NCBI GenBank assembly: GCA_020161855.1
Contig: JAIUNJ010000001.1
Span: 310,001-374,000, forward strand
Origin: Pseudomonadota bacterium
GTDB lineage: Bacteria > Pseudomonadota > Alphaproteobacteria > Rhizobiales > Aestuariivirgaceae
Length of the DNA stretch: 64,000 nucleotides
Direction: 5' to 3'
How positions within the stretch are numbered: position 1 is the stretch's first letter; every line of letters starts with the position of its first letter. This document shows, in pieces, positions 1-64,000 of this stretch. The position numbers and the translations under genes were made by a program. Under the pieces are notes generated by a model. That model made no database searches and was not told the origin of the DNA. It saw only the letters and a list, made by a program, of their open reading frames with translations.

Positions 1-861
1 AATGACGACGTGCCGGAACTTGGGGGCGACACGCCTCTCGAAACCTGCCTCGCTGAAACCAAACAGGCTGGATATGCTGGCACTGAACTTGGTGGAAAGT
101 TTCCACGGCAGTCTGACACACTCAAACCCATCATGGCGCGCTTTGGCCTCAAAGTCATATCAGGCTGGTATGATGGCCGTTGCGACGAAAAGGATGTCTC
201 TGCCGAAATGGATGCCATCGGCCCACATCTGCAGTTGCTCAAGGATATGGGTTGCAGCCACGTGGTCTACGCGGACACCTCTCGTGGCCGGCATGGTGCA
301 ATCTGGGGTCCGATCTCGCAGCGCCCTGCTCTTTCCGCCGACGAATGGCCTGTCTATGGCCGCAAGTTGACCGCACTGGCTGAACGCATGGCGGATTTCG
401 GTGTGCGCATGGCCTTTCATCATCACATGGGCACCATTGTCGAGACCGACGCTGAGGTCGGCTTGCTCATGAAGCACACAGGCGAGGCCGTCGGCCTCCT
501 GTACGACACGGGGCATTCCATTTTCTCCGGCGGCGATCCACTGGCCCTGATCAAGGCGCATGTGAAGCGCGTGGTCCACGTGCACTGCAAAGACTCCCGC
601 AGACCCATTCTCGACAAGGCCCGCCGCGAGGACATGAGCTTCATGGACGCCGTGATCGAAGGCATATTCACGGTGCCGGGCGATGGCTTCATCGACTATC
701 TGGCAATCTTGCGCGTGCTGGCAGAGAATAACTACTCCGGCTGGCTCGTTGTCGAAGCCGAACAGGATCCGAAAAAGGCCCACCCCCTTACCTATGCAAC
801 GATGGGCTTCAAGAACCTGTCACGCATGGCGCAGGAGGCTGGCCTCATCGTGGAGAATTGA
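1..861 (+). CDS. iolE: Myo-inosose-2 dehydratase-like TIM-barrel protein (IolE family), 5' partial
   Basis: The reading frame is open from the first base (N-D-D-V before the GTG at 10), so the N-terminus lies outside the window; the family usually has about 15 more residues. It is an AP endonuclease-2 type TIM barrel of the sugar-phosphate isomerase/epimerase superfamily. Visible family marks are ELGGDTPLE near the start, AFHHHMGT in the middle, LLYDTGH, HVHCKD and VVEAEQDP near the end, which carry the metal-binding Glu/Asp/His residues. IolE converts 2-keto-myo-inositol to a diketo product in inositol catabolism. A sugar ABC transporter and a Gfo/Idh dehydrogenase follow on the same strand, which fits polyol catabolism. 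Family is secure; the exact substrate is inferred. Confidence 0.85.
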   Translation, partial: NDDVPELGGDTPLETCLAETKQAGYAGTELGGKFPRQSDTLKPIMARFGLKVISGWYDGRCDEKDVSAEMDAIGPHLQLLKDMGCSHVVYADTSRGRHGAIWGPISQRPALSADEWPVYGRKLTALAERMADFGVRMAFHHHMGTIVETDAEVGLLMKHTGEAVGLLYDTGHSIFSGGDPLALIKAHVKRVVHVHCKDSRRPILDKARREDMSFMDAVIEGIFTVPGDGFIDYLAILRVLAENNYSGWLVVEAEQDPKKAHPLTYATMGFKNLSRMAQEAGLIVEN

Positions 862-980
862 AAGGGCATCACAACGCCCTCAAGAACCAGCGCTGCCACC
901 CATAAAATCAACCGGCAGCTGGTCTGTTTCCGCAAGAGCAGTGGAGACAGAGACACAGAAGAAGCAGAACAGGAGGAAAC

Positions 981-1928
981 ATGTTCTCATTTTCCAAGCT
1001 CATGAAGCCGCTGCTCGGCCTTGCTGCCGGGCTCGCACTCTTGTCATCCACGGCAAGCGCGGATGACACACGTGTTGTCTTTGTCACGCATGGCCAAAGT
1101 GGCGACCCCTATTGGTCCGTGGTCAAGAACGGCATGGACGATGCAGCCAAGACACTCGGCGTAAAGGCCGAATATCTGGCGCCGGAAACATTTGATATGG
1201 CCAAGATGGCGCAGATGATCGATGCCGTCGCAGCATCAAAGCCGGATGGTCTTGTGGTGTCGATTCCCGACGCGGCAGCCCTCTCCGGACCGGTCAAGAA
1301 TGCGGTTGCTGCCGGAATACCAGTGGTAGTCGTCGATTCTGGTGGCTCAAAACTCACCCATGAACTCGGTGCCCTGCTCTTCATGGGGCAGGATGAATTC
1401 GAGGCGGGCGTGATGGCCGGTGCGCGCATCAAGGCCCTTGGAATCACCAAGGCCGTCTGCGTCAATCATGAAGTGGGCAATTCCAGCCTTGATGACCGTT
1501 GTGCCGGCTTTGCCAAGGGCCTTGGCGTCGATGTGCCCGTGATGAACGGCGTCATCGATCCAACCGAGATGAAGAACCGCGTCATCGCCTACATGAATGC
1601 CAATGCCGGCATTGAGTTCGTGCTTGCTGTCGGCGCCAGTGGCGCCGAACCCATGCTGGCCGCACTGGATGAGCTTGGTCTTGCCGGCAAGGTGAAGACC
1701 GGCACCTTCGATCTCTCTCCAACGATCCTGCAGGCCACCGCCGACGGAAAGATGGAATGGGGTATCGACGCCCAGCAGTATGCCATGGGCTATGTTCCGG
1801 TCATGATGTTTGACCTGTGGAAGAAGTACAAGATCGCGCCCATCGCCGACTATCCGACGGGCCCGGGCTTTGTCACCAAGGACACTGCTCCTTCCGTCAT
1901 CGATCTTGCCAAGCTCGGCAAGCGGTAG
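981..1928 (+). CDS. Sugar ABC transporter periplasmic substrate-binding protein
   Basis: This 315-residue protein starts with a Sec signal peptide: basic start, hydrophobic core LLGLAAGLALLSS, and cleavage near TASA-DD. The mature part is a type I periplasmic binding protein (Peripla_BP_4, RbsB-like), recognised by VVFVTHGQSGDPYW at the start, DGLVVSIPD, IPVVVVDSGG and the hinge-side GTFDLSP. The ATG at 981 is preceded by a strong AGGAGG five bases upstream. It should capture a sugar or polyol in the periplasm and deliver it to the permease encoded next. The adjacent iolE-like gene suggests inositol or a relative, but ligand specificity cannot be read from the sequence. Confidence 0.88.
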   Translation: MFSFSKLMKPLLGLAAGLALLSSTASADDTRVVFVTHGQSGDPYWSVVKNGMDDAAKTLGVKAEYLAPETFDMAKMAQMIDAVAASKPDGLVVSIPDAAALSGPVKNAVAAGIPVVVVDSGGSKLTHELGALLFMGQDEFEAGVMAGARIKALGITKAVCVNHEVGNSSLDDRCAGFAKGLGVDVPVMNGVIDPTEMKNRVIAYMNANAGIEFVLAVGASGAEPMLAALDELGLAGKVKTGTFDLSPTILQATADGKMEWGIDAQQYAMGYVPVMMFDLWKKYKIAPIADYPTGPGFVTKDTAPSVIDLAKLGKR

Positions 1929-1936
1929 AAAATATC

Positions 1937-1964
1937 AGCGGCCGGCATCGCTGCGCCGGCCGCT
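1937..1964 (+). other. Intercistronic hairpin between binding-protein and permease genes
   Basis: AGCGGCCGGC (1937-1946) and GCCGGCCGCT (1955-1964) are perfect 10-bp inverted arms around an 8-base loop, just after the binding-protein stop codon. No T-run follows, so it is not a classical terminator. Such hairpins commonly protect the 3' end of the binding-protein message so that this subunit is made in excess over the permease and ATPase; that role is inferred. Confidence 0.5.
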
Positions 1965-1985
1965 GCCTTTCAGGATCTGCATTCC

Positions 1986-3083
1986 ATGACGACCGACCTC
2001 CGAGATGAACGTGTCAGAGATGTTTCGCTGGTCAAGCGCCTGCTTGGACGGCCTGAGCTCGGGGCCGCAGCCGGAACCGTTCTCGTCTTTGCGTTTTTTG
2101 CCGTGGTTGCTGGCAGCAGCGGCCTGTTCAGTGCCAAGGGCATAATCAACTTCCTCGAGGTTTCGGCTCAGCTTGGCATTCTGGCGGCGCCTGTCGCACT
2201 GCTCATGATCGCCGGCGAATTCGATCTCTCCGTAGGTTCCATGATCGGCTTTGCGGGTATCCTCATTGCCATTCCATCTGTCTTCTGGGGTTGGCCGATC
2301 TGGCTTTCGCTTCTCTTCTGCTTTGCCCTGTGCGCTGCGATCGGTGCCCTCAACGGTCTGATTGTCGTCAGAACCGGCCTTCCATCATTCATCGTGACTC
2401 TTGGCAGCCTTTTCATGCTCCGCGGACTGACGCTGGGCCTCACCCGTGGCATTTCAGGCCGCACACAGGTGTCAGGTGTTCGTGATCTTGCCATCAATGA
2501 TCCCTTGAACAGCCTGTTTTCCGGCCAAGTGTTCAGCGGACCTGTTGCCTGGTTATCCGACATTGGCGTGATTGCAAAACGTGCCGACGGCCTGCCTTCC
2601 ATTTCCGGCGTGCCCGTTTCCATCATCTGGTGGATCGGCCTTACGCTCTTCTGTACCTGGCTTCTCACGCGCACACGCTTCGGCAACTGGATTTTTGCGG
2701 CGGGCGGCGAACCAAATGCGGCGCGTAATCTTGGTGTGCCGGTAGCCCGGACAAAGATCACGCTCTTTGCCATGACTGCGCTTGCCGCAGCACTGTTCGC
2801 TGCCATCCAGGTACTGGTCACAGGCTCGGCCGACACGCTTCGCGGCACGCAGAAAGAATTTGAAGCCATCATCGCGGTAGTGATCGGCGGCACATTGCTT
2901 ACGGGCGGCTACGGCTCTGCCATTGGCGCCATGTTTGGCGCTCTCATCTTCGGCGTGGTTCAAATGGGCATCTTCTATACCGGCATCGACACGGACTGGT
3001 TCAAGCTGTTCCTGGGCGCCATGATGGTGATCGCGGTGCTCTTCAACTCCTATGTGCGAAGCCGCGCCATGCGGAGCCGCTGA
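1986..3083 (+). CDS. Sugar ABC transporter permease (RbsC-like, BPD_transp_2)
   Basis: This 365-residue, strongly hydrophobic protein has about 8-10 membrane segments. It carries family marks of RbsC/AraH-type permeases: [12 protein letters not shown] about 80 residues in, [39 protein letters not shown] and the C-terminal [13 protein letters not shown]. It forms the inner-membrane channel of the uptake system with the flanking binding protein and ATPase. Its TGA overlaps the ATG of the ATPase gene (TGATG at 3081-3085), which indicates translational coupling. The start at 1986 has a weak AGGA upstream. Family is secure; the substrate is inferred only from context. Confidence 0.88.
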
Positions 3084-3880
3084 TGACAACGCCTCTCGTT
3101 GAACTGCGGGCCGTCAGCAAATACTTCGGCTCAGTGATTGCCCTCAAGGACGTGACCTTCGACCTGTTGCCCGGTGAGGTGCATTGCCTGCTGGGCGACA
3201 ATGGCGCCGGCAAGTCCACACTGATCAAAACTCTTTCTGGCGTTCACGTCCCTGATGCAGGCGAGTTGCTTGTCGGTGGCAGGCCTGCACGCTTTGCCTC
3301 CCCCAAGGACACCCTCGATGCCGGCATTGCCACGGTCTACCAGGATCTGGCACTGGTGCCCTTGATGAGCGTCGCTCGCAACTTTTTCCTTGGCCGCGAA
3401 CCGCTGAAAGGCATTTGGCCCTTCCAGCAGTTCGATATCGACCAGGCGAACCGCACGGCCTATCGCGAACTCAAGGACATGGGTATCGAACTCCGCAGTC
3501 CTGAACAGCCCGTCGGCACATTGTCTGGCGGTGAACGTCAGTGCCTTGCCATTGCGCGTGCTATTCATTTTGGCGCCAAGGTGCTCATTCTCGATGAGCC
3601 AACATCGGCGCTTGGTGTGCATCAGGCTTCCATCGTCCTGAAGCTCATCGTCCAGTCGAAGGCTCGTGGCATCGGGGTGATTTTCATCTCGCACAATGTT
3701 CACCATGCCTATGTGGTCGGCGACCGCTTCACCATTCTCAAGCGCGGCCGCAGCATGGGAACGCAAAGCAAGAAGGACATCAGCCGCGACCAACTCCTGA
3801 ATCTCATGGCGGGCGGCAAGGAGCTCGTCGATCTCGAGGCGGAAATCGCACGGCTGCAAAGGGCGAAGGCGGGAGCATAA
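3083..3880 (+). CDS. Sugar ABC transporter ATP-binding protein
   Basis: This 265-residue ATPase has a Walker A motif (GDNGAGKST), a Q-loop (VYQDLAL), the ABC signature LSGGERQ, a Walker B motif with [10 protein letters not shown], and a switch histidine in FISHNVHH. It has a single nucleotide-binding domain, unlike the fused double-domain RbsA/XylG proteins of about 500 residues, so it presumably works as a homodimer under the RbsC-like permease. It overlaps the permease gene by three bases, and the Gfo/Idh gene follows five bases after its stop, so all belong to one operon. Confidence 0.9.
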
Positions 3881-3884
3881 AGAT

Positions 3885-5009
3885 ATGGAAAAGATCGGTG
3901 TCGCCCTGATTGGCACGGGCTTCATGGGCAAGTGCCACGCCATGGCCTATGGTGCGGTCAAGGCTGCCTTCGGCGACGTACCTGCGATCGAGCGCGCCGC
4001 CCTGTGCGACGTTGATGAAGCCCATGCCAGAAAATGTGCTGCAGAATTCGGCTTTGCGCGCGCCACCACCGATTGGCGTGACTTGCTGAAGGACCCTGGC
4101 ATCCAGCTGATCTCGATCACTTCGCCCAATGGCCTGCACCGGGAAATGGCGGTTGCAGCGCTTGCGGCCGGCAAGCATGTCTGGTGCGAGAAGCCAATGG
4201 CACTGACACTCGCGGATGCCGAGGCAATGACCGCTGCTGCTGCAAAGGCCAAGGGCCAGGCTACGGCCCTCGGCTATGGCTATCTGAGAAACCCGGCCCT
4301 GCAGTTTGCCCGGAAGTTGATTGCCCAAGGCGCCATCGGCGAAGTCTTTGATTTCCGTGGCAGTGTCGATGAAGACTATATGGCGGATCCTCTCATTCCC
4401 TGGTCCTGGCGGCTGACCCGGAAAGATGCTGGCCTCGGGACGCTGGGCGATCTCACAGTGCATCTTGTTTCACTCGCCCAGGAACTCATGGGCAATTTTG
4501 AAAGTCTTTGCGCCATGGTCGACGTGGTTCATGGACAACGCCCGGTGCAGGGCAGCGACAAGACTGCGGCGGTCGAGAATGACGACATCGCCCATGCCCT
4601 TGTTCGCTTCGCCTCTGGTGCACGCGGCGTCCTAACATCGAGCCGGATTGCACATGGCCGAAAGAATGGCCTCAAGATAGAGGTTCACGGCTCCAAGGGC
4701 ATGCTCTGGCTCGACAACGAGCGCATGAACGAACTCAATCTCTACGTCGCGGACGGCCCCAGAGAGGAGCGCGGATTCCGCCGCATTCTCGCTGGGCCTT
4801 ATCATCCGGCCTATGACAGGCTCTGCCCTGCGCCAGGCCATGGGCTTGGTTTCAACGAGCTGAAGGTGATCGAGCTGGCCGAGCTTCTGTATGCGGTGAC
4901 CGGCCGCCCGTCGCAGCCCGTCGACTTTGCCCGCGGTTTCAGCATCGAAAAAGTCATCCACGCTTTCGCCCGTTCAGCCGAATCCGGCACATGGACAAAG
5001 ATTGATTGA
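3885..5009 (+). CDS. Gfo/Idh/MocA family NAD(P)-dependent oxidoreductase
   Basis: This 374-residue protein has an N-terminal Rossmann fold with the nucleotide loop GTGFMGKCHA and the family CEKPMAL motif that contributes the catalytic lysine. The C-terminal alpha/beta domain includes WSWRLTRKDAGLGTLGDLTVHLV, the usual site of the second-shell Asp/His. Relatives oxidise inositols, hexoses or their derivatives at one hydroxyl. It is the last gene of the operon that begins with the iolE-like gene and ABC transporter, so it probably oxidises the imported polyol or an isomer such as scyllo- or chiro-inositol. The substrate is not determined by sequence. Confidence 0.87.
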   Translation: MEKIGVALIGTGFMGKCHAMAYGAVKAAFGDVPAIERAALCDVDEAHARKCAAEFGFARATTDWRDLLKDPGIQLISITSPNGLHREMAVAALAAGKHVWCEKPMALTLADAEAMTAAAAKAKGQATALGYGYLRNPALQFARKLIAQGAIGEVFDFRGSVDEDYMADPLIPWSWRLTRKDAGLGTLGDLTVHLVSLAQELMGNFESLCAMVDVVHGQRPVQGSDKTAAVENDDIAHALVRFASGARGVLTSSRIAHGRKNGLKIEVHGSKGMLWLDNERMNELNLYVADGPREERGFRRILAGPYHPAYDRLCPAPGHGLGFNELKVIELAELLYAVTGRPSQPVDFARGFSIEKVIHAFARSAESGTWTKID

Positions 5010-5020
5010 GACGGGCGCTA

Positions 5021-5389
5021 TCAGTGTTTGGTTGATGTGACCTTGCCCATGCGCGCCATGAGATCGTGCAAGGTGGCCCGGTCGAGAGAAGAGATCGATT
5101 GCGCCAGCCTGTTGGCAAGCTCAGTGGCCACCGGATCAAGCCCGGAGGTGTCGATCGTTACGCGCGGATGTGAAATACGAGCCAGCTTCACGAGTTCTTC
5201 CGCATCATCCCATATGATGTTGAAATAGGCGATGACCCGTTGAATCAGGTTCCATGACGGCCGACCCCGCTTGCCGTGCTCAAGGGCGGAGAGATAGGCA
5301 CTGGAAACGCCAACGGCCTCGGCCATTTCGGCAAGCGTCACCTGTTTCTTGGCGCGCAGTTCCCGCAGTCTTGCGCCAAAGGGTGTCAT
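5021..5389 (-). CDS. XRE-family helix-turn-helix transcriptional regulator
   Basis: This 122-residue protein has a Cro/C1-type helix-turn-helix in its first 70 residues: RLRELRAKKQVTLAEMAEAV, then GVSSAYLSALEHGKRG as the recognition helix region. The rest is short and helical with no obvious ligand domain. I chose the ATG at 5389 because it overlaps the TGA of the upstream smr gene (ATGA) and the HTH begins immediately; a longer frame to 5503 would add unrelated residues. It is the last gene of a minus-strand run with the Tim44-like, mltA and smr genes. Target genes are unknown. Confidence 0.85.
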   Translation of the reverse strand: MTPFGARLRELRAKKQVTLAEMAEAVGVSSAYLSALEHGKRGRPSWNLIQRVIAYFNIIWDDAEELVKLARISHPRVTIDTSGLDPVATELANRLAQSISSLDRATLHDLMARMGKVTSTKH

Positions 5390-5964
5390 GCGTCCTCGCG
5401 GGCCTGCCGCAGCCGTACATAATAGGCGCCACCACCACCGTGACGCGGATGGGCCGGCTGATAGCCGATCACATGAACGCGGAAGATATTTTCGTGAAGC
5501 CACATCGGAACTTCCCGGCGCAAGCGGCCTTCGCGCTCCGGGCTGTGGTAGGTGCTCATGCCATGCAGCGTATGGCGCGCGAAGGGCGAGGCACCTTTTC
5601 CGGTGATGACGAGAACCAGGCGCACGCCATCCCGGCGGCGCTGTTCCAGAAAATGATAAAGCTTGATCCGCGCAACTTCCAGTCCATCGCCGTGGAGATC
5701 GATACGTGCATCCGGCTCAAGCTGGCCCCGCGACAGGCGCTGCGCCAGCCTGCGGTCGAAATTGCCCAATGGCGGCGGCTCAACATGACCCCGGCGGGGT
5801 GGTACGGCCTGTATCCTTGCAGGTGCAGTTACCGGGCGCGACACGAGCTTGCTGCCTGCCGGCGTGATATCAATGGCGGCATCAACGCGGCGCAGCGGTT
5901 TTATCGTCCTGCGGACATCATCCCATAGCCCGTGATCCTGAAGGATGACCGGTTTGCGCGTCAT
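5386..5964 (-). CDS. Smr domain-containing protein (putative nicking endonuclease)
   Basis: This 192-residue protein has an extended N-terminal region rich in Pro and Arg, then a Smr domain from about residue 85. The domain shows IDLHGDGLEVARIKL, the LDLHG-type motif of Smr nucleases, followed by LVLVITGKG. The final third includes GGGGAYYVRLR. Smr domains occur in MutS2 and as small proteins with nicking endonuclease activity on DNA or RNA. Stand-alone Smr proteins beside mltA are common in alphaproteobacteria. The start overlaps the mltA stop codon by four bases. The biological substrate is unknown. Confidence 0.87.
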   Translation of the reverse strand: MTRKPVILQDHGLWDDVRRTIKPLRRVDAAIDITPAGSKLVSRPVTAPARIQAVPPRRGHVEPPPLGNFDRRLAQRLSRGQLEPDARIDLHGDGLEVARIKLYHFLEQRRRDGVRLVLVITGKGASPFARHTLHGMSTYHSPEREGRLRREVPMWLHENIFRVHVIGYQPAHPRHGGGGAYYVRLRQAREDA

Positions 5965-7082
5965 GCGGCACCCAGCTCCAGGTTACGCGCCACGGCGTGA
6001 GGCAGGAGCACCGTCATGGATCCCGGGCTCTTCATGTGCCCGGCGACAAGGGCTGCATCTTCACCCCATCCCCAGTAGAAGTCCCCACGAACAGCACCCC
6101 TGATGGCTGACCCTGTATCCTGCCCGATCATCAGGCGCGCAATGGCTTCACCCTGCGGCCGGGCCTCTTTGGGATAGGTGGTCTCGATCCAGAATGGCGT
6201 ACCAAACATCCAGATGCTGCGATCAATGGCCATGGAATGCAGTGGCGTCAGATTGACCTTTGCAGCGCCGACAGCCCCGAGCAGCTGGTCTTCAATCGCC
6301 GTTTCCTGGAAGAAGACATAGGATTTGTTAAGCCACATCAATTGGCGGGCCTCGGCCGGATGATCTGCCATCCAGGCTTTCACCGTCTGCATCGACATGG
6401 TTTCGCGGCTCAGGATTCCGCGTTCGGCCAGAACGCCGCCGATGCCTGTGTAGGGATGGCCGGTCTTTGCCGCATAGCTAAGGCGGATCGTGCTGCCGTC
6501 GGTGAGGCGGATCCGGCCATTGCCCTGAATATGCATGAAGAAGGCATCAACCCAGCTGTCCACCAAGCAGATTTCGAGGCCCCGGCCTGCAAGCGCCCCA
6601 CCTTCGATATCCTGGCGCAGCGCATAAGGCGCGGCCACGCCATTGATGCGCCGCCCATAGCGCAAGCCAAGCTGGCTTTCTTCTGCAGTGCTGAAGGCCA
6701 CCAGATCATCCGGCTTGCGATAGACCGGCACGTTAAATCCCGGTGCCTCCTGCCTGCTGCCGCTCAATTCCGGCTCAAAATAACCCGTGAACAGGCCTTC
6801 GGGGCGTTGCAGATCTTCTACCCTGCAAGGGGCGAAGTGACTTTCAAAGAACTGCCGGGCATCCATTGCCGTCTTGGCGGCCTCACAGACCGGCAGCCAA
6901 GCCTCGCGGCGGCCACCAAGCATCGCTTCCCGTCGAAAGCCCGAACCATTCTCCACAATCTCGCGCGCCGATCTTTGGAAGGCCTCAAGCGCAAGCGCAT
7001 GATCCTGATTTCGCCAGCCGGCCAGCTCTGAAAATGCTACGCGGCGTAAGATGGGCCGTGGCGCTGAAGCTGATGCGGTCAT
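5961..7082 (-). CDS. mltA: Membrane-bound lytic murein transglycosylase A family protein
   Basis: This 373-residue protein matches MltA: GLFTGYFEPELSGS in the first third, YRKPDDLV, a 3D-type C-terminal region with FWIETTYP, and IGQDTGSAIRG followed by RGDFYWG, which contains the catalytic Asp. MltA cleaves the MurNAc-GlcNAc bond of peptidoglycan and releases 1,6-anhydromuropeptides. No signal peptide or lipobox is evident at the called N-terminus (MTASASAPRPILRRV); either export depends on another route or the start is misplaced. It lies 14 bases downstream of the Tim44-like gene and overlaps smr, so the three are probably cotranscribed. Confidence 0.9.
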   Translation of the reverse strand: MTASASAPRPILRRVAFSELAGWRNQDHALALEAFQRSAREIVENGSGFRREAMLGGRREAWLPVCEAAKTAMDARQFFESHFAPCRVEDLQRPEGLFTGYFEPELSGSRQEAPGFNVPVYRKPDDLVAFSTAEESQLGLRYGRRINGVAAPYALRQDIEGGALAGRGLEICLVDSWVDAFFMHIQGNGRIRLTDGSTIRLSYAAKTGHPYTGIGGVLAERGILSRETMSMQTVKAWMADHPAEARQLMWLNKSYVFFQETAIEDQLLGAVGAAKVNLTPLHSMAIDRSIWMFGTPFWIETTYPKEARPQGEAIARLMIGQDTGSAIRGAVRGDFYWGWGEDAALVAGHMKSPGSMTVLLPHAVARNLELGAA

Positions 7083-7096
7083 CGCCTGCCCTGCCG

Positions 7097-7810
7097 CTAC
7101 TTGCCGGCTTCGCTTTCGTCTGTGGAGATCAATTTCCAGTTCGGGTCACGCTGGTTGACGTCACGCTCAAAGGTCCAGATGTCTTCGATGTCGACAATTG
7201 CCTTGTCATCGCCCTCGACAAGCTTGCCCGCCTTATCAAGCACACCGTTGATCTGCTCACTGCGAAAACGCATCACGACCTGTGCCTTGCGGCCCTCAAG
7301 CCGTGCCTGCACCAACTCTGCCGCTTTCACGCTGACAAACTGGAATACGGCCTTTTGTGCTTCCTTCTGGCGGCGGTCGATAGCAGCGGTGAAGCTCTCC
7401 AATACATCCTTTGAAAGGAGGTTCTTGAGCGAAGCCTTGTCACCAGCGGCAAAACTCTCCAGTACCATCTCATAGGCAAGCTTCGAACCATCGACGAACT
7501 GACGCGGGTCAAAACCTCCCGAAGCCTTGGCAATGGCCTCAAGGCCTGCAGCAAGCGCCGACCCCTCGGCCGCATAACCTTTCCAGACCGGCTCGCCAGT
7601 TGCCGCCGGTGGCGCAGGATCAGCACTCTCGGTCCGTTGCGGCAGCGGAATAACATTGTCGGATCCCTGCCGCTCAGTCTTGCCCGCGTAGGGGTCAACC
7701 GGCGGGCGCTCGAGACCGGTGCGTGTTCCCAGCACTGACCTCAACCGCCAGAAGACGACCACTGCAATGGCAATGAGGATGAGGTTCAGTGGATCGATGC
7801 CAGACGACAT
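7097..7810 (-). CDS. Tim44-like domain protein (TimA-type) with N-terminal membrane anchor
   Basis: This 237-residue protein has one N-terminal hydrophobic segment (LNLILIAIAVVVFWRL), a Pro/Ala-rich linker, and a C-terminal Tim44-like domain from about residue 100 (AYEMVLESFAAGD, then FVSVKAAELVQARL and DIWTFERDV). The mitochondrial homologue Tim44 tethers the import motor; the bacterial protein is inner-membrane-anchored with an uncertain role in the cell envelope. I use the ATG at 7810 because AAGGAG lies upstream and the membrane helix follows at once; a frame to 7837 has no better support. It is divergent from secB across about 245 bases and opens the mltA-smr-HTH run. Confidence 0.88.
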   Translation of the reverse strand: MSSGIDPLNLILIAIAVVVFWRLRSVLGTRTGLERPPVDPYAGKTERQGSDNVIPLPQRTESADPAPPAATGEPVWKGYAAEGSALAAGLEAIAKASGGFDPRQFVDGSKLAYEMVLESFAAGDKASLKNLLSKDVLESFTAAIDRRQKEAQKAVFQFVSVKAAELVQARLEGRKAQVVMRFRSEQINGVLDKAGKLVEGDDKAIVDIEDIWTFERDVNQRDPNWKLISTDESEAGK

Positions 7811-8054
7811 GGCGGCGAAGTTCTCCTTGCGGTGCAATATAGGTGGCGCCGTGCGACAATCCTAGTGCGTATTGCCCCAGGAAGGAACTGTCCGCCAGCC
7901 GGGTTAAGGCTTCTTCATTTTTCTTCAGGCTTGCTCCAGGCTGATGTTTCACGGCATGCGCCGGGCCTCGCCATTGCGGGGGTCCATGCTGCATGATAGC
8001 TGGACTGTCGAATCAACCGGATGGCGGCATCCGGTCCATCCAGAGAGGCATCCG

Positions 8055-8636
8055 ATGGCAAAGACGGCAAAGCCCGCCCCCAAAAAGGCGGCAGAGAAAT
8101 CTGGCAATGGCACCAGTGCAAAAGCTGAAGCGGTGCCCCAACCCGTCGCTGCACCGGCACCTGCACCGGCCAATCTTTCCGCACCGGAACCCAAGCCCGG
8201 CGCGCAGCCGTCGATGAAGATCCTCGGGCAGTATCTCAAGGACTTCAGCTTTGAGAACCCCAATGCGCCGCAGTCCCTCGGACCGCAGCAGCGCCAGCCC
8301 GACATCAATATCTCTGTCAATGTCAATGCGCGCAATCTTGCGCCCAATGATTTCGAAGTCGAACTGCATCTTGATGCCAAGGCCTCATTCGAAGGCAAGG
8401 TTCTTTTCGCCGCCGACCTCCTCTATGCGGGCATTTTCCGCTTGGAAAACTTCCCGCAGAATCTGCTACAGGCTGCCGTGTTGATCGAATGCCCGCGCAT
8501 GCTGTTTCCCTTCGCGCGGCAGATCATGGCCGATTCGACCCGCAACGGTGGCTTCCCGCCACTGATGCTTGATCCGATCGATTTTGCCGGCATGTATCAG
8601 CAGCGCATGCGTCAGCAGCCTGCCGCCAGCGTCTGA
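8055..8636 (+). CDS. secB: Protein-export chaperone SecB
   Basis: This 193-residue SecB keeps unfolded preproteins export-competent and hands them to SecA. The core begins near residue 55 with ILGQYLKDFSFENPNAP and includes DINISVNVNAR, FEVELHLDA, PRMLFPFAR and a DPIDFAGMY end. The first 50 or so residues form a Lys/Ala/Pro-rich extension absent from E. coli SecB (about 155 residues). I chose the ATG at 8055; the frame stays open upstream but those residues do not look like protein. It is the only plus-strand gene between 5021 and 11357, and converges on dnaQ with nine bases between. Confidence 0.93.
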   Translation: MAKTAKPAPKKAAEKSGNGTSAKAEAVPQPVAAPAPAPANLSAPEPKPGAQPSMKILGQYLKDFSFENPNAPQSLGPQQRQPDINISVNVNARNLAPNDFEVELHLDAKASFEGKVLFAADLLYAGIFRLENFPQNLLQAAVLIECPRMLFPFARQIMADSTRNGGFPPLMLDPIDFAGMYQQRMRQQPAASV

Positions 8637-8645
8637 TCCCGCAAC

Positions 8646-9341
8646 TCAGTTGTATTTCAACCAGATGGCCTCGGTCCCGAGGTCCTTGACGAGAGCGGCG
8701 TGGGCCGCTTCCTCTTCTGCGCTGAGACGGGGCGGCAACTGTCGCACCCGCTGAAGCGATTGGCTGGCGCGGGAAACGGCAAGTGTCTTCGGCCGGGCCG
8801 CTTCGGCTGCAACAAGGTCCATCGCAGTCTGCCGGCCGCCGATCAGTTCCAGATAGACTTCCGCCAGCAGTTCAGCGTCAAGAAGAGCGCCATGTTTTGT
8901 GCGCCTGCTGTTGTCTATGCCAAAACGCTTGCACAGTGCATCCAGGCTGTTGGAAGCCATCGGAAACTTGCGGCGCGCGATCTGCAGCGTATCGACCACT
9001 TGACCATAGTCGACAGGCTGGCGGTCGACATAGGACAGTTCGGCGTTGATAAAGCCCATGTCGAACTGGGCATTGTGGATCACCAGCGTTGCCTCACCGA
9101 TAAAGCGCACAAAATCTTCGACGATGGCGGAGAAGACCGGCTTGTCTTTCAGGAACGCTGCAGAAAGGCCATGTACGGCTTCAGCTTCCTTCGGCATGTC
9201 CCGTTCCGGATTGATATAGACATGGAAGGTCTTTCCCGTGGGCACATGGTTGAGGAGCTCAACGGCCCCGATTTCCACAATGCGATGGCCCTCGGCTGCC
9301 GAGAGACCGGTCGTTTCTGTATCAAGGATAATCTCTCGCAT
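8646..9341 (-). CDS. dnaQ: DNA polymerase III epsilon subunit (3'-5' exonuclease)
   Basis: This 231-residue proofreading subunit has the DEDDh exonuclease motifs in order: DTETTGL near residue 7, VIHNAQFDMGF in the middle (ExoII), and HGALLDAELLAEVYLEL (ExoIII) with the catalytic His and Asp. The C-terminal tail of about 50 residues should bind the alpha subunit. Two starts fit: ATG at 9341 and GTG at 9347. I prefer 9341 because GAGGTGAGG directly precedes it. The gene overlaps the end of coaE and is last in the maf-aroE-coaE-dnaQ run. Confidence 0.95.
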   Translation of the reverse strand: MREIILDTETTGLSAAEGHRIVEIGAVELLNHVPTGKTFHVYINPERDMPKEAEAVHGLSAAFLKDKPVFSAIVEDFVRFIGEATLVIHNAQFDMGFINAELSYVDRQPVDYGQVVDTLQIARRKFPMASNSLDALCKRFGIDNSRRTKHGALLDAELLAEVYLELIGGRQTAMDLVAAEAARPKTLAVSRASQSLQRVRQLPPRLSAEEEAAHAALVKDLGTEAIWLKYN

Positions 9342-9343
9342 CC

Positions 9344-9940
9344 TCACCTCTCCTCTTGCCGCCGCAATCCCTCAAGCAGCGCCTTGGTCCTGGCTTCCAG
9401 TTCGTCAAGGCTGCCGTCATTGTCGATCACTATGTCGGCATGCTGGCGTTTTCTGTCATCAGGCCATTGCCGCCTGACGATCGTGTCAAACTTTTCAGGG
9501 GTCATGCCCGGGCGCTGCAGGGCCCGCTTGCGCCGGACAACCTCCGGGGCAACAACCACGACGACCACATCGAAATCCGCTTTCCGGTCTCCCTCAAAAA
9601 GCAGAGGGATGTCAGCCATGGCCAGTTTCTCACCGGCCAGTTCAGCCTTGCGGAAGAACTCATGCTCCTTCTGCCGCACCAACGGATGAACCAGGGCTTC
9701 GAGTTCTGCAAAGAGGGCCGGGTTTTGCAGAAGAATGGCCGCCAGGGCCTTTCGATCAACCTTCTTGCCATGGACGGCCGCACTGAATACGGGAACAAGA
9801 ACGGCTGCTGCCGTTCCATCTTCATAGAGTTCATGAACAGCGCGATCGGCATCAAAGACGGGAATGCCAAGCGCAACGGCAATGCGCGCCACCTCGCTCT
9901 TTCCTGAAGCAATGGAGCCGGTGAGGCCGATCCGCTTCAT
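9344..9940 (-). CDS. coaE: Dephospho-CoA kinase
   Basis: This 198-residue protein phosphorylates the 3' hydroxyl of dephospho-CoA, the final step of coenzyme A synthesis. It starts with the P-loop GLTGSIASGKS (residues 5-15), followed by FDADRAVHEL with the CoaE-type Asp, a lid region with RKRALQRPGMTPEKF, and the C-terminal ADIVIDNDGS. Length is typical for the family. Its ATG overlaps the aroE stop by four bases and its stop overlaps the dnaQ start region, so translation is coupled along the operon. Confidence 0.95.
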   Translation of the reverse strand: MKRIGLTGSIASGKSEVARIAVALGIPVFDADRAVHELYEDGTAAAVLVPVFSAAVHGKKVDRKALAAILLQNPALFAELEALVHPLVRQKEHEFFRKAELAGEKLAMADIPLLFEGDRKADFDVVVVVVAPEVVRRKRALQRPGMTPEKFDTIVRRQWPDDRKRQHADIVIDNDGSLDELEARTKALLEGLRRQEER

Positions 9941-10776
9941 GATCCTGTCCCTGGAGCAATATCGCCGGCCACAATATCATAGAGTTCGTCTGTCACCTCA
10001 GGCCGGATTCCGAACCACAATTCAAATCCCGGAACAGCCTGATGCAGGAGCATTCCGAGGCCGTCGGTTGTCAGGCAGCCCGCACGCTGGGCGTCAGCCA
10101 GAAATGGGGTAAGCAGAGGAACATAGCTGATGTCTGTGACAAGGGCGCCGCGCGGAAGCATGTCGAAAGCAACGGTTAGCTTTGCCGTGTCGGCGATCCC
10201 GGCTGAGGTTGTATTGATCAAAAGGCCGCAGTCTCTGAGGTGATCGTCGGCTTCATGAAGTGCCGCCGCCGCCATCCGCGATCCAAAACTCTCCGCAAGC
10301 TCGGCGGCACGGGCGACTGTCCGGTTTGCGACAGTGACCTGAGCCACCCCTTCCTGCAGCAATTCATCGACAATGGCGCGGGCTGAACCGCCGGCACCCA
10401 GCATGACGACCCTGCGGCCCTTGAGATCAAGCGACGGATTTCGCCAGCGCAGGTTCTGGACAAAGCCGTAGCCATCGCTGGAGGTCGCGCTGAGTTCGCC
10501 TCGAGAAAAGTAGACGGTGTTCACAGAACCGATGCGGCGGGCTCTTTCATCGAGATTTGGGATCAGGCTGGCTGCCCGTTCCTTGTGAGGAAGGGTCACA
10601 TTGCAGCCTGCAAAACTTGCCTCCCGCATGCCGGCAAGAAATGCCTTCAAGCCATCGGGTGCCACCTCAATCTTGTCATAACTACCATCAATGCCGTGGC
10701 GTTTCAGCCAGTATCCATGGATCAGCGGAGAGCGCGAGTGTTTGACCGGGAAACCGATGACGCCTGACCTGATCAT
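9937..10776 (-). CDS. aroE: Shikimate dehydrogenase
   Basis: This 279-residue enzyme reduces 3-dehydroshikimate to shikimate with NADPH. The N-terminal substrate domain has GFPVKHSRSPLIH and GCNVTLPHKE, which carries the catalytic Lys. The Rossmann domain has VVMLGAGGSARAIV and NRTVARA, and the C-terminus has DGLGMLLHQA. The ATG at 10776 is chosen because the conserved IGFPVKHS follows immediately and it overlaps the maf stop (ATGA); a frame open to 10902 adds non-family sequence. Position within maf-aroE-coaE-dnaQ is a common arrangement in this bacterial class. Confidence 0.95.
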   Translation of the reverse strand: MIRSGVIGFPVKHSRSPLIHGYWLKRHGIDGSYDKIEVAPDGLKAFLAGMREASFAGCNVTLPHKERAASLIPNLDERARRIGSVNTVYFSRGELSATSSDGYGFVQNLRWRNPSLDLKGRRVVMLGAGGSARAIVDELLQEGVAQVTVANRTVARAAELAESFGSRMAAAALHEADDHLRDCGLLINTTSAGIADTAKLTVAFDMLPRGALVTDISYVPLLTPFLADAQRAGCLTTDGLGMLLHQAVPGFELWFGIRPEVTDELYDIVAGDIAPGTGS

Positions 10777-11357
10777 GTTTGCAGTTCTCCATGGGAGCGC
10801 AAGAAATCGAGCAATCGCATCAGTGGCAAGCCAAGCATGGTGAAATAGTCGCCGGCAATGTGCTTGAAAAGCTGTGTGCCCAGGCCTTCGAGCCGGTAGC
10901 ATCCGACTGTCTGCAGCACGTTATCTCCCTCCCCTTGCAGGTAGTGCCTCATAAATGCCAGTGAAAAATCACGCATTTGCAACTCTGCGCTGTCAGTGAA
11001 CGACCACAGGATTTCGCCGTCCTGACAACAGGCCACAGATGAATAAAGCTGGTGCACGTCGCCACGAAGCCTGAGAAGCTGCGCTTCGGCTTCAGGCAAT
11101 GACCGCGGCTTATGCAGCGTTTCACCATCATGCTCCAAAGTCTGGTCCGCGCCGATCACAAGGGCTGAGGGACTTGCCGTGGTGACGTGTTGCGCCTTGC
11201 CGGTGGCAAGCGCTAGGCTCAGCGCACGTGGTGAGAGTTTCGCGAGCTCCTGTTGGGCTTCTTCTTCATCAAAATGGCTCGCGATCGTCTGAACCTCAAC
11301 GCCCGCGTCTTTCAGGATACGCAGGCGTATGGTGCTCTTTGAAGCGAGATAGATCAT
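10773..11357 (-). CDS. maf: Maf-like nucleotide pyrophosphatase
   Basis: This 194-residue Maf family protein hydrolyses non-canonical or modified nucleoside triphosphates to monophosphates. The N-terminal IYLASKSTIRLRIL is the SxSxxR-type substrate loop, ALVIGADQTLE contains the conserved Asp, KPRSLPEAEAQL is the KP motif region, and GCYRLEGLG lies near the end. Start choice is uncertain: ATG at 11357 is used, but a TTG at 11381 is in frame. It is the first gene of the leftward operon and its 5' end borders the candidate origin of replication. Confidence 0.88.
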   Translation of the reverse strand: MIYLASKSTIRLRILKDAGVEVQTIASHFDEEEAQQELAKLSPRALSLALATGKAQHVTTASPSALVIGADQTLEHDGETLHKPRSLPEAEAQLLRLRGDVHQLYSSVACCQDGEILWSFTDSAELQMRDFSLAFMRHYLQGEGDNVLQTVGCYRLEGLGTQLFKHIAGDYFTMLGLPLMRLLDFLRSHGELQT

Positions 11358-11726
11358 TCCGGCAATTAGTCGGACTTTCAATCCTGGTGAAAGCAGAACT
11401 TATGAACAGGGGCGTGGATATTGGGCAGAAATCCCAGTCGCAGCCGCCGTCGCTCGCCATTGCCCACAGGTGGGTGTGGATGACTGGCAATCATATTCAC
11501 AGGCTATCCCAAGGGACGGAAGATGGGCATGTCATCGTGCAGAATTATTGGCGGAAGGCCGGAGCGGCCAGATCGTTAAGAAAGTCTTAACAGATTCATT
11601 CAAAGCCGATCTTCATGGGGAAGCCCTTCGGCGCAACGGCAAAGCCGCGGCATCATTTTCCTTGCTATCCACAGGCCAACAGTATCATCAGACTTAGACT
11701 CATTTACTCTTTGTTAAGGAACAGGC
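11358..11726. other. Candidate chromosomal replication origin (oriC) between maf and hemE
   Basis: This 369-base gap codes for nothing supported. It holds five DnaA-box-like 9-mers: TTATGAACA (11400-11408), TTGCCCACA (11460-11468), TCATCCACA on the minus strand (11475-11483), ATATTCACA (11493-11501) and CTATCCACA (11665-11673); four differ from TTATNCACA at one position, the second at two. It also holds a perfect CtrA-type site, two GANTC methylation sites (11593-11597, 11697-11701) and an AT-rich stretch near 11650-11720. The origin of Caulobacter, and reportedly of other alphaproteobacteria, lies beside hemE. Leftward genes are on minus and rightward genes on plus, as expected for divergent forks. 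The assignment is inferred. Confidence 0.65.
11576..11590. promoter_or_regulatory. CtrA-type binding site TTAA-N7-TTAA in the origin gap
   Basis: TTAA at 11576-11579 and TTAA at 11587-11590 are separated by exactly seven bases, matching the full CtrA consensus. In Caulobacter, CtrA bound at oriC blocks replication initiation. The site lies about 135 bases upstream of hemE, so it could also regulate hemE transcription. Confidence 0.6.
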
Positions 11727-12764
11727 GTGGGAAAAGCCCTTCTTGATGTCTTGAATGGAAGGATGCCGGAGCGAAGGCCGGTATGGTTGATGCGGCAGGC
11801 TGGTCGCTATCTTCCTGAGTATCGCGCGGTGAGGGAGCAAGCCGGCTCCTTTCTCAATCTTTGTTATGATCCCGAGCTTTCGGCGGAGGTGACTTTGCAG
11901 CCCCTGCGCCGGTATGATTTCGACGCGGCAATTGTCTTTTCTGATATTCTGATTGTGCCGCAAGGCATGGGTCTTGAATTGAGGTTCGTCGAAGGCGAGG
12001 GACCGGTGTTGCAGACTGTGTCAGATGCAGCGTCGGTGAGGGCGTTGCAGGACGGAAGCGGCAGTCCGGCATTCAAAAGTATCTGTAATACCTTGTCGCG
12101 GGTTCGTCCAAGATTGCTGGGTCATCAAACCCTGATTGGCTTTTGCGGGGCGCCCTGGACCGTTGCGAGCTATGCCATAGAGGGCGGCAGTTCTGACCGG
12201 AAGATTGCGCGGCAAGTGGCCGAGGAGGCTCCTGATTGGTTCGTCGAACTGATCGCGCGGCTCGTCGAATCTTCGACGGCCTATCTTCTGGCGCAGATCG
12301 AGGCTGGTGCAGAGGTTGTGCAGATTTTCGACAGCTGGGCCGGCGAGCTGCCGGGTCATCTACGAGAGCGCTGGGTGATTGCGCCGATTAATGCGATGGT
12401 TGAAACAGTGCGGCGGGAGCATCCAGGTTTTCCTGTAATCGTTTTTGCGCGCGGGTTCGGCGATGATCATGTGAAGGTAGCGCGAGGCACGGCAGGATCA
12501 GCGATTGGTGTCGAGCAGGGCTTGAACCTGGGTGCGTTGTTGGAGGCACTTCCGGCTGGTGTGGCAGTTCAGGGGAATCTGGCGCCCGAGATGTTGCTTG
12601 GTGATGAGGACGCAATGGTTGCCAAGGTAGCTGAGCTTGTGAATTCGATGCCAATCGACCGGCATATCTTCAATCTGGGTCATGGAATCTTGCAGCAGAC
12701 AGATCCCGATCGTGTTTTGCGCATGCTCGAGGTTATCCGCGGCGTCGACGGGGGTCAGCCATGA
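11727..12764 (+). CDS. hemE: Uroporphyrinogen decarboxylase
   Basis: This 345-residue enzyme removes four carboxyl groups from uroporphyrinogen III to make coproporphyrinogen III in haem synthesis. The N-terminal PVWLMRQAGRYLPEYR is the family signature, followed by FSDILIVPQGMG with the catalytic Asp, then GFCGAPWTVASYAIEGG and the C-terminal FNLGHGI. The GTG at 11727 has AAGGA six bases upstream. It directly flanks the candidate origin and its stop overlaps the hemJ ATG by four bases, which couples two haem enzymes. Confidence 0.97.
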   Translation: MGKALLDVLNGRMPERRPVWLMRQAGRYLPEYRAVREQAGSFLNLCYDPELSAEVTLQPLRRYDFDAAIVFSDILIVPQGMGLELRFVEGEGPVLQTVSDAASVRALQDGSGSPAFKSICNTLSRVRPRLLGHQTLIGFCGAPWTVASYAIEGGSSDRKIARQVAEEAPDWFVELIARLVESSTAYLLAQIEAGAEVVQIFDSWAGELPGHLRERWVIAPINAMVETVRREHPGFPVIVFARGFGDDHVKVARGTAGSAIGVEQGLNLGALLEALPAGVAVQGNLAPEMLLGDEDAMVAKVAELVNSMPIDRHIFNLGHGILQQTDPDRVLRMLEVIRGVDGGQP

Positions 12765-13192
12765 ACTATGAATGGCTCAAAGTCGTTCATCTGCTGGCGG
12801 TGATCTCGTGGATGGCGGGGTTGTTCTATTTGCCCCGGCTCTTTGTCTATCACAGCGAGCAGAAGCCCGGGTCCGCTACGGATGAGACTTTCAAGGTGAT
12901 GGAGCGGCGGCTCATGAAAGCAATCATGCGCCCGGCGTCTGTTGTAACTTTGCTGTCGGGCCTTGGTCTTTTGCATATTCTGGCGATGCCATTTGATCAG
13001 ACCTGGCTGTGGCTGAAGCTGGCTGGCGTGCTCGGTCTCGTGATGTTTCATGGTGTTCTGGAGGTTTTTCTGGCCCGTTTCGCAAGGGGTGAAAGGAAGC
13101 GGACGGCGCGCTTTTTCAGGATCCTGAACGAGGTGCCAACAGTGCTGCTGGTGGTGATCGTCATTGCCGTGGTGGTTCGTCCCTTTTCGTAA
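12761..13192 (+). CDS. hemJ: Protoporphyrinogen IX oxidase HemJ
   Basis: This 143-residue, four-helix membrane protein has the HemJ/UPF0093 pattern: the conserved His at residue 10 in [24 protein letters not shown] and a second basic/aromatic cluster around [13 protein letters not shown]. HemJ oxidises protoporphyrinogen IX to protoporphyrin IX in many alphaproteobacteria that lack HemG or HemY. The ATG overlaps the hemE stop. The pairing hemE-hemJ before rho is typical of this class and supports the assignment. Confidence 0.92.
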
Positions 13193-13322
13193 ATTCACTT
13201 TCATTGCCCGGATGAAGCTGCTATGGGCCCTGAGTGCCGTGCCCTGCGGCGCTTATCCGTCATTCCCCGCAGACCTGCCGCTTTTGGTACAGTTGTCCCG
13301 GGATTTTCAAAGAAGTTGGATC

Positions 13323-14606
13323 ATGACTGCTATTGCCGATCTCAAAGAGATCAAGCTTTCCGAACTGAAACGTAAATCCGCTGCTGAGCTCGTCAGCCTC
13401 GCCGAAGAGCTTGAGGTCGAGAATGCAAGCGCGCTCCGCAAACAGGAGTTGATGTTTGCGATCCTCAAGAATCTCGCCGCCCGCAACGTGGAAATCATCG
13501 GGTCTGGCGTTGTCGAAGTGCTGCAGGATGGCTTTGGCTTCCTGCGCTCGGCCGAGGCCAACTATCTGCCTGGCCCGGATGATATCTATGTCAGCCCCAG
13601 CCAGATCCGGAAATTTGGCGTCCGCACCGGTGATACCGTGGAGGGCCAGATCCGCAGCCCGAAGGACGGCGAGCGCTACTTCGCGCTGGTGAAGGTCAAC
13701 AGCATCAATTTTGAGGACCCGGAGAAGATCCGGCACAAGGTCCATTTCGACAACCTGACGCCTCTCTATCCTGACGCACGCCTGGAAATGGAAATCAGCG
13801 ACCCGACGCGCAAGGACTTCTCGCCAAGGGTCATCGATATCGTGGCGCCGTTGGGCAAGGGCCAGCGCGGGCTGATCGTTGCCCCGCCGCGCACCGGTAA
13901 GACCGTTCTCCTGCAGAACATCGCGCATTCCATCACCACCAATCATCCCGAGTGCTACCTGATCGTGCTTCTGATCGACGAGCGCCCCGAGGAAGTGACC
14001 GACATGCAGCGGTCAGTGAAAGGTGAGGTCATCAGTTCGACCTTTGATGAACCTGCGACACGCCACGTGCAGGTCGCCGAGATGGTGATCGAGAAGGCCA
14101 AGCGGCTGGTCGAGCATGGCCGTGACGTCGTCATCCTGCTTGATTCGATCACGCGTCTGGGCCGGGCCTACAACACGGTTGTTCCGTCATCAGGCAAGGT
14201 TCTGACCGGCGGTGTGGATGCCAACGCCCTGCAGCGGCCGAAGCGCTTTTTCGGCGCGGCCCGCAACATCGAGCAGGGTGGCTCGCTGACGATCATTGCG
14301 ACGGCGCTTATTGATACAGGCAGCCGCATGGACGAAGTGATCTTCGAAGAATTCAAGGGCACGGGTAACTCGGAAATCATCCTGGACCGGAAGGTGGCCG
14401 ACAAGCGGGTCTTCCCGGCGATCGACATCCTGCGGTCCGGAACCCGCAAGGAAGAGCTTTTGGTCAAGGCCGACGTGCTCAAGAAGACCTATGTGCTTCG
14501 CCGCATCCTCAATCCGATGGGAACGGTGGATGCGATCGAGTTCCTGCTCGACAAGCTGCGCCAGACCAAGGGCAACAGCGATTTCTTCGACTCCATGAAC
14601 GCCTGA
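13323..14606 (+). CDS. rho: Transcription termination factor Rho
   Basis: This 427-residue RNA-dependent ATPase terminates transcription. The N-terminal domain includes [18 protein letters not shown], and the primary RNA-binding fold has [22 protein letters not shown]. The motor domain has a P-loop ([11 protein letters not shown]), Walker B with [16 protein letters not shown], and the R-loop region KRVFPAIDI. The ATG at 13323 gives a family-like N-terminus; the frame is open further upstream but without similarity. It lies between hemJ and mnmE in the conserved origin-proximal order. The stop codon sits inside a 12-bp hairpin that follows. Confidence 0.97.
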
Positions 14607-14630
14607 TCCGGCCGGTAGGGCCGGATCAGG
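14602..14630 (+). other. Perfect 12-bp hairpin overlapping the rho stop codon
   Basis: CCTGATCCGGCC (14602-14613) and GGCCGGATCAGG (14619-14630) are perfect inverted arms with a 5-base loop, and the rho TGA (14604-14606) is inside the first arm. No run of T follows, so it is not a standard intrinsic terminator. It could protect the rho message 3' end or limit read-through into mnmE 25 bases later; either role is inferred. Confidence 0.5.
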
Positions 14631-14654
14631 ATATCGTATCGATTCGAATCCGAA

Positions 14655-15992
14655 ATGAATCCCGGCAAGACCATTTTTGCGCTTTCCAGCGGCTCCGGAA
14701 GGGCCGGGATTGCTGTTTTCCGGCTATCCGGGCCTGCGAGCGCTGCAGCCCTGGCTGCGCTGGTGGGCGCCCTGCCCGAACCACGGCGCTTCTCGCAGCG
14801 GCGGCTCGTGGCCTCCGATGGCGGTCTTCTCGATCAGGCGGTTGTCGTCTGGTTGCCTGGACCGGGCACGGCGACCGGCGAAGACATGGCCGAGTTTCAT
14901 ATTCATGGTGGCCCTGCTCTCATTGCCAGGTTGCTACGCGAGCTGTCGGCCATGGCCGGCCTGCGGCTGGCAGAGCCCGGGGAGTTCACGCGGCGGGCTT
15001 TCGACAATGAAAGGCTGGATCTGTTGGAAGTCGAGGGTTTGTCTGATCTTCTGGCGGCCGAAAGCGAAGCACAGCGCCATCTGGCCATGCGGCAGTTCTC
15101 GGGGGAGGTTTCTGGTCAGATCGAGCGCTGGCGCGGCGGTCTTTTCGAATCGGTATCTCTTGTGGAAGCGGCGATTGATTTCGCGGAAGAGGACGATGTG
15201 GCTGGCCGGGCTTTCGGCCAGGCACGAGCGGCAGCGCGGACTCTGCTTGACGAGCTGACTGACGCTCTTGCCGGATCCGAACGCGCGGAAGCCGTAAGGC
15301 GCGGCTTGCGGGTTGTGATCGCGGGTGCTCCGAATGTCGGAAAGTCGTCACTTCTGAATGCGCTGGTGGAGCGCGACGCAGCGATTGTCTCGCCGGTGCC
15401 CGGTACGACGCGGGACATCATCGAGGCATCACTGATGATTGCGGGCATACCGGTGTCGCTGGCAGATACAGCGGGGCTGCGTGATGCGGCTGCCGATGCA
15501 ATCGAAGCGGAGGGCATGGTGCGGACGGCGCGCGCCATTTCCGATGCCGATATCCTTGTCTGGGTGGAGGCTGTGGACCAGCCGGAAGAGCACCCGGCAG
15601 CTTGGACACCTGATCTTGTTGTGTTGAACAAAGCCGATCTCATGCCGCGCGATTCGATTCGGATCAGCAACGATCAAGAGGGCACGGCCCTACTTCGTGT
15701 GTCTGCGAAATCAGGCAGTGGCCTCGATGCACTACGGGCGTGGCTTGGGAAGGAAGTGAGCCGGCGCCTTGACGGTGTTGAGCATGCGGTTGTCGTCCGC
15801 GAAAGGCATCGCATCGCAGTGAGCGAGTCGATTCGGTTCCTTAACGATGCCCTGCAGCGGCGCGAAGATGCGCTTGAGATCATGGCAGAAGATATGCGAA
15901 ATGCCGCGCGTGCGCTGGCATCTTTGACCGGCCGCATGGATGTCGAAGAGGTGTTGGGACGCATCTTCGCTGATTTCTGTATCGGCAAGTGA
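14655..15992 (+). CDS. mnmE: tRNA uridine-5-carboxymethylaminomethyl GTPase MnmE
   Basis: This 445-residue GTPase works with MnmG to install carboxymethylaminomethyl groups at U34 of certain tRNAs. It has the N-terminal tetrahydrofolate-binding domain (TIFALSSGSGRAGIAV, later FHIHGG and EPGEFTRRAF). The inserted G domain has GAPNVGKSSL, DTAGLRD and NKADL. The C-terminal FCIGK contains the functional cysteine. It is about as long as E. coli MnmE. Eight bases after its stop region lies a parS-like palindrome, then mnmG. Confidence 0.97.
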   Translation: MNPGKTIFALSSGSGRAGIAVFRLSGPASAAALAALVGALPEPRRFSQRRLVASDGGLLDQAVVVWLPGPGTATGEDMAEFHIHGGPALIARLLRELSAMAGLRLAEPGEFTRRAFDNERLDLLEVEGLSDLLAAESEAQRHLAMRQFSGEVSGQIERWRGGLFESVSLVEAAIDFAEEDDVAGRAFGQARAAARTLLDELTDALAGSERAEAVRRGLRVVIAGAPNVGKSSLLNALVERDAAIVSPVPGTTRDIIEASLMIAGIPVSLADTAGLRDAAADAIEAEGMVRTARAISDADILVWVEAVDQPEEHPAAWTPDLVVLNKADLMPRDSIRISNDQEGTALLRVSAKSGSGLDALRAWLGKEVSRRLDGVEHAVVVRERHRIAVSESIRFLNDALQRREDALEIMAEDMRNAARALASLTGRMDVEEVLGRIFADFCIGK

Positions 15993-16008
15993 TGTTTCAC
16001 GTGAAACG
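15993..16008. other. parS centromere site 1 (mnmE-mnmG gap)
   Basis: The 16-mer TGTTTCACGTGAAACG matches the bacterial parS consensus TGTTTCACGTGAAACA at 15 of 16 positions. It starts directly after the mnmE stop codon (the TGA ends at 15992). ParB should bind here and nucleate the segregation complex; parA and parB begin about 2.5 and 3.4 kb downstream. Confidence 0.9.
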
Positions 16009-16061
16009 GAGCGGCTGGAATTGCTCCGCCAACGGAAGAGTTATCGACGGGCAGGGTTGTC

Positions 16062-17927
16062 GTGAAAGCAGCATTTGATGTGATTGTTGTGGGGGGCGGA
16101 CATGCCGGCTGCGAAGCTGCCGCTGCCGCCGCACGCGCTGGCGCAAGGACGGCGCTGGTCACCCATCGCTTCGTGACCATCGGTGAAATGTCCTGCAACC
16201 CTGCCATCGGAGGGCTGGGCAAGGGTCATCTGGTGCGCGAGGTCGATGCGCTTGACGGTGTCATGGGTCGCGTTGCCGATGCTGCCGGAATCCAGTTCCG
16301 GCTGCTGAACCGTTCGAAAGGTCCTGCCGTCCGCGGCCCTCGTGCCCAGGCCGACCGCAAGCTCTATCGCCTTGCCATGCAGCAGGCGATGATGGAGCAG
16401 GAGAATCTTGAGATCATCGAGGCTGCCGCTGAAGGCCTGATCCTGAAGGATGGCCTGATCGCAGGTATCGTCACCGAAGATGGCCGGAACATCTCTGGCC
16501 TTGCCGTGGTCCTCACCACCGGCACCTTCCTGAACGGCCTCATTCATCTTGGCGAGAAGAAGATCCCTGCGGGGCGTGTGGGGGAGCCACCTTCACATGG
16601 CTTCTCCCGGCAATTGGCCAGCCTTGGATTGCGCCTGGGCCGTCTCAAGACGGGCACTCCCGCCCGGCTGGATGGTAAGACCATCGCCTGGGACCAGCTG
16701 GAGGAACAGAAGGGCGATGATCCGCCCGTGCCCTTCTCCTTTCTGACCTGGCAGATTACGACCCCCCAGATTTCCTGTTTCATCACGCACACGAGCGACC
16801 GGACACACCGGATCATAGCCGACAACATTGGCCGTTCACCGCTCTACTCCGGTCAGATTTCCGGCGTTGGTCCGCGCTACTGCCCCTCCATCGAGGACAA
16901 GATCCATCGCTTTGCCGACAAGTCTTCGCACCAGATCTTCCTGGAGCCGGAAGGGCTGGACGATGACTCCGTCTATCCCAATGGCATTTCCACCTCGCTT
17001 CCAGAAGAGGTGCAGGATGCCTTCATCAGAACGATTGCTGGCCTTGAGAACGTTCGGATCATCAGGCCGGGCTATGCCATCGAATATGACCATGTGGACC
17101 CGACTGAGCTCGACCATGCCCTGGCGGTCAAGAAACAGCCCGGTCTCTTCCTCGCCGGTCAGATCAACGGCACAACGGGCTATGAAGAGGCGGCGGCGCA
17201 GGGCCTGCTGGCCGGGCTCAATGCGGCCCGCCTTGCTGCAGGTCAACCAGCGGCGCAGTTCGACCGGACCGAAAGCTACCTTGGTGTCATGGTCGATGAT
17301 CTTGTCACCCGTGGCGTCAGCGAGCCCTATCGCATGTTTACCAGCCGCGCCGAGTTCCGCCTCATGCTGCGCGCCGACAATGCCGACCAGCGCCTCACGG
17401 CAAAGGGCATGGCTTTGGGGCTTGTTGGGGCCGGCCGGCACGCCGCCTTTGCCGCAAGGATGGCTGACCTTGACCATGCCCGGGACTTGCTCTCCCGCCT
17501 CAATCTGACGTCGGCCGCCGCCGCCAAGGCCGGTCTCAAGGTCAACCAGGATGGCCAGCGCCGCAGTGCTTTCCAGCTTCTGGCCATGCCGGACGTGAAC
17601 TTCTCAGACCTGACGCGTATCTGGCCGGAGCTTTCGGCCCTCCCGGATTTCGCGCGCGAAGCCATGGAAGCGGACGCCCTCTATTCAGGTTATGCCGACC
17701 GGCAGAAAGAGGAGATCGCTCACTTCCGCCGGGATGACGCGGTCACCCTGCCCCCGGATCTGGACTATGCCGCCATCCCTGGTCTTTCCATGGAACTCCG
17801 CCAGAAGCTCTCCCGCGTGAAGCCCGCAACAATCGGTCAGGCCACGCGCATCGACGGCATGACCCCGGCCGGTGTGACCTGCCTTCTGTTGGCCCTCCGC
17901 AAGCCCAAGGGCCGTAGCGCCGCATGA
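16062..17927 (+). CDS. mnmG: tRNA uridine-5-carboxymethylaminomethyl modification enzyme MnmG (GidA)
   Basis: This 621-residue FAD enzyme is the partner of MnmE in modifying wobble uridines. It starts with the dinucleotide loop [12 protein letters not shown], has the GidA signature region [39 protein letters not shown] and [20 protein letters not shown], and ends in the helical tRNA/MnmE-binding domain. The start is GTG at 16062, since homologues begin immediately before the FAD loop. Its stop overlaps the rsmG ATG. The mnmE-mnmG-rsmG-parA-parB order is a classic origin-proximal block. Confidence 0.97.
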
Positions 17928-18553
17928 GCCCGTCGCTGCCGCTGGGCGATGCGGATCTCGAGCGCTGTAATGTTTCACGTGAATCACGGGTCAGGCTCGA
18001 GCGTTTTGTCGCCCTGCTTCTGCAGTGGCAGGCCCGCATCAATCTCATCTCGCCGGCAACTGTTCCCGATGTCTGGCACAGGCACGTTCTCGACAGCCTG
18101 CAACTCGTGCCGCTTCTCCCGGCGGGGATCACGGGTTTTGCCGATCTTGGCTCGGGTAGTGGCTTTCCGGCCCTGCCATTGGCGATCGCGACCGGCCTTG
18201 AAGCTCATCTGTATGAGTCGAATGGCAAGAAGGTTGCTTTCCTGCGTGAGGCGTTGCGCCTCTGCCAATGCCGTGGCCTTGTCCATCAGGTCCGGCTGGA
18301 ACAGCTGAAAGGCACCACGGTTCCCAAAATCCAGCTGGTGACAGCGCGGGCCCTGGCGCCGCTCACCGAGCTTCTCCTGCTGGCCGAACCGTTCCTGGCC
18401 GCTGGTGCCGTCGCCCTATTTCACAAGGGACAAGATGTTGATGCTGAATTGACCGAAGCCTCAAAATCTTGGAGAATCCAAGCCACTAGGTTCCCCAGTT
18501 TGACTGATTCTCGAGCTGTCATCCTCAAGGTGGAAGAGGCCCGCCGTGTCTGA
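17924..18553 (+). CDS. rsmG: 16S rRNA (guanine-527-N7)-methyltransferase RsmG (GidB)
   Basis: This 209-residue SAM-dependent enzyme methylates G527 of 16S rRNA. The Rossmann SAM site is [17 protein letters not shown], preceded by [32 protein letters not shown] follows later. The ATG overlaps the mnmG stop (ATGA). A parS-like 16-mer is embedded in codons about 15-21, where the encoded residues look unconserved. The final bases overlap the parA GTG start by eight bases, so rsmG and parA are probably translationally coupled. Confidence 0.95.
17971..17986. other. parS centromere site 2 (inside rsmG)
   Basis: TGTTTCACGTGAATCA matches the parS consensus at 15 of 16 positions (A to T at position 14). 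It lies within the rsmG coding region, about 560 bases before parA. Sites in coding sequence near parAB are known for this system. It is the second of two parS sites within 2 kb. Confidence 0.87.
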
Positions 18554-19364
18554 CGTCCAAAGCAATCGACCCCGTATTCTTGCTGTTGCCAACCAGAAGG
18601 GCGGCGTCGGCAAGACAACAACTGCCATCAATCTCGGAACGGCGCTTGCGGCCGTTGGCGAGAAGGTGCTGATCATCGATCTCGATCCGCAGGGCAATGC
18701 CAGCACCGGCCTCGGCATTCACCGCACGCCGCAGCAAAAGTCGTCCTATCATGTGTTGATCGGCGAGGCCGAACTGAACGATGTCATCGTCGACAGCGGC
18801 ATCCCCAATGTCGATTGCGCGCCCTCGACAATCGATCTGCTTGGAGCCGAACTCGAGCTCGCTGATTTTGAACGCAAGACCTACCGCCTGTCCGACGCCA
18901 TCCTGCGCATGGCAACGATGGGTGGTGTGGCCCGGAGCTACTCCTACATTCTCGTCGATTGTCCGCCGTCGCTCAATCTGCTGACGATCAACTCGCTCGC
19001 TGCAGCCGATGCGATTCTGGTGCCGCTGCAGTGTGAGTTCTTCGCGCTGGAAGGGCTGTCGCAACTTCTCAAGACCGTGGAGCGGGTGAAGGCCACGCTC
19101 AATTCGCGCCTGATCATCCAGGGCGTCGTGCTCACCATGTATGACCGCCGCAATTCGCTCTCCGATCAGGTGGCCGAAGACGTGCGGGCGGTGCTGGGCG
19201 AAAAGGTCTACCAGACGGTCATACCGCGGAACGTCCGCGTCTCCGAAGCGCCCTCCCATGGCCGCCCCGTTCTGCTCTATGACCACAATTGCGTGGGGTC
19301 TCAGGCCTATATCAAGCTCGCGTCCGAGGTCATCCGGCGTGAGCGCGAGCTGCGGGCCGCCTGA
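18546..19364 (+). CDS. parA: Chromosome partitioning ATPase ParA (Soj)
   Basis: This 272-residue deviant Walker ATPase binds DNA non-specifically as an ATP dimer and moves ParB-parS complexes. Seen are ANQKGGVGKTTTAINL (deviant Walker A with the signature Lys), DLDPQGNASTGLG, LVDCPPSLNLLT and VLTMYDRRN. The length and the lack of an N-terminal HTH fit chromosomal rather than plasmid ParA. It starts at GTG 18546 within the end of rsmG; parB follows 44 bases later. Two parS sites lie just upstream. Confidence 0.96.
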   Translation: MSDVQSNRPRILAVANQKGGVGKTTTAINLGTALAAVGEKVLIIDLDPQGNASTGLGIHRTPQQKSSYHVLIGEAELNDVIVDSGIPNVDCAPSTIDLLGAELELADFERKTYRLSDAILRMATMGGVARSYSYILVDCPPSLNLLTINSLAAADAILVPLQCEFFALEGLSQLLKTVERVKATLNSRLIIQGVVLTMYDRRNSLSDQVAEDVRAVLGEKVYQTVIPRNVRVSEAPSHGRPVLLYDHNCVGSQAYIKLASEVIRRERELRAA

Positions 19365-19408
19365 TCGATTCGCTGGCGTAATAATATAAGAGTACTGGAA
19401 TTATATTC

Positions 19409-20272
19409 ATGACACAGGCTCAAAAGCGTAGACTGGGCAGGGGGCTTGCAGCTCTGATCGGCGATGATGTGGCCGAAGAAGCCGTTGTTCAGGATGTGCG
19501 CAGCCTCAAGCATGTGCCGATCGAGCTGATCCATGCCAATCCGCTCAATCCGCGCAAGCACTTCGCCGAAGAGGATCTCGAGTCGCTTGCCAGGTCCCTC
19601 AAGGACAAGGGCCTGCTGCAGCCCATCGTGGTCCGTCCGGCAAAAGCAGGCCAGAGCGGCTATGAGATCGTTGCCGGCGAACGGCGCTGGCGCGCGGCCC
19701 AGCGCGCCGCGATCCATGATGTGCCGGTGATTGTCCGCGATCTTGATGACCGCGAGACCCTAGAGATCGCCCTGATCGAGAACGTCCAGCGCAGCGATCT
19801 CAATCCGCTGGACGAAGCTCGTGCCTACAAGCAGCTGATCGACCAGTACGGCTATACGCAGCAGCAGCTCGCCGATTCGATCGGCAAGAGCCGCAGCCAT
19901 ATAGCCAATACGTTGCGCCTGCAGACTTTGCCCGAAACGGTTCTCGCCCATATCGAAAGCGGCGAGCTTTCTGCCGGCCATGCGCGTACACTCGTCGCCA
20001 CGGATAGCCCCCAGGAACTTGCCCAGAAGATCATCAAGCTTGGGCTTTCGGTGCGCCAGGCGGAAACACTCAGCCGCGATACCAGTGCGCGTGGGAAAGC
20101 GAAAACCAAGCCCGAGAAAGACGCCGACACGCGCGCGCTCGAGAAGGTCCTGTCCGATTCGCTGGGGCTCAAGGTTGATATCCAGCACAAGGGGCCAGAG
20201 GGCTCCGTTGTCTTGACCTATACGTCGCTCGAACAGCTTGACGAAGTCGCCCGGCGTCTTGGCCGCCGCTGA
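19409..20272 (+). CDS. parB: Chromosome partitioning protein ParB
   Basis: This 287-residue parS-binding CTPase organises the origin region for segregation. It begins RLGRGLAALIGDD, the typical ParA-activating N-terminus. The CTP-binding ParB/Srx domain has NPLNPRKHF, QPIVVRP and VAGERRWRAAQRA; IENVQRSDLNPLDEARAYK leads into the HTH with GKSRSHIANTLRL. The C-terminal dimerisation domain ends in LDEVARRLG. It is convergent with holA, with only three bases between stop codons. Confidence 0.96.
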   Translation: MTQAQKRRLGRGLAALIGDDVAEEAVVQDVRSLKHVPIELIHANPLNPRKHFAEEDLESLARSLKDKGLLQPIVVRPAKAGQSGYEIVAGERRWRAAQRAAIHDVPVIVRDLDDRETLEIALIENVQRSDLNPLDEARAYKQLIDQYGYTQQQLADSIGKSRSHIANTLRLQTLPETVLAHIESGELSAGHARTLVATDSPQELAQKIIKLGLSVRQAETLSRDTSARGKAKTKPEKDADTRALEKVLSDSLGLKVDIQHKGPEGSVVLTYTSLEQLDEVARRLGRR

Positions 20273-20275
20273 AGC

Positions 20276-21283
20276 CTAGCGGCTGGCGCGCGCAAACTGC
20301 GCAATGCTGAACAGCGCGCGTTCCCCGATCTGCATGGAGAGCTCGGGCATCTTGCGGCTCATCTCCACGGCCTCCTCACAGCGGCCATGTATCTCCATCA
20401 GAGCCTCGAGGGACAAGCGCCGTACCTGCCGTGAAACAGCGTCCTTGATGCCGAAAAAGACGGGCGGCCGCGCATTGCGCAAGGCGCCTTCAATGCTGCC
20501 GGAACTGTCAAAGTCGGCGCGTACCCCCTGCAGCCTTGCAAGGTGGGAAGCCATCATCGGGAAAAGGGAGCGCAACTCGCCTTCGCCGAAGCCAGACAAG
20601 GCTCGGTCCACGGCGAGGAAATCTCCTTCCAGCGCCGCACCGATCACGGCATCGACATCATCCGAGCCCTGGGCGCCACAACACGCGATCACATCAGCCG
20701 CACTGATATCCTTGCCGCCGAGCATGTAGAGCGCCAATTTCTCTGCCTCGCGCTGGGCCAGTGCTGCATCATTCCCGCATAATCCCATGAAGCTCTGCTC
20801 CGCCTCCGGGTAAAGGCGAAGCCCGTCCTGGGCAAGCAAGGCGGTCACACGTTGCAGGATGTCGGCCGGCTTCGGCTCATAGACAGGAAGTACGAAGCAG
20901 TTGCCTGCTTCCTCAAAAAATTTGCGAAGCTTTGATGCCTTTGATAGCGATCCGGCGACCAGCAGCGCAAAATTACCTTGCGCAACTTCACCCAGCGCCG
21001 AGACGCTCCCGACAATACTGTCATCGCAATCTTCAACGATAATGAGTTCACGCCCGCCGAGGAGTGACATCGCTCGCACGGCCTCATCAAAGAGAGCCGG
21101 ATCGACTCGCAGTTCGGAGGCTCGAAACCTTCGCAACTCGCCGCCCGCGGCCATGCCGCGAATGATCCGCTCCACCACCGCGGCAACGCCGGCCGCGTCG
21201 CTGCCATAGACGAGAAGGCCTGCGGCAGTTTCAGCCTTCGACTTCAGAAAGCCAGCCAGTTCAGATTCGCGAAGCGCCGCCAT
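20276..21283 (-). CDS. holA: DNA polymerase III delta subunit
   Basis: This 335-residue clamp-loader subunit opens the sliding clamp. It has a weakly conserved AAA+ like N-terminus (LLVYGSDAAGVAAVVERI), RELIIVEDCDD, FALLVAGSLSKASKLRKF and the C-terminal collar domain with RLQGVRADFDSSGS and HGRCEEAVEMSRKM. Length fits HolA. It is the last gene of leuS-lptE-holA on minus, an arrangement seen in many proteobacteria and helpful because HolA is poorly conserved. It starts 12 bases after the lptE stop. Confidence 0.92.
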   Translation of the reverse strand: MAALRESELAGFLKSKAETAAGLLVYGSDAAGVAAVVERIIRGMAAGGELRRFRASELRVDPALFDEAVRAMSLLGGRELIIVEDCDDSIVGSVSALGEVAQGNFALLVAGSLSKASKLRKFFEEAGNCFVLPVYEPKPADILQRVTALLAQDGLRLYPEAEQSFMGLCGNDAALAQREAEKLALYMLGGKDISAADVIACCGAQGSDDVDAVIGAALEGDFLAVDRALSGFGEGELRSLFPMMASHLARLQGVRADFDSSGSIEGALRNARPPVFFGIKDAVSRQVRRLSLEALMEIHGRCEEAVEMSRKMPELSMQIGERALFSIAQFARASR

Positions 21284-21294
21284 GACGCCCGGGA

Positions 21295-21801
21295 TCAGGA
21301 GTTGCGGGTTGAAAGAAACGACGCCAGGCGCAAGCGCAAATCCTGCGCCACTTCTCTGGCCGCCCGTTCGCGTGCACTTTCTGCCGCCCGGAGGTCAGCC
21401 ACCGGCTCTTCAACCGTATCATAAGGCACGTTGGAGAAACTCGTTCCCTTGGTCAGGGCTTCCCCGGTACGCACATCAACGAGCTCATAGGCAATGGTGA
21501 GACGGTAGCGATGCCGCTCGGTCTTCTCGAAAGCGAGGGATGAAACACCTTGCGTCTTTTCGGCGGGGGCCATCTTGAGGAGCAGCGAGCCGTCCGTTCC
21601 GCCGTTGAAACCGGACATCAGCTCATTGCGCACCAATTGCCCGGCCCGTGATTTCTGTTCCGCCACGGAAACCTGCGACAGCTGCGCCGTCACGCCGACG
21701 CCATTCTCAGGCGTGGCGTAGAGCGGCCGATAGCTGCAGCCGCCCAAGGCCAGGCTCAGGCCCAGCAAGGCTGCTGCGGAAATGGCATCTATCCTGCGCA
21801 T
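21295..21801 (-). CDS. lptE: LPS-assembly lipoprotein LptE
   Basis: This 168-residue protein has a lipoprotein signal peptide with lipobox LALGGC (Cys at residue 22), followed by [12 protein letters not shown], typical of LptE. It plugs the LptD barrel that inserts lipopolysaccharide in the outer membrane. The mature part has [27 protein letters not shown] and a conserved end RLASFLS. It overlaps the end of leuS by 13 bases and precedes holA, the usual LptE position. The presence of LptE implies an LPS-bearing outer membrane. Confidence 0.9.
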
Positions 21802-24380
21802 ACGAGATTCACGATCCGGTCCGGTACCACAATGAACTTGCTAACGGGCTTGCCGTCAAGGGCACGCTTCACCGCATCGAGGTTGAGGACGATAGGCTCA
21901 AGCTGCTCGCGCGTTGCCCCCTTTGCCACCCGAATCTCGTCCCGACGCTTGCCATTGACCTGAACGGCGATGGTCACCTCATCGACCCGCGTCAACTCGG
22001 GATCGGCAACAGGCCAGGCAGTGGCGACGACCGGCGTCGTGTGCCCCAGCACTGCCCAGCATTCTTCTGCGAGATGCGGCATCATCGGGGCGAAGAGCAG
22101 CGTAAAGGCATCAGCCGATTCGCGAACAGCGGCAGCCACGCTCTGGTCGGCTGCGGCCTGTGGTAGCGCTTCCTCCAGCGCCGTCGCCAGTTCATAGATA
22201 CGGGCGATGGCGCGGTTGAAGCGCAGGCTGCTGAGGTCGTCGGTGATGGCAGCGATGGTCCGGTGAGTGGCGCGGCGCAGAGGCAGCCCCTTCGGTCCAT
22301 GGGCCCCCGGTGCATGGCCTGCGGCCTCATTCACAAGCCGCCAGAAGCGTTGCGACTGGCGCCAGGCACCACGGGCACCATTTTCCGTCCATTCGATGTC
22401 GCGCTCGGGCGGCGTGTCCGAGAGCATGAACCAGCGGGCTGTGTCGGCGCCAAAAGATTCGATGATCGTATCGGGATCGACGACGTTCTTCTTGGACTTC
22501 GACATCTTCTCGACGCCGCCCACAGTGAGCGTCTCGCCGCTCTGGGCATGAACCCATGCGCCGTCCTTCTCGATGGCATCGGAAGGCAGAACCCAATCGC
22601 CGCCATGCGTCCTAAACGTCTCGTGAATCACCATGCCTTGTGTGAAGAGGCTGGCGAAGGGCTCAGAGACATTGAAGTGACCGGTGCGCTCCATGGCCCG
22701 GGCATAGAAGCGGGAGTAGAGCAGGTGAAGAATGGCGTGCTCGATACCACCGATATACTGGTCCACCGGCAGCCAGTAGCGCCCGGCCTTGGCGTCGACC
22801 GGCTCACCGGCGTGAGGCGACGCGAAGCGCGCGTAGTACCAGGACGAATCGATGAACGTATCGAAGGTGTCCGTCTCGCGCTCGGCCGCGGCGTTGCATT
22901 TCGGGCAATGCACGTGCTTCCAGGTCGGATGATGAACCAGCGGGTTGCCCGGCTTGTCGAACTTTGCATCATCCGGCAGGCGCACCGGCAGATCCTGCTT
23001 TGGCACCGGCACGATGCCACAGGCCTTGCAATGAATGACCGGGATCGGACAACCCCAGTAGCGCTGCCGCGAGACACCCCAGTCACGCAGGCGAAAGTTC
23101 ACCTTGCGCCTGGCCAGCGGCTTGCCATTCAGCGCGGCCTTCTCGAGCCGGTTGGCAACCTCGTCGAATGCCGCCTCCGGTGTCAGGCCGTCGAGGAAGC
23201 GCGAATTGATCATCACGCCGTCGCCGTCATAGGCCTTGTCGGTGGCCGCGGCCGATGCCGCATTGGCTTCACGCGGCCCGACAACGGGTAGTACCGGCAG
23301 GCCATACTTGCGCGCAAAATCCATGTCGCGCTGGTCGTGGGCCGGGCAGCCGAAGATCGCGCCGGTGCCATAGTCCATGAGGATGAAGTTGGCCACATAG
23401 ACCGGCACTTCCCAGCTGGGATCGAAAGGATGAACCGCCTTGATGCCGGTATCGAAGCCCTTCTTCTCGGCCGACTCGATGGCAGCGACGGATGTGCCCA
23501 TGCGGCGACACTCCTCGCAGAATGCAGCGAGGGCTTCATTCTTCTCGGCGGCGGCCTTGGCCAATGGGTGGTCCGGAGCGACGGCCATGAAGGAGGCGCC
23601 GAAAAGCGTGTCCGGCCTGGTCGTGTAGATTTCCAGTTCGTCAATGCCCTTGGGCGCATGCTTCAGCTGCCAGCGCAGCAGCAGCCCTTCCGAGCGGCCG
23701 ATCCAGTTGCGCTGCATGAGGCGGACTTTCTCCGGCCAGTTCTCCAGCGTGTCGAGCGCCTTCAGCAACTCCTCTGAGAAATCGCTGATCTTGAGGAACC
23801 ACTGAGAGAGCTCGCGCTGTTCGACCAGCGCGCCCGAACGCCAGCCGCGGCCATCGATCACCTGCTCGTTGGCGAGCACTGTGTGGTCAACCGGATCCCA
23901 GTTCACCTTTGACGACTTGCGTTCCACCAGCCCTGCCGCCAGGAAGTCGATGAACATCGCCTGCTCATGCTGGTAGTACTCCGGATCGCAGGTCGCAAAC
24001 TCCCGTGACCAGTCAAGCGACAAGCCCATGGACTTGAGCTGCTTCCGCATGGTCGCAATATTCTCGTAGGTCCAGGACTTGGGATGGACGCCACGCTCGA
24101 TCGCGGCATTCTCGGCAGGCATGCCAAAGGCATCCCAACCCATCGGATGAAGGACGTTGTAGCCGGCCGCGCGGCGGAAGCGGGCAATGACATCGCCCAT
24201 GGTGTAGTTCCGCACATGGCCCATGTGAATGCGGCCCGACGGATAGGGAAACATCTCGAGGACGTAATACTTCGGCTTGCCCGGGTCCTCGTGGCTCTCG
24301 AAGCAGCGCTTGTCCGTCCAGTAGGACTGCCACTTCGGTTCCGTCACGCGGTGGTTATAGCGTTCAACACTCGACGACAT
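21789..24380 (-). CDS. leuS: Leucyl-tRNA synthetase
   Basis: This 863-residue class I synthetase charges tRNA-Leu. It shows the HIGH-type motif HMGH in [15 protein letters not shown], an editing CP1 insertion with [12 protein letters not shown], the zinc-like CxxC region [12 protein letters not shown], and KMSKSKKN near residue 600. The ATG at 24380 gives the family N-terminus [14 protein letters not shown]; an open frame to 24479 adds unrelated residues. It is divergent from the YggS-like gene across about 80 bases and heads leuS-lptE-holA. A tRNA-Leu gene lies elsewhere in the window at 48841. Confidence 0.97.
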
Positions 24381-24462
24381 CGAAAAACCTGAAATCAGAA
24401 GGGGATCGGCCACGCACGTACCAGTCCTTGCCAGCCCCCGCAAGGCTGGCCATAAGCAGCCC

Positions 24463-25131
24463 ATGCCCACCGAAATCACCGCCGCTTATGCCCGCGTTGC
24501 GCAGGCCTTGGCCGATGCCTGCCTGCGGGCCGGCCGGAAGCCGGGTGATGTTGGCCTTGTCGCTGTCAGCAAGACCCATCCCGCAGAAGCGATCCTTCCC
24601 GTGCTGGAGGCTGGCCACAGGCTTTTCGGCGAGAACCGCGTCCAGGAGGCGAAGGCTAAGTGGCCTGAGCTGACGGCGCGTTTTCCCGGCGTCGAGCTTC
24701 ATCTGATCGGGCCCCTGCAGAGCAACAAGGCAGCTGAAGCTGTGGCACTGTTCGATGCGATCGAGACCATTGACCGCGACAAGATCGCCGCGGCTGTTGC
24801 CGCTGAATGCCGCAAGCAGGGCCGAAAGCCGAAACTCTTTGTCCAGGTCAATATCGGCGCTGAGCCGCAGAAAGCAGGCATCGCGCCAGCCGAGGTTGAT
24901 GCCTTTCTGATTCGCTGCCGAAATGAACACGGGCTCGATATCTCGGGCCTGATGTGCATTCCGCCGGCCGATGAGCCGCCGCGTCCCTATTTCGATGCGC
25001 TGGCGAAAATAGCCCGTCGCAACGGCCTCGATCAGGTTTCCATGGGCATGAGCCAGGATTTCGAGGAGGCCATCGCCGCCGGGGCTAGCCTCGTGCGTGT
25101 GGGTTCGGCGATTTTCGGCGCAAGGGGCTGA
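24463..25131 (+). CDS. YggS-family pyridoxal phosphate homeostasis protein
   Basis: This 222-residue PLP-binding protein (PLPBP/YggS/ProY) is an alanine-racemase-like TIM barrel without known catalysis. The PLP lysine lies in LVAVSKTHP (about residue 34); [39 protein letters not shown] and [12 protein letters not shown] are all conserved family blocks. It regulates vitamin B6 and amino-acid balance in other bacteria. Its last 47 bases overlap the 3' end of the convergent L,D-transpeptidase gene, which is unusual but both products look complete. Confidence 0.93.
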
Positions 25132-25666
25132 GCGGTCCTGCCGACGACCAGACGACGATCCGGGCATCGTGCCGGACCAGTGAGAGGATGGTCTTCATGT
25201 CCTTGAGCGACACGGCCACGCAGCCCGCCGTCGGTCCGCCGTCCGCCCGGCGCAGGTGAAAGAACACCGCACTGCCATGGCCCTGCACCCGGGGCCGCTC
25301 ATTATGCGAAAGCTCGACGACGACGTTGTAGAGGTCGTCATCCCGCTTCATGGATTCATGCGCTGCCGCATAGGGCAGGTGGACGAGGCGGTTGTAGTTC
25401 CTGTCGCCGCGCTTCTCGCACCACCCATCGGTGGCCCGGATCGCCCTTGCCGCGGCTGCTGGCCGGCAGATCATGTCCTGGCGGTAAAAGACCCGGCGCA
25501 GGGTCCAGATGCCGACAGGGGTTCCGCCATCGCCCTCGCGCTTGCGGTGGATGCGGCCGGAACGGCCAAGCGAGCAGGGAAAAGCCAGCGTGCCGACCCT
25601 GAGCAGGGCCCGGGTCGATGACAGGTTGATCGCGTGGACGTGAATATATGTTATGAGTCGCTTCAC
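25085..25666 (-). CDS. L,D-transpeptidase catalytic-domain protein (YkuD family)
   Basis: This 193-residue protein has a YkuD-type active site in GGPTAGCVAVSL with the nucleophilic Cys near residue 152, preceded by GHGSAVFFHL. GDGGTPVGIW in the first third is the usual substrate-side motif. These enzymes make 3-3 cross-links in peptidoglycan or attach proteins to it. No clear signal peptide is visible at the called start, so the N-terminus may be wrong or export is by another route. It is divergent from the OmpR-type regulator gene and tail-overlaps the YggS gene. Confidence 0.82.
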   Translation of the reverse strand: MKRLITYIHVHAINLSSTRALLRVGTLAFPCSLGRSGRIHRKREGDGGTPVGIWTLRRVFYRQDMICRPAAAARAIRATDGWCEKRGDRNYNRLVHLPYAAAHESMKRDDDLYNVVVELSHNERPRVQGHGSAVFFHLRRADGGPTAGCVAVSLKDMKTILSLVRHDARIVVWSSAGPLSPLRRKSPNPHARG

Positions 25667-25739
25667 GGGAGCTTGTGTTGCCGTCCCGCGCCGTCCGGCG
25701 CAAGAGCGGCCTTTGCCGGGGGAAAGTCACGGAGCCGTT

Positions 25740-26426
25740 ATGAGTGCCAAGAAGAAGATCCTGATCGTCGACGACGACGACGCCTTGCGCGAGACCTTGC
25801 GTGAGCAGTTTTCGCTGCATGACGAGTTCGCCATTGCCGATGTGGCCAACGCCACGGCCGGCATCAAGCTCCTCAAGCAGGACCCCATCGATCTCGTCAT
25901 CCTCGACGTCAATCTTCCCGACATGGATGGGCGCGAGGCCTGCAAGATCGCCCGCCGCAACGGCTATCGCGGCCCGATTATCATGCTGACGGCCCAAAGC
26001 TCCGATGCCGACACGATTCTCGGTCTCGATTCCGGCGCCAATGACTATGTGGTCAAGCCGTTCCGCTTCGCGGTTCTCCTGGCTCGTGTGCGCTCGCACT
26101 TGCGCCAGCATGAGCATAGCGAGGATGCCGTGTTCCGGGTTGGGCCCTACACCTTCAAGCCTGCGGCCAAGATGCTGGTCCGTGATGACGCCAAGAAAAT
26201 CAGGCTCACGGAGAAGGAAACGGCGATCATCAAGTTTCTCTACCGCTCGGGCGAAAGCAGCGTCAGCCGTGAAACCCTGTTGCAGGATGTCTGGGGCTAC
26301 AATGCTGGCGTGTCCACGCATACCCTCGAAACCCATATCTACCGGCTGCGCCAGAAGATCGAACGCGATCCGGCCCATGCCGAGATTCTGGTGACCGAAG
26401 GTGGGGGCTACAAGCTCATCCCTTGA
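25740..26426 (+). CDS. OmpR-family response regulator, CenR/OtpR-like
   Basis: This 228-residue regulator has a receiver domain with the acidic pair DDDDAL at the start, phospho-accepting Asp in LVILDVNLPDMDG, and Lys in NDYVVKPFRF. The winged-helix domain includes RLTEKETAIIKFL, VWGYNAGVSTHTLETHIYRLRQKI and ends TEGGGYKLIP. The ATG at 25740 fits the family start. Overall it resembles the alphaproteobacterial CenR/OtpR envelope regulators from memory; that subfamily call is tentative. No histidine kinase is adjacent. Neighbours are an L,D-transpeptidase (divergent) and a cyclic-nucleotide-binding gene, a context that fits envelope control. Confidence 0.9.
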   Translation: MSAKKKILIVDDDDALRETLREQFSLHDEFAIADVANATAGIKLLKQDPIDLVILDVNLPDMDGREACKIARRNGYRGPIIMLTAQSSDADTILGLDSGANDYVVKPFRFAVLLARVRSHLRQHEHSEDAVFRVGPYTFKPAAKMLVRDDAKKIRLTEKETAIIKFLYRSGESSVSRETLLQDVWGYNAGVSTHTLETHIYRLRQKIERDPAHAEILVTEGGGYKLIP

Positions 26427-26518
26427 TTGTTGGGGGCCTTCACTGCCAAAAGGGCGCTGGGGATGGTGAGGGACGGAGCTGTGCGGCGGCAAACGCAGAC
26501 CAGCAAAGGCAGGTTGTC

Positions 26519-26983
26519 ATGAGCGTCAGGGCAGACGCCGAGAACCTGCGCCTGATCCCCATTTTCCGGGATTGCGATCCCGTTGCCCTGCAGGTCATGG
26601 CCTTTGCGGCGGAGCGCCAGAACTTTCTGCAGAACGAGGCCCTGTTCAAGGAAGAGCAGCCGGCGCGGTCTGCGTACTTCATCATGAATGGCCAGGTCTC
26701 ACTGCGCCAGCGCGGCGCCGAGGTCGGCGTTGCCGTGCCGGGGTCCATGCTGGGCGAAACGGCAATGATCGGCAGCAGCACCTATTCCCTCACGGCGGTG
26801 GCGACGGAATCGGTTGCCACGGCCCGCATCGATCAGGCTCTTTTCCGCCGCGTGGTGGCTGAGTATCCGGAATTCGGCAGAGCTGTTGCCTTTGCCATTT
26901 CACGCAAGCTCGAGACGACGGTGCGCGAGCTCGATCAGGTGCGCGTGATGATGACGCGTGGACGCAGGCTCTCGGACTTCTGA
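26519..26983 (+). CDS. Cyclic nucleotide-binding domain protein lacking a DNA-binding domain
   Basis: This 154-residue protein is one Crp/Fnr-type cyclic nucleotide-binding fold: LIPIFRDCDPVALQVMAF, then LFKEEQPARSAYFIMNGQV and GSMLGETAMIG, the phosphate-binding cassette position, though the canonical Arg of cAMP binders is not clear (ETAMIG). It ends at a helix without a helix-turn-helix, so it is not a Crp-type repressor by itself. The ATG at 26519 fits the family start. It follows the response regulator by about 90 bases and may act in the same pathway; ligand and partner are unknown. Confidence 0.83.
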   Translation: MSVRADAENLRLIPIFRDCDPVALQVMAFAAERQNFLQNEALFKEEQPARSAYFIMNGQVSLRQRGAEVGVAVPGSMLGETAMIGSSTYSLTAVATESVATARIDQALFRRVVAEYPEFGRAVAFAISRKLETTVRELDQVRVMMTRGRRLSDF

Positions 26984-26989
26984 GTTTTC

Positions 26990-27793
26990 TCAGATATCGA
27001 AACGCGCCATCACCGGCACATGGTCGGAAGGCTGCTGCCAGCCCCGGGCATCGCGATGAACCTGCAAGCCACCGCTTCGCTCCGCCAGTGCCGCATCGGT
27101 CCAGATATGGTCAAGACGGCGGCCGCGATCAGCGGCGTTCCAGTCCTTGGCGCGATAGCTCCACCACGTATAGAGCTTCTGGTCTTCCGGGACGTGGCGT
27201 CGCATCACGTCATGCCAGGCGCCTGCGGCCATGATGCGCTTCATGGCGTCGGTCTCGATCGGCGTATGGCTCACGACCTTGAGCAGGTCCTTGTGCGACC
27301 AGACATCATGGACCAGCGGCGCGATGTTGAGATCGCCGACGAGAATACGGTGGCCCTTGGCCTTCGCCTTCTGTGTTGACCAGGCTTCCAGTTCATCGAG
27401 AAACTGCAGCTTGTGGGCAAATTTCTCGTTGACCTTGGGATCGGGCTCGTCGCCACCGGCGGGAATATAGAAGTTATGCAGCTCGATGGGCTTGGCACCC
27501 TCGAAAGTGACGCTGACATGGCGGCTGTCGCCTTTGCTGCAGAAGTCATGCGAGGTCTGTGCGGTGAACGGGCGCTTCGAAACGATTGCCACGCCATGGT
27601 AGCCCTTCTGGCCGAACTCGGCGATGTGCCCGTAGCCGATTTCCTTCAGCGGGGCTGATGGAAACTGCCCCTGCGGACATTTGGTTTCCTGCAGGCAGAG
27701 CACATCCGGCTGCCACTCCTTGAGGAGGCGTTCGACAAGACCGATGCGCAGGCGCACCGAATTGATATTCCAGGTCGCAATAGAAAAGCCCAT
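26990..27793 (-). CDS. xthA: Exodeoxyribonuclease III
   Basis: This 267-residue enzyme is an AP endonuclease and 3'-5' exonuclease for base excision repair. Motifs in order are FSIATWNINSVRLR, CLQETKCP with the metal-binding Glu, GDLNIAP, RRLDHIW and the catalytic SDHVPVMA. Two ATGs fit, at 27793 and 27808; neither has a strong ribosome-binding site and I use 27793 because homologues begin just there. It converges on the cyclic-nucleotide gene with six bases between, and is downstream of lolA and ftsK. Confidence 0.95.
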   Translation of the reverse strand: MGFSIATWNINSVRLRIGLVERLLKEWQPDVLCLQETKCPQGQFPSAPLKEIGYGHIAEFGQKGYHGVAIVSKRPFTAQTSHDFCSKGDSRHVSVTFEGAKPIELHNFYIPAGGDEPDPKVNEKFAHKLQFLDELEAWSTQKAKAKGHRILVGDLNIAPLVHDVWSHKDLLKVVSHTPIETDAMKRIMAAGAWHDVMRRHVPEDQKLYTWWSYRAKDWNAADRGRRLDHIWTDAALAERSGGLQVHRDARGWQQPSDHVPVMARFDI

Positions 27794-27842
27794 GCCTTGT
27801 GATGGCATGGGCCCCGGCTGATGCGCAAGATGCCGCCTGCTG

Positions 27843-28484
27843 TCAGTTTTTGTCTTTGCGCTTGATGGTTTCGCGGAAGAGCTTCTGGTCGATCTGCACG
27901 TCGCGTTCGAGGTTGGCGAACTGCACGGTGGTGCGGCGGCCCTTGCCATCGACAATTACCCACTGCTGCAGGGTATCCTGGACGTTATCGTAGACGATGA
28001 CGATATAGCCGCCGAGCTTTCCTTCGCGGTCAGCCAGCGCCACGGTGGTGAGCCCGTCGGCCTCCTCGAAGGACAGTACGCTTGCTTCCTTCATGAGGTC
28101 AATCTTGGGCGCAACGATGAAACGCAGCGGGGTGGAATTGAGCGGCACCTGATCGCCCTTTTCCTTGGCGCGGTTCTTGATGGTGAGCCATTTCCCATCC
28201 GACACGATCAGCAATGGATTGGGCGGGGCATAGTCGAAGCGGATCTTGCCGGGCTTGCTCAGGAACAGGATACCACGGGTCGTCTGGCCCTTGGGGCTGA
28301 TCTGGGTGAACTCGCCCCGCAGGCTCTGGAAACTGTTGATGTAGGTGTTGATCCGCTGCATCGCGGCGGTCTGGGCGGAGTTCAGGGCAATGGGCGTCGG
28401 GTTGGTGGCGATGGCCGGTGCCACCGTCAGGGCCGAGAGGCCCAGCGCGAAAGCAACCGTCAGAGATTTCAAAAGCTTTGTCAT
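27843..28484 (-). CDS. lolA: Outer-membrane lipoprotein carrier protein LolA-like
   Basis: This 213-residue periplasmic protein has a Sec signal peptide (KSLTVAFALGLSALTVAPAIA) and a LolA-type beta fold: INSFQSLRGEFTQISP, GILFLSKPGKIRFDYAPP, LLIVSDGKWL and NTPLRFIV-like NSTPLRFIV. LolA ferries lipoproteins from LolCDE to LolB. It sits just downstream of ftsK on the same strand, the usual ftsK-lolA pair. Sequence conservation of LolA is low in alphaproteobacteria, but position and pattern agree. Confidence 0.9.
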   Translation of the reverse strand: MTKLLKSLTVAFALGLSALTVAPAIATNPTPIALNSAQTAAMQRINTYINSFQSLRGEFTQISPKGQTTRGILFLSKPGKIRFDYAPPNPLLIVSDGKWLTIKNRAKEKGDQVPLNSTPLRFIVAPKIDLMKEASVLSFEEADGLTTVALADREGKLGGYIVIVYDNVQDTLQQWVIVDGKGRRTTVQFANLERDVQIDQKLFRETIKRKDKN

Positions 28485-28555
28485 CTTTCATCCATGGGTT
28501 TCTTGCCACCTAGCAGGGCGCGGCGACAGAAATGTGGCTGGGACCGTTTCCGGCA

Positions 28556-31084
28556 TCATACTCTGGCACTATCACCCGGCACGAGGATTTCCCGCTTGCC
28601 GGTGGCATTGGCGGCCGAAATCAGGCCTTCCTTTTCCATCCGCTCAATCAGGCTTGCCGCCTTGTTATAGCCCACCTGCAGGCGGCGTTGCACGTAGCTT
28701 GTCGAGACTTTCTTGTCACGGAGAACCACGGCCACGGCCTGATCGTAGAGGTCATCCCCGGAGCCGCCTTCCTTCATGGCACCCGGCTCGCCATAGGCTT
28801 CTTCCTCAGGCTCCTCGGTAACGGCTTCGACATAGTCGGGTGCCCCCTGTGCCTTGAGGTGCTTGACGATCGCTTCCACTTCCGAGTCCGAAACGAAGGG
28901 GCCGTGCAGGCGCGAAATGCGGCCGCCACCCGCCATGTAGAGCATGTCGCCCTGGCCCAGCAGCTGTTCCGCGCCCTGCTCGCCCAGGATGGTGCGGCTG
29001 TCGATCTTGGAAGTCACCTGGAAGGAGATACGCGTCGGGAAGTTCGCCTTGATGGTGCCGGTGATGACGTCGACGGACGGGCGCTGTGTGGCCATGACAA
29101 CATGGATGCCAGCGGCGCGTGCCATCTGGGCGAGGCGCTGCACCGCTCCTTCGATGTCCTTGCCCGCCACCATCATCAGGTCGGCCATTTCGTCGATGAT
29201 GACGACGATATAGGGCATGGGCGCGGTTTCCATTTCCTCCTGCTCGAAGGTGGGCTGGCCGGTCTCGGGATCGAAGCCGGTCTGCACCGTACGCGTCAGC
29301 TTCTCGCCCTTCTCCAGCATCTGGTTCACGCGCGTGTTGTAGCCGTCGATGTTGCGGACGCCGACCTTGGACATCTTCTTGTAGCGGTCTTCCATCTCAC
29401 GCACCGCCCATTTCAGGGCGACGACGGCCTTGCGTGGATCTGTGACGACGGGTGCGAGAAGATGCGGGATGCCTTCGTAGACGGACAGTTCCAGCATCTT
29501 GGGATCAATCATGATCAGCTTGCAGCGCTCCGGCGGCAGCCGGTAGAGCAGCGACAGGATCATGGTGTTGATGCCAACGGATTTGCCGGAGCCCGTGGTA
29601 CCGGCGATCAGCAGATGCGGCATGCGCGCGAGATCGGCATAGATCGGTTCGCCGCCGATGTTTTTGCCGAGAGCGACTGTCAGAGCGCCGGTCGAGCGGG
29701 TGAAGTTCTCGGCCATGAACATCTCGCGGAGATAAACAGTCTCGCGCTTGGCATTGGGCAGTTCGATGCCGATGGCATTGCGGCCTTGCACCACGGCCAC
29801 GCGGGCCGAGATGGCGCTCATCGAGCGGGCGATATCGTCGGCGAGGCTGATGACCCGCGATGACTTGATGCCGGGTGCCGGCTCGAGCTCGTAGAGCGTG
29901 ACAACAGGGCCCGGCTTCACATCGAGGATCTGGCCCTTCACGCCAAAATCATCGAGCACGCCCTCAAGCGTGCGGGCATTTTCTTCGAGGGCTTCACGGG
30001 AGAGTTCGGCAGAGCGGGCCTGCTTCTTGGGTTCGGCCAGCAGCACAAGTTCGGGCAGGGCGAAGACACCCGGCTTGCCCTTCTTTGCAGGCGCAGGCTT
30101 TGCCGCGGCCTTCTTCGCCACCGGCTTAACCGGTTCTTCTTCCGCCTCCATCATGGCATCGTCGTCGTCGAACTCCGGCTCCATGCCATCGTCCATGCCG
30201 GGCATCTCATCACCGTGACCGTTAAGCAGCTGGGGTTCGACGCGGCGGCCACGCATCACGCCATTGCCCGGCGCCAGACGTCCGATGATGTCATCTTCGG
30301 GTGCAAGATCGCGGTTACCGGCAGGAACCGTGCGGCTGCGGCGCGCCGAGGCGCGCTGCTGCATGTCTTCGGCCCGGTACCACATCCATGACAGGCTGCG
30401 GAGCAGGCCACGCAGGAGCGCGCGGCAGATGCCCCTGATGGCGCTCGTGATCATGGCGATGAAAGCACGGCCTTCCTCGGCCGACATGCCGAGGGCCCGG
30501 CAGAGAGTGAAAGCGAAGGCGAGGGCGGCAAGCGTGCCGGTGGCGAGTGCTGCGCCGAAGCCGGGCAGGACAGGCGCAAAGAGTGTGCTGACCGCGCCGC
30601 TCAGGATATCGCCGAGCTGGCCGCCAAGGCCGCAGGACAGGGGCCAGGAGGCCGGCTGTGGCATGGAGGACAGAAGGGCTGCCGCCATGGTGGCCGCGAA
30701 GATCCAGTGCAGGATGCGCCAGCGCAGGCCTTCGATCACCTCATGGCGGAAGAGCCGGAGCACCCAGGCCAGCGGAATGAAGAGCAGGGCGAGGCTCGCG
30801 AGGCCAAGATACTGGGCCAGCAGATCGGCAAGGGCAGCACCGGGATAGCCCAGAAGATTGGCCGGGCGTGCGTCGGTGGCATGATTGAACGACGGATCGC
30901 TGGTTGACCATGTTGCCAGCGCCAGTGCGGCGAGGGCGATCAGCGTCAGGAGCACGAAGGCCAGGAGCTCATAGGCCCGGGCCTTGAGGAAAAGGCGCAG
31001 GCCCAGCGGAATGGCGCTGTCGTCGGTATCGTGTGTGTCGTGCATGGCCATGGCCAGCTCCCGGTCAAGCTCCGATGAGCGCAA
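28556..31084 (-). CDS. ftsK: DNA translocase FtsK
   Basis: This 842-residue division protein pumps chromosomal DNA at the septum. About four N-terminal membrane helices span residues 30-200 ([21 protein letters not shown] and following). An Ala/Pro/acidic linker follows to about residue 340. The motor has [17 protein letters not shown]-loop [12 protein letters not shown], Walker B in [12 protein letters not shown], and [12 protein letters not shown]. The C-terminal gamma winged helix ([18 protein letters not shown]) reads KOPS sequences. The start at 31084 is the first in-frame start; an ATG 11 residues later is an alternative. Confidence 0.96.
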
Positions 31085-31109
31085 GGGAATCTCCGCCGCG
31101 CCCTAAGGA

Positions 31110-31142
31110 ATGGTTAACCGACCATGGCCCCGGCTTGGTTAA
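31110..31142 (-). promoter_or_regulatory. Two possible CtrA half-sites upstream of ftsK
   Basis: On the minus strand TTAACCAT (31117-31110) and TTAACC (31142-31137) lie 26-58 bases upstream of the ftsK start. TTAACC(AT) is the half-site form of the CtrA consensus. Control of division genes by CtrA is known in related bacteria, but short motifs such as this occur by chance, so support is weak. Confidence 0.3.
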
Positions 31143-31182
31143 GGCGGCGTAAAGAGGCGGGCCGTGGTGCCTGCAAGGCAAC

Positions 31183-31210
31183 AAAAAACCCCCTGTCGAA
31201 ACAGGGGGTT
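31183..31210 (-). terminator. Rho-independent terminator of glnK-amtB
   Basis: Read on minus, AACCCCCTG pairs with CAGGGGGTT around a six-base loop (arms 31202-31210 and 31187-31195), followed by a T-run (31188-31183). It lies 24 bases after the amtB stop codon and ends this operon before ftsK. Confidence 0.88.
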
Positions 31211-31233
31211 CGGGAGTGTTGAGGGACCGCGCC

Positions 31234-32766
31234 TTACGAGTTGTAGGCGCGCTCGCCGTGGACCGTGATGTCGAGGCCCTGGCGTTCGTCCTGCTCGTCG
31301 ACACGCAGGCCAACGGTGACCTTGGCGATCATGAGCGCGACGTAGCTCACGACGGCCGAGAGGATCACAGCCGTCAGGATGCTGACGATCTGGGCTGTCA
31401 TCTGCGGTCCAAAGGCATAGTCAGCCAGCTTGGTCGAGGTGTCCGTCGCCAGATAGTCGGTGACGCCAGCACCACCCAGGAAAGCCGGGTTGACGAAGAC
31501 GCCGGTCAGCAAGGCACCGACGATGCCGCCGACGCCGTGGACGCCGAAGACATCCAGTGCGTCGTCATAGCCGAGCTTGTTCTTGAGCCAGACCACCGCA
31601 AAGAGGCAGACGAAGCCTGCAACCACGCCGATGATGATGGCAGCCATCGGGCCCACCCAGCCGCAAGCGGGGGTGATGGCCACGAGGCCGGCAATCATGC
31701 CCGAGCCGGCACCGAGAAGGCTGCCGTGACCGCGCGTGAGCCATTCACCGAAGGTCCAGGCCAGCGTTGCACCGGCCGTGCCCAGGATGGTGTTGAGCAC
31801 CACGAGAGCCGTCAGGCTGTTCGACTCGAGGTTGGAGCCGGCGTTGAAGCCGAACCAGCCGAAGAAGAGCATGCCCGCGCCGATGTAGAAGGCGGTCAGG
31901 TTATGCGGAGCCATGGGTTCCTTGCCGTAGCCGAGGCGCTTGCCGACGACGATGGCAGCCACGAGGCCTGCGATACCGGCGTTGATGTGCACCACGGAAC
32001 CGCCAGCAAAGTCGATGGCGCCCCAGTTGAAGAGCCAGCCGTTGTAGACGTTGACGGCACTGGCATAGTCGCCGAGCACGGTTGCCTTGGCGGCATCATC
32101 CGTGGCGGCAGCCAGCTTCGCGAGGAAGTCGTTGGCCGCAGCTTCACCCACAGCAGCTTTCACCGCTTCGATGTTCTCGGGCGAGAGCGTGTAGGAATCG
32201 GGGCCAGCCCACCACCAGACCATGTGTGCCATGGGCAGGTAGGAGAAGGTGAACCAGATCACCATGAAGATCAGGATTGCCGAGAACTTCATGCGCTCGG
32301 CAAAGGCACCGACGATCAGGGCCGGGGTAATGGCCGCGAAGGTCAGCTGGAAGCCGAGGTAGGAGAATTCAGGCACATAGGTTTCCTTGGAGAAGGTCGC
32401 CGCCATCGTCGAAAGATCGACGCCGGAGAGGAAGGCCTTCGAGAAACCGCCGATGAAGGCGTTGCCGTTGGTAAAGGCGAGCGAGTAGCCATAAACCACC
32501 CAGAGGATGGCCAGCAGGCTGAAGATGATCGTCACCTGCGTCAGCACCGAGAGCACGTTCTTGGTGCGGACGACGCCGCCGTAGAACAGGGCAAGGCCCG
32601 GAACGGTCATGAAGACGACAAGAACCGTGGCAATGCTCATCCACGTCGTGTCGCCCTTGTTGATGGTCGCCTCGGCCAATGCGCTTGACGCGGGCAACAG
32701 GGCCGCAAGACCGGCCCCCAGAAGCCCTGTCATAAGCGGTCGCTGAAGTCTTTCCCTGATCGACAT
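31234..32766 (-). CDS. amtB: Ammonium transporter AmtB
   Basis: This 510-residue transporter conducts ammonium across the inner membrane as a trimer. It has a cleavable signal-like N-terminus (ASSALAEA about residue 30), then helices with PGLALFYGGVVRTKNVLS, the periplasmic side WWWAGP, pore region IDFAGGSVVHINAGIAGLVAA, and conserved His helices FGVHGVGGIVGALLTG. It is longer than E. coli AmtB (about 430) because of an extra periplasmic stretch around residues 185-235 (Ala/Asp-rich). glnK is directly upstream; GlnK plugs AmtB when nitrogen is plentiful. Confidence 0.96.
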   Translation of the reverse strand: MSIRERLQRPLMTGLLGAGLAALLPASSALAEATINKGDTTWMSIATVLVVFMTVPGLALFYGGVVRTKNVLSVLTQVTIIFSLLAILWVVYGYSLAFTNGNAFIGGFSKAFLSGVDLSTMAATFSKETYVPEFSYLGFQLTFAAITPALIVGAFAERMKFSAILIFMVIWFTFSYLPMAHMVWWWAGPDSYTLSPENIEAVKAAVGEAAANDFLAKLAAATDDAAKATVLGDYASAVNVYNGWLFNWGAIDFAGGSVVHINAGIAGLVAAIVVGKRLGYGKEPMAPHNLTAFYIGAGMLFFGWFGFNAGSNLESNSLTALVVLNTILGTAGATLAWTFGEWLTRGHGSLLGAGSGMIAGLVAITPACGWVGPMAAIIIGVVAGFVCLFAVVWLKNKLGYDDALDVFGVHGVGGIVGALLTGVFVNPAFLGGAGVTDYLATDTSTKLADYAFGPQMTAQIVSILTAVILSAVVSYVALMIAKVTVGLRVDEQDERQGLDITVHGERAYNS

Positions 32767-32798
32767 ACTGATCTTCCTTTCTTTCTCGGGATTCTTGC

Positions 32799-33137
32799 TC
32801 AGAGTGCGGCGCTGCCGGTTTCACCGGTGCGCACACGCACGGCGAGTTCGAGCGGCAGGACGAAAATCTTGCCGTCACCGATCTGGCCGGTTTGTGCTGC
32901 GCCCTGAACGGCCTCGATCACCTTGTCGGCGACGGCACTGTCCACCGCGACTTCGATCTTGACCTTGGGAACAAAGCTCACGGCATATTCGGCACCGCGG
33001 TAGAACTCTGTATGTCCCCGCTGCCGGCCGTGGCCCTTTACTTCTGTTACCGTGACGCCCTGGATGCCTAATGCCGCCAGCGCCTCACGGACCTCTTCAA
33101 GCTTGAAAGGTTTGATAATGGCGATGATGTATTTCAT
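32799..33137 (-). CDS. glnK: Nitrogen regulatory PII protein GlnK
   Basis: This 112-residue PII signal protein senses ATP/ADP and 2-oxoglutarate. The T-loop KGHGRQRGHTEFYRGAEY carries Tyr51, the uridylylation site; the C-terminal GDGKIFVLPLE is the B/C-loop region. The ATG at 33137 gives the standard 112 residues; an open frame to 33203 is not conserved. It is followed 32 bases later by amtB, which marks it as the GlnK rather than GlnB type. A sigma-54 promoter and an NtrC-type site lie upstream. Confidence 0.96.
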   Translation of the reverse strand: MKYIIAIIKPFKLEEVREALAALGIQGVTVTEVKGHGRQRGHTEFYRGAEYAVSFVPKVKIEVAVDSAVADKVIEAVQGAAQTGQIGDGKIFVLPLELAVRVRTGETGSAAL

Positions 33138-33174
33138 ATGTTGCCCTTCCGGGTTGGTTGACCCGGTAAGGCTT

Positions 33175-33190
33175 CTCAAGACTCGTGCCA
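33175..33190 (-). promoter_or_regulatory. Sigma-54 (RpoN) promoter of glnK-amtB
   Basis: On minus, TGGCACG-AGTC-TTGAG (33190-33175) matches the -24/-12 consensus TGGCACG-N4-TTGCW, with the -24 GG exact, spacing exact, and the -12 GC replaced by GA. It lies about 40 bases upstream of the glnK ATG. Nitrogen-controlled sigma-54 transcription of glnK-amtB is well known. Confidence 0.75.
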
Positions 33191-33261
33191 GATTCGTGAG
33201 CAATTAACTCCTTGATAAGACATGACTCTTTTTTAGGCGGAATGACCGGATGCCGAAAATC

Positions 33262-33278
33262 TGCACAGATTATGTGCA
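33262..33278 (-). promoter_or_regulatory. NtrC-type binding site upstream of glnK
   Basis: TGCACAGATTATGTGCA is a palindrome of the form TGCAC-N7-GTGCA, as in the NtrC consensus TGCACY-N5-RGTGCA. It lies about 75 bases upstream of the -24 element, a normal enhancer distance. NtrC should activate the operon under nitrogen limitation. Confidence 0.7.
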
Positions 33279-33320
33279 AAAGCCAGATTCTGCCCATAAT
33301 CTGACCAGTTGGGGCCGCGC

Positions 33321-34562
33321 GTGACATCCGATTTCAAAGCCGATGTGATCATTGCCGGAGCCGGTCCGAATGGCCTTGCCATGGCCCTGGCGCTGGGTGG
33401 TTCCGCGCTGCGCCGGCCTCTCGATGTGGTGCTGATCGACGCCACCGATCCCCGGGCGCGGCAGGGCGCGCCGCAGGATACGCGCGGCCTCGCCCTGACC
33501 CTTGCCACGCAAGGATTGTTCCGTGCACTGAAGGCCTGGGACGGGCTCTCGCCGCACTTGCAGGAGATGCGGCAGATCAGGGTCACGGACGGCACAGGTG
33601 CCTTGTCGGAGCGTCCAGTGCTTCTGGCCTTTGCCACCGACCCGCAACAGCGGGCTGCTGCCGCCATCGCTGAAAGCCGCCATGTCACCGGCGCCCTGCT
33701 CGATGCCGTGCTGGCCTCGCCGCAAATCCGGCTGCTCACCGGCAGCGGACTTGCGAGCATTGATGTCTTGCCAGGTCATGTGAAGGCCATCACCGCAGCG
33801 GGCGAGGCCGTGAAGGCGCCGCTCATCATCGGGGCCGACGGCCGCAATTCCTTTGTCCGCAATGCCGCTGGCATTGCCGCAGAAGCGAGGCCCTATGGCC
33901 AGACGGCGCTCACCTTCACGGCAGGCCATGAGTTGCCGCATGATGGCTGCGCTGAAGAACACTTCTCGCCGGAAGGTGTCGTTGCCCTGCTGCCGCTTCC
34001 GGGCAATCGCTCATCGCTGGTCTGGGGCGCGTCTCCGTCCCGCGCGGCCGAATTGATGGCTCTCACCGCAGAAGCCTTCGATGCGGAACTGAACCGGCAG
34101 ATCGGCTCACATCTCGGCCGCATCGCCGTTGAAGGTGGGCGTCAGGCCTATCCCCTGCAGATGCAACTGGCCGAAACGCAGATTGCGCCGCGCCTTGCTC
34201 TGGCTGGCGATGCTGCGCATGTCCTGCACCCCTTGGCAGGGCTCGGTCTCAACCTCGGCTTCAAGGATGTTGCCGCCCTGGCCGATTGCATTCACGATGC
34301 CGTGGCGCGCGGCGAGGACCATGGCGGCCCTGCCATGCTTGAGCGCTTTGCCGCCTGGCGGCGCTTCGACACCTCCGCCACGGCCATGCTGATGGATGGT
34401 TTCAACGGTCTCTTCGTCAATGATAACCCGGTGCTGAAGCAGATCCGCGATACAGGCCTCAGGCTTGCTGACCGTGTGCCGGCCCTCAAGACGCTTTTCA
34501 TGCAGGAAGCGTCAGGCCTCACTGGCGATCTGCCGCGCCTGATGCGTGGCATCGCACCCTGA
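33321..34562 (+). CDS. UbiH/UbiF-family FAD-dependent monooxygenase
   Basis: This 413-residue flavin hydroxylase starts with a Rossmann loop VIIAGAGPNGLAMALALGG, has GADGRNSFVR in the middle and the second FAD motif LAGDAAHVLHPLAGLGLNLGFKD. The latter is characteristic of ubiquinone-pathway hydroxylases (UbiH/UbiF/UbiI/UbiL). Which ring position it modifies cannot be decided. GTG at 33321 is used, with GGGG about eight bases before; a TTG at 33309 is also in frame. It is divergent from glnK and stands alone. Confidence 0.9.
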   Translation: MTSDFKADVIIAGAGPNGLAMALALGGSALRRPLDVVLIDATDPRARQGAPQDTRGLALTLATQGLFRALKAWDGLSPHLQEMRQIRVTDGTGALSERPVLLAFATDPQQRAAAAIAESRHVTGALLDAVLASPQIRLLTGSGLASIDVLPGHVKAITAAGEAVKAPLIIGADGRNSFVRNAAGIAAEARPYGQTALTFTAGHELPHDGCAEEHFSPEGVVALLPLPGNRSSLVWGASPSRAAELMALTAEAFDAELNRQIGSHLGRIAVEGGRQAYPLQMQLAETQIAPRLALAGDAAHVLHPLAGLGLNLGFKDVAALADCIHDAVARGEDHGGPAMLERFAAWRRFDTSATAMLMDGFNGLFVNDNPVLKQIRDTGLRLADRVPALKTLFMQEASGLTGDLPRLMRGIAP

Positions 34563-34570
34563 CATCACCG

Positions 34571-34933
34571 TCACGGCGTGCGGGTGAGGCCGGCGTCCTT
34601 CAGCTTCTGCTCATAGGCCTGCATCAGGGCCGCGCCTTCGCGCCCGAGTTTTGCCAGATAGGTCCAGGTGAAAATGCCGGTGCTGTGGCCATCGCTGAAG
34701 ATGAGCCGCACCGCATAATTGCCGATGGCCTCGGCCCGCTGGATCGCCACGTCGCGCTTGCCCCACACCAGCTGCTCCTGGCCAGGCCCGTGCCCCTTCA
34801 CCTCGGCGCTGGGGCTCTCGACCCGCAACAGCTCGGCGCTGATGTCGAAGCTTTCGCCGCTGTCATAGGAAACATGCAACATGCGGCCATGGTCCCGCAC
34901 CTTGAGATCGGTGGGCCAAGCTTCGCGTGTCAT
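34571..34933 (-). CDS. DUF971 / gamma-butyrobetaine hydroxylase-like N-terminal domain protein
   Basis: This 120-residue protein matches DUF971: LKVRDHGRMLHVSYDSGESFDISAELLRVESPSAEVKGHG-like blocks, WGKRDVAIQRAEAIGNYAVRLIFSDGHSTGIFTW and the end KLGREG. The domain also forms the N-terminus of some gamma-butyrobetaine hydroxylases and occurs next to iron-sulfur assembly genes; the stand-alone protein has no firm function. The ATG at 34933 is chosen because the domain begins at once. It lies immediately after the Trm112-like gene (one base between). Confidence 0.87.
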   Translation of the reverse strand: MTREAWPTDLKVRDHGRMLHVSYDSGESFDISAELLRVESPSAEVKGHGPGQEQLVWGKRDVAIQRAEAIGNYAVRLIFSDGHSTGIFTWTYLAKLGREGAALMQAYEQKLKDAGLTRTP

Positions 34934-34934
34934 C

Positions 34935-35117
34935 TCAGGACTCGCGGTTGATGTCGCGGGCTTCGCCCTGCAACATGATGGGGATGCCGTCACGGATGGG
35001 GTAGGCAAGGCCTGCCGCCCGCGAAACCAGTTCCTGCCGTTCTGCATCATAGATAAGCCGCGTCTTGGTGACGGGGCACACAAGCAATTCGAGCAGTTTC
35101 GGATCGGTATTGTGCAT
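34935..35117 (-). CDS. Trm112 family zinc-ribbon-like protein
   Basis: This 60-residue protein matches the bacterial Trm112/YcaR family: [17 protein letters not shown] at the start and [13 protein letters not shown] at the end. In eukaryotes and archaea Trm112 activates methyltransferases; the bacterial role is not settled, though partners are presumably enzymes. Only one Cys (in VCP) is seen, so it does not bind zinc through four cysteines. It lies four bases after the LON-domain gene in a minus-strand run. Confidence 0.9.
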
Positions 35118-35121
35118 GACG

Positions 35122-35775
35122 CTATTGCAGGCGCGGGCGCTGGCCGGAGCTGCGCGATAGTGAAAGCTCCGTCATGGCGATCAGCATGTCGGCGCGGGTG
35201 CGGAGGTCGCTCGCCTCCAGAAGCGCCTGCTTCTCGGGGGCCGGATAAGGGGCGAGCTGTGACAGTGTGTTCACCAGAGCCTCGGTCGGGATCTGTTCGA
35301 CCTCCTCCCAGTTGGCGCTCATGTTGTTGGCTTCGAGATATTGCCGAAAGGCGGTGATCAACGCATCGCGATTGACGGCGCGCGCACCATTGTCGCTGAT
35401 CAGGTCGGCGGCAAAGTTGCCATAGGTCACGTCCGCCTGGCGATAGGCGGTTGTCACGTCATGTTCGGCCACGAGTTCGAAACGGCAGATTCCGGTAAGC
35501 GAAATCAGCAAACGGTTTTCCGGCGCCTCCGCATAGGAGGTGATGCGCCCGGCGCAGCCCACCTTGAGGAGCGTCGGCTTGTCGGACTCGTCACCGGAAA
35601 CAGGCTGGATCATGCCGATGATGCGATTGCCCGCCATCGCGTCTTCCACCATCGCGAGGTACCGTGGCTCGAAGATCGTGAGCGGTAGGTCGGCGCGCGG
35701 CAGAAGAAGGGCGCCCGCCAGCGGAAACAGCGGAATGCGCCCCGGCAGATCGGCAACCGTCGCGTAGTGCTTCAT
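35122..35775 (-). CDS. LON peptidase substrate-binding domain protein
   Basis: This 217-residue protein is the N-terminal domain of Lon alone: [28 protein letters not shown] in the first 40 residues and [19 protein letters not shown] and [12 protein letters not shown] after it. There is no ATPase or protease domain. Such stand-alone LonN proteins have no proven role but may bind unfolded clients. The start overlaps the stop of the CnoX-like gene (ATGA), and the Trm112 gene follows at four bases. Confidence 0.9.
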
Positions 35776-36686
35776 GCAAAGAGAACCGAGGAGAGCTTGC
35801 GGCGGCCCTGCAGGGTGGCCTCATCCTTGGGCCCCCAGGCTTCAAAGAACTGCACCAGCTGCTTGCGTGCCGCTTCGTCATTCCAGGTGCGCTCTGTGCG
35901 GATGATCTGGATCAGCTGGTCAGTCGCTTCTGCCTTCTTACCCGCGCCATTCAGCAGTACTGCGAGTTCGAGGCGCTTCTCGTGATCCTTCGGGTTCTGG
36001 GCGAGTGCTGCCTCAAGGCTGCCGATGCCGCTGGTATCGACCGGGTTGAGCAGGAGGTCGAGGGCAGCCTTGGCGCTCACCACATTGGCATCGGCCTGCT
36101 TGTCGGCGGGAACGGCGGCAAGCGTTGCCTGTGCGGCGTCGAGCTGCTGCAGCTCCATCTCGGCGCGGGCCTTCAGGGCATAGGCTTCGCCCTGCGTGGG
36201 ATCGGCACCCAGCACCTGGCCCGTGATGTCGATCACGGCTTCAAAGTCTTTCTGCTCGAAAGCGGTGCGCGCCATGCCGACAGCATCGGCGATCTGGTCG
36301 GCGAGGTTGCCCATCTTGCCCAGCCGGCCCACGAACTGGCGGATCTGTGATTCCGGAACCGCACCCATGAAGCCGTCGACCGGGCGGCCATCGACAAAAG
36401 CGAAAACCGCCGGGATCGACTGGACGCGCAACTGGCCAGCATAGGCCGGGTTCTCGTCGATATTGATCTTGACGAGGCGCACCTTGCCGTTCTGCTCGCG
36501 CACGACCTTTTCGATGACCGGCCCGAGCTGCTTGCAGGGACCGCACCAGGGCGCCCAGAAGTCGACGATGACCGGCACCTGGCGCGAGCCTTCGACGACA
36601 TCGGCAACGAAGCTCTGGTCGGTGGTGTCCTTCACCACATTGACCTGCTTTGCAGGATTGGCGGAATCGAGGAGCATGGAGTTCAT
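35772..36686 (-). CDS. Thioredoxin-TPR co-chaperone (CnoX/YbbN-like)
   Basis: This 304-residue protein has a thioredoxin domain with WAPWCGPCK (active-site CGPC, about residue 50) and the cis-Pro region RVQSIPAVFAF. The C-terminal half is helical TPR-like (QGEAYALKARAEMELQQ and KDHEKRLELAVLLNGAG). E. coli CnoX protects clients and passes them to chaperones. The ATG at 36686 is preferred because AAGGGA lies nine bases upstream; an ATG at 36716 is also in frame. Its end overlaps the LON-domain gene. E. coli CnoX has SxxC, whereas this one retains CGPC and may be redox active. Confidence 0.9.
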   Translation of the reverse strand: MNSMLLDSANPAKQVNVVKDTTDQSFVADVVEGSRQVPVIVDFWAPWCGPCKQLGPVIEKVVREQNGKVRLVKINIDENPAYAGQLRVQSIPAVFAFVDGRPVDGFMGAVPESQIRQFVGRLGKMGNLADQIADAVGMARTAFEQKDFEAVIDITGQVLGADPTQGEAYALKARAEMELQQLDAAQATLAAVPADKQADANVVSAKAALDLLLNPVDTSGIGSLEAALAQNPKDHEKRLELAVLLNGAGKKAEATDQLIQIIRTERTWNDEAARKQLVQFFEAWGPKDEATLQGRRKLSSVLFA

Positions 36687-36758
36687 CTGGGGCTGTCCCT
36701 TAAATTTGGTCCCCATGTGGGGCTGCGAAGCATTTCTGGCAAGTGATCACGGGCGATC

Positions 36759-37262
36759 TTAGGGCAAGGGTTCGCTGACCGCCACAATCCGCGGGTCATG
36801 GCCGCAGGCCCTGATGAAGGTGAGAAGGTCGGCGGCTGCGATGGTCGTCGTCGCGGTGTTGGCCAGCGGGTGATAGTTGAGCTTCTCCTGATCCATCATG
36901 CGGGCATCGAGAATGACATTTGTCCGCACCGCTGTGTCGTTGATGAGGCCAAAGGGTGTCACCGAACCGGGCTCCACGCCGAGAATCTCCAGCAGCAGGT
37001 CAGGCTTGCCGAAGGTCAGCCGCTTCGAGCCGATCTTGGCGGGTGCCGCCTTCAGGTTGATGACGGAGTCCTCGAGCGCCACGATGAGCCACAGCACACC
37101 CTTTTCATCCTTGCAGAACAGGTTCTTGCAATGGCCGCCGGGAATGTCGTCATGAACCTTCTTGGCTTCCTCGACGGTGAAAACCGGCGGATGCTCCTTG
37201 GTCACGGTCTTGATTGCAAGGCGGTCGAACAGGGCAAAGAGGTCGGAACGGCTGGCGGGCAT
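36759..37262 (-). CDS. Aminoacyl-tRNA editing protein, ProXp-ala / PrdX type
   Basis: This 167-residue protein is a YbaK/EbsC domain: FTVEEAKKVHDDIPGGHCKNLF, LWLIVALEDSVINLK, RLTFGKPDLLLEILG and GSVTPFGLINDT, then YHPLANTATTTI. ProXp-ala (PrdX) deacylates Ala-tRNA-Pro made in error by prolyl-tRNA synthetase, and YbaK acts on Cys-tRNA-Pro. The PGGHCKNLF block is typical of ProXp-ala. It stands alone, 72 bases before the CnoX gene in the direction of transcription. Confidence 0.87.
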   Translation of the reverse strand: MPASRSDLFALFDRLAIKTVTKEHPPVFTVEEAKKVHDDIPGGHCKNLFCKDEKGVLWLIVALEDSVINLKAAPAKIGSKRLTFGKPDLLLEILGVEPGSVTPFGLINDTAVRTNVILDARMMDQEKLNYHPLANTATTTIAAADLLTFIRACGHDPRIVAVSEPLP

Positions 37263-37381
37263 CGGTGTCCTGGGGCAATTTGGGCTGAAACTTCAAAGGG
37301 AAACGTCGCTATTGCATTTGCCCGGCCTTTACGCAATAAGTCGGCCCGCCGCGACATAAGAACCATCGTCGCGGCCGCGAA

Positions 37382-37456
37382 GCGGGCGTAGCTCAGGGGT
37401 AGAGCATAACCTTGCCAAGGTTAGGGTCGGGCGTTCGATTCGCCTCGCCCGCTCCA
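37382..37456 (+). tRNA. tRNA-Gly (anticodon GCC)
   Basis: A complete cloverleaf is present: acceptor GCGGGCG/CGCCCGC, D arm GCTCAGGGGTAGAGC, anticodon stem TAACC/GGTTA with loop TTGCCAA (anticodon GCC at 37414-37416), T arm GGGCG-TTCGATT-CGCCT, discriminator T and encoded CCA (37454-37456). Length is 75 with CCA. Confidence 0.97.
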
Positions 37457-37479
37457 TTCTCTCCAGAATAAGTGTCTCA

Positions 37480-38397
37480 TCAGGCCGCAGGCTTTGCCTG
37501 CGCCAGCCATTGCAGCAGCCTGTTGCCGAGGATCGAGAGCAGCACGGCAACGATGATGATGCCGCCGCCGATGAAAGACGAACGTCCCGGCACTTCTCCG
37601 ACAAAGAGCCACGGCCAGAGCGGGTTGAGCACCGCATCGAGCATGACGATCAGCGCCGAGGTCACGGCGGGCACCGAACGTGCACCCTTGATGAAAAAGA
37701 CCAGAGGGATCGAGAGCTGCAGCGGCCCCATCAGAGCGAGAATGCCGATCTCGCGCCAGCCCACATCGAAGCCACCCATGGCATGCCCCGCGGTGAAGCC
37801 CATGAATCCGGCGATCAGGAAGGTGGCGAAGCCGCCCACGCAGATGGCAGGCGTCATGTCGACATGGCGGTAGCGGCGCAATGACAGGGTCTGGCCTGCA
37901 AAGGTGATGGGCACCAGCACGCTGCAGATGATGCCGATGGCATTGCCGGCCTCGAGCCCGTCCCAGGCAATGATGCCGACGCCGACCATGGCGAGCGCCG
38001 CTGCCATCCAGGCGGCGAGGCCCGGGCGCTCGCCGGTCACCCAGGGGCTGAGAAGGCCGGTGAAGATGGGCGACGAGGCGCCGATGACCGAGATTGTCGC
38101 CGTGCTCACCAGCGTGAGCGAGGTGACATAGAGCGTCGAGCCTGCGGCGAAAAAGCCGGCCGAGGCGAAGAGGGCGATGAGCGGCACGGCCTTGAAGCGG
38201 GCCCAGGTATCGCGACCATATATGACAAGAAGATAGAGGAGCAGCGCCACGGCCATGAAGAAGCCCCGCCAGCAGTTGAGCTGCCAGCCATCGAGCCCCG
38301 GCATGAGGCGCACGAAAATGCCCGAGAGGCTCCAGCCGAGTTCGGCCAGAAGCACGAAGACCACGCCGGTGGCGTAGCTCTGCGAAGTTGCTGTCAT
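37480..38397 (-). CDS. EamA-family DMT transporter (1)
   Basis: This 305-residue protein is a ten-helix drug/metabolite transporter with two EamA repeats (the first from FVLLAELGWSLSGIFVRLMPG, the second from GIICSVLVPITFAGQTLSLRRY). Substrates range over amino acids, nucleotides and drugs, so no substrate can be assigned. It ends near tRNA-Gly and is 60 bases from the FAD/GcvT gene on the same strand; a shared transcript is possible but unproven. Confidence 0.86.
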   Translation of the reverse strand: MTATSQSYATGVVFVLLAELGWSLSGIFVRLMPGLDGWQLNCWRGFFMAVALLLYLLVIYGRDTWARFKAVPLIALFASAGFFAAGSTLYVTSLTLVSTATISVIGASSPIFTGLLSPWVTGERPGLAAWMAAALAMVGVGIIAWDGLEAGNAIGIICSVLVPITFAGQTLSLRRYRHVDMTPAICVGGFATFLIAGFMGFTAGHAMGGFDVGWREIGILALMGPLQLSIPLVFFIKGARSVPAVTSALIVMLDAVLNPLWPWLFVGEVPGRSSFIGGGIIIVAVLLSILGNRLLQWLAQAKPAA

Positions 38398-38455
38398 GAT
38401 GATTCGGCGGTGTCCCGCATCACCATAACAGCTTTGTCACAGCGGCACCCTCGCT

Positions 38456-40972
38456 TCAGGCGCGAAGCTTCAGGTTGTCGGAATCATAGGGGCTTTCGGC
38501 AATCACCGTGGTCCTGAACATCTTGCCGAGGATCTTGATTTCCAGCTCGGTGCCCAGTGCCGCCTGATCCGGCTTCACCATGGCCAGCGCCAGCGACTTG
38601 TTCACGCGGAAGCCGAAGCCGCCGTTGGTGGCACGGCCGATGAGCTGTCCCTTAGCATAGACGGGTTCGGAACCACGGGCGTCGGAATCGCCATCGCTCA
38701 CACCGTGGACTTCCATGGTCACGAAGTTCCAGTTGAGACCGGCCTCGCGGCCCTTCACCAGCGCATCGCGGCCGATGAACTGGCCCTTGTTGGGGTGGAC
38801 GAAGCGGTCGAGGCCTGATTCATAGGCCGAGTACTCGATCGACAGTTCGCGCGGCACGAGGCGGTAGCTCTTCTCGATCGAGAGTGACGACATGGCCTTG
38901 ATGCCATAGGGCCTGATGCCGAATTCCCTGCCCGCTTCCATGAGCAGGTCGAAGAGCGCCACCTGCTGTTCGATGGGATGATGGAACTCGAAGCCGAGTT
39001 CGCCCACGAAGTTCACGCGCAGGCAATGGGTGGAAACCGGGCCGACGCTGATCTGCTTGCCGGAAAGCCAGGGGAAGGCTTCGTTGGAAAGGTCGGTGCT
39101 GGTCAGCTTCTGCAGCAGCTTGCGGGCATTGGGGCCTGCGACCACCAGCACACCGAGGCGCGTGGTAATGGGTGCAAGCTTCACCGAACCGTCGGCGGGC
39201 AGGAGCTTGTGCAGGTAGTCGTGGTCATGGCGCTCATAGGCGCCGGCCGAGACGAGATAGAAGCGGCCCGGCTGCCATTCATAGACGGTGAACTCGGCGC
39301 GCACGCCGCCCTTCGGGGCCAGCAGGTGGCACAGGGCGATGCGGCCCTGCTTCTTCGGGATCTTGTTGGCGAGGATCGATTCCAGCCAGTCGCGGGCGCC
39401 GGGGCCGGTCACTTCCATCTTGGCGAAGGCCGACATGTCCTGGAGGCCGACCGAGTCCATGACGGCGCGGCACTCTTCGCCGACGAAGCGGAAATAGTTG
39501 GAGCGGCGGAAGGACCACTTTTCCTTGATCTTGCCATCGCTGTCGGCGAGCGCATGGTTGTGGTTGGTGAGCACGTCCGGGGAATTGAGTTCTTCCTTGC
39601 TCAGGCCGTAGCCTTTCGGCGCGAACCAGCCCGGGCGTTCCCAGCCATAGACCGAGCCGAAGACAGCGCCGAGATCCTTCATGCGGCCATAGCAGGGCGT
39701 GGTCTTGAGCGGGCGGGCGGCTACGCGCTCCTCATCCGGATAGTGCGGCGTGAAGACGTTGGCATAGGCTTCCTCGTTCTTGATCTTGAGGTAGCCCTTG
39801 CTGGCATAGGGGCCGAAGCGGCGCGGATCGACGCCCATCATGTCGATCGTCGGCTCGCCATCGACAATCCATTCGGCCAGCTGCCAGCCGGCGCCGCCGG
39901 CGGCGGTCACGCCGAAGGAGTGGCCCTCGTTGAGCCAGAAATTCTTGAGGCCCCAGGCCGGGCCGATGATCGGCGAGCCGTCGGGCGTATAGGCGATGGC
40001 GCCGTTGTAGACCTTCTTGATGCCCACTTCGCCGAAGGCCGGCACGCGGGTGATGGCGGTCTCGATATGCGGCGCCAGCCGGTCGAGGTCTTCCTGGAAA
40101 AGCTCGTATTCGCTCTCGTCGGACGGCCCGTCCATGTAGCAGCAGGGGGCGCCCTTCTCATAGGGACCGAGCAGCAGGCCGCCGTTCTCCTCGCGCATGT
40201 ACCAGGAGGAATCGGCTTCGCGCAGCACGCCCATCTCGGGCAGGCCCTTGGCCTGGCGTTCCTTGATCAGCGGATGGGGTTCGGTGACGATATATTGATG
40301 CTCGACCGGAATGACGGGGACATCGAGGCCCACCATGGCGCCGGTCTTGCGGGCAAAGTTGCCGGAGCAGGAAATCACATGTTCGGCGGTGATCGTGCCC
40401 TTGTCGGTGGTCACCACCCACTTGCCGTCGGCGTTCTGGCTGATCGCCGTCACCGTGGTGTTGCGATAGATCTCGGCGCCGCGCGAACGGGCGCCCTTGG
40501 CCAGGGCCTGGGTCAGGTCGGCGGGCTGGATATAGCCGTCATCGGGGTGCTGGATGGCGCCGAGCAGGCCTTCGGTCTCGCACAGCGGCCAGATTTCCTT
40601 GACCTGTTCCGGTGTCAGCAGGTTGACCTTGACGCCGATGGTCTCTGCCACGCCAGCATAATACATGAACTCGTCCCAGCGGTCCTTGGTGCGGGCGAGG
40701 CGGATATTGGAGACCTTGCGGAAGCCCACATGCTGCCCCGTCTCTTTCTCCAACTCCTGGTAGAAGCGCACGGAATATTTGTGAATCTGGCCGACCGAGT
40801 AAGACAGATTGAAAAGCGGCAGGAGGCCTGCGGCATGCCAGGTGGAGCCCGAGGTCAGTTCCTTGCGCTCGATCAGCACCACATCGCTCCAGCCCTTCTT
40901 GGCCAGATGATAGAGGGTCGAAACACCGACCACGCCACCGCCGATCACCACCGCGCGTGCTTCTGTCTTCAT
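38456..40972 (-). CDS. FAD-dependent dehydrogenase fused to GcvT-type domain (dimethylglycine/sarcosine dehydrogenase-like)
   Basis: This 838-residue enzyme has an N-terminal DAO domain with VVIGGGVVGVSTLYHLAKKG, WHAAGLLP (covalent-flavin His region) and GGAGWQLAEW, then an FAO-type middle, and a C-terminal aminomethyltransferase half (VGLQDMSAFAKMEVTGPGA, GELGFEFHHP, NGGFGFRVNKSLALAMV). The two halves oxidise N-methyl groups and pass formaldehyde to tetrahydrofolate. Relatives act on dimethylglycine, sarcosine or dimethylsulfoniopropionate; the substrate is unsettled. ATG at 40972 has AGGA six bases upstream. Confidence 0.92.
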   Translation of the reverse strand: MKTEARAVVIGGGVVGVSTLYHLAKKGWSDVVLIERKELTSGSTWHAAGLLPLFNLSYSVGQIHKYSVRFYQELEKETGQHVGFRKVSNIRLARTKDRWDEFMYYAGVAETIGVKVNLLTPEQVKEIWPLCETEGLLGAIQHPDDGYIQPADLTQALAKGARSRGAEIYRNTTVTAISQNADGKWVVTTDKGTITAEHVISCSGNFARKTGAMVGLDVPVIPVEHQYIVTEPHPLIKERQAKGLPEMGVLREADSSWYMREENGGLLLGPYEKGAPCCYMDGPSDESEYELFQEDLDRLAPHIETAITRVPAFGEVGIKKVYNGAIAYTPDGSPIIGPAWGLKNFWLNEGHSFGVTAAGGAGWQLAEWIVDGEPTIDMMGVDPRRFGPYASKGYLKIKNEEAYANVFTPHYPDEERVAARPLKTTPCYGRMKDLGAVFGSVYGWERPGWFAPKGYGLSKEELNSPDVLTNHNHALADSDGKIKEKWSFRRSNYFRFVGEECRAVMDSVGLQDMSAFAKMEVTGPGARDWLESILANKIPKKQGRIALCHLLAPKGGVRAEFTVYEWQPGRFYLVSAGAYERHDHDYLHKLLPADGSVKLAPITTRLGVLVVAGPNARKLLQKLTSTDLSNEAFPWLSGKQISVGPVSTHCLRVNFVGELGFEFHHPIEQQVALFDLLMEAGREFGIRPYGIKAMSSLSIEKSYRLVPRELSIEYSAYESGLDRFVHPNKGQFIGRDALVKGREAGLNWNFVTMEVHGVSDGDSDARGSEPVYAKGQLIGRATNGGFGFRVNKSLALAMVKPDQAALGTELEIKILGKMFRTTVIAESPYDSDNLKLRA

Positions 40973-41144
40973 GTTTATCCTGCCTGAAACCTGTTCTTTG
41001 ACCTGTCTCACCAGCATAGTGAGCACAATTCAACACCTGTCATGGCGGAACGACGGGGCCAATCCTGAATCCGACACGAGGGCACAAAAGCGACGTCACG
41101 GCCGGATCGGGACTATCCGTTGGAGTGCCAGAGCGCCGCCGTCT

Positions 41145-41651
41145 TCATAGACCCGCATGGGCGATGATGAACTGCGCCAACGCGGCCACGTCATCCCGGT
41201 CGAAAATCGGCACCGCCGCAGCGGGCACCGGACCGGTGGCCGCGATGGCAACGACGGTCGGGTCATCGCCCGCCAGCGCCGGATGGTCGAGCGCCAGGTT
41301 GCGCACCTCGATCTTGTCGTGGCTGTCGCGCTTGTAGCCTTCAACGATCACCAGATCGCAGGGCTGGAGGCGGTTCACCACCTCGGCGAGGGATGGTGCT
41401 GCTGTGCCGCGCAGTTCGTGGATGATGGCGGTGCGGTCACGCGAGATCACCGCCACTTCGCTTGCGCCCGCCACGCGATGTCGGAAAGAGTCACGGCCCT
41501 CGTGGTCGATGTCGAAGGAATGATGGGCGTGCTTGATGGTGGAAACGCGGTAGCCTGCGGCAGAGAGATGGCGCACCAGTTTCTCTACGAGCGTGGTCTT
41601 GCCGGAATTCTTGAATCCGGCCACACCGATGACTTTCTGATTGAGTTGCAG
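41145..41651 (-). CDS. mobB: Molybdopterin-guanine dinucleotide biosynthesis protein MobB
   Basis: The product is a small P-loop protein: VIGVAGFKNSGKTTLVEKLV, then STIKHAHHSFDIDHEGRDS with DHEG, LVIVEGYKRDSHDKIEV and the end RDDVAALAQFI. MobB assists MobA in attaching GMP to molybdopterin. The start is unclear. Homologues need K-V-I-G before VAGFK, but no ATG, GTG or TTG lies upstream in frame; GGGAGGA is four bases before a CTG at 41651, which I use. GTG at 41624 would cut into the first beta strand. mobA lies nearby at 42658. Confidence 0.86.
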   Translation of the reverse strand: MQLNQKVIGVAGFKNSGKTTLVEKLVRHLSAAGYRVSTIKHAHHSFDIDHEGRDSFRHRVAGASEVAVISRDRTAIIHELRGTAAPSLAEVVNRLQPCDLVIVEGYKRDSHDKIEVRNLALDHPALAGDDPTVVAIAATGPVPAAAVPIFDRDDVAALAQFIIAHAGL

Positions 41652-41760
41652 GCGTTCCTCCCGGTTTCAGCCATGACACTTCCTGATCCATCTATCACAA
41701 ACAAGCAATTGTCCGCCCGCCAACTTCTGCCATAGGCGGCAGCCGGGTGGAGACAGGCAC

Positions 41761-42657
41761 GTGCCGCAGACACAGACTCTCAGATATCCTGCCGTGCAGC
41801 TGGCCGTGGCGCTCAGTATCAGTGCTTCCGTGGGTGCTTTTGCCCATGAGGCGGGCCTCGATCCATTCTCCACCGTCTTCTACCGTTGCTTCTTCGGTGC
41901 GGCCTTTCTGGTGCTGTGGTGCCTTGCCTTCGGTTATCTGCGGCGCCGCACATTGCAGTGGCGCAACATCCTCTGGGCCATGCTGGCGGGTGTCTTTCTG
42001 GCGCTGTGCTGGGTCTGCCTTTTCAGTTCCTTCCGTCTCACCTCCATTGCCACGGCGACCCTGGTCTTCCAGAGCTATCCCTTTATCCTCGTGCTCGGCG
42101 GCGTCATCGTCTGGCGTGATTCCCTCAGTGCCAGCCAGTTCATCTGGATGGTCATTGCCTTTGCGGGCGTTGCACTGGCGAGTGGCGCGCTCGGTGCCCC
42201 GCTCACGCACGGCAGCAACTGGGCCCTGGGTATCCTTCTCACTTTACTCTCGGCAGTGGCCTATGTGGTGACGACCATGATCACCCGCGCCATCCGCGAT
42301 CAGCGCCCGGAGGTGACCATGATGATGCAGGCCGTGACGGGCGCCATTCTTCTGAGCGCATTTGCCGATTTTCATCAGGACGTCAGCTTGCGCTCCTGGG
42401 GATGGCTCGTCGGCATGGGCGTCATTCACACCGGCCTTGTCATGGTCGCGATGTATGCAACCTTTCCCCATCTCCCGACGCGCAGCATTGCTATCCTGAA
42501 TTTCGTCTACCCGGCGGTGGTCATCCTGATCGACTGGCTGATCTATGACCATCTGCTGGCGCCCGTGCAGTTCCTCGGGCTTGCCCTTATCTGCCTGGCG
42601 ACACTGGGCATGAACCTCAAATGGAAGCTTGGCCCGGCAACGCCGCAGCAGGGCTGA
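41761..42657 (+). CDS. EamA-family DMT transporter (2)
   Basis: This 298-residue protein has about ten hydrophobic helices in two EamA repeats. The first includes LAVALSISASVGAFAHEAG and WVCLFSSFRLTSIATATLVFQ; the second starts NWALGILLTLLSAVAYVVTTM and ends with NFVYPAVVILIDWLIYD. No substrate can be assigned. The start is GTG at 41761, the only reasonable one before the first helix. It is divergent from mobB and converges directly on mobA (its stop is at 42657 and mobA ends at 42658). Confidence 0.85.
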   Translation: MPQTQTLRYPAVQLAVALSISASVGAFAHEAGLDPFSTVFYRCFFGAAFLVLWCLAFGYLRRRTLQWRNILWAMLAGVFLALCWVCLFSSFRLTSIATATLVFQSYPFILVLGGVIVWRDSLSASQFIWMVIAFAGVALASGALGAPLTHGSNWALGILLTLLSAVAYVVTTMITRAIRDQRPEVTMMMQAVTGAILLSAFADFHQDVSLRSWGWLVGMGVIHTGLVMVAMYATFPHLPTRSIAILNFVYPAVVILIDWLIYDHLLAPVQFLGLALICLATLGMNLKWKLGPATPQQG

Positions 42658-43251
42658 TCATTGCAGAAGAAACTGCGCCGCCGTTGTGAGATCATCCGGC
42701 GTGTTGATGTTGAAGAACGGATCGAAGGGCTGAGACGGCCATTCTACGCTGGCGGCCTGCGCCAGCCTGGCGAAATCCTGCACGCGTTTCAGGCCGTGCT
42801 GTGTCAGCTGCTCGTCGAGCAACTCATAGCATAAGGCGGGCCACAGGCCCGTCAGGTGATGGCGCTGGCCGCCGCTCATGGCGATTGCCGCAGTATCATT
42901 CTGGCCGCGCGCCTCTTGCAGCCGCCGGACAAGATCGGTGGGCAGAAACGGCCCGTCAGATGGCACCGTCACCACAGCGTCATGGCCCTTGTCGCGGGCA
43001 TAGCGCAGCACGGCATGAAGGCCCGCCAATGGCGTGGCAATGTCAGGCAGGAGATCCGGAATGACCGGGCAGCCATAGCCGGCAAAACGGAAGCGTGGGC
43101 CATTGGCATTGATGATCACCGCATCCACCTGCGGCGAAAGCCGTGCCATCACATGGGCCAAGAGTGGCTTCCCGTCGAGCAGCACGCCTGCCTTCTCGCG
43201 CCCCATGCGCGCCGAGCGGCCGCCCGCGATGATGGCGCCCAGTATCGTCAT
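42658..43251 (-). CDS. mobA: Molybdenum cofactor guanylyltransferase MobA
   Basis: This 197-residue enzyme transfers GMP from GTP to Mo-molybdopterin to make the guanine dinucleotide cofactor used by DMSO-reductase-type enzymes. Marks are AIIAGGRSARMGREKAGVLLDGKPLL at the start (GG loop and Lys), VIPDLLPDIATPLAGLHAVL, VTVPSDGPFLPTDLV (metal Asp) and FFNINTPDDL near the end. The gene overlaps the MOSC gene stop by four bases, so the two are translationally coupled. Confidence 0.94.
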   Translation of the reverse strand: MTILGAIIAGGRSARMGREKAGVLLDGKPLLAHVMARLSPQVDAVIINANGPRFRFAGYGCPVIPDLLPDIATPLAGLHAVLRYARDKGHDAVVTVPSDGPFLPTDLVRRLQEARGQNDTAAIAMSGGQRHHLTGLWPALCYELLDEQLTQHGLKRVQDFARLAQAASVEWPSQPFDPFFNINTPDDLTTAAQFLLQ

Positions 43252-43841
43252 GCCACCTGCGGGGCATGCGGGTAGGGCCGGTTCGGCGGCAGCCAGACCG
43301 TGAAGTTGTCACCGGCGCTGACCTCGCCCTCGCGCTCGACCCAGGCAGTCACGCCGCGCCTGTGCATGGCCGTCTTCACCACCTTGAACTGCGCTTCGGG
43401 ATGATGGCGGCCCACCACTTCGGCAATCTGGCTGCAGGGCAGGTTTTCCATGTCGACCACGAGGCAGGCGCCCGAGGGAAACTGCAGGCGCGTCGAGGGC
43501 AGCAGCAGCGTGAAATCCGGAATGCCGGAAACCACCATGTTGGCACCGAACCAGGAGGGATCGATCTTCGGGATGTCCAGCGCCCTTGCCGTTTCTTCCA
43601 GTTCCTCGGTGGAGAGCAGCGTCACCTGCCGCACATTGCGGATCTCGGTGTTGCGTTTGTAGAGTTGCAGGGTGCGGCTGTCTGAGGCGCGGGTGAGCCC
43701 GGCATGGCAATCTCCCGCGGGGCCATCGAAACGCAGCTGCACGCGCCCGGTCTCGGCCTTCTCGAAGCCGGTCTCGCGCGAAGACCGCTCCAGCAGCATC
43801 TCGACCTTGCCCGGCGTCTTGAGCTTCGTCAGCAACGGCAT
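43248..43841 (-). CDS. MOSC-domain sulfurase-like protein
   Basis: This 197-residue protein resembles MOSC domains, found at the C-terminus of molybdenum cofactor sulfurases and in YiiM/YuaD types. Visible are LRFDGPAGDCHAGLTRASD, NTEIRNVRQVTLLS, IDPSWFGANMVVSGIPDFT and the end DNFTVWLPPNRPYPH. The Cys in GDCHAG and a later PCSQ could handle sulfur. The ATG at 43841 fits the family. Coupling to mobA and closeness to tusA-like and mobB genes agree with a role in cofactor sulfuration, although partner enzymes are not in the window. Confidence 0.87.
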   Translation of the reverse strand: MPLLTKLKTPGKVEMLLERSSRETGFEKAETGRVQLRFDGPAGDCHAGLTRASDSRTLQLYKRNTEIRNVRQVTLLSTEELEETARALDIPKIDPSWFGANMVVSGIPDFTLLLPSTRLQFPSGACLVVDMENLPCSQIAEVVGRHHPEAQFKVVKTAMHRRGVTAWVEREGEVSAGDNFTVWLPPNRPYPHAPQVA

Positions 43842-43879
43842 GTGGCATCTCCCTTCGCCTGCCACTATACAACGCCGCC

Positions 43880-44116
43880 ATGAGCGACAACCACCCGGAA
43901 AGCGTGCTGGATGTGACGGGGCTTCTCTGCCCCCTGCCGGTGCTCAAGGCGCGCAAGCGGCTTGAGGCCATGGACTCCGGTTCCGTGCTCAAAGTGGTCG
44001 CAAGCGACCCCATGTCGGCGATCGACATGCCGCATTTTTGCAGCGAACAGGGCCATCTGCTGCTTTCGCAGGAGCAGGTGGCAGAAACCTATCAATTCAG
44101 GATCAGACGCAAATGA
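43880..44116 (+). CDS. tusA: TusA-family sulfur carrier protein
   Basis: This 78-residue protein has the TusA core LDVTGLLCPLPVLKARKRLEAM with the CPxP motif (Cys near residue 17) that carries persulfide sulfur, then SDPMSAIDMPHFC. TusA relays sulfur for tRNA thiolation and molybdenum cofactor. It is divergent from the MOSC/mobA genes. Its stop overlaps the ATG of the DDAH-like gene (ATGA). Whether it serves tRNA or cofactor is undecided; the neighbours favour cofactor. Confidence 0.9.
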   Translation: MSDNHPESVLDVTGLLCPLPVLKARKRLEAMDSGSVLKVVASDPMSAIDMPHFCSEQGHLLLSQEQVAETYQFRIRRK

Positions 44117-44991
44117 CATTCGATTTCGGTGCCTTCAACAACTGGGGCCAACTCAAGACGGTTGCGGTGCGCGCACCCTCTGCCGCCTTCCAGTCGGATG
44201 CCAAGATCGATGCCGAGTGGAAGGATCTCAATTTCCATTCACGCCCCGATCTGGCCAATGCGCTGGCCGAGTTCGCTGAAGTCGAACGCGTGCTCAAGGC
44301 AACCGGAGCCGAAGTCATCATGCTGCCGCCGGGCGACGGACTGACGCTTGATTCACTTTATACCCATGACGCCCTGGTGGTGACGCCACGCGGCCTCGTC
44401 AAGCCGCGCATGGGCAAGCCGCAGCGCCGCAAGGAGGCTGCCGTCAATGGTGCCCATCTGCAGGCGCGCGGCATTCCCATTGCCGGCGAGATCACCGGCG
44501 ACGGCAAGCTTGAGGGCGGCGATCTTGTCTGGCTTGACCGCAATACGCTGGTGGCGGGCGTCGGCTATCGCACCAATGTGGAGGGCGCGCGCCAGCTTCA
44601 GGCGCTGGCCGGACCCGATGTGAATGTCCTGTGGTTCGACATGCCGCATTACAAGGGCCGTTCTGATGTCTTCCATCTCATGTCGGTGCTGAGCCCGCTC
44701 GACAGGGATCTGGCGGTTGTCTACCTGCCGCTCATGCCGGTGCGGCTTGTCGAGTTGCTGGAAGAGCGCGGCATCGGCTTCGTGCATGTGCCGGAGCAGG
44801 AATTCGACACCATGGGCTGCAATGTGCTGGCTCTCGGACCGCGCCAAGCCATGATGGTTGACGGCAATCCGGAAACGAAGCGCCGCATGGAATCTGCCGG
44901 CGTCAGGGTCGAGGTCATCAAGGGCATCGACATCTGCCGCAAGGGCGAGGGCGGTCCCACCTGCATGACGCGGCCGCTGGTGCGCGGCTGA
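44113..44991 (+). CDS. Dimethylargininase / arginine deiminase superfamily enzyme (DDAH-like)
   Basis: This 292-residue protein has the amidinotransferase fold of the guanidine-modifying superfamily: LEGGDLVWLDRNTLVAGVGYRTN, then HYKGRSDVFHLMSVLSPLDR with the catalytic His, and EFDTMGCNVLAL with the nucleophile-side Cys. These cleave methylated arginine, arginine or related guanidines. The exact reaction is not readable from sequence. It starts on the stop of the TusA-like gene (ATGA), an odd pairing that suggests one transcript rather than a shared pathway. Confidence 0.85.
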   Translation: MTFDFGAFNNWGQLKTVAVRAPSAAFQSDAKIDAEWKDLNFHSRPDLANALAEFAEVERVLKATGAEVIMLPPGDGLTLDSLYTHDALVVTPRGLVKPRMGKPQRRKEAAVNGAHLQARGIPIAGEITGDGKLEGGDLVWLDRNTLVAGVGYRTNVEGARQLQALAGPDVNVLWFDMPHYKGRSDVFHLMSVLSPLDRDLAVVYLPLMPVRLVELLEERGIGFVHVPEQEFDTMGCNVLALGPRQAMMVDGNPETKRRMESAGVRVEVIKGIDICRKGEGGPTCMTRPLVRG

Positions 44992-44997
44992 GCGCCC

Positions 44998-45339
44998 TCA
45001 GAAGATTTCCTGGATCTTCTTGGAAAAGCCAACGGTAACGCTGCCGTCGCTGTGTTCGATCAGCGGCCTGCGGATGAGCGAGGGATGCTTGACGGCAAGC
45101 GCCACGGCCCGGGCCTCTGTGAGATTGGCCGTATCGGCGGGATCAAGGCCGCGCCAGGTGTAGCCCGCGCGGTTGATGAGCTTCTCCCAGCCGCCCAGCG
45201 CCTTTGACCAGCCTGCGACCTGATCCTTGCTGGGTGGATTTTCCTTGAAGTCGGTGAAGACGACTTTCACCTTCTTGCCGACGAAGAAGGCCAATGCCTT
45301 CTGGCAGGTGGAGCACTTGTTCAGTCCAAAGGCTTTCAT
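44998..45339 (-). CDS. ArsC/Spx-family (YffB-like) protein
   Basis: This 113-residue protein has the thioredoxin-like ArsC fold: FGLNKCSTCQKALAFF with a CxxC near residue 9, FKENPPSKDQVAGW, and the end KHPSLIRRPLIEHSDG, which carries the RxxP/RPL region typical of Spx/YffB/ArsC. Proteins of this YffB type are not proven arsenate reductases and no ars genes are adjacent. The ATG at 45339 is used; an earlier in-frame start at 45354 is possible. It lies 18 bases after the COG0523 gene. Confidence 0.88.
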   Translation of the reverse strand: MKAFGLNKCSTCQKALAFFVGKKVKVVFTDFKENPPSKDQVAGWSKALGGWEKLINRAGYTWRGLDPADTANLTEARAVALAVKHPSLIRRPLIEHSDGSVTVGFSKKIQEIF

Positions 45340-45356
45340 CTGGTCCTCGCGCATCC

Positions 45357-46481
45357 TCAGTTGAGGGAAAGGGTCTTGTCGGTCTGGCCCGCACCGCCGG
45401 TGACGGGATCGCTGAAGGCGCGGAAAAGCTCCTCCACCGCTTTCTTTTCGATGTCCTTGACGATGAACACAAGCCGCGTCTCCTCGCGGCCATCCGGCCA
45501 GCTCTCAAGGCGCACCGGGGGATGCAGCACATGCTGCACACCATGGATGACGACAGGCCGGCCGGGATCGTCGGAGAGCTTGATGATGCCCTTCATGCGC
45601 AGGAGCTTCGGCCCGTGATAGGAGGTGAGCAGCTCGAAGAAGAGTTCCAGCGCCTGCGGGCTCACCGGGTTCTTGTCGGTAAAGGCGAAGGAGCGGATCT
45701 GTGCGTCATGGCGCGAGACATCGTGATGATGGTGGTGGCCATGGTGCTCGTGCCTGGCATGATGCTGGCGGGCATGGGCGGCGCGCTCGGATTTCTCCAC
45801 CGCCTCCAGTGACAGCCAGCCCTGCACGTCGAGGGACTTCTTTGCAGGGTCGAAAAGCCCCATGTTGAACAGCCGCTCGGCGGTGGCTTCACCGCGATGG
45901 GTGGTGAGAAGGCGCGCGCCAGGTGCCAGCTTGCGCACCCGGCCGATGATGGCGAAGAGCATGTCCTCGCCTTCCTTGCCGACGAGCATGTCGAGCTTGG
46001 TCAGCACCACGCGATCGGCAACCGCCACCTGCTTCACCGCTTCGGGATGGGCATCGAGCGTTGCCATGCCATTGACGCCATCGACCACGGTGATGACGCC
46101 CTCAAGCCGCAGCCGCGAGACCAGCAGCGGATCGGCCATCAGCACATGCAGGATGGGAGCCGGGTCGGCGAGCCCCGTGGTTTCGATGACGATGCGGTCG
46201 AAGGCCTTCACCGTTCCCTCGTCGCGGCGGCGCAGGAGATCGCCGAGCGTGTCGATCAGGTCGCCGCGGATGGTGCAGCACAGGCAGCCGGAAGAAAGTT
46301 CGATGATGTTCTCGTCGGAACGCTCGACCAGCAGGTGATCGATCCCCACCTCGCCAAACTCGTTGATCACCACGCAAGCATTGGCGAGCAGCGGCTGCTT
46401 GAGGAGGCCATTGAGCAGCGTTGTCTTGCCCGAGCCGAGAAAGCCGGTGAGCACGGAAACAGGGATGGGAGGCTGGCTCAT
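45357..46481 (-). CDS. COG0523 GTPase, CobW/zinc metallochaperone family
   Basis: This 374-residue P-loop GTPase has GFLGSGKTTLLNGLL (residues 13-27), the metal-binding SSGCLCCTIRGDL (CxCC), ETTGLADPAPI, VVDGVNG, and LTKLDM as the base-binding motif. A His-rich linker of about 25 residues (HHARHEHHGHHHHHD) sits before the C-terminal CobW-C domain. Relatives deliver zinc or cobalt to client enzymes. The His tract favours zinc or cobalt, but there is no visible Zur box and no cobalamin genes nearby. Its start overlaps the EamA gene stop. Confidence 0.9.
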   Translation of the reverse strand: MSQPPIPVSVLTGFLGSGKTTLLNGLLKQPLLANACVVINEFGEVGIDHLLVERSDENIIELSSGCLCCTIRGDLIDTLGDLLRRRDEGTVKAFDRIVIETTGLADPAPILHVLMADPLLVSRLRLEGVITVVDGVNGMATLDAHPEAVKQVAVADRVVLTKLDMLVGKEGEDMLFAIIGRVRKLAPGARLLTTHRGEATAERLFNMGLFDPAKKSLDVQGWLSLEAVEKSERAAHARQHHARHEHHGHHHHHDVSRHDAQIRSFAFTDKNPVSPQALELFFELLTSYHGPKLLRMKGIIKLSDDPGRPVVIHGVQHVLHPPVRLESWPDGREETRLVFIVKDIEKKAVEELFRAFSDPVTGGAGQTDKTLSLN

Positions 46482-47404
46482 GTGGCTTGCAGGGGTTTTG
46501 TCTTGCTGCCGCCGGGCAGAAGGCTTGCCGCCACCAATGAGGCAAAGACCATGGCGCCGCCGAGCCATTGGCTCTGGGTCATGGTTTCCTTCAACACGAA
46601 GACGGCAATGGCGGTGGTCACGATCGGCTCGATATTGAAGAATGGTGCCACAATCGAGGCAGGCGCGGCTTTCACCGACGACATGTGGAAGAAATATCCG
46701 CCAATATAGGTGAGGCAGACCATGATGACGGCGATCAGCGCGTGGGGGCCGAGTGCTTCGCTGCCGAAGAGGACGAGCTTGCCGCCGCCGAAGCCCAGCG
46801 CCATGGCCAGCACGAAGGGCAGGATGGCGAGATGGACGAGGCTACCGAAGGCAGCGGGCTTCAGGTGGCGCGAGAGCATGCGGCCGGAAAAGAACTGCAG
46901 GGCGCAGCCGAGTGCCCCGAAGAGGGCGAGCACGATGCCGAGCGGCCGCACCTGGTCGAAGGCGGGGCCCACGGCCACATAGAGCCCGGCAAAGCCGAGG
47001 AGCGCGATGGCGAAGCGCGTCCAGTGCGGCAGCTGGCCCTCGATCAGCGGGGCGCTCAGCAGCACGATCACCGGGAAGGTGTAGAAGAGGATCACCGACA
47101 GGGTCACCGGCAGGTATTGCAGCGAGGCGAGATAACAGGCCGAGACCATCAGCGTGGCGGCGCACTGGAAGATGAAGGCAGGCAGGGCCGCGCGCGTCAG
47201 GGCAAAGCGCTCGCCGCGCAGGAGGGCAAAGAGGCCAAGCACAACGGCAACGGCCGTGGTGCGGAAGAAGACGGATTCAAGGGCCGGCACGCCATTGAGA
47301 AAAGCCATGCGCGCGAAATTCGGCACCCCGCCATAGACGAAGGCGGCGAGCACGGCCATCGTGATGCCGGTCACGCTGTGCGATCGGGCTTCAGCTGCGG
47401 TCAA
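46478..47404 (-). CDS. EamA-family DMT transporter (3)
   Basis: This 308-residue protein has about ten helices in two EamA repeats, beginning ITMAVLAAFVYGGVPNFARM and, after the midpoint, LGIVLALFGALGCALQFFSGRML. Conserved marks are the QYLPVTLSVILFYTFPVIVLL block and KETMTQSQWLGGAMVFASL at the end. It overlaps dacF at its 5' end and the COG0523 gene at its 3' end, each by four bases, so all three sit on one transcript. The link between metal chaperone and transporter suggests but does not show metal or metabolite transport. Confidence 0.86.
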   Translation of the reverse strand: MTAAEARSHSVTGITMAVLAAFVYGGVPNFARMAFLNGVPALESVFFRTTAVAVVLGLFALLRGERFALTRAALPAFIFQCAATLMVSACYLASLQYLPVTLSVILFYTFPVIVLLSAPLIEGQLPHWTRFAIALLGFAGLYVAVGPAFDQVRPLGIVLALFGALGCALQFFSGRMLSRHLKPAAFGSLVHLAILPFVLAMALGFGGGKLVLFGSEALGPHALIAVIMVCLTYIGGYFFHMSSVKAAPASIVAPFFNIEPIVTTAIAVFVLKETMTQSQWLGGAMVFASLVAASLLPGGSKTKPLQAT

Positions 47405-48744
47405 TGGCCGATCTGCCGCTTGTAGAGACCTTCGAGATAGGCGGCGAGCTTCTTGGCCTCCGATGCGGCCAGGGCCGCCACGCGCTTGGCGCGCGCTTCC
47501 TCGCCCATCTTCTGCACGACATCAGGGCCAAGCACCTCGCAATGGGCGCCATCCTGCTTGTAGCTGCGGCAGAGCTCCTGGCTGGCGGGTTCGTCGAGGC
47601 CCCAGAGCCAGGCGCCGAAACCCTTCTTCTCGGGAAGCGAGATGACGCCTGAAAGCACCTTGGCATCGATCCCCACCGGGCTCAGCAACCGGCCGCGCAG
47701 CGCCATGTCGGCCTTCATGCTGGTTTCATAGGTGCCGAAGGAAATGCCCCAGCCATCCAGCGTCGAGCCATCCTTGAGTGAGACGAGCGGCTTGTTCTTG
47801 CACAGCGTCGGCGTCAGGTCGGAGGGCACGATGGCGCCCTGCGGCAGGTTGACGACATCGGCGGCCTTCACGGAATTTTCCGGCGCGGGGCCGCTGAAGC
47901 CGAGATTGAGCAGGGCCTGTGCCGCCTCGGCGCGTGAGAGGCTGTTCTTGTAGCCCATGACCACGGCAATCAGGCGGCGGCCATCGCGTGTCGCCGAAGC
48001 CACGAGATTGAAGCCCGAGGCACAGACATAGCCGGTCTTCATGCCGTCGGCGCCCTTCATGGTGCGGATCAGGCGGTTGCGGTTGGGCAACTGGCGTTTG
48101 CCGATCACCACATTCTGCTGCATGAAATAATGGGCGTGCTCGGGGAATTCCGCGAGGATCACGGCCGAGAGCACCGCCATGTCGCGGGCACTGGTGATCT
48201 GGCGCGGATCGAAGAGGCCGTTGGGATTGACGAAGTGGCTGGCGCTGAGGCCAAGGCGCCGCGCCGCCGCGTTCATCTCATTGGCGAAGGCGGCAATCGA
48301 ACCCGAAGCGCCTTCGGCCAGCACATAGGCCATGTCATTGGCGGAATAGACGAGCAGGGCCTGCAGGGCGAAATCGACACTCACGGTCTGGCCGGCCGGC
48401 ACGCCGACCTTGCTCGGCTCCTGTGAACTTGCCAGCGGTGACACGGGGATCTGCTGGTCGAGCTTAAGCGTGCCTTCCTTAAGCTTGTGGAAGACCACAT
48501 AGCTCGTCATCAGTTTGGAGAGCGAGGCGGGATACCAGGGCTCGCCGGCGCGTTCCTGCGCCAGCACGTCACCGGTCTTGGCGTCGATCAGGATATAAGG
48601 CGCCTTGATCTCGACCTTGCGGACGGTTTCCTTCTTCGCCGGTTCTTTCTTGGGAGCGACGGTCGCTGTCTGCGCCTGGGCCAGCGCCACTCCTGCCAAC
48701 AGGCAGAGCGCAAGACACATCAGGCTTGTGCGCAACAAGGCCAC
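47401..48744 (-). CDS. D-alanyl-D-alanine carboxypeptidase (DacF/PBP5 family)
   Basis: This 447-residue penicillin-binding protein trims the terminal D-Ala of peptidoglycan stems. A signal peptide (CLALCLLAGVALAQAQ) precedes the peptidase S11 domain with SLSK (Ser74, Lys77), SAN (134-136) and KTG (236-238). The C-terminal part with WGISFGTYETSMKADMAL has the feel of an SPOR-like or wall-binding domain, which would place it at the septum; this is inferred. The next genes downstream overlap it by four bases. Confidence 0.92.
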   Translation of the reverse strand: MALLRTSLMCLALCLLAGVALAQAQTATVAPKKEPAKKETVRKVEIKAPYILIDAKTGDVLAQERAGEPWYPASLSKLMTSYVVFHKLKEGTLKLDQQIPVSPLASSQEPSKVGVPAGQTVSVDFALQALLVYSANDMAYVLAEGASGSIAAFANEMNAAARRLGLSASHFVNPNGLFDPRQITSARDMAVLSAVILAEFPEHAHYFMQQNVVIGKRQLPNRNRLIRTMKGADGMKTGYVCASGFNLVASATRDGRRLIAVVMGYKNSLSRAEAAQALLNLGFSGPAPENSVKAADVVNLPQGAIVPSDLTPTLCKNKPLVSLKDGSTLDGWGISFGTYETSMKADMALRGRLLSPVGIDAKVLSGVISLPEKKGFGAWLWGLDEPASQELCRSYKQDGAHCEVLGPDVVQKMGEEARAKRVAALAASEAKKLAAYLEGLYKRQIGH

Positions 48745-48840
48745 CAGAACAGACCCATTCTTCGCTTCGGTGCCTTTGAACTATCGGAAGGTTCCCAAAG
48801 GTTCAACCGCAAAGATATGAACTTTGGTGAAGGAAAAATC

Positions 48841-48924
48841 TGGTGCCCGTGGAGGGACTTGAACCCCCACTCCTTTCGGAAGCGGATTTTGAGTCCGCCG
48901 CGTCTACCATTCCACCACACGGGC
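48841..48924 (-). tRNA. tRNA-Leu (anticodon CAA)
   Basis: On minus, the acceptor GCCCGTG (48924-48918) pairs with CACGGGC near the 3' end. The anticodon stem is GCGGA/TCCGC with loop CTCAAAA (anticodon CAA). There is a long variable arm TTCCGAAAGGAG as in class II tRNAs, T arm GGGGG-TTCAAGT-CCCTC, and encoded CCA (48843-48841). The 84-base length with CCA fits leucine tRNAs of this class. Confidence 0.95.
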
Positions 48925-48993
48925 GTGTGCGACGCCACCCTGTAGCGAGGCGGGCCTTGCGCCGTCAACCGGAAAGGCGCTGGCCTTTGGCCT

Positions 48994-49992
48994 TCAGGGC
49001 GCGCTTGCGAGATCGGCGCCGGCCTCGGCGATCAGCTTGAAGGAGCGCAGCCGCTTGGCGTGGTCATAGACATCGGAGACGATGATGAGTTCATCGGCTC
49101 CTGTTTCCGCGATGAGGGCTTGCATGCCGGCGCGCACGGTGCCGGGTGCGCCGATGATGGAGCGGGCGAGCATGCGCATGGCCTGCTGCTTCTCGGTTGG
49201 CGACCAGTAGCTTTCGATATCCTCAATCGGTGGCTGGCCGAGGCCGCGCGCGCCGCGGAAGATGTTGGTGAAGGACATCTGCTGTGTCGTCGCAAGATGG
49301 CGGGCTTCTGCGTCGGTCTCGGCGGCGATGATGTTGACGCCCACCATGGCATAGGGCCGCTCGAGCTGCTCGGAGGGCGTGAAGCGGCTGCGATAGACCT
49401 GCAAGGCGGAGAGCAGATGGTCGGGCGCGAAATGCGAGGCGAAGGCGTAGGGCAGGCCCAGTTCGCCTGCGAGCATGGCGCCGAAATTGCTCGAGCCGAG
49501 AATCCACAGCGGAACATTGGTGCCCGCGGCCGGCACCGCCTGAATGCGCTGGCTGGGGCCGGCGGGCGCAAGGAAAGCCTGCAGCTCGAGCACGTCCTGC
49601 GGAAAATGATCTGCGGCCTCGGGCGGGCGCCGCAAGGCCCGCAAGGTCACCTGGTCGGTGCCGGGGGCACGGCCGAGCCCCAGGTCGATGCGCCCGGGAA
49701 AGAGCCGCTCCAGCGTGCCGAACTGTTCGGCAATCACGTAGGGCGCGTGATTGGGCAGCATGATGCCGCCCGCCCCGACGCGGATTGTCTTCGAGCCTCC
49801 GGCGATATGCGCGATGACGACGGATGTCGCGGCACTTGCGATCCCTGGCATGTTGTGGTGCTCGGCCACCCAGAAGCGGCGGTATCCCCAGGTCTCGGCA
49901 TGGGCCGCAAGGTCGCGGGCATTGTCGAGGGCGCCGCGCGCGTCGGTTGCTTCGGTGACGCGGATGAGATCGAGAATGGAGAGTGCAGTCAT
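48994..49992 (-). CDS. LLM-class flavin-dependent oxidoreductase
   Basis: This 332-residue protein is a luciferase-like monooxygenase of the small MsnO8/YhbW type: [22 protein letters not shown], then [47 protein letters not shown] and [16 protein letters not shown]. It would use FMNH2 and oxygen on an unknown substrate. The ATG at 49992 is used since the conserved start follows; the frame is open to 50091 but not conserved. It stands alone, divergent from arfB across about 210 bases. Confidence 0.9.
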
Positions 49993-50205
49993 GGCCGCTC
50001 CCGGATGAGGCAGGCGCGCAGGTGAACCCAGTCGCGTGAGGATCAAGCGGCAAGGCCTCCGGATGGAGGCCCCGTTGCACCGCCCTTCCACGTCATATGG
50101 TGATCGCTGCCATTTTCTGTCAACCGCTGCGCCACGGCCGGCCAGTCAGGCAGGCGCCGCATTGAAGTGTTCACGCGGCGCGGAACATGCTTTAAGCGCG
50201 CCCGC

Positions 50206-50628
50206 ATGATTCACGTCACGCCATCGCTGGTGATCGATCCCGCCGATATCCGGGAGAGCTTCATGCGCGCCTCCGGCCCCGGCGGGCAGAACGTCAACAA
50301 GGTCGAGACGGCGGTCGAGCTGCGCTTCAACGTGTTCACCGCCGCCCTGCCGGAAGACCTGCGCCACAGGCTGCGTGGCCTTGCCGGGCGCCTGCTCACC
50401 CAGAGCGGCGATCTCGTCATCACCTCGCAGCGCTTCCGCTCGCAGGAGCGCAACCGCGAGGATGCGCTGGAGAAGCTTGTCGCCCTTTTGCGCAAGGCGG
50501 CCTTCGTGCCGCGCAAGCGCATCGCCACGCGGCCGACCAAGGCATCGAAGACCCGCCGCCTGGAAACGAAATCGAAGCGCTCGGAAGTCAAGTCCATGCG
50601 GCGCAGCAAACCCCGTTTTGACGACTGA
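50206..50628 (+). CDS. arfB: Alternative ribosome-rescue factor ArfB
   Basis: This 140-residue protein has the release-factor GGQ motif in RASGPGGQNVNKVETAVELRF, with the Gln that hydrolyses peptidyl-tRNA, and a basic C-terminal tail (RKRIATRPTKASKTRRLETKSKR) that enters the empty mRNA channel of stalled ribosomes. This tail distinguishes ArfB from release factors. The ATG at 50206 is preferred over an earlier start at 50167 because the fold begins there. The YqaA-like gene follows 15 bases later. Confidence 0.93.
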   Translation: MIHVTPSLVIDPADIRESFMRASGPGGQNVNKVETAVELRFNVFTAALPEDLRHRLRGLAGRLLTQSGDLVITSQRFRSQERNREDALEKLVALLRKAAFVPRKRIATRPTKASKTRRLETKSKRSEVKSMRRSKPRFDD

Positions 50629-50643
50629 GTTCGGAGCCTTCCC

Positions 50644-51252
50644 ATGTTGCGCAAACTCTATGACTGGACGCTCTCGCTTGCCGCCCGCAAGACGGCGGAG
50701 GTCTGGCTGGCGGTCATTGCCTTCATCGAAAGCTCGGTCTTTCTCGTTCCGGCCGATGTGCTGTTCCTGCCCATGGCCCTGGCCCGGCCCGCCCGCGCCT
50801 ATCGTTATGCCATCGTGGCCACTGTCGCCTCGGTGCTGGGCGGCATCGCGGGCTATTATCTCGGCCTCTTCGCCTTCGAGACACTGGCCAAGCCCGTGCT
50901 CTCCTTCTACGGCAAGCTTGACGAGTTCGAGCGCCTGCGCGCCTGCACCAGCGAAGACACGCTGATCCTGCTGCTCGTCACCTCGGGCCTGTCGCATCTG
51001 CCGCCGATCAAGGTGGTGACGATCCTCGCCGGCGTCGCCCAGGTGAGCTTTGCCTTCTTTGTCATCTCCTGCATCCTCGCCCGCGGGGCCCGCTTCCTGG
51101 CGCTGGCCTGGGCCCTGCAGCGCTATGGCGAACCGATCAGGGCCTTTATCGAAAAGCGTCTCGGCCTCCTCGCCGGCCTTGCCGCCGCCATTTTGATCGT
51201 GCTCTTTCTCGCCATCAAATATCTCGGTTCGTCCACGGGCTTCTCATGCTGA
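50644..51252 (+). CDS. YqaA/DedA-family membrane protein (VTT domain)
   Basis: This 202-residue protein has four to five membrane helices and the SNARE-associated/VTT pattern: WLAVIAFIESSVFLVPADVLFLPMAL, AYRYAIVATVASVLGGIAGYYLG, and the conserved SGLSHLPPIKVVTILAGVAQV. DedA relatives are implicated in lipid flipping and membrane homeostasis; the YqaA type is uncharacterised. It overlaps the dsbB gene by seven bases, so translation is coupled. Confidence 0.88.
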   Translation: MLRKLYDWTLSLAARKTAEVWLAVIAFIESSVFLVPADVLFLPMALARPARAYRYAIVATVASVLGGIAGYYLGLFAFETLAKPVLSFYGKLDEFERLRACTSEDTLILLLVTSGLSHLPPIKVVTILAGVAQVSFAFFVISCILARGARFLALAWALQRYGEPIRAFIEKRLGLLAGLAAAILIVLFLAIKYLGSSTGFSC

Positions 51253-51704
51253 ACACGCTTTCGCTCCGCGCCACCACGCTCCTCATCGCTTTCGTTTATC
51301 TCGCCACCATCATCGGGGCCTGGATCTTCGAATACGCAGGCTATCTGCCCTGCGAGCTCTGCCTCATGCAGCGCTGGGCCTATTATGGCCTTGTGCCGGT
51401 GGCGCTGCTGCTCGCCCTGTGGAATCCCTCCTGGCTCCGCGGCGCCCTTGCCGTCCTCGGCCTGGTGCTGGTCGGCAATGCCATCTTCGGCGTCTTTCAT
51501 TCCGGCGTCGAATGGGGCTGGTGGCAGGGCCCGACGACCTGTTCGGGTGGCGCCATGACCATGGGCCTGCCCGATCTCTCCAAGCCTGCGGTGATGTGCA
51601 ATGAAGCCGCGATCCGCATTCTCGGCCTGTCGCTCGCGGGCTGGAACGCGGTGATCTCGGGCGTGCTGGCGGTGATCGCCTTTGCGGCGGTGAAGCGCGG
51701 CTGA
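51246..51704 (+). CDS. dsbB: Disulfide bond formation protein B
   Basis: This 152-residue protein has four membrane helices and the DsbB redox pairs: CELCLMQRW with the first CxxC after helix 1-2, and a later Cys pair TTCSGG...AVMC spanning about 25 residues in the periplasmic loop. It oxidises DsbA and hands electrons to quinone. The pattern LPCELCLMQRWAYYG is diagnostic. The gene overlaps the upstream membrane protein and converges on the HNH gene. Confidence 0.93.
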   Translation: MLNTLSLRATTLLIAFVYLATIIGAWIFEYAGYLPCELCLMQRWAYYGLVPVALLLALWNPSWLRGALAVLGLVLVGNAIFGVFHSGVEWGWWQGPTTCSGGAMTMGLPDLSKPAVMCNEAAIRILGLSLAGWNAVISGVLAVIAFAAVKRG

Positions 51705-51708
51705 GCCC

Positions 51709-52269
51709 TTACGGCTCCAGTTCCGTATCCCAGTAGAGATAGTCGACCCAGCTGTCGTGCAGGTAGTTGGGCGGGAAGAGGCGGCCATTGGCATGGAGGT
51801 CCATGACCGAGGGCACGCGGGGCTTCTGCGCCGGGAACATCCCCGCCTCACGCGGCATGAGCCCGCCCTTGGCCAGGTTGCAGCCGGAGCACGCGGTCAC
51901 GACATTCTCCCATGTGGTCTGCCCGCCCTTGGAACGCGGGATCACGTGGTCGAAGGTGAGATCGTCGGGCGAGCCGCAATACTGGCATTCGAAGCGGTCG
52001 CGCAGGAAGACATTGAAGCGGGTGAAGGCCGGGTTGCGCGAGGGCTTCACATAGGTTTTCAGCGAAACCACGCTGGGCAGCTTGAACTCCATGGAGGGGC
52101 TGCGCACCACCCGGTCATATTCGGAGACGATGTTCACGCGGTCGAGGAACACCGCCTTGAGCGTGTCCTGCCAGCTCCACAGGGACAAGGGATAGTAGCT
52201 CAATGGCCGGTAATCGGCATTGAGGACAAGAGCGGGACAAGCCTCTGGCGCGATCGGCGCGTGGTACAA
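51709..52269 (-). CDS. HNH endonuclease
   Basis: This 186-residue protein has an HNH/zinc core CQYCGSPDDLTFDHVIPRSKGGQTTWENVVTACSGCNLAKG-like: CQYCG and CSGCN bind zinc and DHVIPRSKGG gives the catalytic His. The N-terminal ALVLNADYRPLSYYPLSLW is the conserved start of the standalone HNH family found in most alphaproteobacteria. Its function is unknown; it is usually treated as housekeeping, and no restriction partner lies near. No hint of mobile DNA flanks it. Confidence 0.9.
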   Translation of the reverse strand: MYHAPIAPEACPALVLNADYRPLSYYPLSLWSWQDTLKAVFLDRVNIVSEYDRVVRSPSMEFKLPSVVSLKTYVKPSRNPAFTRFNVFLRDRFECQYCGSPDDLTFDHVIPRSKGGQTTWENVVTACSGCNLAKGGLMPREAGMFPAQKPRVPSVMDLHANGRLFPPNYLHDSWVDYLYWDTELEP

Positions 52270-52375
52270 GGTGTCACTCCAACCCGATGGGTCCTGAGAT
52301 ACCTACTATATCCTGTATGTCGGCGCTGTGAAGGGGGCCATGGCGCAGGGCAAGCCGCGGGAATCAGGACCGGAA

Positions 52376-53008
52376 TCAGGCCTGTTTCAGTCCCCTGACG
52401 TCGCGGTAGTGGCTCCACAGCAGGCGTGCGGCCACGGCCCGGAAGGGGGCGAATCGCTCGCCCAGCGCCAGCATGCCGGGGCGGCCCGGCCGGGCTGGCA
52501 GAGCAAAGAGATTGTGGGCGGCCGCCTGCAGGGCGAGATCGCCCCAGGGCCAGACATCGGGGCGGAGCTCGACCGAGAGCAGATAGATATCAGCCGTCCA
52601 GGGGCCGACACCGGGCAGCGCCAGCAGTGCCTTGCGTGCCGCCTCGTCCTCCAGTGTGGCGAGGCTGTCCCAGTCGATGCTGCCGTTCTGCGCCGCCGTG
52701 GCAATGCCGTGAAAACTCCGTGCCTTGGCGCGCGACAGGCCGAGCGTCAGCAGTTCTTCCTGCGGGCAGGCGAGGATGGTGGCGGGGGCGCAAGGGCCGA
52801 GGCGCGCTTCTACGCGCTGCCAGATCGCTGCCGCTGCGGCGAGCGAGAGGAACTGGTCGTTCACCGTCATCAGCAGGGCGCGGATGCCCGGCGCCTCCTG
52901 CCGGAGCGAGGGAACGCCATGGCGCGCGACGACCGGCGCAAAGCGCGGCTCGCGGGCGCAGAGCTCTGCGACGGCATCGGTCAGGCTGTCGGCACTGAGG
53001 CGTGGCAT
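52376..53008 (-). CDS. DNA-3-methyladenine glycosylase, AlkA-type
   Basis: This 210-residue protein is a helix-hairpin-helix glycosylase that excises alkylated bases. The HhH motif LPGVGPWTADIYLLSVELRPDVWPWGDLALQ contains the catalytic Asp about 16 residues after GVG. It lacks the AlkA N-terminal domain and the Ada domain. The ATG at 53008 fits; a longer frame to 53101 is not conserved. It is divergent from gluQ. Confidence 0.92.
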   Translation of the reverse strand: MPRLSADSLTDAVAELCAREPRFAPVVARHGVPSLRQEAPGIRALLMTVNDQFLSLAAAAAIWQRVEARLGPCAPATILACPQEELLTLGLSRAKARSFHGIATAAQNGSIDWDSLATLEDEAARKALLALPGVGPWTADIYLLSVELRPDVWPWGDLALQAAAHNLFALPARPGRPGMLALGERFAPFRAVAARLLWSHYRDVRGLKQA

Positions 53009-53045
53009 GGCTCCCGTTTGACGGAAGCTTGCCGCTTCCGCAACA

Positions 53046-53846
53046 ATGGGGCCCGTGAACAGCACAACCCGGCCCGTCTTTCGCTTTGCTCCCAGCCCCA
53101 ATGGCCGGCTGCACCTGGGCCATGCCTATTCGGCGCTGCTCAACGCGAAGATGGCGCAGGAGGCGGGCGGGCGCTTTCTTGTCCGCATCGAGGATACCGA
53201 CCAGACGCGCTGCACGCCGGAACTGGCGCGCGAGTGCCTCGCCGATCTCGCCTGGCTCGGCCTTGTGTGGGAGGAGCCGGTGCGTGTGCAGAGCGAACAT
53301 TTTGCCGATTATGACGCGGCTCTGGCGCGGCTGCATGCCATGGGCGCCATCTATCCCTGTTTCTGTTCGCGCAAGGAGGTGGCCGCCCATGCGCTTGCCG
53401 CGCGCGATCCCGATGGCCAGCCGCTCTATGGCGGCACCTGCCGCAGGCTCAGCCGTGCCGAAGGCCTGGCGCGCATTGCTGCTGATGCCCGGCATGGCTG
53501 GCGCATGGACATGGCTGGCGCCGAAGAACCCGCGGCACCGCAGTGGGGCGATGTCATGATCGCCAAGCGCCATGTGGGCTCGAGCTATCATATTGCTGTT
53601 GTTGTCGATGACGCATTGCAGGGCGTGACCCATGTGGTGCGCGGCCGCGATATGGAAGCGGCGACCGCCATTCACCTGTTGCTGCAGCGCCTGCTTGGCC
53701 TGCCGTCACCGCACTACCATCATCATGATCTCATTCGCGATGATGCCGGGCAGAAGCTCTCGAAGAGCCTGAAGAGCGCCTCGCTTGCCAGCCTGCGCGC
53801 GGCCGGTGTTGCCGCTGCCGATGTGCGGGCGCAGCTCGGCTTCTGA
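53046..53846 (+). CDS. gluQ: Glutamyl-Q tRNA(Asp) synthetase
   Basis: This 266-residue paralogue of glutamyl-tRNA synthetase lacks the anticodon domain and attaches Glu to queuosine of tRNA-Asp. Motifs are FAPSPNGRLHLGHAYSALL (HIGH box HLGH), RIEDTDQTRC, the zinc site CFCSRKEV with YGGTCRR, and GQKLSKS in place of KMSKS. Start is ATG 53046; a GTG at 53055 is alternative. It lies between the glycosylase and the DUF1674 gene. Confidence 0.95.
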   Translation: MGPVNSTTRPVFRFAPSPNGRLHLGHAYSALLNAKMAQEAGGRFLVRIEDTDQTRCTPELARECLADLAWLGLVWEEPVRVQSEHFADYDAALARLHAMGAIYPCFCSRKEVAAHALAARDPDGQPLYGGTCRRLSRAEGLARIAADARHGWRMDMAGAEEPAAPQWGDVMIAKRHVGSSYHIAVVVDDALQGVTHVVRGRDMEAATAIHLLLQRLLGLPSPHYHHHDLIRDDAGQKLSKSLKSASLASLRAAGVAAADVRAQLGF

Positions 53847-53854
53847 CTGTCCGC

Positions 53855-54025
53855 TCAGAAATCCGAGGCGATGCCCTTGCGTTCCCAGTCGCCGAAGCGG
53901 GTGGGCTCGGGGCCCTTGGGCCCGCCGGTTTCCTTGGGCCTGCCGGGAGCGGCTTCCGCCTTGCGGCGGGCTTCGGCCTCGGCGAGGGCGCGCTGCGCCG
54001 CCGGGGTTAACGGCTTGTCATTCAT
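53855..54025 (-). CDS. DUF1674 / SDHAF4-like protein
   Basis: This 56-residue protein ends with GPEPTRFGDWERKGIASDF, the DUF1674 signature, after a Lys/Arg-rich helix (LTPAAQRALAEAEARRKAEA). The eukaryotic homologue SDHAF4 assists FAD loading of succinate dehydrogenase; the bacterial protein may do the same. The ATG at 54025 is the only one that fits the size. It is divergent from htpX, and no sdh genes are in the window. Confidence 0.9.
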   Translation of the reverse strand: MNDKPLTPAAQRALAEAEARRKAEAAPGRPKETGGPKGPEPTRFGDWERKGIASDF

Positions 54026-54099
54026 GGCCTGTGATCCTTGAAAAGCCACCCGTCCATGCGCATCTTTCGGCTCGACATCATGTGGAGGTGGCATAGGCC

Positions 54100-55020
54100 A
54101 TGAACCTGTTCAAGACCGGATTGCTGATGGCGGGCATGACCGCCCTTTTCCTTGCCATCGGTGCGGCCATTGGCGGGCAGGGTGGCATGATGCTGGCATT
54201 GCTCTTCGCCATCGGCACGAACCTCTTTGCCTACTGGAACGCCGACAAGATGGTGCTGCGCATGGCCGGCGCCCGCCAGGTCGATGCTGCCGCCGCGCCG
54301 GAATATTACAGCATGGTGGAGCGCCTCGCCCGCCAGGCCGGGCTTCCCATGCCGAAGGTCTTCATCGTCGACACGCCGCAGCCTAACGCCTTTGCCACGG
54401 GCCGCAATCCGGAGAATGCTGCGGTGGCCGCCACCACGGGCCTGCTGCGTAATCTTTCGCCCGAAGAGATCGAGGGCGTGATGGCTCATGAGCTGGCCCA
54501 CATCAAGAATCGCGACACGCTGATCATGACGGTGACGGCAACCATTGCCGGTGCCATTTCCATGGTTGCCAATTTCGGCATGTTCTTCGGTGGCCGTGGC
54601 CGCGACAATCCGCTGGGTGCCATCGGTACCATTGCACTTCTGATCCTCGCTCCCATCGGCGCCATGATCGTGCAGATGGCGATCAGCCGGACGCGCGAAT
54701 ATGCTGCCGACCGTGGCGGCGCGGAGATTTCGGGCAAGCCCATGGCGCTGGCCTCGGCTCTCGGCCGCATCCAGGCGCTGGCTCAGGGCACGCTCAATCC
54801 GCGCGCCGAGGCCAATCCGGCGACCGCGCACATGTATATCATCAACCCGCTGACCGGCCGTGGCGTTGACAATCTCTTCTCGACCCATCCCAACACGGCA
54901 AACCGCGTCGCCGAGCTCACGGCGCTGGCCGCCTCGCCCGCCTTCCGCAGCAGCGCTGGCGCGGCCGCACCCCGCGGCCCGTGGGATGAACCGGCTTCTC
55001 CCCGTGGTCCCTGGGGATAA
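54100..55020 (+). CDS. htpX: Zinc metalloprotease HtpX
   Basis: This 306-residue inner-membrane protease degrades misfolded membrane proteins. Two N-terminal helices (residues 6-45) precede [31 protein letters not shown], and the catalytic [10 protein letters not shown] (HEXXH) is followed by two further helices and REYAADRGG, which supplies the third zinc ligand. The C-terminal Ala/Pro-rich tail is not conserved. It is followed after 47 bases by purH. Confidence 0.95.
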
Positions 55021-55067
55021 GCGCATCACGTTTTGCCTTTGACCGGCCTGCCGTATATGGACGGGCC

Positions 55068-56663
55068 ATGTCTTCCTCCGGTCTCCGCCCCGTTGCTTCC
55101 GCCCTCCTGTCCGTGTCCGACAAGTCCGGCCTTGCCGAATTGGCCCGCACCCTTGCCGGTCTTGGCATTGCGCTGATCTCGACCGGCGGCACGGCGGCGG
55201 CCCTGCGCGGCGCGGGCCTTGCGGTCAAGGATGTTTCCGAGGTCACGGGCTTTCCCGAGATCATGGATGGCCGGGTCAAGACCCTGCACCCGAAGATCCA
55301 TGGCGGCCTCCTCGCGGTGCGCGACAATGAGGCCCATGAAGCGGCGCGCCAGGCCAATGGCATTCCGCTGATCGATCTCCTCATCGTCAATCTCTATCCC
55401 TTCGAGGCCACGGTGGCGCGCGGTGCGGCCTATGACGAGGCGATCGAGAACATCGACATCGGCGGCCCCGCTATGCTGCGCGCCGCCGCCAAGAACCATG
55501 GCGATGTCGCCGTCGTCGTCGACCCGGCCGATTATGCGGCCCTGGCCGAAGAGCTGCGCGCGCAGGGCGGCAAGCTCTCCTTCGCCACGCGCCAGCGGTT
55601 GGCTGCCAAGGCCTTCGCCCACACCGCCTCATATGACAGCGCCATCGCCGCCTGGTTTTCCAGGACGCTGGCCGAGCCCTTCCCGCAGCAGTTTGCGGTC
55701 GCCGGGCGGCGGGCCCAGATGCTGCGCTATGGCGAGAACCCGCACCAGCAGGCCGCCGTCTATCGCCGCGCCGATGGCCGCCTGGGCCTGCTCGATGCCG
55801 AACAGGTGCAGGGCAAGGAACTGTCCTACAACAACATCAATGACGGCGATGCGGCCCTCGAGGCTGTCTCGGAATTTCCGGCAGGCGACGGCTTCGCCTG
55901 CGTCATCGTCAAGCATGCCAATCCCTGCGGCGTGGCGGTGGCGGCCACGCAGCTCGAGGCCTATCGCAAGGCTTTCGCCTGCGATCCGGTCAGCGCCTTC
56001 GGCGGCATCGTCGCCTTCAACACGCCGCTCGCCGCTGACACCGCACAGGACGTATCGAAGATCTTCACCGAGGTGATCCTCGCACCCGGTGCCGATGCGG
56101 CGGCGCGCAGCACGCTTGCGGCGAAGAAGAACCTCCGCCTCCTGCTGCTCCCCGCCATGCCTGATCCAAAGACCAGCAACACCATCGTCAAGAGCATCGC
56201 TGGTGGCTTCCTCGTGCAGGAGCGCGATGCCACGGGCCTTGAGGAGATCGAATTCAAGGTGGTGAGCCGCCGCGCGCCCTCCGAAGACGAGCGCCTCGAT
56301 CTCGCTTTCGCCTGGCGTGTCGCCAAGCATGTGAAGTCGAATGCCATCGTCTTCGCCAGGGACGGCGCTACGGTGGGCGTCGGTGCCGGGCAGATGTCGC
56401 GCGTTGATTCCACCCGCATCGGTGCGGCCAAGAGTCTTGATGCCGCCAAGGCCCTGGGCCGCGACAGGCCGCTGGCCGAAGGGGCCGTGCTCGCCTCCGA
56501 TGCCTTCTTCCCCTTTGCCGATGGCATCGAGGCGGCTGCCGCCGCAGGGGTCACTGCCATCATCCAGCCGGGCGGCTCCATCAAGGATGACGAGGTCATC
56601 CGCCGCGCCGATGAACTGGGCCTTGCCATGGTCTTCACCGGGCAAAGGCATTTCCGCCACTAG
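55068..56663 (+). CDS. purH: Bifunctional AICAR transformylase/IMP cyclohydrolase
   Basis: This 531-residue enzyme makes IMP in the last two steps of purine synthesis. The N-terminal MGS cyclohydrolase domain has [34 protein letters not shown] and [16 protein letters not shown]. The C-terminal AICAR transformylase has [26 protein letters not shown] with the catalytic Lys-His, and [12 protein letters not shown]. The length is typical. Confidence 0.97.
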
Positions 56664-56680
56664 CCGGGGCCCGCCGCACC

Positions 56681-57613
56681 ATGCCCCATGACCTTGCCTA
56701 TCTCCTGCAGCAGGTCATCAATGGGCTTCAGCTTGCCAGTTTCTACATGCCGCTCGCAGTGGCCTTTGCCATCATGCAATCGATCACGCGGCGCATCTAT
56801 CTCTCCTTCGGCGATCTTGCCATGTTCGCAAGCTTCGCCGCCGTCTTCGTCTGCTTCGACAGCCTGGTCGAAGGCTATGGCGATGTTCTCGCCGGCGGCT
56901 TCGGCCTGATCGCCGCCATTCTCTGCGGCGCGGCGCTGGGCCATGTCATCGCCGCCATCATGCTTGGCCGCGATCTCCTGCGTGCGCCACTTTCCTACAT
57001 GATCGCCTCGCTCGGCATCGGCATTGCCCTGCAGGAGGGCATGCGCCTCACCTCGATGAGCCGCGACATCTGGGTGCCGCCGCTCTTTTCCGGCCTCTCG
57101 CTGTTCCGCATCGAGGGTTCCTTCCCGGTCAACGTGACGATGATGACGGCGGTGGCCATCGCCATCGGCCTTGCCGCGACGCTTGCTGCCGTGCTGGTGC
57201 TGCAGGCCACGCGCTTCGGCCTGTGGTGGCAGGCCTGCTCGCAGTCGCTCAGGCTCGCCAGCCTTTGCGGTATCGATGCCGATCAGGTGGCGCGCTGGAG
57301 CTTCGCGCTGTCGGGGGCGCTGGCCGGTGTCACCGGCTGGACGGCGTCGATCTCCTATGGCGGCGCCAATTTCGCCATCGGCCTCATGGTCGGCTTCAAG
57401 GCCATGTTCGCCTCCGTCATCGGCGGCTTCGGCTCGGTGCGCGGGGCCATTCTCGGCGCGCTCTTTCTGGCCACGGTGGAAGTGGCCTGGTCGGCCTTCT
57501 TCTCCACCGTCTACCGGGACGTTGCGGTCTTTGCTATCATCATCCTCATCCTGGTGCTGAGGCCCGAAGGCCTGCTCGGCCTCACCAGCACCCGTGAAAG
57601 CGAGGACACATGA
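56681..57613 (+). CDS. Branched-chain amino acid ABC transporter permease (LivH-like), orphan
   Basis: This 310-residue protein has about eight helices of the BPD_transp_2 LivH type: LLQQVINGLQLASFYMPLAVAFAIM, RRIYLSFGDLAMFASFAAV, SLGIGIALQEGMRL and FAIGLMVGFKAMFASVIGGFGSVRGAILG at the end. LivH normally pairs with LivM, two ATPases and a binding protein, but none are present here. It begins 17 bases after purH and its stop overlaps a lipoprotein gene. Confidence 0.85.
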   Translation: MPHDLAYLLQQVINGLQLASFYMPLAVAFAIMQSITRRIYLSFGDLAMFASFAAVFVCFDSLVEGYGDVLAGGFGLIAAILCGAALGHVIAAIMLGRDLLRAPLSYMIASLGIGIALQEGMRLTSMSRDIWVPPLFSGLSLFRIEGSFPVNVTMMTAVAIAIGLAATLAAVLVLQATRFGLWWQACSQSLRLASLCGIDADQVARWSFALSGALAGVTGWTASISYGGANFAIGLMVGFKAMFASVIGGFGSVRGAILGALFLATVEVAWSAFFSTVYRDVAVFAIIILILVLRPEGLLGLTSTRESEDT

Positions 57614-58080
57614 ACCGCCGTTTTCTCTCCGCCCTTGCCATTGCCGCATTGGCCTCGCCGCTGGCAGGCTGCGGCGATGACGGCCCGCCGGATTATCTCG
57701 CCATCGCCGGCGGCGGCATCACCTTCAATTACCGCTACAGCCAGGCGACGATGGTGGTCGTCGGCAAGCAGCTCACGCCGATGCCGGAGGGTGCCCGCGT
57801 CGAAGCGCTTTTCGATATCCCCGGCGCCAAGGACCGCGAAGTGGTGTCGCGCCCGGTGATGAAGGGCAAGCTCACCTACAAGCTCGAGAGCAGCTATCTC
57901 ACCGGCATCAGGAAGGGCGAGCCGCTCAAGGTCACGCTCCGCCTTGTCGCTGCCGATGGCCAGGAGCTTGACCGGGTGGAGACGCAATATACTTCCGATG
58001 TCGACCAGTCGACGCTGCCGTCCAAGCCGCTGGTCGATCCGTCGAAGCCCAACTACGTGCCGCAGCTGGAGAACCTCTGA
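57610..58080 (+). CDS. Uncharacterised lipoprotein
   Basis: This 156-residue protein has a lipoprotein signal peptide: charged MNRRF, hydrophobic LSALAIAALASP, lipobox LAGC with Cys at residue 21. The mature part is beta-like (DYLAIAGGGITFNYRYSQATMVVVG, then LKVTLRLVAADGQELDRVETQY) and resembles no family I can name. It overlaps the LivH-like gene by four bases, so it is cotranscribed and may be a periplasmic accessory of that permease. It is overlapped at the end by the kinase-like gene. Confidence 0.8.
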   Translation: MNRRFLSALAIAALASPLAGCGDDGPPDYLAIAGGGITFNYRYSQATMVVVGKQLTPMPEGARVEALFDIPGAKDREVVSRPVMKGKLTYKLESSYLTGIRKGEPLKVTLRLVAADGQELDRVETQYTSDVDQSTLPSKPLVDPSKPNYVPQLENL

Positions 58081-58676
58081 ACCGCGTCGCCATCTTCGGC
58101 AATGCCGGCGCCGGCAAGTCGACGCTGGCGCTGCGCCTGCAGCGGATCACCGGCCTGCCGCTCCATTCGGTCGACAAGATGCAGTTTCGGCCGGGTGGAG
58201 AGCCCATTCCGCACGCAGAATATCTCGCGGCCCATGCGGCCCTCATCGGCACGGAGCGCTGGATCATCGACGGCTTCGGCACGGAGGAAACCCTGTGGCA
58301 GCGCTTTGCCGCCGCCGATACGCTGATCCATGTCGATCTGCCGCTGGCGCAACACTACTGGTGGGTGACGAAGCGCTTGGCAAAGGGGCTCTTCGCTGAT
58401 CCGCCGGGCTGGCCGGAAGGCAGTCCGTTGTGGAGCGGCTCTCTCCAGAGCTACCGCGTGATCAGTGCCTGCCACCGCGAGATGACGCCGAAGTATCGCG
58501 CCCTTGCCGCCCGCGACGACGGCTCGCAGCAGCTTCACCGCCTGCGCTCCCCTCTGCCGCGATCCGTGCTTTCCTCGCGAAGGCAGAGGTGCAACAGCGG
58601 CAGTAAGCTATTCGATCGTCACCGCCGTGCCCGCCGCCTTTTAAAGGCGATCTGGTTTCCCGCGTCGCAGGTTTGA
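58077..58676 (+). CDS. FlaR-like P-loop kinase, non-ATG start and C-terminal frameshift
   Basis: The frame encodes RVAIFGNAGAGKSTLALRL (P-loop near residue 8), LHSVDKMQFRPGG and WIIDGFGTEETLW, as in small adenylate-kinase-like topology modulation proteins. No ATG precedes the P-loop; CTG at 58077, overlapping the lipoprotein stop, is the only plausible start. Near the end it reads HRLRSP and then Arg/Ser-rich sequence to 58676. Removing two bases (one CT of CTCT at about 58551-58554) restores RSPAAIRAFLAKAEVQQRQ ending at 58606, as in relatives. This indicates a frameshift, real or from sequencing. Confidence 0.62.
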   Translation: MNRVAIFGNAGAGKSTLALRLQRITGLPLHSVDKMQFRPGGEPIPHAEYLAAHAALIGTERWIIDGFGTEETLWQRFAAADTLIHVDLPLAQHYWWVTKRLAKGLFADPPGWPEGSPLWSGSLQSYRVISACHREMTPKYRALAARDDGSQQLHRLRSPLPRSVLSSRRQRCNSGSKLFDRHRRARRLLKAIWFPASQV

Positions 58677-58854
58677 TGATAGCCCGCCCGGCTAACCGGA
58701 ACTGGAAGGGCCGTTAGCAGCGTGGCGATTAAGCGTGCAAGATCACGGGATTATATGGAAATGCCCGCCGTATTCTTGAATTATACTAATAGAATCCTTA
58801 CAACACTGTGATAGTGGGGAGAATGACCATTCTTGTGCCGAGACGGATAACTCT
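58677..58854. other. AT-richer gap before the unknown gene pair
   Basis: No gene is supported. The first 50 bases look like GC-rich flank; from about 58740 the composition turns AT-rich with ATTATATGG and TTGAATTATACTAATAG. TATACT (58782-58787) could serve as a -10 element for the gene at 58855, but no good -35 is seen. A 29-residue frame at 58722-58811 lacks a ribosome-binding site and was not called. Confidence 0.4.
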
Positions 58855-59406
58855 ATGAATTTAGAACAAAAGAAGCGTTGGCTCGAGCTGCCAGACGTCT
58901 TGGCCCCATCACCCAATGATAAGGCCGTGCTAATTCAGCTTTCGATCTCACCTGAGTTCGTAAATAAGAACGCCTATATTAAGCGACGAACCCCCATATT
59001 TCAGCTGTGGACGCACGTTATTGGCGAACAACCTCCAATCAACAACATCAGCCGCGAATTCATTAAAGATCCCCCAACTTTGATGACGCTTGGTAGCGCA
59101 ACAGCGCTGTTTATGGGCGTAAAGCGGCCATATCACGACGACGACGATGGCAAAGAGGTTGGCGTGTACGTACTGAAGCCGACCCGAACGCTGCGTTACG
59201 AGCCAGACATGGCGTGCGTTGCACGTGCATGTAATGCGCCGATAAATTGCGTGTTATGCGTTCAGGTCAGATTTGACAAAGCTTGTCAAGTTCCGGACAA
59301 GGATATATATGGTATGATTACAAGGTTGGAATTCGTGCCGTGTGACGCTGGTGCGTATCATCTGCCAAAAGCACACAATCAACGGTATACAAAGCAACTT
59401 TGGTAA
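58855..59406 (+). CDS. Hypothetical protein, AT-rich cassette gene 1
   Basis: This 183-residue protein belongs to no family I recognise. Seen are a charged start (NLEQKKRWLELP), an acidic patch (YHDDDDGKEVG), a Cys-containing stretch (CVARACNAPINCVLC) and a C-terminal MITRLEFVPCDAG then HNQRYTKQLW. No signal peptide or membrane segment is present, so it is probably cytosolic. Codons use more A and T than those of all other genes in the window, which suggests acquisition from elsewhere. The next gene starts five bases after its stop. Confidence 0.72.
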   Translation: MNLEQKKRWLELPDVLAPSPNDKAVLIQLSISPEFVNKNAYIKRRTPIFQLWTHVIGEQPPINNISREFIKDPPTLMTLGSATALFMGVKRPYHDDDDGKEVGVYVLKPTRTLRYEPDMACVARACNAPINCVLCVQVRFDKACQVPDKDIYGMITRLEFVPCDAGAYHLPKAHNQRYTKQLW

Positions 59407-59410
59407 GGCG

Positions 59411-59818
59411 ATGGATCACGCATTGAAGATTGAGCTCGGTTCGTTGGCAGGTCACTACGTGCCAACCGCCGTGTATTTCCAAGATTCAGATTGTGTCGAA
59501 TACGTCACGCACGACGCACTTTGCGTGTACGATCGCGTGGATAGCTTTCTCACGGTCATTTATGACGAGTTCCAAAAGACGATCATTGGCTTCAAGCTCA
59601 AGGGTTTTTCAAAAGCAGTGAAGACTGTTCTCGGCGCCAAGGGTTCCCATGACCAGTTCCTGCAACTTGTGAAGGTTATCGAGCAGGAATGCCAAAAGCT
59701 TGGCGATAACATGTTTGACGAGAAGCGCTCTTATCTTGCGGTCCAGAAAATGGCCGCTAACGATAATAACTGTGTGCTAGATAGAGAAGTTCTATTGCCT
59801 CTTTTGAAGGCCGCTTAG
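59411..59818 (+). CDS. Hypothetical protein, AT-rich cassette gene 2
   Basis: This 135-residue protein has no family I can name. The centre (RVDSFLTVIYDEFQKTIIGFKLKGF) has the beta-rich pattern of small DUF2283-like domains, which is only an impression. The rest is helical (QFLQLVKVIEQECQKLG). The ATG at 59411 is used because TAAGG overlaps the stop of gene 1 and gives good spacing; an earlier ATG at 59342 would overlap gene 1. It shares the AT-rich codon use of gene 1 and is surely cotranscribed with it. Confidence 0.7.
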   Translation: MDHALKIELGSLAGHYVPTAVYFQDSDCVEYVTHDALCVYDRVDSFLTVIYDEFQKTIIGFKLKGFSKAVKTVLGAKGSHDQFLQLVKVIEQECQKLGDNMFDEKRSYLAVQKMAANDNNCVLDREVLLPLLKAA

Positions 59819-60286
59819 ACCTTACCAAGTTACAGAATCTTCTGTCTTTTCCGTACTGCTTGCCTTCTTGCGCAGTTCCCATCCTCTCATAATTTCGACG
59901 ACCTCATAGGCTTCGTCCTTCTGCAAATGACAATCTGACCCGTCCAAACTATTTGCCTTGATGACCGGGGCGGTAAAGTCACGTTGGGTATGTTCAATGT
60001 TTCGCTCTAGATCTCCTATTTAGTCTAATAGTCTTACGGCACTTGGTCGCTAGCGTGCTGGGCACCAGAGATTGTCTATTGAGAAAAGTGGCCCCCAGCA
60101 TTCTCACACGTCTTGATGCGTATGATACATGGGGGCGGCTTGTTTCAAGAACAGGGCGGAAAGACTTTCCGCCCCGGTCCTCTCTTCCTGTTCTTTGTAG
60201 GCCACAGCATCCGGACCGCTTCCTTCCGCCTCGTCGTCCTCAACCGGCTTGCAGGACTGTTGCTGGCGGACGGAAATCCATCCGGA
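59819..60286. other. 468-base region without a supported gene
   Basis: The first 240 bases are AT-rich like the two genes before it; from about 60060 the composition becomes GC-rich again. A near-perfect palindrome of two 10-base arms around one A (GGGCGGAAAG at 60154-60163 and CTTTCCGCCC at 60165-60174) lies about 110 bases beyond the end of the Gfo/Idh gene and could act as a terminator for it, but only a weak T tract follows on minus. Open frames here lack starts or ribosome sites and are not called. Confidence 0.45.
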
Positions 60287-61300
60287 CTAGATCTGCACGT
60301 CGCGGCCCTCGCGCACCGACTTGATCCAGGCATCCAGCACCTTGGCGTTGCCGAGCGAATCCTGCGGCGAGAGCGGCACCGGCTTGCCGTGGATGACGGC
60401 ATCGGCAAAGGCCTCGACGGTCAGCTGGTAGTGGTCGTTGGCCGGCAGCAGTTCCTCGCTGCGCTTGCCGTTCTTGTCGACCGTGACGATGAGCGCTTCG
60501 GGCACGAAGTTTCCGAGGCCCAGCACGAGACCGCGCGGCACCTCGATCATGCCGTTGCGGCCGATGACGCTGTAGTGCCCGAGCCCCGTTGTCTCGAAGG
60601 AACAACTCACCACCGCCATGCGTCCGCCCGGGAATTCCAGCACAGCACCATCGGCGACATCGACGCCAAAGCGCTTGTCGAGCTTCTGCCAGCCCCTGAT
60701 GCTCAGGGGCTCGGCCTGCATCACCATGCGGGCGGAACTGACGACATAGCATCCCATGTCGAGGAGCACGCCGCCGCCCAGTTCCGGGATCATGCGCACA
60801 TTCTTCGGATCAGGCGGGCTCATCATGTTGTTCGAGAGATGCGATCGTACCTCGAGGACTTCGCCGATCACACCTGAGTCGATGATCTCGCGCACCCGGG
60901 CATGTTGCGGGTGAAACCGGTACATGAAGCTTTCCATGAGCGGCACGCCCGCCTGTTCGAAGGCGGCAAACATGGTGGCGACTTCTGCGGCATCGAGCCC
61001 GAGCGGCTTTTCGCAAAGCACCGGCTTCTTGGCCTTGGCTGCCTTGAGCGCCCATTCCGCATGCATCGAATTGGGCAGGGGGATGTAGATCGCATCGATG
61101 GCGGGATCGGCGATCAGTTCGTCATAGCCCATGATCCTGACGCCTGCTTCCTCGCCGTATCTGCGCCTGGCCTCGTCCGGATCGCGGCTCGCCGTTGCCG
61201 CCAGAACGCCGTTTCTCGATTTGCGGATGCCCGGCATGATCGCGTCCCGTGCAATCCACGAGGTTCCGCCCAGAACGCCCCACCGGATCTTGTCTGTCAT
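60287..61300 (-). CDS. Gfo/Idh/MocA family oxidoreductase (2)
   Basis: This 337-residue protein has the Rossmann start WGVLGGTSWIARDAIMPGI, the catalytic Lys motif LCEKPLGL and the typical ESFMYRFHPQHARVREI, then the C-terminal GGGVLLDMGCYVVSSARM block. These enzymes oxidise sugars, polyols or dihydrodiols; this type with SFMYRFHPQ resembles trans-1,2-dihydrobenzenediol/xylose dehydrogenase-like members, but the substrate is unknown. The ATG at 61300 is used. It stands alone and is unrelated in sequence detail to the first Gfo/Idh protein at 3885. Confidence 0.9.
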   Translation of the reverse strand: MTDKIRWGVLGGTSWIARDAIMPGIRKSRNGVLAATASRDPDEARRRYGEEAGVRIMGYDELIADPAIDAIYIPLPNSMHAEWALKAAKAKKPVLCEKPLGLDAAEVATMFAAFEQAGVPLMESFMYRFHPQHARVREIIDSGVIGEVLEVRSHLSNNMMSPPDPKNVRMIPELGGGVLLDMGCYVVSSARMVMQAEPLSIRGWQKLDKRFGVDVADGAVLEFPGGRMAVVSCSFETTGLGHYSVIGRNGMIEVPRGLVLGLGNFVPEALIVTVDKNGKRSEELLPANDHYQLTVEAFADAVIHGKPVPLSPQDSLGNAKVLDAWIKSVREGRDVQI

Positions 61301-61504
61301 TGCTGTTTTCTCCCATGATCCGGCCGGGTGAATGATTTTTGCTGGAGAGAAGACCCAATTCCGGATTGTCCACAAATCTAGTGAAATACCGCGCGCCTGT
61401 CAAGCACTAAATTCATCTAATATGATAATAATGCTTTCTTGCAGCGCTGCCAGGGGCTTGCCCGCCGGCCCTGACCTGCCTCTTGTGATTTCCGCCGGAA
61501 GCGA

Positions 61505-61585
61505 CTATGTGAAGACCACGAATTCACTCACATAGCCGGGTAACCGGATCATGAGGGTGGGTCCCGCGAGGGGCCCGCTTTTTTT
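61505..61585 (+). promoter_or_regulatory. rimP leader with terminator-like hairpin (attenuator candidate)
   Basis: Two structures precede rimP. CTATGTGA (61505-61512) pairs with TCACATAG (61528-61535). Then GTGGGTCCC (61557-61565), loop GCGA and GGGGCCCGC (61570-61578) form a nine-pair stem with two G-T pairs, followed by seven T (61579-61585). This is an intrinsic terminator shape only 21 bases before the rimP ATG, as in the described rimP-leader RNAs of proteobacteria. Control by read-through is inferred. The rest of the 61301-61606 gap holds no gene. Confidence 0.7.
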
Positions 61586-61606
61586 GTATTTGAAACCGAA
61601 GGTATC

Positions 61607-62227
61607 ATGACGGAGCGTCTTGCCCGCGAAACAGGCCCTGCCCAGCGCATCGCAGCGCTGGCCGAACCCGTGCTCGAAGGCATGGGCTTCCGCCTTGTGC
61701 GCGTGAAGCTCATCGGCGGCACGGTGCAGATCATGGCGGAACGGCCGGACGGCACCTTCAGCATCGATGACTGCGAGCAGTTCAGCCGCGCCTTCTCGCC
61801 GATGATGGATGTGTCCGACATCATGCCGGGCCGCTACCAGCTTGAAGTGTCTTCGCCCGGCATCGACCGGCCCCTCGTGCGGGCCCAGGATTTCGAGGAT
61901 TGGGCGGGCCATGACGTGAAGCTCGAGATGGCCGTGCCGCAGGCTGGCCGCAAGCGCTTCCGCGGCGAGCTCGAAGGCTATGCCGATGGCGAGGTCCGCC
62001 TCTTCATCGACAATCCGGAAGGCGGCAAGGACAAGCTCCTCATCGGCGTGCCCTTCCAGGACATCGGCGAGGCCCGGCTCGTGCTCAGCGACGAGCTCAT
62101 CGAGGCCGCCCGCCTCAAGCATCAATCCAGCGCCGGCGCGGTCGGGGATGCCTCCGATTTCGACGGCGAGATCAAACCCCTCGGCGACGAGGATGACGAC
62201 GATACAGAAGGAAACGACAATGGCTAA
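61607..62227 (+). CDS. rimP: Ribosome maturation factor RimP
   Basis: This 206-residue protein helps assemble the 30S subunit. The N-terminal part has [19 protein letters not shown] and [17 protein letters not shown], then [15 protein letters not shown], the family signature, followed by an Sm-like C-terminal domain ([19 protein letters not shown]). An acidic tail ([15 protein letters not shown]) is specific to this lineage. Start ATG 61607 has AAGG upstream. Its stop overlaps the nusA start by eight bases, as in the conserved rimP-nusA operon. Confidence 0.96.
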
Positions 62228-63827
62228 CACTGCTGTCAGCGCCAACAGGCTCGAACTCTTGCAGATCGCCGATGCGGTCGCGCGCGAGAAGTCGATCGAC
62301 AAGCGCATCGTGCTTGAGGCGATGGAAGACGCCATGACCCGCGCCGCCAAGCAGCGCTACGGCATGGAAAACGAGATCCGCGCCGAGATCGATGCGCGCA
62401 CTGGCGAGACCCGGCTGAACCGCCTCTTGCAGGTGGTCGAGGCGATCGAGAACGACGCCACGCAGATCCTCCTTTCAGAAGCGCAGAAGAAGAATCCAGC
62501 CGCCCAGGTTGGCGATTTCATTGCCGAGCCGCTGCCGCCCATCGAGTTCGGCCGCATCGCCGCACAGAGCGCCAAGCAGGTGATCGTGCAGAAGGTGCGC
62601 GATGCCGAACGCGACCGCGTCTATGAGGAATTCAAGGACCGCATCGGCGATATCGTCAACGGTCTCGTCAAGCGCGCCGAATATGGCAACGTCATCGTCG
62701 ATCTCGGCCGTGGCGAAGGCATCGTCCGCCGCGACGAAACTCTACCGCGCGAGACCTTCCGTCCCGGCGACCGCATCCGGGCCTATATCTACGACGTGCG
62801 CCGCGAGCAGCGCGGGCCTCAGATTTTCCTGTCGCGCACCCATCCGCAGTTCATGGCCAAGCTCTTCGGCCAGGAAGTGCCGGAAATCTATGATGGCGTG
62901 GTCGAGGTCGTCTCGGTCGCCCGCGATCCGGGCTCGCGCGCCAAGATCGGCGTGCGCTCCAAGGATGGTTCGATCGATCCGGTCGGCGCCTGCGTCGGCA
63001 TGAGGGGTTCGCGCGTGCAGGCCGTGGTCAACGAGCTGCAGGGCGAGAAGATCGACATCATCCAGTGGTCGCCTGACGTTGCCACCTTCGTGGTCAACGC
63101 CCTTGCGCCGGCCGAAGTGGCCAAGGTGGTGCTCGACGAGGAAGCCGAGCGCATCGAGGTCGTGGTGCCTGACGAGCAGCTCTCGCTCGCCATCGGCCGC
63201 CGCGGCCAGAACGTGCGCCTCGCCTCGCAGCTTACCGGCTGGGACATCGACATCATGACGGAAGCGGAAGAGTCCGAACGCCGCCAGAAGGAATTCGCGG
63301 CCCGCACCCAGCGCTTCGTCAGCGCGCTCGACGTCGACGAGACGCTGGCCCAGCTCCTCGCCTCGGAAGGTTTCGACCAGGTGGAAGAGCTTGCCCGCGT
63401 TGATGCCCGCGAGATCGCCACCATTGACGGTCTTGACGAGGCCACGGCGGAAGAGATCCAGAGCCGTGCCAACGCCTTCCTGGAGCGCGAGGCCTCGGAG
63501 CTTGAGGAGAAGCGCAAGGAACTCGGCGTTGCCGATGATCTCGCCCAGTTCGAGGGCCTGACGCAGCACATGGTTGTGGCTCTCGGTACGGCCGGTGTGA
63601 AGACGCTGGAAGATTTTGCCGATCTCGCCTCTGACGACCTCACCGGCTGGAACGAGCGCAAGCACGGCGAAACCGTGAAGCACAAGGGCACGCTCTCCGA
63701 TCAGGGCGTGACCGCAGCTGAAGCCCAGGACCTGATCATGAAGGCCCGCGTGGCGCTGGGCTGGATCGAGGCCCCGGTTCCTGCCGAAGAAGAAGTTGTT
63801 GCCGAGGAAGAAGGAGCGCAAGCCTGA
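62220..63827 (+). CDS. nusA: Transcription termination/antitermination factor NusA
   Basis: This 535-residue protein modulates pausing and termination by RNA polymerase. It has the N-terminal NTD ([17 protein letters not shown]), an S1 domain ([21 protein letters not shown]), KH domains with [19 protein letters not shown] and [20 protein letters not shown], and C-terminal acidic/HhH repeats ([20 protein letters not shown] and a second near the end). The extra C-terminal repeats are normal for proteobacteria. ylxR follows 29 bases later. Confidence 0.97.
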
Positions 63828-63856
63828 CCTCAGCCGCAGCCAGCATCGAGGCCGAA

Positions 63857-64000
63857 ATGCCGGAGCGCATGTGCATCGTGACCCGCGAGGTGCGCGACGA
63901 AGCAGAGCTTCTGCGTTTTGCCCGGGCCCCGGATGGCACCGTCGTTCCCGATCTGGCGCGCAAGCTGCCGGGGCGGGGCGTCTGGGTCAGTCTCAGCCGG
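63857..64000 (+). CDS. YlxR (DUF448) family RNA-binding protein, 3' partial
   Basis: The window ends inside this gene. The first 48 residues show PERMCIVTREVRDEAELLRF and LPGRGVWVSLSR, which match the YlxR fold (C/S-I-V-T-R and GRGVWV). YlxR sits between nusA and infB in many bacteria. The ATG at 63857 has GAGG five bases upstream and is used; the same frame is open back to a CTG at 63824 on the nusA stop. Alphaproteobacterial YlxR often carries a C-terminal L7Ae-like part, which would lie beyond the window. Confidence 0.9.
   Translation, partial: MPERMCIVTREVRDEAELLRFARAPDGTVVPDLARKLPGRGVWVSLSR

Follow-up and report, generated by a model that had tools for sequence, protein, structure and literature searches.

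A predicted hemE-linked chromosomal replication origin in an alphaproteobacterium of the family Aestuariivirgaceae, with a C-first triplet array at the DnaA-trio position

The divergent intergenic gap between maf and hemE in a Pseudomonadota bacterium of the family Aestuariivirgaceae (positions 11358-11726, 369 bp) is predicted with high confidence to be its chromosomal origin of replication (oriC), of the hemE-linked alphaproteobacterial kind. Such a location, proposed in a preliminary description of the same DNA, is supported by a turn in GC skew, clusters of DnaA boxes, CtrA-spaced sites, and the linkage of hemE to parS in relatives. The kind of origin is known, and its variation here concerns the neighbouring gene, the CtrA-spaced sites, and the repeat proposed for unwinding. 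All positions refer to the window, i.e. the whole 64-kb stretch that was analysed (contig C7:310001-374000), which belongs to a genome assembly of 3.36 Mb in 19 contigs with 92% completeness. The four closest named HemE records share 53-60% identity with the HemE of this genome and carry the labels Hyphomicrobiales, Rhizobiales, or Alphaproteobacteria.

The maf-hemE gap and its counterparts in relatives

The gap is bounded on the left by the ATG of maf (11355-11357, minus strand; gene 10773-11357, TIGR00172/PF02545) and on the right by the GTG of hemE at 11727 (gene 11727-12764, plus strand, TIGR01464). Its previously given extent holds with maf read from this ATG, whereas an alternative upstream TTG would move the maf start to 11381. 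A hidden gene in the gap was considered and rejected, the candidate being a 120-aa open reading frame (11228-11590) with no Pfam match. To the left of maf lie aroE and coaE on the minus strand and, farther away, secB on the plus strand. To the right, hemE is followed by a UPF0093 gene (which we take to be hemJ), rho, mnmE, mnmG, rsmG, parA (18546-19364, plus strand, PF13614), and parB (19409-20272, plus strand, PF02195/PF17762/PF23552). Two parS-like sequences, TGTTTCACGTGAAACG (15993-16008) and TGTTTCACGTGAATCA (17971-17986), each with one mismatch, lie between hemE and parA, which bears out the parAB-parS cluster described earlier at 4-9 kb from the gap. Elsewhere in the window, positions 58001-61000 have a GC content of 54-55%, compared with approximately 61-65% on either flank, and are perhaps an acquired stretch.

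Six DnaA-box-like sites were found in the gap, all within two mismatches of TTATCCACA, and four of them are within one mismatch of TTWTNCACA. Five lie in its maf-proximal part: TTATGAACA (11400-11408, plus strand, one mismatch to TTWTNCACA), the weak sites ATATCCACG (11413-11421, minus strand) and TTGCCCACA (11460-11468, plus strand), both with two mismatches to TTATCCACA, TCATCCACA (11475-11483, minus strand, one mismatch), and ATATTCACA (11493-11501, plus strand, one mismatch to TTWTNCACA). The sixth, CTATCCACA (11665-11673, plus strand, one mismatch), lies near hemE and is the anchor of the unwinding module proposed below. Both the cluster and the degeneracy of its boxes had been anticipated, and indeed no perfect DnaA box occurs in the gap; at least four sites were present in none of 39,206 overlapping 369-bp segments from 400 kb of C7 outside the gap (mean 0.145, maximum 3). 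The exact CtrA site (TTAA-N7-TTAA, 11576-11590) and the two GANTC sites of the preliminary description were likewise recovered. The former has a single other exact match in the same 400 kb; the latter, at 11593-11597 (probably a CcrM-type methylation site) and 11697-11701, compare with an expectation of 0.65, which is weak evidence taken alone. The gap is richer in A and T (48.5%) than stretches of the contig (approximately 38%), and its AT-richest 40-bp step (11678-11717, 70% AT) is a probable unwinding element; no long AT tract was found within the gap.

A HemE match was obtained in 64 of the 69 family genomes searched, including the genome studied here, and the locus was examined in 57 of the 63 others. 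The ppsR gene (DUF299) adjoins the gap in 34 of these loci, maf occupies that place without ppsR in 19, and neither was found there in four. The distance from hemE to ppsR or maf in the relatives is comparable to the 369 bp seen here. No match to ppsR (PF03618) was found anywhere in the 92% complete genome under study, so that maf is the neighbour of its gap. Among 80 named loci, a divergent ppsR or maf neighbour lies within approximately 0.8 kb in 70, neither does so in nine, and in L016 they lie elsewhere. DnaA-box words recur in this position: in 82 gaps upstream of hemE (with L015-L082 thinned to every sixth), TCCACAG occurs in 54, versus 1.5 for random stretches of the same loci, which are mostly coding, and the corresponding counts are 35 versus 0.7 for TATCCACA and 21 versus 0.5 for TTATCCACA.

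For further comparison, the 138 gaps whose upstream sequence ran to 300 bp or more were reduced to 86 non-redundant ones, comprising 15 ppsR-less gaps from the genus, 29 other gaps from the family (including those of genus members that keep ppsR), and 42 from named loci, of which L003-L006 at the least are closely related. First-order Markov resamplings served as randomised controls for gap motifs, the trio rule, triplet arrays, and counts of CtrA, GANTC, and IHF sites. TTAA pairs showed a preference for the 7-bp spacing over any other spacing from 0 to 15, with 11 versus at most two in the genus gaps, 15 versus at most five in the other family gaps, eight versus at most four in the named loci, and four versus at most one in a sample of 30 from across the class. 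Exact CtrA-spaced sites are present in 7/15 genus gaps and 9/29 other family gaps, and in the 86 gaps together they number 34 versus 1.6 in randomised sequences, with 183 versus 115 for GANTC. The IHF consensus was not enriched in the same set (1 site versus 0.88). CtrA itself is encoded in the genome under study (418.9 bits; cut-off 350).

The triplet array beside hemE and the DnaA residues

The hemE-proximal box CTATCCACA is followed by the 3-bp GC spacer GGC (11674-11676, plus strand) and then by a period-3 array, CAA CAG TAT CAT CAG (11677-11691, plus strand; other strand 3'-GTT GTC ATA GTA GTC-5'), which stands in the DnaA-trio position and is overlapped by the AT-richest step. The repeat in this place across the family is 5'-CAN-3' (3'-GTN-5') rather than 3'-GAT-5', and it may take part in strand opening. 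In-phase CAN triplets exceed resampled sequences with z values of 5.6 in the 15 genus gaps and 10.2 in the 29 other family gaps, compared with 0.3 and 1.7 for CTN, the canonical type. In 28 of the 30 class samples (G144 and G106 were omitted for doubtful hemE starts), C-first triplets of any kind reach z 6.6, CAN 3.3, and CTN 0.9. The 42 named loci give a less clear-cut signal, with z values of 3.6 for CAN, 5.9 for NAN, and 4.5 for opposite-strand CTN. Opposite-strand CAN gives 2.3 in the genus, -0.6 in the family, 0.2 in the named loci, and -0.3 in the class, and no CA signal was found in control stretches farther upstream (-300 to -180; z -0.8, 1.3, and 0.8). A single CCAACA-type consensus for all origins was rejected, being matched exactly in 7/138 gaps and with one mismatch in 50/138.

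Within 1.26 Mb of the genome under study, an array follows within 16 bp of only 1/95 boxes with at most one mismatch, namely the one in the gap; however, among two-mismatch boxes an array follows 79/1643 (four at a spacing of 3), a rate that predicts four or five of 95. The combination of box and array is therefore unremarkable within this genome alone, and the case for it rests on the relatives. Strong arrays, defined by a score that was set after the data had been seen and is passed by 47/116, have a box within 16 bp upstream in 23/47, versus a mean of 6.3 and a maximum of 13 for places drawn at random from these gaps. In 15/23, the distance between box and array is divisible by 3, a count that is not to be read as a probability because many of those sequences are related.

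It is possible, though somewhat doubtful, that the origin is correctly placed while the array serves as a CA-rich leader in the hemE messenger, as a translation or promoter element. Its location on the coding strand, 36-50 bp before the hemE start, is in keeping with such a role, as is the centre base of the would-be trio strand, which is mostly T, a base that impairs B. subtilis DnaA. The box that precedes so many arrays, at a spacing so often divisible by three, argues instead for a link with DnaA, as do the CTA-type arrays that some other alphaproteobacteria (L014, G101, and G109) have in this position.

As a second alternative, a canonical DnaA-trio (3'-NAN-5') at another place in the gap could be the actual unwinding repeat, but this appears unlikely. 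The unwinding-system rule of Pelliciari 2021 asks for a DnaA box with at most two mismatches and at least three consecutive 3'-NAN-5' triplets within 16 bp, and this loose rule matches 46/86 gaps against a randomised mean of 20 and a maximum of 29, an excess that is partly due to the boxes alone. The conserved hemE-proximal box, CTATCCACA, has one mismatch but is followed by no more than two consecutive triplets of this type, and the published rule gave no match there. In the window, the best match relies on a weaker, two-mismatch box of the opposite strand and lies apart from the AT-rich part. The z values of NTN triplets are 0.4 in the genus gaps (n=15), 0.0 in the family gaps (n=29), and 1.4 in the class samples (n=28), sets in which C-first triplets do stand out.

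The C-first array can be set beside the residues with which DnaA reads the trio. In B. subtilis DnaA, according to PMC10721633, Arg202 and Glu228 contact the trio G and Asn187 the trio A; C is tolerated in place of this A, whereas G, T, and U slow strand separation. The DnaA of the genome under study was aligned with structure 8btg, presumably that of B. subtilis DnaA, whose residues agree with the published numbering. In this numbering it carries Tyr187, Lys202, and Glu228. Tyr187 was found in all 30 family DnaAs fetched (from 66 genomes with a match), and the class sample (n=30) comprises 22 Tyr, five Phe, one His, one Arg, and one Gln at this position, with Lys202 and Glu228 in 30/30. The residue aligned with 187 is Asn in 2z4r, which we take to be T. 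maritima DnaA, and Gln in 1l8q/3r8f (A. aeolicus). Family DnaAs score approximately 180-204 bits against PF00308, below the approximately 215-242 bits of most of the class sample, and the initiator is therefore divergent. Clade-wise co-variation of residue 187 with the centre base of the array, as first framed, was rejected because Tyr or Phe at 187 is nearly class-wide (27/30) and arrays outside the family are a mixture of CTA, CAA, CCA, and CAT.

The altered second-base-reading residue is compatible with the loss of a fixed adenine, as a correlation within one class. We tentatively propose, as a plausible reading that falls short of a probable one, that the Alphaproteobacteria use a re-lettered DnaA-trio, in which the captured strand would read 3'-G(T/A)N-5' (mostly GTN in the family) instead of 3'-GAT-5', Asn187 would be replaced by Tyr or Phe, and the guanine-reading pair would be kept as Lys202 and Glu228. 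No published alphaproteobacterial DnaA-trio was found in the titles and abstract beginnings searched; the supplementary tables of the survey of such unwinding systems may cover origins of this kind.

GC skew and the chromosomal place of the origin

The cumulative GC skew over 80 kb around the gap has its minimum at position 11159, approximately 200 bp from the gap. Along C7, the sign of the skew changes from minus to plus at the gap, with 7/9 sampled stretches negative on the left and 10/11 positive on the right (Mann-Whitney p 0.00018), whereas no lasting change comparable to this one was found on C7 at dnaA, which lies 226 kb from the gap (C7:95 kb; L002 901-2544). The skew pattern named in the preliminary description as refuting an origin here, a minimum elsewhere such as next to dnaA, did not appear in the sampled part of the genome, which leaves out approximately 2.1 of 3.36 Mb. 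Of the 10 other contigs that were sampled in three or more stretches, eight keep a single sign, and six further contigs were sampled with one stretch each. C19 changes very weakly from minus to plus (-0.010, -0.003, +0.007). C14 (G000 C14:1-90000) passes from plus to minus (+0.035, +0.009, -0.022, -0.038, -0.052), a terminus-like course that makes it a candidate terminus region. The small contigs C9 and C10 consist of N throughout.

Two relatives lack a sharp skew turn at hemE. In G002, of the same genus, the hemE contig is negative in 12/12 stretches on either side of hemE, while the large contig C1 gives positive values in 13/15. A protein map of sampled G002 stretches shows the hemE block reversed with respect to C7, whereas the maf-side blocks (C2:828-831 kb and C2:986-992 kb) keep the orientation of C7 and are inverted relative to the hemE block; a single match at C2:862 kb (to C7:82 kb) is reversed with respect to C7 and thus has the same orientation as the hemE block. 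Compared with C7, C2:811-992 kb of G002 appears rearranged, with inverted blocks near the origin on the maf side. Because these maf-side orthologues are inverted relative to the hemE block, an inversion is proposed in G002, after which its skew would not yet have re-equilibrated. In G057 (closed, 7.18 Mb), signs are mixed over 2.36-2.56 Mb with a local minimum off hemE (2.363 Mb), and the far-field skew is compatible with an origin in the neighbourhood of hemE.

Linkage to the partition sites is more regular. All eight relatives selected for assembly quality have a parS match with no more than one mismatch at a distance of 4-9 kb from hemE, on the hemE side; stray two-mismatch matches occur elsewhere in two of them (G041 and G057), and a backward parS control pattern gave one match each in G001 and G041. 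The position of dnaA in those relatives varies from approximately 84 kb away to other contigs. A true origin at another site (close to dnaA, on C19, or in sequence outside the sample), with the gap upstream of hemE serving as a promoter region controlled by DnaA and CtrA, is highly improbable: it could draw on the distant dnaA, the missing skew turns in G002 and G057, the weak sign change of C19, and the extent of unsampled sequence, but in the genome under study the skew turns at the gap rather than at dnaA, parS is kept near hemE while dnaA wanders, and the box words recur in hemE gaps.

Relation to known origins and a possible course of initiation

The predicted oriC resembles those of Caulobacter crescentus (Cori) and Rickettsia prowazekii, which, according to PMC1914354 and PMC4468827, likewise occupy a gap of several hundred base pairs upstream of hemE that contains CtrA sites and weak DnaA boxes. 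It differs from both in that the COG1806/DUF299 gene (ppsR) is absent from the gap flank and has no match in the 92% complete genome, and in that IHF sites are not enriched in the relatives; Cori, moreover, has five CtrA sites, compared with one exact site here. The linkage of the Caulobacter and Rickettsia origins to hemE and DUF299 is published in PMC1914354, and the missing COG1806/DUF299 flank is not disqualifying because the same source also reports origins with other flanking genes. Both hemE and maf belong to the indicator genes of Ori-Finder (PMC3794950).

With respect to CtrA, a review (PMC4468827) describes CtrA sites as unseen in origins outside Caulobacter and possibly Rickettsia, and the S. 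meliloti origin is given as having none in PMC4433202, in contrast to the CtrA-spaced sites of the family gaps. In-silico CtrA sites have, however, been published for Wolbachia-group origins (PMC1914354), and CtrA binding adjoining the Hyphomonas origin is reported in PMC7200025. Since these cases are already in print, CtrA-spaced origin sites in a family whose closest named relatives carry the label Hyphomicrobiales are an extension and not a first instance. The S. meliloti oriC is likewise the chromosomal origin of a member of the Hyphomicrobiales, and reportedly it too lies beside hemE.

The arrangement beside hemE also parallels the basal unwinding system (BUS) of Bacillus subtilis, in which, according to PMC8287927 and PMC10721633, a box is followed by a short GC spacer, a period-3 array whose triplets begin with G on the array strand, and then AT-rich DNA. 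The middle base of the B. subtilis trio is a conserved A, whereas that of the array here is T (or A), and its Asn187 corresponds to Tyr in the DnaA of the genome under study. In the proposed course of initiation, DnaA would fill several of the weak boxes in the gap, and a DnaA filament would extend from the hemE-proximal box across the GGC spacer onto the strand carrying the array. This filament would open the AT-rich stretch up to hemE, allowing helicase loading and the departure of forks in both directions. CtrA at 11576-11590 would block initiation outside the right stage of the cell cycle, GANTC methylation may mark replicated DNA, and ParAB acting on parS 4-6 kb away would separate the new origins.

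The origin itself is an ordinary and well-supported find. Beyond its location, the analysis points to the probable opening place of a hemE-linked oriC, where the repeat is one that the published box-trio rule misses. That an altered repeat in the origin goes together with an altered residue in DnaA is open to testing by existing strand-separation assays, and if the re-lettered trio is true, the code of single-strand recognition would have shifted in origin and initiator jointly.
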